19,304 bases of DNA from Ktedonobacter sp. 13_1_20CM_4_53_11 (lineage in GTDB: Bacteria > Chloroflexota > Ktedonobacteria > Ktedonobacterales > Ktedonobacteraceae), in assembly GCA_001919995.1 (NCBI GenBank), contig MNIY01000131.1, positions 1 through 19,304 on the forward strand, written 5' to 3'. Positions 1-19,304 of this stretch are shown piece after piece. The translations under genes were made by a program, and so were the position numbers. The notes beneath the pieces were generated by a model. That model was not told the DNA's origin and ran no database searches. It saw only the letters and a list, made by a program, of their open reading frames with translations. Positions within the stretch are counted from its first letter, which is position 1. Every line of letters begins with the position of its first letter.

Positions 1-222
1 CGTAGGTTGATGGCAGTTGAACATGTCGGTCCGCGGACCGCCATTCGTCTCCATGAGGAATTGAACATCGACACCCCAGAGAAGCTCTGGTGGGCTGCCC
101 ATAATCATCGTATTCGTAATTTGCCGGGTTTCGGACCGCGCAGCGAATTACGGCTGAAAGAAGCTGCCGCTCGAATACGCAAGAGCAGCAACACCACCAC
201 CTCACTCGATGGCGCAGCCTGA
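1..222 (+). CDS. Helix-hairpin-helix protein, C-terminal part (partial)
   Basis: The frame is open from the window edge to TGA at 220-222, so this is probably the end of a longer gene. A TTG/ATG pair at 7-12 could also start a stand-alone protein of about 70 residues. Two helix-hairpin-helix signatures are visible: VEHVGPRTAIRL near the start and LPGFGPRSELRL about 30 residues later, separated by a helix (LWWAAHNHRIRN). This tandem HhH arrangement is typical of non-specific DNA-backbone binding modules such as those in PolX-family polymerases and small HhH proteins. The last 15 residues are Ser/Thr-rich and probably disordered. Which larger protein it belongs to cannot be told from this fragment. 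A strong terminator follows 26 nt after the stop. Confidence 0.6.
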   Translation, partial: RRLMAVEHVGPRTAIRLHEELNIDTPEKLWWAAHNHRIRNLPGFGPRSELRLKEAAARIRKSSNTTTSLDGAA

Positions 223-248
223 GTTAGTTGCAGAATACACCAACCAGC

Positions 249-288
249 AAAAGAGAGACAAATCACCCCTTTGTCTCTCTTTTCTTTT
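249..288 (+). terminator. Rho-independent terminator after the HhH gene
   Basis: Positions 249-262 and 270-283 are perfect reverse complements (14 bp, core GAGAGAC/GTCTCTC) around the 7-nt loop TCACCCC. The T-rich tract TCTTTT follows. It lies between the HhH stop and the aminotransferase promoter, so it should isolate the two units. Confidence 0.85.
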
Positions 289-323
289 ACCCGCATCATC
301 GTTAAGAATAACTCTCGAGGATA

Positions 324-332
324 TGGTAGAAT
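324..332 (+). promoter_or_regulatory. Possible extended -10 promoter for the class III aminotransferase
   Basis: TGGTAGAAT fits the extended -10 pattern TGnTAnnnT. No good -35 hexamer lies 17 nt upstream, which is tolerated with extended -10 promoters. It would give a leader of roughly 65 nt before the ATG at 404. This is assigned by eye only. Confidence 0.4.
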
Positions 333-403
333 GGATTATTGAAAGATCGTCAATACTCCAGTCACTCTATGATCTACTGTTTTTCCCATGTAGGAGGCTA
401 TCT

Positions 404-1762
404 ATGTCCGAGAGCATTTCTCACCTTGACATTCCCGGTCCAAAATCGCGTGAATTGCTGGCACGCCGTCAGGAGTTCGTGGCGCGGGGTGTTTCATCCT
501 CTATGAACGTATTTGCAGCGAAAGCAGATGGAGCCATCATCGAAGATGTAGATGGTAATCGCTATATCGACTTCGCAGGTGGCATCGGCGCCATGAATAT
601 TGGCCACGCCCGGCCAGAGGTGACGAAAGCTATCGCTGAACAGGCAGCCAGGTTCACACATACCTGCTTTAGTGTGATGATGTACGAACCATATGTCGCG
701 CTTGCTGAACGAATCGTAAAGTTGGCACCTGGCGATTTTGCAAAAAAGGCTCTTTTTCTCAACAGCGGAGCAGAGGCCGTCGAAAATGCTGTCAAAATCG
801 CTCGTTATGCCACCGGGCGCCCCGCCATTATCACCTTTGATAATGGCTATCATGGCCGTACTTTGATGACTATGACCATGACCGCCAAGGTCAAGCCATA
901 TAAATATCGCTTTGGTCCCTATGCAACAGAAGTCTATCGAGCCCCATTCCCCTACCCCTATCGCATGAATATGGCACCTCAGGATGCCTCCGCCTACTGC
1001 ATCCAGGAGCTTGAGCGCATGTTCGTTGGCGAAGTAGCTCCCGACCAGGTAGCGGCCATCGTCGTTGAACCGGTCCAGGGTGAAGGTGGTTTTATGGTTG
1101 CACCTCCAGGCTTTCTACGAGCGCTCAAGGCCATCTGCGAAAAACACGGTATCCTCTTTGTTGCCGATGAGATTCAATCCGGCTTCTGCCGTACCGGCCA
1201 GATGTTCGCGGTAGAGCACGACCAGGTAGCACCAGATCTCATGATTATTGCAAAATCGATGGGGGCTGGTATGCCTATCAGCGGTGTCGTTGGACGTGCC
1301 GATATCATGGATGCACCACCGCCCGGAACACTCGGAGGAACCTACAGTGGGAATCCCGTGGCCTGCGCAGCTGCGCTAGCTGTTCTCGACCTTTATGAAA
1401 AAGAGGATCTTGCTGCTCGTTCGCGCGATGTGGGACAAGCTGTCATAAAACGCTTCGTGAAACTTCAAGAGAAGTACTCCCTGGTTGGCGATGTACGTGG
1501 TCTGGGGGGTATGGTCGCGATGGAACTGGTAAAAGACCGCGGAACAAAAGAACCGGACTCTCAGGCAGCAAGCGATATCTTAGCTGCCGCACACAAACGC
1601 GGGCTCGTGCTCATTAAGGCGGGCATGTACGATAACGTCCTGCGTGTCCTCGTTCCGCTCTGTGTTACTGATGAGCAATTGCAGCAAGGCTTAGACATCT
1701 TTGAGGATGCCTTCACCTCCGTTGCTGAAGCAGCCATTGCCACAACCAGTTCTGTAGGCTAA
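404..1762 (+). CDS. gabT: Class III aminotransferase, 4-aminobutyrate aminotransferase-like
   Basis: A PLP-dependent class III aminotransferase of 452 residues, the normal family length. It would transfer the terminal amino group of GABA (or a related omega-amino acid such as 5-aminovalerate) to 2-oxoglutarate in the cytoplasm. Visible landmarks are the phosphate-binding FLNSGAEAVENAVK (S121-G122-A123), the aromatic segment FDNGYHGRT at 145-153, VVEPVQGEGG at 220-229, VADEIQSGFCRTG with D255 for the pyridine nitrogen, and the Schiff-base lysine K284 in IIAKSMGAGMP. The start at 404 is chosen because AGGAGG at 392-397 sits 6 nt before it and the protein there begins like its family. The frame stays open upstream to 209, but that stretch runs through the terminator and promoter. 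It is convergent with the class IV aminotransferase. Substrate choice among GABA, 5-aminovalerate, ornithine and related omega-amines is inferred. Confidence 0.88.
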   Translation: MSESISHLDIPGPKSRELLARRQEFVARGVSSSMNVFAAKADGAIIEDVDGNRYIDFAGGIGAMNIGHARPEVTKAIAEQAARFTHTCFSVMMYEPYVALAERIVKLAPGDFAKKALFLNSGAEAVENAVKIARYATGRPAIITFDNGYHGRTLMTMTMTAKVKPYKYRFGPYATEVYRAPFPYPYRMNMAPQDASAYCIQELERMFVGEVAPDQVAAIVVEPVQGEGGFMVAPPGFLRALKAICEKHGILFVADEIQSGFCRTGQMFAVEHDQVAPDLMIIAKSMGAGMPISGVVGRADIMDAPPPGTLGGTYSGNPVACAAALAVLDLYEKEDLAARSRDVGQAVIKRFVKLQEKYSLVGDVRGLGGMVAMELVKDRGTKEPDSQAASDILAAAHKRGLVLIKAGMYDNVLRVLVPLCVTDEQLQQGLDIFEDAFTSVAEAAIATTSSVG

Positions 1763-1771
1763 CTCGCTCCT

Positions 1772-1805
1772 CTATGGAGGCAGCCTGAAAAGCATGCCTC
1801 CATAG
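1772..1805. terminator. Hairpin between convergent aminotransferase genes, probable bidirectional terminator
   Basis: CTATGGAGGCA (1772-1782) and TGCCTCCATAG (1795-1805) are perfect 11-bp complements with a 12-nt loop. The stem lies between the two convergent stop codons (1762 and 1817). No T-run follows on either strand, so intrinsic termination is less certain than for the two other terminators in this window. Confidence 0.55.
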
Positions 1806-1816
1806 TGGTACAAGCA

Positions 1817-2659
1817 TCAAAAATCACCCTGCTCTATCATCTCGATAAACCGCTGTTCCAGTTCATAGGTTCGCCGACCGGGCAACCCTTTACCAATCTT
1901 CAGTTCGTCGATCTGTACAACAGGCATTATTTCTTTGGATGAGGAGGTGATGAACGCCTCGTCAGCCAGTGCCAATTCATCCAGCAATATTGGACGCTCT
2001 TCAATTGGGAAGCGCTCCATAGCCAGGTCCAGGACGACATTGCGTGTGATTCCCTTCAGTACGCCTGCCCCCGGTGTTATCAGTGTATCCCCCCGAAAAA
2101 TAAAAAAGTTACTGCGCGTCGCCTCAAGGACGTGGCCCTGCTCATCGACATAGAGGGCATCTGATGCATTTCGTCGGGCAGCTTCTTTCAAAGCTCGTAT
2201 GGCCACAATATAATTGGTTGTCTTCGCATCAGGTTCAGTCCGCTGTAAGCGGGTAGTTATGAGCCTATATCCCTGGGCGAAACGCTCCATGTCCCGCTCG
2301 CCCAACGCGGTAATCAACACGGCAAGCGTTGGTTTCCTCGTGGGGAGAATGCTATCTTCACTCTCTCCTCCTGTGACAAGAATGCGAATCGCAGCGTGTT
2401 TATATGTATTTCGTTCGATTACCTCGCGAATAATAGCTGCAAGAGACTCACGAGACCAGGGTATCTCCAATTCAATCAATTCAGCAGAACGATAGAGACG
2501 AGTGAGATGCTTATCCAGGTGAAATGGGCGCCTGTTATACGTGCGCAGCGCCTCAAAGGCGCTGTAACCACGCAATACCGCGACATCGTTGATCGATATC
2601 ACCGCTTCATCAGGATGAACCCACTGCCCACCAACATACCATAATGCCTGCTTATCCAT
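1817..2659 (-). CDS. Class IV (branched-chain-type) aminotransferase
   Basis: A fold-type IV PLP enzyme of 280 residues, the family covering branched-chain aminotransferase (IlvE), D-amino-acid transaminase and aminodeoxychorismate lyase. Visible features are the N-terminal INDVAVLRGYSAFEALRTY, the catalytic lysine K146 in PDAKTTNYIVAIRALKEA, E179 in VLEATRSNFFIF (the conserved glutamate motif, usually EG/EA-x-xSNxF), and GVLKGITRNVVLDLA near residue 200. The start at 2659 is preceded by AAGGAG with about 9 nt spacing. The same frame is open to 2719, but the added residues do not look like family sequence. The sequence does not decide between L-branched-chain and D-amino-acid specificity, so no symbol is given. 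It is convergent with the GabT-like gene, and the two may serve related amino-acid turnover, which is inference only. Confidence 0.85.
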   Translation of the reverse strand: MDKQALWYVGGQWVHPDEAVISINDVAVLRGYSAFEALRTYNRRPFHLDKHLTRLYRSAELIELEIPWSRESLAAIIREVIERNTYKHAAIRILVTGGESEDSILPTRKPTLAVLITALGERDMERFAQGYRLITTRLQRTEPDAKTTNYIVAIRALKEAARRNASDALYVDEQGHVLEATRSNFFIFRGDTLITPGAGVLKGITRNVVLDLAMERFPIEERPILLDELALADEAFITSSSKEIMPVVQIDELKIGKGLPGRRTYELEQRFIEMIEQGDF

Positions 2660-2972
2660 ACTAATGTGCTCCTTACCGAGAAAGTTCTTTCGTTCTCCCG
2701 CCATATATTGTACACCCATCGCTGCAAAACATCAGACGTGTTCGCATCTACAGGTTAAAGCTCACCTGATAGCACATCCACCTGGGGAAATGCCTTCCAA
2801 CCCATAAGACCCCCTATGCGTATACATAGCGTAGTCGAAATGAAGAACTGAACAGGCTACGCTACAAAAGAGCTCGCCATACACTATCTTTCAGGCTCGT
2901 GTAAAAAAGCATGATAGTGGGGTTCGTAGTTCATAACCAACAAGTGATACATTAAGAAGGAGAAGGAGAAGC
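2660..2972. other. Intergenic region between divergent genes, with inverted repeats
   Basis: About 310 bp with no credible gene. It holds the upstream regions of the class IV aminotransferase (minus) and the DUF4342 gene (plus). TAGCGTAG at 2827-2834 and CTACGCTA at 2857-2864 form a perfect 8-bp inverted repeat, and an imperfect palindrome around GTATAC lies at about 2815-2830. On the minus strand TACAAT at 2707-2712 could be a -10, but its -35 is poor. No convincing plus-strand promoter was found by eye. Confidence 0.4.
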
Positions 2973-3305
2973 ATGTCACAGACAGAACCAAATGTAGAAC
3001 AAAGGCAAGGGTTCCAGGATGAATTGCAAGTAATGGGCGAACAGCTGCTTTCTAAAGTGAAAGAACTCGTCCATGAGGGTAATGTACGGCGCATCATCAT
3101 CAAGCAAGGGGGAAACACTATCATGGAGTTCCCCTTGAATGTTGGTCTCGTAGGTGTTGTCCTGGCCCCAACACTTGCCGCAATCGGAGCCGTTGGTGCC
3201 CTACTCGCCCAATGCTCTATTGAGGTTGTCCGTACAGAGCGCCCCGCTGAAGCTGCGAAAAGCACAGTCGAGGAAGTTATGCGCGACCAGCCACCCGCAT
3301 TATAA
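2973..3305 (+). CDS. Small DUF4342-like protein with one hydrophobic segment
   Basis: A 110-residue protein. The block VKELVHEGNVRRIIIKQGG (about 29-47) followed by an amphipathic strand and a hydrophobic stretch at about 56-81 (Ala/Gly/Leu/Val-rich) is characteristic of the DUF4342 family, whose function is unknown. One reading is a single membrane helix with a cytoplasmic N-terminal half. No signal-peptide cleavage site is seen. The start is well supported: AAGGAGAAGGAG at 2957-2968, a doubled Shine-Dalgarno, sits just before the ATG. The C-terminal 20 residues are charged and include PAEAAKSTVEEVM. It stands alone between its own ribosome site and a strong terminator, so it is probably monocistronic. 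Family assignment is from memory of its motif. Confidence 0.7.
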   Translation: MSQTEPNVEQRQGFQDELQVMGEQLLSKVKELVHEGNVRRIIIKQGGNTIMEFPLNVGLVGVVLAPTLAAIGAVGALLAQCSIEVVRTERPAEAAKSTVEEVMRDQPPAL

Positions 3306-3331
3306 CGCCAATTGCTCACGTTCAAGACTCT

Positions 3332-3385
3332 GGATTGAGATCAAGACTGCTGAGATCACAGTCGTTTTGATCTCAATCCTTTTTT
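3332..3385 (+). terminator. Rho-independent terminator after the DUF4342 gene
   Basis: GGATTGAGATCAA (3332-3344) pairs perfectly with 3367-3379, and an inner stem GACTG/CAGTC (3345-3349 with 3359-3363) continues the helix. TTTTTT follows at 3380-3385. It also lies downstream of the minus-strand topoisomerase operon, but the T-run serves only the plus strand. Confidence 0.9.
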
Positions 3386-3464
3386 GGGTCGAACCCTGAG
3401 TCAATTAAACCAGGAAAAAGAGAGTGTTTACCAGTTTCCACCCATTTCTGGTTTTTGCCTGCAA

Positions 3465-5957
3465 CTATTTATCAAGTGCTACAACACCCAACATATGCCC
3501 CTTCACCAGGGGCACACCTTTTTTTGCCCGTGTAAATGCTTTTAGCTCAACCGCTTTGATGGCTGTGACCTGTTCACCATCTTCGTTTTTCCAGGTCAGC
3601 AGCAGGTGATCTTTCTCATCTATAATCATCGTCAGCAACACGCGGTCCCTGTCAACAAGTTCAGTAGTCACGATACCCGCCGTCGCACGCCCCTTCGGGG
3701 GATACTGGCTCAATGGCACCTTCTTGCCCAGCCCGCTCTCGGTGACCACCAGCAAGCTCAGGAAATTGCCACTGTCAGTAGAAATCTCACTATCCAGGTA
3801 GGAGGCGCTTACAACTTGAGCATCCGGCCCTAAAGCAATGGCAGCCACTCCCTGGCCCACACGTCCCTGCGCTCGCAATGCATCATCTTTGAATCGCAAA
3901 GTCTGCGCGGTATTCGTCGTCACGAAGTATTCACCCTGCCCTCGAGAAAGCAGTGCAACAGCAACAGCGTCACCGTCAGCCAGTTTCATGTCCTGTAAAC
4001 CATCAACGTCCGCGGTCTTATAATCGCTCAAAGGTGACTTCTTCACTTTCCCCATTCTGCTAAAGGTAACGAGATAGCGATCCTCATCATAGTTCTCTAC
4101 AGGCAACACGGTCACTATCTCTTCGCCTTGAGCCAAACCCAACAATTTGCGCACAGGCTCGCCTTTTGCCGAACGATTTCCGGTTGGGATGCGATGAGCC
4201 GCGATTTGAAAGACCCTTCCGCTTGAAGAGACACACAAAACATAATCTTGTGACGTGGCTGCGACGACCTGGCGCAGTTGCTCATCGCCGCGAACAGGCG
4301 TATAGATCGCTGCACCATTTTTTCCCCTGGGAACAAACGTATCTGCTGGCAGCGCTTTGAGCGTACCAGCACGTGTAAAGGCAATGGCGAGGGGCTCTCG
4401 TTCGTGCAGACTGGCAACTTCTTTAATGGGCTCATGAACCTGGCCCTCCACGTCGATAGTTGTCCGGCGCTCGTCGCCAAATTGCTTGATGAGCTGTTGC
4501 ATCTCTTTCTTCAAAAGCAGCAGCATCGCCTTGCGATCTGAAAGGAGGTGTTGTAACTCGCCGATCCGTGTCTGCAATTCTACTTTTTCCCTGGCGTATT
4601 TGCTTGCGTCTAGCCGCGTTACCTGGGCCAGCGTCATCGAGGCAATAACTTCCGACTGGATAAGTGTGAGCTTATACGTCTTCTCGATAACCTGGCGAGC
4701 AGCCGCCCGATCCTCGGCCTGCTGGAAAATCTTGACAATCTTATCAGCGTTGGCCGCACCAACAATCAACCCCTCGACGATATGCAATCGTTCCTCCGCC
4801 TTGCGCAGTTCAAACTGCGTTCGCCGAGTTAATACGTCCATCTGGTGCGTATTCCAGTAATTGAGCAGATCGATCATACCCACCTGTTTGGGTTGTCGCG
4901 CTGCCTGCATCGGCTCGCCGAAGAGAAACACCATCTGGAATGAAAGGGCAATTTGCAGATCTGTTTCGGCGAAGAGTTGCGAGAGCGCCTGTGCAGCATC
5001 GGCATCTTTCCGCAGCTCCAGCACAATGCGCATCCCTTTCTCAGTATCGCTTTCGTCGCGTACATCAGGCAACAGGCCTTCCAACTTACGGGCGTTGATC
5101 GCCTTTACAATAGATGCCTTGACCTTGTCTCTCCCTATAGGAGGAATCTGCGTAACGATCAGCGAGCGACTGCGCGGCGTATCTTCCAGCCGTACCTCTG
5201 CACGTGCAATGATGCGTCCCTTGCCAGTGGCAAAATAGTCTTTTATGCCGTCAACGCCGATGATTCTTCCCCCCTGGCAAAAATCTGGCCCTTGAATGTA
5301 CCTCATAAGCTGCTCGACATCCATGTTCGGTTGATCAAGCAGGGCGATACAGGCCCGCAATACCTCAACGAGGTTATGTGGCGGAATATTGGTGGAGAGG
5401 CCAACGGCGATGCCACTCGATGGATTGACGATAGGTGGAATCCTGCCTGGCAAGTAATCTGGCTCTAACACTTTCGGGTCTTGTTTATAGCTCGGATGCT
5501 GGGGAACTGTGTCGCTCTCCATATCGGCCATCAACGCTTCAGCCAGGGGAGAGAGGCGCATCTCTGTATAGCGGTAGGCGGCAGGAGCATCGCCATCCTC
5601 ACTTCCCATGTTCCCCTGTCCCTCAATTAAGGGATAGCGTAAGGTAAAAGGTTGTGCCATACGTACAGCTGCGTCATATACCGAGGTATCGCCGTGTGGA
5701 TGATAGTTACCTAAAATCAGGCCCACCACCTCTGCGCTTTTTACTGTGGGGCGAGTGGATAGGTAACGAGCCGCTCGCATTCCTGCTAGAATCCGCCGCT
5801 GCACCGGTTTTAAACCGTCTCGTGCATCAGGTAATGCGCGGTCAGTGACAACGGAAAGCCCATAGGTCGCGAAAGCCTGGGCCATGATAACGGAGAAATC
5901 CTCTTCGCGGATAATTCCCGTTTCTACTGTAGTGCTATTATCGGTTATACGAGCCAT
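3465..5957 (-). CDS. parC: Type IIA DNA topoisomerase subunit A, topoisomerase IV (ParC)-like
   Basis: The 830-residue DNA-cleaving subunit of a gyrase/topoisomerase IV-type enzyme, acting as an A2B2 tetramer with the product of the gene upstream. The catalytic tyrosine is Y130 in YRYTEMRLSPLAEALM. The quinolone-determining region reads HPHGDTSVYD at 86-95, with Thr91 where E. coli GyrA has Ser83. Later come the tower and coiled-coil regions (about 360-500) and, from about residue 525, a beta-pinwheel C-terminal domain with repeated blade motifs (GRVFQI, GKVKKSPLSDY, TLRFKDDALRAQGRVGQGV, GLGKKVPLSQYPPKGRATAG). The GyrA box (QRRGGxG), expected after KKSPLSDY near residue 643, is absent and replaced by KTADVDGLQDM. 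Since that box is needed for DNA wrapping and negative supercoiling, a decatenase or relaxing role is more likely than a true gyrase. The ATG lies 2 nt after the upstream stop, indicating translational coupling. Confidence 0.85.
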   Translation of the reverse strand: MARITDNSTTVETGIIREEDFSVIMAQAFATYGLSVVTDRALPDARDGLKPVQRRILAGMRAARYLSTRPTVKSAEVVGLILGNYHPHGDTSVYDAAVRMAQPFTLRYPLIEGQGNMGSEDGDAPAAYRYTEMRLSPLAEALMADMESDTVPQHPSYKQDPKVLEPDYLPGRIPPIVNPSSGIAVGLSTNIPPHNLVEVLRACIALLDQPNMDVEQLMRYIQGPDFCQGGRIIGVDGIKDYFATGKGRIIARAEVRLEDTPRSRSLIVTQIPPIGRDKVKASIVKAINARKLEGLLPDVRDESDTEKGMRIVLELRKDADAAQALSQLFAETDLQIALSFQMVFLFGEPMQAARQPKQVGMIDLLNYWNTHQMDVLTRRTQFELRKAEERLHIVEGLIVGAANADKIVKIFQQAEDRAAARQVIEKTYKLTLIQSEVIASMTLAQVTRLDASKYAREKVELQTRIGELQHLLSDRKAMLLLLKKEMQQLIKQFGDERRTTIDVEGQVHEPIKEVASLHEREPLAIAFTRAGTLKALPADTFVPRGKNGAAIYTPVRGDEQLRQVVAATSQDYVLCVSSSGRVFQIAAHRIPTGNRSAKGEPVRKLLGLAQGEEIVTVLPVENYDEDRYLVTFSRMGKVKKSPLSDYKTADVDGLQDMKLADGDAVAVALLSRGQGEYFVTTNTAQTLRFKDDALRAQGRVGQGVAAIALGPDAQVVSASYLDSEISTDSGNFLSLLVVTESGLGKKVPLSQYPPKGRATAGIVTTELVDRDRVLLTMIIDEKDHLLLTWKNEDGEQVTAIKAVELKAFTRAKKGVPLVKGHMLGVVALDK

Positions 5958-5959
5958 TT

Positions 5960-8083
5960 TTAGACATCCAGTTCCTTAATTTTGCGCGAATGCTCAGCCA
6001 GGAAGACACGCCGGGCCTCAGCATTTTCATCTTCCATCAATTCCTTGACCAGCCGCGCCGCCAGTACTCCATCCTCCATGGAAACACGTTTAAGTGTACG
6101 CCTGGCAGGATCAAAGGTAGTATCGCGCAATTCCTTCGGATTCATCTCACCAAGACCTTTGAAGCGCTTGAACTCCAGTCCTCCAGCATCTGCATGCGTC
6201 TTAATGAATTGCAGACGAGCTTCATCATCGAGCAGCCAGATGGTCTTACCCTTGTACTTGACCGAGTACAGCGGAGGGCAGGCGATGAATACATGACCCT
6301 GCTCTATCAGATCACTAAATTCCTGGTGAAACAACGTGAGCAACAGACACTGAATGTGTAAGCCATCCACGTCAGCGTCAGTGGCGATAATGACGCGGTC
6401 AAATTTTAAACGGCTAATGTCAAAAGAATCCCTCGTTCCTGTTCCTAAAACATTGATGATAGTACGGATCTCTTCATTTTCGACGATACGCCGCAAATCG
6501 GCCTTGGCGACATTGAGCGGTTTCCCTTTGAGCTTCAGAATCGCTTGAAACTCCGAAAAACGTCCCTGACCCGCGCTGCCACCGGCGGAGTCACCCTCCA
6601 CGATGAACAGTTCAGCACGCTCGGGATCATTGGAGTTACAACGCAAGAACTTTTTTGAAAGCGTCGTGTCGATCAATTCGCCATTCTTCTTGTTACCGCC
6701 TCTGGCCAGCTCTTCTACCAGCTGCGCCTCGTTGCGAGCTTTCTGCATCTGCAGGATCTTCTTCAGCCACTCTTTTCCCGCGGTAGTATTGCTCTCAAAC
6801 CAATCTTTCAAGCCCTCATCAACAACCGAGCGCACAATCCCCTCAACTGGTGCATTGTTGAGGCGATCTTTGGTTTGCCCCTGGAACTGCGGGTTAGTCA
6901 GCTTGACCGAGATCACCGCGTTCAGTCCTTGCTGGATAACTTCTGGTCGGAAACCATCCTCTTCACGGTTTTTGATGATCTTCCATTTCAGTGCGTAGTC
7001 ATGGACAACTTTTGTCAGAGCAGCCTTAAAGCCTGTTTCATGTACCCCTCCATCACGTGTACGAACGGCATTAGCAAAACTGTAGATGGTAGTCTTATAA
7101 CCGGTCGTTGGCTGTAATGCTACCTCAACCTGCACACCATCCTTTTCTTTAGCTATACCAAGCACCTGCTTAAAAAGTGGGGCGCTGGTACTGATGGAAA
7201 GCTCTCTCACATAGTCCGGTAAACCGTCACGAGAATAGAATGTGCGGCTCACTTGCTTATTTTCAGCATCATCCCAGGCATCCAGCTGGAAAGTGACGCC
7301 GCGATTCAGGTATGCCGCCGCCTTCAGGCGGCTGTCGATGGCCTCCAGGGGATAGTAAGCCTCGTCGTCAAAGATCGAACGGTCAAACAACCACCGGAGT
7401 TGCGTTCCATGCAACTTTGGGTCACATGGAGCAATATGATGCGGCAGCGCTACTCCACGGCTGAATATTTGCGTAAACTTCTGACCATCCTTCCAGATCG
7501 TCAATTCTAGTTTCTCGGATAGAGCGTTGATTACCGTTGCGCCTACACCATGTAGGCCTCCCGCCGTCTTATATACACCTTCGGAAAACTTACCACCCGA
7601 GTGAGGAACCGTCAGAATAACGGTAGCAGCAGGCAGGTAGTCACCCTGGTACAACATGGGGTCAAAAGGCATTCCTCTGGCCTCGTCCTTCACCGTGACC
7701 CAGCCTTCCTGATCAATATTCATCCAGATATGCTTACCATATCCCGCGACCGCTTCATCTACAGCGTTATCAAGAGCTTCCCAGATGAGGTGGAGCAGCC
7801 CAGACGTAGAAGTTGAGCCAATGTACATTCCTGGACGATGGCGGATTGCCGCAATCCCCTCCAAGACCTGAATATCAGCTGCACTATATGACGCACTCTT
7901 TTTTGTTCGCGCCCCAGGTTTTTTCTCTATCGTTGCAGAACTAGATTCTCTTTTAGATGACAATTCTCTCTTGTTAGTTTCTTTTTGTTCATCTGTTTTA
8001 TGCGGAGCAAAAAGTGTAAGTTGTTCCTGCGTGCTGTCATGATCATCTCGTATTGTTGCTAAGATTTTGGAGGAACGTGACAT
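5960..8083 (-). CDS. parE: Type IIA DNA topoisomerase subunit B, topoisomerase IV (ParE)-like
   Basis: The 707-residue ATPase subunit partnering the gene 2 nt downstream. The GHKL ATPase domain begins at about residue 70 with IQVLEGIAAIRHRPGMYIGS, has the ATP/Mg site WEALDNAVDEA (E102, N106), KDEARGMP (the usual D-x-GRG-x-P with Ala in place of the first Gly) and GGLHGVGA at 175-182. The TOPRIM domain shows VEGDSAGGSAGQGR (E496) and TDADVDGLHIQ (D569, D571, D573). The end LFKRFKGLGEMNPKEL-type segment is the normal C-terminus. The first 65 or so residues are a charged Ser/Lys/Glu-rich extension that gyrase B proteins usually lack. A start inside it cannot be excluded because the ribosome site at 8083 (GAGAGG, about 11 nt away) is only fair. 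Substitutions such as GQGRFSEF for KQGRDREF show a divergent paralogue. A promoter lies just upstream. Confidence 0.87.
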   Translation of the reverse strand: MSRSSKILATIRDDHDSTQEQLTLFAPHKTDEQKETNKRELSSKRESSSATIEKKPGARTKKSASYSAADIQVLEGIAAIRHRPGMYIGSTSTSGLLHLIWEALDNAVDEAVAGYGKHIWMNIDQEGWVTVKDEARGMPFDPMLYQGDYLPAATVILTVPHSGGKFSEGVYKTAGGLHGVGATVINALSEKLELTIWKDGQKFTQIFSRGVALPHHIAPCDPKLHGTQLRWLFDRSIFDDEAYYPLEAIDSRLKAAAYLNRGVTFQLDAWDDAENKQVSRTFYSRDGLPDYVRELSISTSAPLFKQVLGIAKEKDGVQVEVALQPTTGYKTTIYSFANAVRTRDGGVHETGFKAALTKVVHDYALKWKIIKNREEDGFRPEVIQQGLNAVISVKLTNPQFQGQTKDRLNNAPVEGIVRSVVDEGLKDWFESNTTAGKEWLKKILQMQKARNEAQLVEELARGGNKKNGELIDTTLSKKFLRCNSNDPERAELFIVEGDSAGGSAGQGRFSEFQAILKLKGKPLNVAKADLRRIVENEEIRTIINVLGTGTRDSFDISRLKFDRVIIATDADVDGLHIQCLLLTLFHQEFSDLIEQGHVFIACPPLYSVKYKGKTIWLLDDEARLQFIKTHADAGGLEFKRFKGLGEMNPKELRDTTFDPARRTLKRVSMEDGVLAARLVKELMEDENAEARRVFLAEHSRKIKELDV

Positions 8084-8124
8084 CTACTCTGATACCTCTC
8101 TTTGATTGCATGTACTGTTCCCTC

Positions 8125-8153
8125 AGCATACAGCCTTCATTCATAAAAGTCAA
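8125..8153 (-). promoter_or_regulatory. Promoter of the topoisomerase operon
   Basis: On the minus strand TTGACT (8148-8153) and TATGCT (8125-8130) are separated by exactly 17 nt, matching sigma-70-type consensus at 5 and 4 of 6 positions. Transcription would start near 8118, giving a leader of about 35 nt before the ATG at 8083. Confidence 0.6.
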
Positions 8154-8248
8154 GAGAAATTTTGGTCAAATGTTCTAGCAATTCATAAATTCATTTTGCC
8201 CTTGCCAATTAGCTCAAGTGCAACAGAATTACTGCCCAGAGCGTAATA

Positions 8249-8262
8249 ACATCTATAGATGT
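8249..8262. promoter_or_regulatory. 14-bp perfect palindrome, candidate operator
   Basis: ACATCTATAGATGT is its own reverse complement. It lies about 95 bp upstream of the topoisomerase -35 and about 250 bp upstream of the regulator's -35. A dimeric regulator, perhaps the neighbouring XRE protein, could bind here. That link is inference. Confidence 0.35.
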
Positions 8263-8282
8263 GAAACCAAAACTACCAAAAG

Positions 8283-8310
8283 TTGCATGACAGTATCTTT
8301 GAGGTATTAT
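8283..8310 (+). promoter_or_regulatory. Possible second plus-strand promoter
   Basis: TTGCAT (8283-8288), a 16-nt spacer and TATTAT (8305-8310). The -10 matches 5 of 6 positions but the -35 only 3 of 6. It could drive a short transcript ending at the hairpin at 8355-8389, or a long leader of the regulator gene. Confidence 0.25.
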
Positions 8311-8354
8311 ACTTAAAACTACAGAGTAGATACGAAACGATCTGTGAACAAAAA

Positions 8355-8389
8355 TGATGAGATAAAATATCGCTTAATTTACCTCATCA
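8355..8389 (+). other. AT-rich imperfect inverted repeat
   Basis: TGATGAGATAAA (8355-8366) and TTTACCTCATCA (8378-8389) pair over 12 positions with one mismatch around an 11-nt loop. The T-rich ATTCTTTTCC follows. It could be a weak terminator for a transcript from the promoter at 8283-8310. No gene end is nearby that would need one. Confidence 0.3.
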
Positions 8390-8513
8390 ATTCTTTTCCT
8401 GTTACAAAGCAATTAGATGTAATTCCATATATGAAGATAAGATTTAGGATACTTCACAGCACGAATAAAAGCTAAGTTAATTATTATTTCGATGTTTTTT
8501 AATAGAATATCTA

Positions 8514-8542
8514 TTGTTATTTGTATGCTAATCCATTATAAT
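8514..8542 (+). promoter_or_regulatory. Promoter of the XRE/TPR regulator
   Basis: TTGTTA (8514-8519), a 17-nt spacer and a perfect TATAAT (8537-8542). The predicted start near 8549 leaves a leader of about 73 nt before the ATG at 8622. Confidence 0.6.
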
Positions 8543-8621
8543 TTTGTTAAATTTAGAATCCCGTACGGCGTCTTGATAACTTTTTAGTGACATAATTACA
8601 AAGGAAGGATGAAATGGAGGT

Positions 8622-9989
8622 ATGCCACGTCCCCCCAAGCATGTTCCTCCAGATACTCTTGGAGGCCGCATTAGAGCTGCGCGAGAGAATTTAAATCTCT
8701 CGCTCAAGACAGTCGCTGCTGAACGTTATAGTACGAGTTTGATTTCGCAGATCGAAAGAAATCGGGTTGAACCATCTCAGGAGAGTTTAGAATTTCTAGC
8801 AGAAAAATTACACTTGCCATTAGCAGACCTCCAAACTCTGGCGCAACAACAACGAGAGGCTGATAGTGATACTTGCCAGTATAAGTTCAATGAAGAACAA
8901 TTGAGCGTCGCATTGGAGTTGCTTGCTAGTAAGCATCCACGAGAGGCTCTGGACTCGTTAAGTACGGTAAACATGGCCCAGACTTCAGCGTCGCTGCGTT
9001 GGCGTTTAGCGGCTGTTCGTGGCCAATGTTACTTTCAGCTACGGCAATTTCTCAATGCCCAGAAAGATTTTCTTTATGCCGTTACCGAACAGCCAGAGAT
9101 TTTACCCGCAGATCAACGTCTCGTAGTCTTAGAATTGCACCTTCATCTCGCCGCTACACTGCGCGAATTGAAACAACCCGATGCTGCATTAGAGCAATAT
9201 AACATTGCCCTACGTATGATGGATGCCACTACATCCCTTCACTACGTTGCTGAAGCGAATTGGGGGGTGTCCCTCATCGCCTTCGAACAGGCTAAAAAGC
9301 CCTTAGATGCCCTGCATTGTACTTGTTACAAAGAATCACAGTTACGACTTGCGTTCAATCATGCAGTAAACGCATGTATCCTCTATCGTTCTATTGGAGA
9401 ATCACTCCGTGCAGCCCTGTTAACCTGCCTGATTGGACTCATCGAGCAGGAATCTGGGAAACGAGATGACGCTCGCCAGCACCTCCAGGGAGTTCTCTCT
9501 GCCTGGCTGCCAGAGCTAGAAAAGAGGGCCAATGCACCCGAGATGGAACAGCGCGGATTGCATGAATTGGCGAATGTTGTCTCTGCCGCTGCCTGTTCCC
9601 TGGCTGGTCTTGAACTCGAAATGGAGAACTACTCAGAAGCGCTGAAATATGTTCAACAGGCACAATATGCAGGTCAGATGAGCTATACTCTGAGAAAGGC
9701 CGAAGCAGCAATCATGCTTGGTCGTGTCCTCGAATCGATCGATGTCCTTGATCCCGCGGCAGAAAGAGCATTCCGTGATGCCATCACTCTGCTGGCACCC
9801 ACCGATCGCATTGCCGCACAGATACGAGCGCACGATGCTCTTGGTCGCCATTTGCTTAAAAAAAGGGAGACAAAGGCAGGTGAAATAGAGCTTGACATAG
9901 CTCGTTCACTCTCTGATGTAGCATCAGCCTTTAGCAGTTCCTCTATCTTTGTAGAGGACGAAACAGATGAGATTGCTTTGAAAGTGTAA
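8622..9989 (+). CDS. XRE-family regulator with N-terminal HTH and C-terminal TPR domain
   Basis: A 455-residue protein. Residues about 14-70 are a helix-turn-helix of the XRE/Cro type (GGRIRAARENLNLSLKTVAA, then SLISQIERNRVEPSQESLEFLA), which binds DNA. Residues about 90-430 are helical and contain tetratricopeptide-like repeats, for example AALEQYNIALRMMDATTSLHYVAEANWGV-type and YSEALKYVQQAQYAGQMSYT-type pairs, that usually bind a peptide or protein partner. The layout resembles peptide-sensing regulators of the Rgg/PlcR type and many TPR regulators in multicellular bacteria. The ATG at 8622 has AAGGAAGG at 8601-8608 (13 nt away) and GGAGG immediately adjacent, so the ribosome site is atypical, but no other in-frame start fits the HTH. 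No ligand or partner gene is obvious. The target promoter is unknown, with the divergent region a natural candidate for autoregulation. Confidence 0.75.
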   Translation: MPRPPKHVPPDTLGGRIRAARENLNLSLKTVAAERYSTSLISQIERNRVEPSQESLEFLAEKLHLPLADLQTLAQQQREADSDTCQYKFNEEQLSVALELLASKHPREALDSLSTVNMAQTSASLRWRLAAVRGQCYFQLRQFLNAQKDFLYAVTEQPEILPADQRLVVLELHLHLAATLRELKQPDAALEQYNIALRMMDATTSLHYVAEANWGVSLIAFEQAKKPLDALHCTCYKESQLRLAFNHAVNACILYRSIGESLRAALLTCLIGLIEQESGKRDDARQHLQGVLSAWLPELEKRANAPEMEQRGLHELANVVSAAACSLAGLELEMENYSEALKYVQQAQYAGQMSYTLRKAEAAIMLGRVLESIDVLDPAAERAFRDAITLLAPTDRIAAQIRAHDALGRHLLKKRETKAGEIELDIARSLSDVASAFSSSSIFVEDETDEIALKV

Positions 9990-10024
9990 GCAACCTCACC
10001 CAGTGTCCAGTTCCTTGGGCGGTT

Positions 10025-10300
10025 GGGGTGTGGCAGGTTCCTTGTTTTGCCTCTACACTCACGAGCTAAATCACCGTTCCTTTGTGTGGATGGGGTGCGA
10101 CAGGTTCCTTGTTTTGCCTCTACACTCACGAGCTAAACCACAGCTCCTGTGTGGATGGGGTGTGGCAGATTCCTTGTTCTGCCTCTACGCTCACGAGCTA
10201 AATCACAGCTCCTCTGTGTGGATGGGGTGCGACAGGTTCCTTGTTTTACCTCTACGCTCACGAGCTAAATCACCGTTCCTGTGTGGATGGGGTGTGGCAG
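10025..10300. repeat. Tandem repeats, alternating 67- and 65-bp units
   Basis: The signature GGGGTGYGRCAG recurs at 10025, 10092, 10157, 10224 and 10289, giving spacings of 67, 65, 67 and 65 bp. Each unit continues with TTCCTTGTTYTRCCTCTAC, then CTCACGAGCTAAA and a TTCCT or CTCCT block. Units 1 and 3 have GTGTGGC and units 2 and 4 have GTGCGAC, so the true period is a 132-bp pair that was duplicated. A degraded extra copy precedes the array at about 10010. The units are nearly identical along their whole length, so there are no spacers. The array follows the regulator's stop codon closely. Confidence 0.9.
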
Positions 10301-10328
10301 CCCGCAGGCTGCCACACCCCATCCACAC
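10281..10328. repeat. Perfect 22-bp inverted repeat closing the tandem array
   Basis: Positions 10281-10302 are the exact reverse complement of 10307-10328, with the 4-nt loop CGCA. The left arm is the start of the fifth repeat unit and the right arm is the same segment inverted. A run of A follows, so read on the minus strand a T-run precedes rather than follows the stem, and neither strand looks like a standard intrinsic terminator. Confidence 0.9.
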
Positions 10329-10333
10329 AAAAA

Positions 10334-10360
10334 ATCATTGCGAAGAGCGCAGCGATGAGG
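10334..10360. repeat. REP-like dispersed repeat fragment
   Basis: CATTGCGAAGAGCGCAGCGA resembles the CATTGCGAGGAGCGAAGCGA type of short dispersed sequence found between genes in many bacteria (it translates as HCEERSDE). It adjoins the inverted repeat. A count of copies in the genome would be needed to confirm it. Confidence 0.35.
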
Positions 10361-10371
10361 ATTCAAAACCA

Positions 10372-10400
10372 CATGAACATGAACTTAGTTATGATATAAT
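10372..10400 (+). promoter_or_regulatory. Promoter of the zinc-ribbon protein gene
   Basis: A perfect -10 TATAAT at 10395-10400. The -35 region is weak (ATGAAC at 10373-10378, spacer 16). The leader would be about 50 nt long. Confidence 0.45.
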
Positions 10401-10455
10401 ATCGTATAAGCTACTCAAAAAATAATTGCCATGTCCCTTGAGAAGGAAAGTACCT

Positions 10456-11184
10456 ATGACGAAATCCATTACCGGCCAGTATGAATACCTCCATCGTTCA
10501 GGGGTAGGACTTGATTACTTTACTTCTCGTATCGATCGCCTCACACTTCAACCAGATGGACGCTTTATCCTCACCATACAGGAGCGTAGCCGCATCGCTA
10601 ATGCAGCCCAGTCCTTCATCAATGGACAGCAAATCGCAACAAATGCTCCAGAAGTACGCAGAGAAGGCACATATACTGCTCAAGGAAACGCTATCGCGTT
10701 CCGTTTTGATGATGGAGCAATAGAAGATGGAAAGCTTGCCTGGAACGGCGAAGGAATGCAGTTTGGGCCAAATTTTTTTAACAAAGTTTCCGATTCTACC
10801 TTCCTACCGCCCGCCAATCGCATGAAGAAAGATATGGACGATATCGCCAAGGGCATTAAAATTGCTGGAACCGTTGGTGGTATGGCAATGAAAGCCGCAA
10901 AGACAATCCAGGACACGATCCAAACTACCCAGGAACCCGGAACAACTCAGAAAAAATATGCTCCTCCCACATCTGCTGGCCAAACAAATCAACCGGCACC
11001 AGCGCCCCCTCCTGCGCAGTCGACCTCATCCTCTCCCTACAACGCTGCACCTCACCCACCGGTGCAGAGTACCACAACGCCTCCTCAACAGAAGGAACAG
11101 GAAGCCATCTTCTGTGATCAATGTGGCGCACGCGCTCGACCAGGAAAAAGATTTTGTAATAATTGTGGCGCTCAGCTACCGTAG
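10456..11184 (+). CDS. Protein with N-terminal beta domain, disordered linker and C-terminal zinc ribbon
   Basis: A 242-residue protein with no recognised function. Residues 1 to about 115 alternate polar and hydrophobic residues with conserved-looking turns (GQYEYLHRSG, LTLQPDGRFILTIQERSR, REGTYTAQGNAIAFRF), as in small beta-barrel or lipocalin-like domains. A short helical Ala/Gly-rich stretch (about 126-150) follows, then a Pro/Gln/Thr/Ser-rich linker to about 215. The end is a zinc ribbon with C220-x2-C223 and C234-x2-C237, the type in proteins annotated as zinc-ribbon domain-containing. The start at 10456 is chosen over TTG at 10426 because AGAAGGAAA (10441-10449) lies before it and the TATAAT promoter is close. 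It ends 13 nt from the convergent J-domain gene. It has no signal peptide, so it is probably cytoplasmic. Confidence 0.7.
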   Translation: MTKSITGQYEYLHRSGVGLDYFTSRIDRLTLQPDGRFILTIQERSRIANAAQSFINGQQIATNAPEVRREGTYTAQGNAIAFRFDDGAIEDGKLAWNGEGMQFGPNFFNKVSDSTFLPPANRMKKDMDDIAKGIKIAGTVGGMAMKAAKTIQDTIQTTQEPGTTQKKYAPPTSAGQTNQPAPAPPPAQSTSSSPYNAAPHPPVQSTTTPPQQKEQEAIFCDQCGARARPGKRFCNNCGAQLP

Positions 11185-11197
11185 CTCGTTCATACCT

Positions 11198-11509
11198 TCA
11201 CATCGTTGGCTGTTCCCTGGTCAGGTACTCATATGCAGCTATGATGCGCTTCATCTGCTGCTGATCTCCCCCACGATCGGGATGATAACGTTTCGCCAGT
11301 GTTCTATAGCGACGTTTAATTTGCTGTGGAGTGGCATTTGGCGGCAAACCCAGCACATTCAAGGCCTGCTGGCGCTCCACAAAAGGACGAGCGGGATTGG
11401 CGCGGTTTTCCCAGATGGCTTTGAAACTCAAACGCAAAACATCCCATAAAAGTGCCGCAAAAGACTTTGGTGGTGGTTGTGCATTCATACCCTGGTTCCT
11501 GGCTTTCAT
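11198..11509 (-). CDS. Small J-domain (DnaJ-like) protein
   Basis: A 103-residue protein whose C-terminal half is a J domain: ALNVLGLPPNATPQQIKRRY, then LAKRYHPDRGGD with the essential HPD at 76-78, then MKRIIAAYEYL. J domains stimulate the ATPase of an Hsp70 partner such as DnaK. The Gly/Phe region, zinc-finger and substrate-binding domains of true DnaJ are absent, so this is a class III J protein that recruits Hsp70 to a specific task. The first 45 residues include an amphipathic helix (FAALLWDVLRLSFKAIWE) that may contact a membrane or partner. The start at 11509 has AAGG about 8 nt upstream, while Met8 (11488) is a possible alternative. It is convergent with the zinc-ribbon gene. Its client is unknown. 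Confidence 0.8.
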   Translation of the reverse strand: MKARNQGMNAQPPPKSFAALLWDVLRLSFKAIWENRANPARPFVERQQALNVLGLPPNATPQQIKRRYRTLAKRYHPDRGGDQQQMKRIIAAYEYLTREQPTM

Positions 11510-11702
11510 CGAGATGCCTTACGTTAGCGTATACTATACCGTATTTTTGGCCGAAGTGAAACTGTCAAAGACCCACCAAACACATCTTTAGCTGAAACGA
11601 GTTGGGCTCATCTATCGTGAATCAATGCAGAAAATAGAGATTACAATGACGCTCTTTGGGTGTTCACTTTCCAGGAATTGAAAGGTTGCGGGTGATAGCA
11701 CG

Positions 11703-12986
11703 ATGAAAAATGCAACAAAGCCTTCCCAGGATGATAGCAAGGAAGGTATCTCAGAAGTAGTCAAGACCGCCGAAAAGAGAATTTCTCCCATCAGGGCCTT
11801 CTGGACTAAATTCACCAATGACTGGTGTTTTAATCTGTCCGCTATGCTGGCATACAATTTACTTCTGGCAATGTTTCCAATAATAGTTGCCATCGTATCC
11901 ATCCTTGGTTTGTTTCTCAGTGGACTGAACCCGGATGCACAGAACCAACTCATCCAACAAATTGCCAATGTCTTCCCGTCATCAATTTCATCGCAAGAAG
12001 CTTTAAAACCTGCACTTAATCAGCTCGCCCATGATTCTGGTATTTTGGGCTATATTGCTATTATCCTGGCTGTTTTCGGCGGATCACGCCTCTTCATCAG
12101 CTTAGAGGCGTGCTTCGGCATCATCTATCATGTCCGCCAGAGGCCCATCATCAAGCAAAACCTTATGGCGATCGGGATGCTTCTCATCTTCATCCTCCTC
12201 GTTCCAATTATGATAGTTGCAGCATCAGGACCTGCGTTTGTTCTCTCTATCCTGCACAATACACCACTGGCACAGGTTCCCGGCGTTAACATCATTTTTA
12301 GCCTCGGCGGCATAATTGGCACCTTGATATCCTCGTGGATATTGTTCCAGGTTATCTATATGGTTGTCCCCAACCAGCACATCAGCTTCCGCAACGCTGT
12401 CTTGGGAGCAATTATTGCAGCGGTGGGACTTTCAATCTATTTACCACTCTTCCCATTATACGCCGCGAACTTCCTCAAAGGATTTGCGGGACCAACTGGC
12501 CTTTTCGTCATTTTACTGGTTTTCCTCTACTACTTTGCCCTTATTATACTTATTGGCGCCGAAGTCAATGCCTTCTTCGCTGAAAAGATCCAGGCAACGC
12601 CTGTTGACCTGGTGTCTATGGTCCACATCGTTACAAGTCATCTACCAAAGAATCAAGAGGATAAAGAGAAACAGGCACCACCTTCTCATAAAGATGCACC
12701 AACCGGCGATGTGGCAGAAAAAACCGGCATAGAAAATGCACCAGGTAACGGGAAACACGATACTGCTGGTATAACTACGGCTGCAGCCGCAGAGCCTTCT
12801 TCGGCAAAGACCACATCAGGACAGCCCTCGACCACGTCTCCTGCACAAAGCAAAAACAAGCACAACAAGCACGATAAAGAACATACCACGCCGACTTCAT
12901 CGAAAACTGCTGTCGTAGCCGAGGCGGTAGCAGGTACTGGCCTGGCATTCCTCGTGGAATGGCTCAGGTTACGTCGCAAAAGATGA
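11703..12986 (+). CDS. YihY/BrkB-family inner membrane protein with long disordered tail
   Basis: A 427-residue polytopic membrane protein of the YihY/BrkB (UPF0761) family, once annotated as ribonuclease BN, an activity now assigned to another protein. Family-typical segments are AMLAYNLLLAMFPIIVAIVSILGL (segment 1), FGGSRLFISLEACFGIIYHV and LIGAEVNAFFAEKI. Six hydrophobic segments lie at about 44-72, 113-135, 152-175, 194-222, 231-255 and 264-292. After about residue 300 comes a 125-residue hydrophilic tail rich in Lys, Pro, Ser, Thr and His, ending in a hydrophobic stretch and LRLRRKR. This tail is longer than in many members. The molecular function of the family is not established, with permease or transport roles suggested. 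The ribosome site before 11703 is weak (GGGTGAT). It is not in an obvious operon. Confidence 0.82.
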   Translation: MKNATKPSQDDSKEGISEVVKTAEKRISPIRAFWTKFTNDWCFNLSAMLAYNLLLAMFPIIVAIVSILGLFLSGLNPDAQNQLIQQIANVFPSSISSQEALKPALNQLAHDSGILGYIAIILAVFGGSRLFISLEACFGIIYHVRQRPIIKQNLMAIGMLLIFILLVPIMIVAASGPAFVLSILHNTPLAQVPGVNIIFSLGGIIGTLISSWILFQVIYMVVPNQHISFRNAVLGAIIAAVGLSIYLPLFPLYAANFLKGFAGPTGLFVILLVFLYYFALIILIGAEVNAFFAEKIQATPVDLVSMVHIVTSHLPKNQEDKEKQAPPSHKDAPTGDVAEKTGIENAPGNGKHDTAGITTAAAAEPSSAKTTSGQPSTTSPAQSKNKHNKHDKEHTTPTSSKTAVVAEAVAGTGLAFLVEWLRLRRKR

Positions 12987-13209
12987 CTATCCTTCTACAT
13001 TTCCTCCTATTTCCCTCATTCCTGAAAAGATTTCAAGTCAAATACCCTATTTTGCTTGACGCCATCTATACCCATCTGTTACACTTTGACATAATTACAT
13101 ACCCCTTGCGCAAAAGCATTGGTATTTCTATGTAAGATACTTTATCTACGCGTATTTTTATGGTGCGTCTCTTGCACCACTGGTTTAAATTCTTGACGAG
13201 GAAGAGAGC

Positions 13210-16161
13210 ATGTTAGGTGAGCGTCCCCCCTTCACCAATGATCAGGAACATCAACGACTGGTAACTGCGCTGCGTGAAAGTGAGATTTTGCGTGAATTAG
13301 CAGAGCTTTTAGCATCCTCGCTCGATCTCAAAAATATTTTGCACGCATTGACTAAACGTACAATTGAGGTCTGCGAAGTAGAGCGCTGCTCTGTCTGGCT
13401 ATTCGATGACACTCGCAATGTTTTTCTCCCCACTGCCTATTACCTTTCCACGGAGCACGTTGACCGTAAAAAAATCACAGCCGCGGATCATCTCTGGTAT
13501 CATGGCTCTATCTTCTTCGATGACCCTCACCTCCCCCGCCTTCTCCAGGAAAAGGGTCTGCTCCTTGTTAAAGATCTATTGAATAATCCCAAGGCACGAA
13601 AAGTGGCAGAAACATTTCTTGTGCGCTCTGTATTACTCATTGCGCTTAAACGCGAAGATCGCATCCTGGGTATGATGTCCCTTGATGACCCGGCTCAAAT
13701 ACGCGACTTCTCCCAGGAGCAGCAACAACTTGCACGCGCTATTGGACAACAGGCAGCACTTGCCATAGACAATGCTCGGCTCTACCAGCAGGCACAGGCA
13801 GAGCGAACACGCGCTGAACGGTTGATTGAACGTGCCCGCGCCATTTATCAGGTAGCATTAACCGTCAATTCAGGGGAAGACCTTTCGGTTGTGCTCAAAA
13901 TCGCTACACAACACCTGGTTCGCGGACTAAACGCGGATAGTGGTGAGATTATGCTCATAAATTCTCAGACGTTATACCTGGCTAACAGTACAGGGCCGCA
14001 ACAAACACATTTCAATGAACCACTCATCACAGCCACAACACTGCAAGACCTACCTGACTGTCAAAAGGCGGCTACCACTGGTTCGCCCCTCTTTTTGAAT
14101 ATCCATCAAATGACGGAATCCGAACAGCCTTTTTTTCAAAAGCTCGGCTTTGATAATGTGATGATTGTCCCGCTGATGGCTGGCGGTGATCGTTCAATTA
14201 CCTCCACACCGGGTACCCAGCCGGCATCCTCTAGTTCTCAGTGCATTGGCTTCGCCTTTGTCAACTATCGAGACTCGACCTATCACCCCACTCAAGGTCA
14301 GTTTGCCTTTGCTCAGGATATTGCGGCCCAGTGTGCGCTGGCTGTGAAAAAAGATCAACTCCTGGCAGATGTCCGTAATTCTGCTAAGTTGGCAACCGAA
14401 CGGGCAAATACGCTCGACGCTGTTTTCCAGGCCATGAGCGAAGGAATAACCGTTGTCAACCAGGATGGAGAAGTTCTTGTACGCAACAACGCCGCCTCGC
14501 TCTTTCTCGGAGTTCCAGTAAACTCTACTGATCGATTACAATCGTTTCTCAATCGTTACCCGACCCGCTCGATGCATGGGCAACCGCTTTCGTACGATGA
14601 ATTCCCGGTTGCGCGCGCCCTCAAAGGTGAACGCATCCGTGGTGAACGATTCGTGACCGTCCGGGGTGATGGCGTCGAGCGAGTGATAGAGGTAAATGTC
14701 ACTCCCATGTTGGATGAGGCGCAAAAACAGGTAGGGCTCGTCAGCGCCTTTCGCGATGTCACACAGCAAACACGCGCCGAGCAGCGTGTTCGTTTGGCGC
14801 TCGAAACAATGCTCAATGTAGCGGAAGCTGTTTCCGGCATTACCGAAATAAAAGATATTCTCGATAGTGTCCTGGAAATGACGCTCTCTACTCTCAACTG
14901 CGAGCGGGGCTCCGTCCACCTCTTTGATCAAAGTGAAGAAGCGTTTACCTTCCTGTTGTCCAGGGGATTCAAAGATAATGAAGTAGAAAAAACATGGCTA
15001 TTCGAGCAGAGCCGCTGGCTTTCTCCAGAGGCACATCAGTATCAAGGGTTCCGTAGACAAATATTAGAAGGCCATGCCACCGTCATTAACGCCGAGCAGT
15101 ACGACAACCAGCCCAATCCATTCAACCAGACAATGGTACTTGCCGCACCTATAACTCACAATCATCACATACTTGGCTTGATAACCCTGGATCGCTCATT
15201 ATCAGATTCAAAGAATATTTCCCCTGGCGAAACTGAACAGCCGTCTGTACCGCTTGATTTTTCTATCTGGGATATGGCAGTCATCGAAGGCATAGCGCAA
15301 CTTGCCGGGCTGGCAATCGAGCAGGCCCGCTGGCAGCAAGAAGCTGTGGACGCGCGCACGAGCGAAGCCGCAATGCGCGAGGCAAATGCTCTAAAAGACG
15401 AATTTCTGGCTATCACCGCTCACGAATTTCGTTCACCTCTCACTGTTATTCTCACTCATAGCCAGGTCGCTTTACGTATGTTGCGCAAAGGAACAGATCC
15501 ACAGAACACACAACGAGTGGCTGATAGCCTTACAGCGATTGAGGAACAAGCTCACCAATTGACAAATATCGTCAACACCTTCCTGGAAGTAACCCAGATC
15601 AACCGCAAACAACTGGTTATCAACTCAGAACCTGCTGACCTTGCAGAGATTGCTGAACAGGTGGTCTCAGCCCATGGCTCTACGTCAACCGCTCACCAGA
15701 TCGCTTGTCACATCGCACCTAGCGATCACCCTTATATCGTTATTGGAGACAGCGCACGCCTCAAACAAGTAATTGCCAACCTGGTACAGAATGCCATAAA
15801 ATATAGTCCTCTCGGCGGTCCAATCACCGTCTCCTTGCGCCAGAAAGAGAGTGAAATAGATAAGGGCAGTCGAACCATCGAAGTCTGCATTGAGGATTCA
15901 GGCATTGGCATCCCAAAAGAAGCGCTCCCTCGTCTCTTCGAACGCTTTTATCGAGGGTCCAATATCGATGGAAGTAAAACCAGGGGCATAGGTCTCGGCC
16001 TGTATATTGTCGCGGAACTGCTCCACATGCACGGTGGGACTATCCGAGCTGAAAGCAGTGGTATACCAGGCGAAGGAAGCCGCTTTATTGTCACGTTACC
16101 TTCGTCCAATCTAGAGAAAGAACTTGTAGATAGTGATAGAGCTTCGCAATTGGCTCCTTGA
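13210..16161 (+). CDS. Multi-GAF/PAS sensor histidine kinase (orphan)
   Basis: A soluble 983-residue histidine kinase with no predicted membrane segment, so it should sense a cytoplasmic cue. Domains in order are GAF (about 27-195), a second, more divergent GAF (about 215-390), PAS (about 399-520, DAVFQAMSEGITVVNQDGEVL then FRDVTQQ), a third GAF (about 535-715) and the kinase core. The phosphoacceptor is His738 in LAITAHEFRSPL, the N box is NLVQNAIKYSP with Asn861, the G1 box is DSGIGIP (Asp896) and the G2 box is GIGLGLYI (926-933), so the kinase looks active. GAF domains bind cyclic nucleotides, tetrapyrroles or other small molecules, and no chromophore cysteine motif could be pinned down. 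GAGGAAGAG precedes the ATG at 13210. No response regulator is in the window, so the partner is elsewhere. Sixteen nucleotides after the stop is the putative start of the interrupted HD-domain gene, suggesting an original two-gene unit. Confidence 0.88.
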   Translation: MLGERPPFTNDQEHQRLVTALRESEILRELAELLASSLDLKNILHALTKRTIEVCEVERCSVWLFDDTRNVFLPTAYYLSTEHVDRKKITAADHLWYHGSIFFDDPHLPRLLQEKGLLLVKDLLNNPKARKVAETFLVRSVLLIALKREDRILGMMSLDDPAQIRDFSQEQQQLARAIGQQAALAIDNARLYQQAQAERTRAERLIERARAIYQVALTVNSGEDLSVVLKIATQHLVRGLNADSGEIMLINSQTLYLANSTGPQQTHFNEPLITATTLQDLPDCQKAATTGSPLFLNIHQMTESEQPFFQKLGFDNVMIVPLMAGGDRSITSTPGTQPASSSSQCIGFAFVNYRDSTYHPTQGQFAFAQDIAAQCALAVKKDQLLADVRNSAKLATERANTLDAVFQAMSEGITVVNQDGEVLVRNNAASLFLGVPVNSTDRLQSFLNRYPTRSMHGQPLSYDEFPVARALKGERIRGERFVTVRGDGVERVIEVNVTPMLDEAQKQVGLVSAFRDVTQQTRAEQRVRLALETMLNVAEAVSGITEIKDILDSVLEMTLSTLNCERGSVHLFDQSEEAFTFLLSRGFKDNEVEKTWLFEQSRWLSPEAHQYQGFRRQILEGHATVINAEQYDNQPNPFNQTMVLAAPITHNHHILGLITLDRSLSDSKNISPGETEQPSVPLDFSIWDMAVIEGIAQLAGLAIEQARWQQEAVDARTSEAAMREANALKDEFLAITAHEFRSPLTVILTHSQVALRMLRKGTDPQNTQRVADSLTAIEEQAHQLTNIVNTFLEVTQINRKQLVINSEPADLAEIAEQVVSAHGSTSTAHQIACHIAPSDHPYIVIGDSARLKQVIANLVQNAIKYSPLGGPITVSLRQKESEIDKGSRTIEVCIEDSGIGIPKEALPRLFERFYRGSNIDGSKTRGIGLGLYIVAELLHMHGGTIRAESSGIPGEGSRFIVTLPSSNLEKELVDSDRASQLAP

Positions 16162-16177
16162 ACGCGCTAAAGCAATC

Positions 16178-16201
16178 ATGGATAGTCAGCGACTCCACAC
16201 C
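16178..16201 (+). pseudogene. Possible 5' fragment of the HD-domain gene interrupted by the iscB element
   Basis: ATG GAT AGT CAG CGA CTC CAC ACC reads MDSQRLHT and then meets TGA at 16202-16204. It begins 16 nt after the kinase stop. Short starts of this kind precede the HDxxH segment in small HD phosphohydrolases, and the matching HD segment is at the right edge of the element (17788-17892). The fragment is too short to prove and no good ribosome site precedes it, so the call rests on the paired right-hand fragment. Confidence 0.35.
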
Positions 16202-16452
16202 TGAATGGGTGGGGGCTTGTTCCGGCAAGCCCCGATGCTGAGCAGTCCCCAGGTGTAAGTACCTGGTAGCCCTTCGCGAAGAATGCATAGGCACTCCGGG
16301 GTGGCCTTCCAGTCCCGGACCCTGCGGCGCGTCGTTAAACAGCGAGATGGGGTTTCAATCGCAGTGCGGCTCGCATCCAAAGGAAACCTTCGCAGAAGTT
16401 GGACGAGGAAAACTTTACCCGGCGCTTGCCGGAGGCCCGAAAGGGCAAGAAC
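16186..16452 (+). ncRNA. Omega RNA (guide RNA) of the IscB system, approximate ends
   Basis: IscB proteins use an RNA encoded just upstream of the gene, with the guide at its 5' end copied from flanking DNA. The 300 nt before iscB code for nothing known and are densely folded. GGGGCTTG/CAAGCCCC (16212-16219 with 16226-16233), CCAGGT/ACCTGG (16249-16254 with 16261-16266), the palindrome CTTCGCGAAG (16272-16281), TCCGGG/CCCGGA (16295-16300 with 16314-16319), GGTTTC/GAAACC enclosing TGCG/CGCA (16351-16388), AAGTT/AACTT (16396-16415), CCGGC/GCCGG (16419-16432) and GCCC-GAAA-GGGC (16435-16446), which has a GNRA tetraloop, are all perfect short stems. The scaffold probably starts near 16202, so the guide should be the last 16 or so bases before it. 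The exact boundary is uncertain by about 10 nt. No dedicated promoter was recognised, so it may be cut from the kinase transcript. Confidence 0.75.
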
Positions 16453-16465
16453 AGAGGACTCAGCC

Positions 16466-17761
16466 ATGTCGTACGTCTTTGTGATTGATCAGGAGAAGCG
16501 GCCCCTCGATCCGGTTCATCCCGGTCGAGCCCGCAAGCTCCTCTCATCTGGGAAGGCAGCCGTCTACCGGCGATTTCCCTTTGTCCTGATTCTCAAGCAT
16601 CCAGTTTCTGAAGCGCATCCACAGCCCCTGCGCCTGAAAATTGATCCAGGGTCCAAGACAACGGGGCTCGCCGTCCTCAACGATACATCAGGACAGGTGC
16701 TATGGGCTGCGGAGTTGGTTCACCGGGGAGAAGAGGTCCACCAGGCGCTGCAAAAACGGGCTGGCGTGCGTCGAGGTCGCCGTTCTCGGCATACGCGCTA
16801 CCGGGCGGCCCGCTTTAGCAATCGTCGGCGCAAACGCGGGTGGCTTGCTCCTTCGTTGTGCTCACGGATGCAAAATGTGCAGACCTGGACCAGGCGGCTG
16901 ATGCGTTGGTGCCCGCTGGGTGCCATTTCCTATGAGGCGGTGCGCTTCGACACCCAGGCCATCCAAAACCCTGAGATCAAGGGAGTCGCCTACCAACACG
17001 GAACTCTCGCGGGGCTAGAAGTTAAAGAGTATCTTTTACTCAAATGGCGACATAAATGCGTCTACTGCCAAAAAGGAGATATCCCGCTCGAAGTGGAACA
17101 TATCGTGCCCAAAAGACGTGGAGGCAGTGACCGGATCACCAATCTCACCCTGGCCTGCGAAGCGTGCAATCAACAAAAAGGCTCCCAAACCGCCCAGGCA
17201 TTTGGCTTTCCCCACCTCCAGGCACAGGCCTTGCAACCATTAAAAGACGCAGCAGCAGTGAACTCGACACGTTGGGCGCTCTATGAACGACTCAAAGCCA
17301 CAGGACTGCCGATCGAGGTCAGTACGGGGGGCCAGACAAAATGGAATAGGAAACAACGCGGCATTCCCAAGAGTCATTGGCTCGACGCTGTATGCGTGGG
17401 GCCATCTACACCAGAGCGGGTCCAGTGGCAACATGTTATCCCCCTGCTTATCACAGCCAGAGGCCGACAATGCCGCCAGCTTTGTAATGTTGACGGATGG
17501 GGATTTCCAAGGAGCCGCCCGAAAGGGCCGAGCAAAGTCTTTGGATTCCAAACGGGGGATATGGTTCAGGCAGTCGTCACCAGAGGGAAAAGGATGGGTA
17601 CATATGTTGGACGCGTTGCCATTAAAACTGATGGGTACTTTAAGATTATCGGCGCACATGGCATGGTGGAGGGCATTCATGCTCGCTATTGCTCGCCTCT
17701 ACATCGCGTTGATGGTTATGAGTATCAAAAAGGTTCGGCGGCGCTTCCTCCCCAGATGTGA
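16466..17761 (+). CDS. iscB: IscB RNA-guided DNA endonuclease (RuvC-HNH, Cas9-ancestor group)
   Basis: A complete 431-residue IscB. In order: PLMP-type N-terminal domain (RPLDPVHPGRARKLLSSGKA, 12-31), RuvC-I LKIDPGSKTTG with D60, an Arg-rich bridge helix (101-124), RuvC-II ISYEAVRFDTQ with E157, an HNH domain (about 190-245) with H212 in EVEHIVPKRRGG and zinc cysteines C198/C201 and C231/C234, RuvC-III KSHWLDAVC with D307, and a C-terminal target/TAM-interacting domain (about 330-425). All catalytic residues are present, so both nuclease sites should work. With the upstream omega RNA it would cut double-stranded DNA next to a short motif (TAM). The start is 16466: AGAGGA lies 7 nt before it and the family N-terminus begins here. 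The frame is open back to 16283 only because the omega RNA lacks stops. No tnpA or CRISPR array adjoins. It lies in an HD-domain gene remnant. Confidence 0.95.
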   Translation: MSYVFVIDQEKRPLDPVHPGRARKLLSSGKAAVYRRFPFVLILKHPVSEAHPQPLRLKIDPGSKTTGLAVLNDTSGQVLWAAELVHRGEEVHQALQKRAGVRRGRRSRHTRYRAARFSNRRRKRGWLAPSLCSRMQNVQTWTRRLMRWCPLGAISYEAVRFDTQAIQNPEIKGVAYQHGTLAGLEVKEYLLLKWRHKCVYCQKGDIPLEVEHIVPKRRGGSDRITNLTLACEACNQQKGSQTAQAFGFPHLQAQALQPLKDAAAVNSTRWALYERLKATGLPIEVSTGGQTKWNRKQRGIPKSHWLDAVCVGPSTPERVQWQHVIPLLITARGRQCRQLCNVDGWGFPRSRPKGPSKVFGFQTGDMVQAVVTRGKRMGTYVGRVAIKTDGYFKIIGAHGMVEGIHARYCSPLHRVDGYEYQKGSAALPPQM

Positions 17762-17783
17762 ACATCGGGGCCTCCGCGCCGCC
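17737..17783 (+). repeat. Large composite stem-loop spanning the iscB stop codon
   Basis: GGCGGCGC (17737-17744) pairs perfectly with GCGCCGCC (17776-17783). Inside, CCCC-A-GATG (17750-17758) pairs with CATCGGGG (17763-17770) around TGAA, which contains the stop codon TGA (17759-17761). A symmetrical 5-nt internal loop separates the two helices. No T-run follows, so it looks more like a transposon-end hairpin than a terminator. It lies immediately before the host HD-gene sequence resumes. Confidence 0.75.
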
Positions 17784-17787
17784 TTCT

Positions 17788-17892
17788 GGTGAAGGAGCCG
17801 AAGACACTGCCCATGACTTTGATCACCTTGTCCGTGTCATGGCTATTGCAGATTCGATTCAAACGATCGAGGGAGGAGATCTTCTCAATTAG
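17788..17892 (+). pseudogene. HD-domain phosphohydrolase gene remnant (internal fragment)
   Basis: Immediately right of the iscB element one frame reads GEGAEDTAHDFDHLVRVMAI and then ADSIQTIEGGDLLN before TAG at 17890-17892. The pattern HDFDHLxRVxxxAxxIxxxEGGD is the start of the HD domain in small metal-dependent phosphohydrolases (compare the AHDxxHxxRV segment of E. coli YedJ). The second half of the domain, including the LAALLHDI metal site, is missing, as is the true N-terminus. The sequence has the codon structure of a real gene but no start or ribosome site here. It probably continued the gene at 16178 before iscB entered, and a second deletion or junction removed the C-terminal part near 17886. 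The product, if any, would be inactive. Confidence 0.6.
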
Positions 17893-18608
17893 CTTATTCG
17901 ATAATTGAATGACGCCGCTTTCCTCGCTGCTGCGCTCAGGTGGACAGTAAATCCTACCTGTGGATGGAGAGTAACATACTGTACCACCACCGGACCTGGA
18001 TCAGCCGTCAGTACCACAACTACGACACTCGATGCGATAATATGTGCATTGGCAACCATAACCTCGCATTGCCCCTTCTCAAACCGACCTGAACCCGAGG
18101 TTTCTTGACCGTCTTCATCAGCACGAGGACCCACAGGACCTGCAAGCCTGTCCACAGCTGGCATACTTGGATTGGTGTCCGCTTCATAAGATCGCACCCC
18201 GGTCATTTCAGGTTTCTCAATTGCCTCCTGCTTGGGAACAACCTGCAAACGCACCTTTGTTGCACGTCTCGGTGAACGTTGCCTGCTTTGCACAGGACCA
18301 GGCGCTTCCGTTGGTCGAGAAACCGCTGCCCCCACTGTAGCTAGAGGAAGATAATCGGTTCGTACCTTCACTGATCTACTGACCGCCGGCAACTCTTTAG
18401 ATTGAAGACTCAAGCGCGGGGGAATAAGCGCCGTACTTTTTATGATAGGGACATTATCTTCAACCTCGTCTGATTCCGGGTCTTCCTGAGCAGACACATC
18501 TGTCAACGCTTCTTCAACTGAGGCCGAGAGGTCAAAGCGCTCTCTTGCCACACGCGCTTGCCATTGCTGCTGCTCTTTCTCATCAATGTCATCAAGCCAG
18601 TCCATCAT
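17889..18608 (-). CDS. Uncharacterised protein with acidic N-terminus and C-terminal beta-rich domain
   Basis: A 239-residue protein I cannot assign to a named family. Residues 1-60 are acidic (DWLDDIDEKEQQQ, EDPESDEVEDN). Residues 60-165 are Pro/Arg/Ser-rich and probably disordered. The last 70 or so residues form a likely beta-sandwich: KGQCEVMVANAHIIASSVVV, then VLTADPGPVVVQYVTLHPQ and VGFTVHLSAAARKAASFNYR. That end looks complete and I have an impression of similar tails in other Ktedonobacteria proteins, so it is probably not cut by the neighbouring insertion. AGAGG lies 3 nt before the first ATG (18608) and 6 nt before the second (18605), so the second may be the real start. An extended -10 promoter is about 65 nt upstream. 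Its stop overlaps the end of the HD-gene remnant on the other strand. Confidence 0.65.
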   Translation of the reverse strand: MMDWLDDIDEKEQQQWQARVARERFDLSASVEEALTDVSAQEDPESDEVEDNVPIIKSTALIPPRLSLQSKELPAVSRSVKVRTDYLPLATVGAAVSRPTEAPGPVQSRQRSPRRATKVRLQVVPKQEAIEKPEMTGVRSYEADTNPSMPAVDRLAGPVGPRADEDGQETSGSGRFEKGQCEVMVANAHIIASSVVVVVLTADPGPVVVQYVTLHPQVGFTVHLSAAARKAASFNYRIS

Positions 18609-18673
18609 CTACCTCTAATTGATTTTAGAACATTGTATCGAATTTCGTGACACGGTCTGGAATATCAAGAGGC

Positions 18674-18682
18674 ATTATAACA
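18674..18682 (-). promoter_or_regulatory. Extended -10 promoter of the 239-residue protein gene
   Basis: On the minus strand TGTTATAAT combines a perfect TATAAT (18674-18679) with the TGn extension. The -35 region is poor, which fits an extended -10 promoter. It lies after the methyltransferase stop. Confidence 0.5.
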
Positions 18683-18750
18683 TATCTCTTAAGAGCAAAA
18701 TGGGCCAATAGCACATTTGGGCTGTGCCAAGCTGCTGGAATCTCTCCTCC

Positions 18751-19304
18751 CTACTTCTGCACCGTGATTATAGCCCCTATCATTGCCTCGACTGGTGGCA
18801 CAAGCATTCCATTGCGCTCAACCAGCCAGTCCTCCAGCAAATGGCGTAACTCCTTGCGCGTCGCATCATCACCGGGTAAAATGAGCTGCTCTGACACCTC
18901 TTCCACTGCAACATCAACAGAAGGATAGCTGAGGATTACGGGGAGTTTGACGACTTCCACATCTGCGTATATCCCCAACTCATAAAGCACGTCGAGCACA
19001 TGAATATATCCAGGAGGCAGACGTCGCTCATCTCCATGGAAGTGTTTCCAGAGATGGCCAGTTAAAGCATCAATAGAGGTTGCTCGCATGTAGATATAGC
19101 AAATATGGCCCGTCGCTTTAATCAGTTTCGCCAGGAAAGGTACAATGTCGACTATTGGATAGAGTACGTGACTACAGATAACGATATCTGCTGCAAGAGT
19201 CTCGGGAGCATCCTGCCAGATCGACTGAATAATGGTGATATTTGTGAGGCCCTGTCCATCCGCGTCCTTGCGCAAATAACCCAGCATTGCAGCATTTGGT
19301 TCAA
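18751..19304 (-). CDS. SAM-dependent methyltransferase, C-terminal part (partial)
   Basis: The frame is open to the window edge, where EPNAAMLGYLRKDA reads like the segment after motif I of class I methyltransferases (V-E-P-x-x-x-M-L). The start and the glycine-rich SAM-binding motif are therefore outside the window, and the ATG at 19287 is internal. Further family signals are NITIIQSIWQDAP, then ADIVICSHVLYPIVDIVPFL (motifs II and post-II) and IKATGHICYIYMR. The visible part has 184 residues. The rest is charged and helical with a final hydrophobic strand (AMIGAIITVQK). The substrate is not predictable. The downstream gene on the same strand has its own promoter, so the two are probably not an operon. 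Confidence 0.75.
   Translation of the reverse strand, partial: EPNAAMLGYLRKDADGQGLTNITIIQSIWQDAPETLAADIVICSHVLYPIVDIVPFLAKLIKATGHICYIYMRATSIDALTGHLWKHFHGDERRLPPGYIHVLDVLYELGIYADVEVVKLPVILSYPSVDVAVEEVSEQLILPGDDATRKELRHLLEDWLVERNGMLVPPVEAMIGAIITVQK

Follow-up and report, generated by a model that had tools for sequence, protein, structure and literature searches.

The window, by which we mean the whole analysed stretch of 19,304 nucleotides, very probably carries an IscB element of the HEARO/ISC type that is intact and non-autonomous and that entered a gene for an HD-domain phosphohydrolase close to its start, on the 5' side of a GTGA motif. IscB is an RNA-guided nuclease related to the ancestor of Cas9. 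The locus is a further example of the known IscB/HEARO elements and not a new kind of system. It shares with them (NF040563, RF02033) a protein of about 430 residues with RRXRR and HNH domains, a HEARO RNA directly 5' of the gene, an element edge at the RNA start, a 3' terminal hairpin, an RTGA motif at the 3' edge and the lack of tnpA, and no difference was found except in sequence. Elements of this kind were reportedly described by Weinberg in 2009, Kapitonov in 2016 and Altae-Tran in 2021. An earlier note on this DNA had placed the element at 16186..17783; the element is indeed present there, and its edges are better set one base earlier and five bases later (Table 1).

Table 1. Features of the IscB element and of the interrupted host gene (positions in the window).
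Feature	Position	Strand	Basis
5' piece of the HD gene, ELRNWLLERAKAIMD; overlaps the histidine kinase gene at that gene's end	16139..16184	+	tblastn and frame continuity
Expected 16-nt guide (host sequence)	16169..16184	+	Predicted from the sequence directly 5' of HEARO position 1
Whole element, 1604 bp (omega RNA, IscB, terminal hairpin)	16185..17788	+	5' edge of related copies, ungapped joins, motif after the hairpin
Omega RNA scaffold (HEARO, RF02033)	16185..16418	+	Rfam covariance match; may extend towards 16465
iscB, 431 aa (RRXRR, split RuvC, HNH, C-terminal region)	16466..17761	+	Pfam, NCBIfam, alignment, structure
3' terminal hairpin, overlapping the iscB stop codon	17737..17783	+	Fold; comparable hairpins end related elements
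GTGA, expected target-adjacent motif, on the host side of the 3' edge	17789..17792	+	Position from the hairpin and the joins
3' piece of the HD gene, EGAEDTAHDFDHLVRVMAIADSIQTIEGGDLLN followed by a stop	17789..17889	+	tblastn; remainder of the gene gone

Pfam recognised RRXRR (232 bits) and HNH (47 bits) in the 431-residue ORF; for the parts beyond these, split RuvC and C-terminal region, we use the names that we presume to apply to an IscB. The mechanically called ORF opens further upstream, at 16283, within the omega RNA. The NCBIfam model guided_IscB (NF040563) scored 434.3 bits for a cut-off of 175, and the Cas9d and Cas9 models stayed far under their thresholds (60.1 bits for a cut-off of 375 and 21.8 for a cut-off of 100, respectively). 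The protein was aligned with those of 24 of the 78 related loci. L040 was omitted from this alignment for a reported stop; L031, L034, L036, L051, L054, L057, L060, L067, L068 and L069 were dropped to keep the set small, and L028 and L030 were trimmed at their ends. Residues D60, E157, D307, H212, C198, C201 and C231 are invariant in all 25 sequences and C234 is nearly so (conserved in at least 90% of them), which bears out the claim of the earlier note that every catalytic residue of RuvC and HNH is kept. In the sequence alignment to OgeuIscB, D60, E157, H212 and D307 pair with the D, E, H and D of that protein.

The sequence matches retrieved from the PDB were likewise IscBs (TbaIscB at 1.7e-44, OgeuIscB at 3.3e-31). 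The AlphaFold2 model of the protein has a mean pLDDT of 77.6 and a pTM of 0.65, and its weak stretches include residues 161-185 and 335-348. All of its ten best PDB matches are IscB or IsrB complexes, 8csz being the top one with an E-value of 1.4e-25; the structure matches have TM values of 0.47-0.60 (by query) and rmsd values of 5.4-14.7. With the solved IscBs 8csz, 7xht, 9liq, 9k30 and 9nvu (OgeuIscB is among the solved IscBs) the protein shares the common fold and the active-site columns, at 17-22% identity in the fold alignments, most of those chains being longer. An IscB identical at 100% is found on VBHS01000291.1 (L026, MAG: Chloroflexi bacterium isolate CF_110). Outside the species, the nearest named relative (L027) is 59% identical, and a copy in the congeneric genome G003 is 61% identical. 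The other 24 IscBs have 69 columns without variation; the window protein differs at 5 of them, the maximum of any row (0-4 for the others), which in these sequences may be read as a slight indication of divergence or decay.

The region upstream of iscB, where the earlier note had suspected an omega RNA, was matched by the Rfam covariance model HEARO (RF02033) with 98.5 bits for a gathering cut-off of 83 (E 1.6e-19), over the full 211-position model. In the family structure, 58 of the 67 base pairs are standard in the window copy and 4 of the 10 helices are free of mismatches, so that the former count of at least eight perfect stems was generous, even if other stems can be drawn. Since the folding energy alone is unremarkable (z -1.62, with 16 of 200 shuffles folding equally well), it is the covariance match that constitutes the evidence for the RNA. 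Among the 40 related IscB loci tested out of the 78, a HEARO match was detected upstream of the gene in 38, the exceptions being L036 and L053; the score of the window RNA tops that of only 11 of these 38.

To place the 5' edge of the element, we compared related copies (71-100% identical to each other) that other genomes contain. Of the 19 copy pairs, 16 begin to be identical precisely at HEARO position 1 and the remaining 3 at 4 or 6 bases before it, and we therefore set the edge at 16185. On the 3' side, the terminal hairpin is made of outer arms of 8 bp (17737-17744 and 17776-17783) and of an inner stem (17750-17770), and is followed by TTCTG-GTGAAGG. We take ATGA or GTGA located 3' of the insertion to be the target-adjacent motif of IscB. 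The placement of GTGA carries a 2-base ambiguity, the element itself beginning with GT. A cut-point scan gave the length of the element: 11 of the 12 highest-scoring joins that it listed, the first eight included, take out exactly 1604 bp. The top-scoring join links 16181 to 17786 (162); we preferred the one linking 16184 to 17789 (157) because the related copies fix the 5' edge. Both edges are thus directly supported, the 3' end to within a few bases.

We then compared the 3' tails of 16 selected elements of this kind, that of the window included and L142, L155 and L160 left out, their ends not being recognisable. RTGA is present in 12 of them, in one of which (L163) motif and hairpin arm adjoin directly, and is absent from the other 4. 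Among other IscB elements of the order, 9 of 13 copies (those of G008 and part of those of G021) end in TATAAA or TATAAATA and not in RTGA, from which we conclude that the motif varies by lineage. In G008, four elements of about 410 bp (L133-L136), at least 99.5% identical and located at four sites, comprise a HEARO RNA and a 3' hairpin without iscB; they are stand-alone omega RNA mini-elements.

The interrupted gene was identified using the HD-domain protein of G012 (L009; Pfam HD 51.3 bits), whose gene follows a related histidine kinase gene. By tblastn, residues 19-49 of this protein were aligned to 17791-17883 with 74% identity and an E-value of 9.6e-10, and residues 4-16 to 16142-16180, a match that is weak alone (E 2.7). 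Joining 16184 to 17789 yields a single open frame, ELRNWLLERAKAIMDSEGAEDTAHDFDHLVRVMAIADSIQTIEGGD onward, which aligns without gap to the G012 protein. Since the joined flanks restore the frame of an HD-domain phosphohydrolase, the insertion broke the host gene; the 3' piece stops at 17889 and the host gene was therefore lost. In a tblastn search of 18 loci and the window, the HD gene was found at full or near-full length in 6 of the 18 (L009, L013, L015, L019, L021 and L022), and solely as two pieces flanking the element in the window and in G001.

With the G001 locus set aside, 10 related loci contain the histidine kinase gene, and in 6 of these the HD gene lies near it. The HD gene starts no more than about 110 bases from the kinase match in 5 of the 6; in L022 the distance is 573 bases. 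It was not found in the searched flank of the 4 others (L008, L016, L018 and L020, the last of which ends at a contig edge). The congeneric genome G003 (L008) has neither the element nor the HD gene, with 11 bp between the flanks. We rejected it as a clean empty site for the reason that the HD gene is missing there too, and used the HD-containing relatives as the empty-site reference. No clean empty allele was seen within the species or the genus; G001 has the same insertion, 99.3% identical over 3300 bp. Beyond the 3' remnant, the ORFs 17889-18608 and 18751-19287 (minus strand) have no Pfam or NCBIfam match, and G003, like G012 in part, conserves the DNA of the former next to the kinase.

These features suggest how the element may behave. 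It was apparently inserted 5' of GTGA, near the start of the HD gene, without gain or loss of host bases. The omega RNA begins at the 5' edge of the element and the predicted guide is accordingly made of the host bases before 16185, 16 of them if the guide length that we assume from the literature applies. A transcript beginning in the flank would then carry bases of the HD gene as the guide of the omega RNA. IscB loaded with this RNA should cut the element-free allele, where the guide match is followed by GTGA, and such a cut would help to retain the element, or to restore it, upon its excision, presumably by a Y1 transposase supplied in trans from elsewhere. We searched for the guide followed by GTGA in G001, G002, G003 and G012 (G001 being 76% complete) and, apart from the occupied site, no match came closer than 3 mismatches, as expected for a guide matching its own insertion site alone. 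Four further matches, all with 3 mismatches, were rejected as additional targets, the backward control pattern already giving 1. A plasmid collection, searched for near matches only, gave none.

No match to a Y1 transposase was found within the window, in agreement with the earlier observation that no tnpA lies beside iscB, and the element thus lacks the tnpA of an autonomous IS200/IS605 element. We extended the search, with an HMM built from six TnpA proteins of relatives, to the six-frame translations of 138 stretches: the window, 78 IscB loci, 32 further stretches and 27 HEARO loci. The set is partly redundant (L026 and L161 are the same element, in G001 or in its presumed database record, and several places occur twice) and comprises partial IscB genes at contig ends. 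No intact tnpA was detected in the 137 other stretches, within flanks that ranged from a few hundred bases up to 3 kb and at a divergence that this HMM can reach, a very divergent tnpA being able to escape it. The only match was a short relic, which three copies of a single element in G021 (L137-L139) share. It corresponds to the C-terminal part of a Y1 transposase and is located after iscB, inside the IscB element (1940-2068 of the locus), possibly as the trace of a former autonomous form.

Y1_Tnp matches exist elsewhere in the genomes: there are 3 in G001, two of them weak (E 8.6e-9 and 2.5e-7), and they are present in all 5 other genomes given. Help from a transposase in trans is therefore possible, though unproven, no cognate transposase for the window element having been identified among the matches in these six genomes. 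The element would share its way of life, that of an RNA-guided nuclease beside a transposase-dependent element, with the IS200/IS605 TnpB elements. In the latter the nuclease is laid out differently and the guide RNA lies at the opposite end of the gene.

G001 (3.2 Mb) was the nearest genome compared, with the locus at 99% identity. The aligned window differs from it by 204 SNPs over 18769 bases (1.09%), iscB by 4 over 1296 (0.31%), the omega RNA by 1 over 234, the kinase gene by 40 over 2952, and two genes named topoisomerase-like from their sequence by 7 over 2493 (0.28%) and 2 over 2124 (0.09%). Two of the iscB SNPs are silent and two change the protein, too few to judge selection; as they stand they do not seem to point to strong purifying selection. 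A tandem array lies at 10024-10300 (units of 67 and 132 bases, in 4.2 and 2.1 copies), and the alignment to G001 is interrupted at 10229-10583. Its two pieces abut at 12094-12277, where about 182 bases of the window lie outside the alignment, an indel between the assemblies. According to the earlier note, Ktedonobacter racemifer is known to carry many such IscB loci; that species is not supported as the host of this one. In G024 (13.7 Mb), at least 31 HEARO matches were counted (31 of 140 candidates scored). Among the papers searched, none joined 'Ktedonobacter' with 'HEARO' or 'Ktedonobacter racemifer' with 'IscB'.

Other readings of the locus were weighed against that of an intact element. 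The RNA region might be a mere leader with chance stems and no connection to a guide, as its modest folding z could suggest; to this we give next to no credence, the covariance model being matched over its full length, HEARO being found upstream of nearly all the related genes tested and the 5' edge of the RNA coinciding with the edge of the element. A decaying copy, that is an inactive leftover whose frame is still open by chance, would account for the 5 changed residues, for the 9 of 67 non-standard RNA pairs and for the decay of the surrounding host gene. We consider it unlikely, though the least so of these readings: the 431-codon frame is open, and at full length in G001 too, the catalytic residues and both element ends are kept, and the RNA scores over the family cut-off.

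The earlier note had proposed that the copy is either domesticated or reliant on a transposase elsewhere. The second half of this alternative is the better one. An immobile copy that the host retains for some cellular function, defence or regulation for instance, would fit the lack of a nearby tnpA, the presence of a single copy of its type in G001 (76% complete, next best IscB 56% identical) and the lower divergence of iscB than of the aligned window. Absence of tnpA is however no proof of domestication, because multi-copy elements of relatives with the same layout (L145-L148) also lack it. Nor is iscB singled out by its divergence, since that of the two topoisomerase-like genes is low too and local variation covers it, and half of its four SNPs alter the protein. 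Moreover, the element sits as a precise insertion in the gene that it broke, with both ends present, which leaves domestication unsupported and, in our judgement, quite improbable. We hold it to be very improbable as well that the C-terminal changes (columns 335, 356 and 387) reflect an altered motif or role of a resident RNA-guided nuclease kept after the decay of the host gene.

An intact element, possibly mobilised in trans, appears as the best description of the locus. Its significance is otherwise small: it provides one more IscB ortholog, of 431 residues and intact, whose guide position, motif and insertion site can be read and which is a candidate for cleavage assays. The joint in the HD gene offers a neat illustration of how the insertion site would dictate both the guide and the motif.
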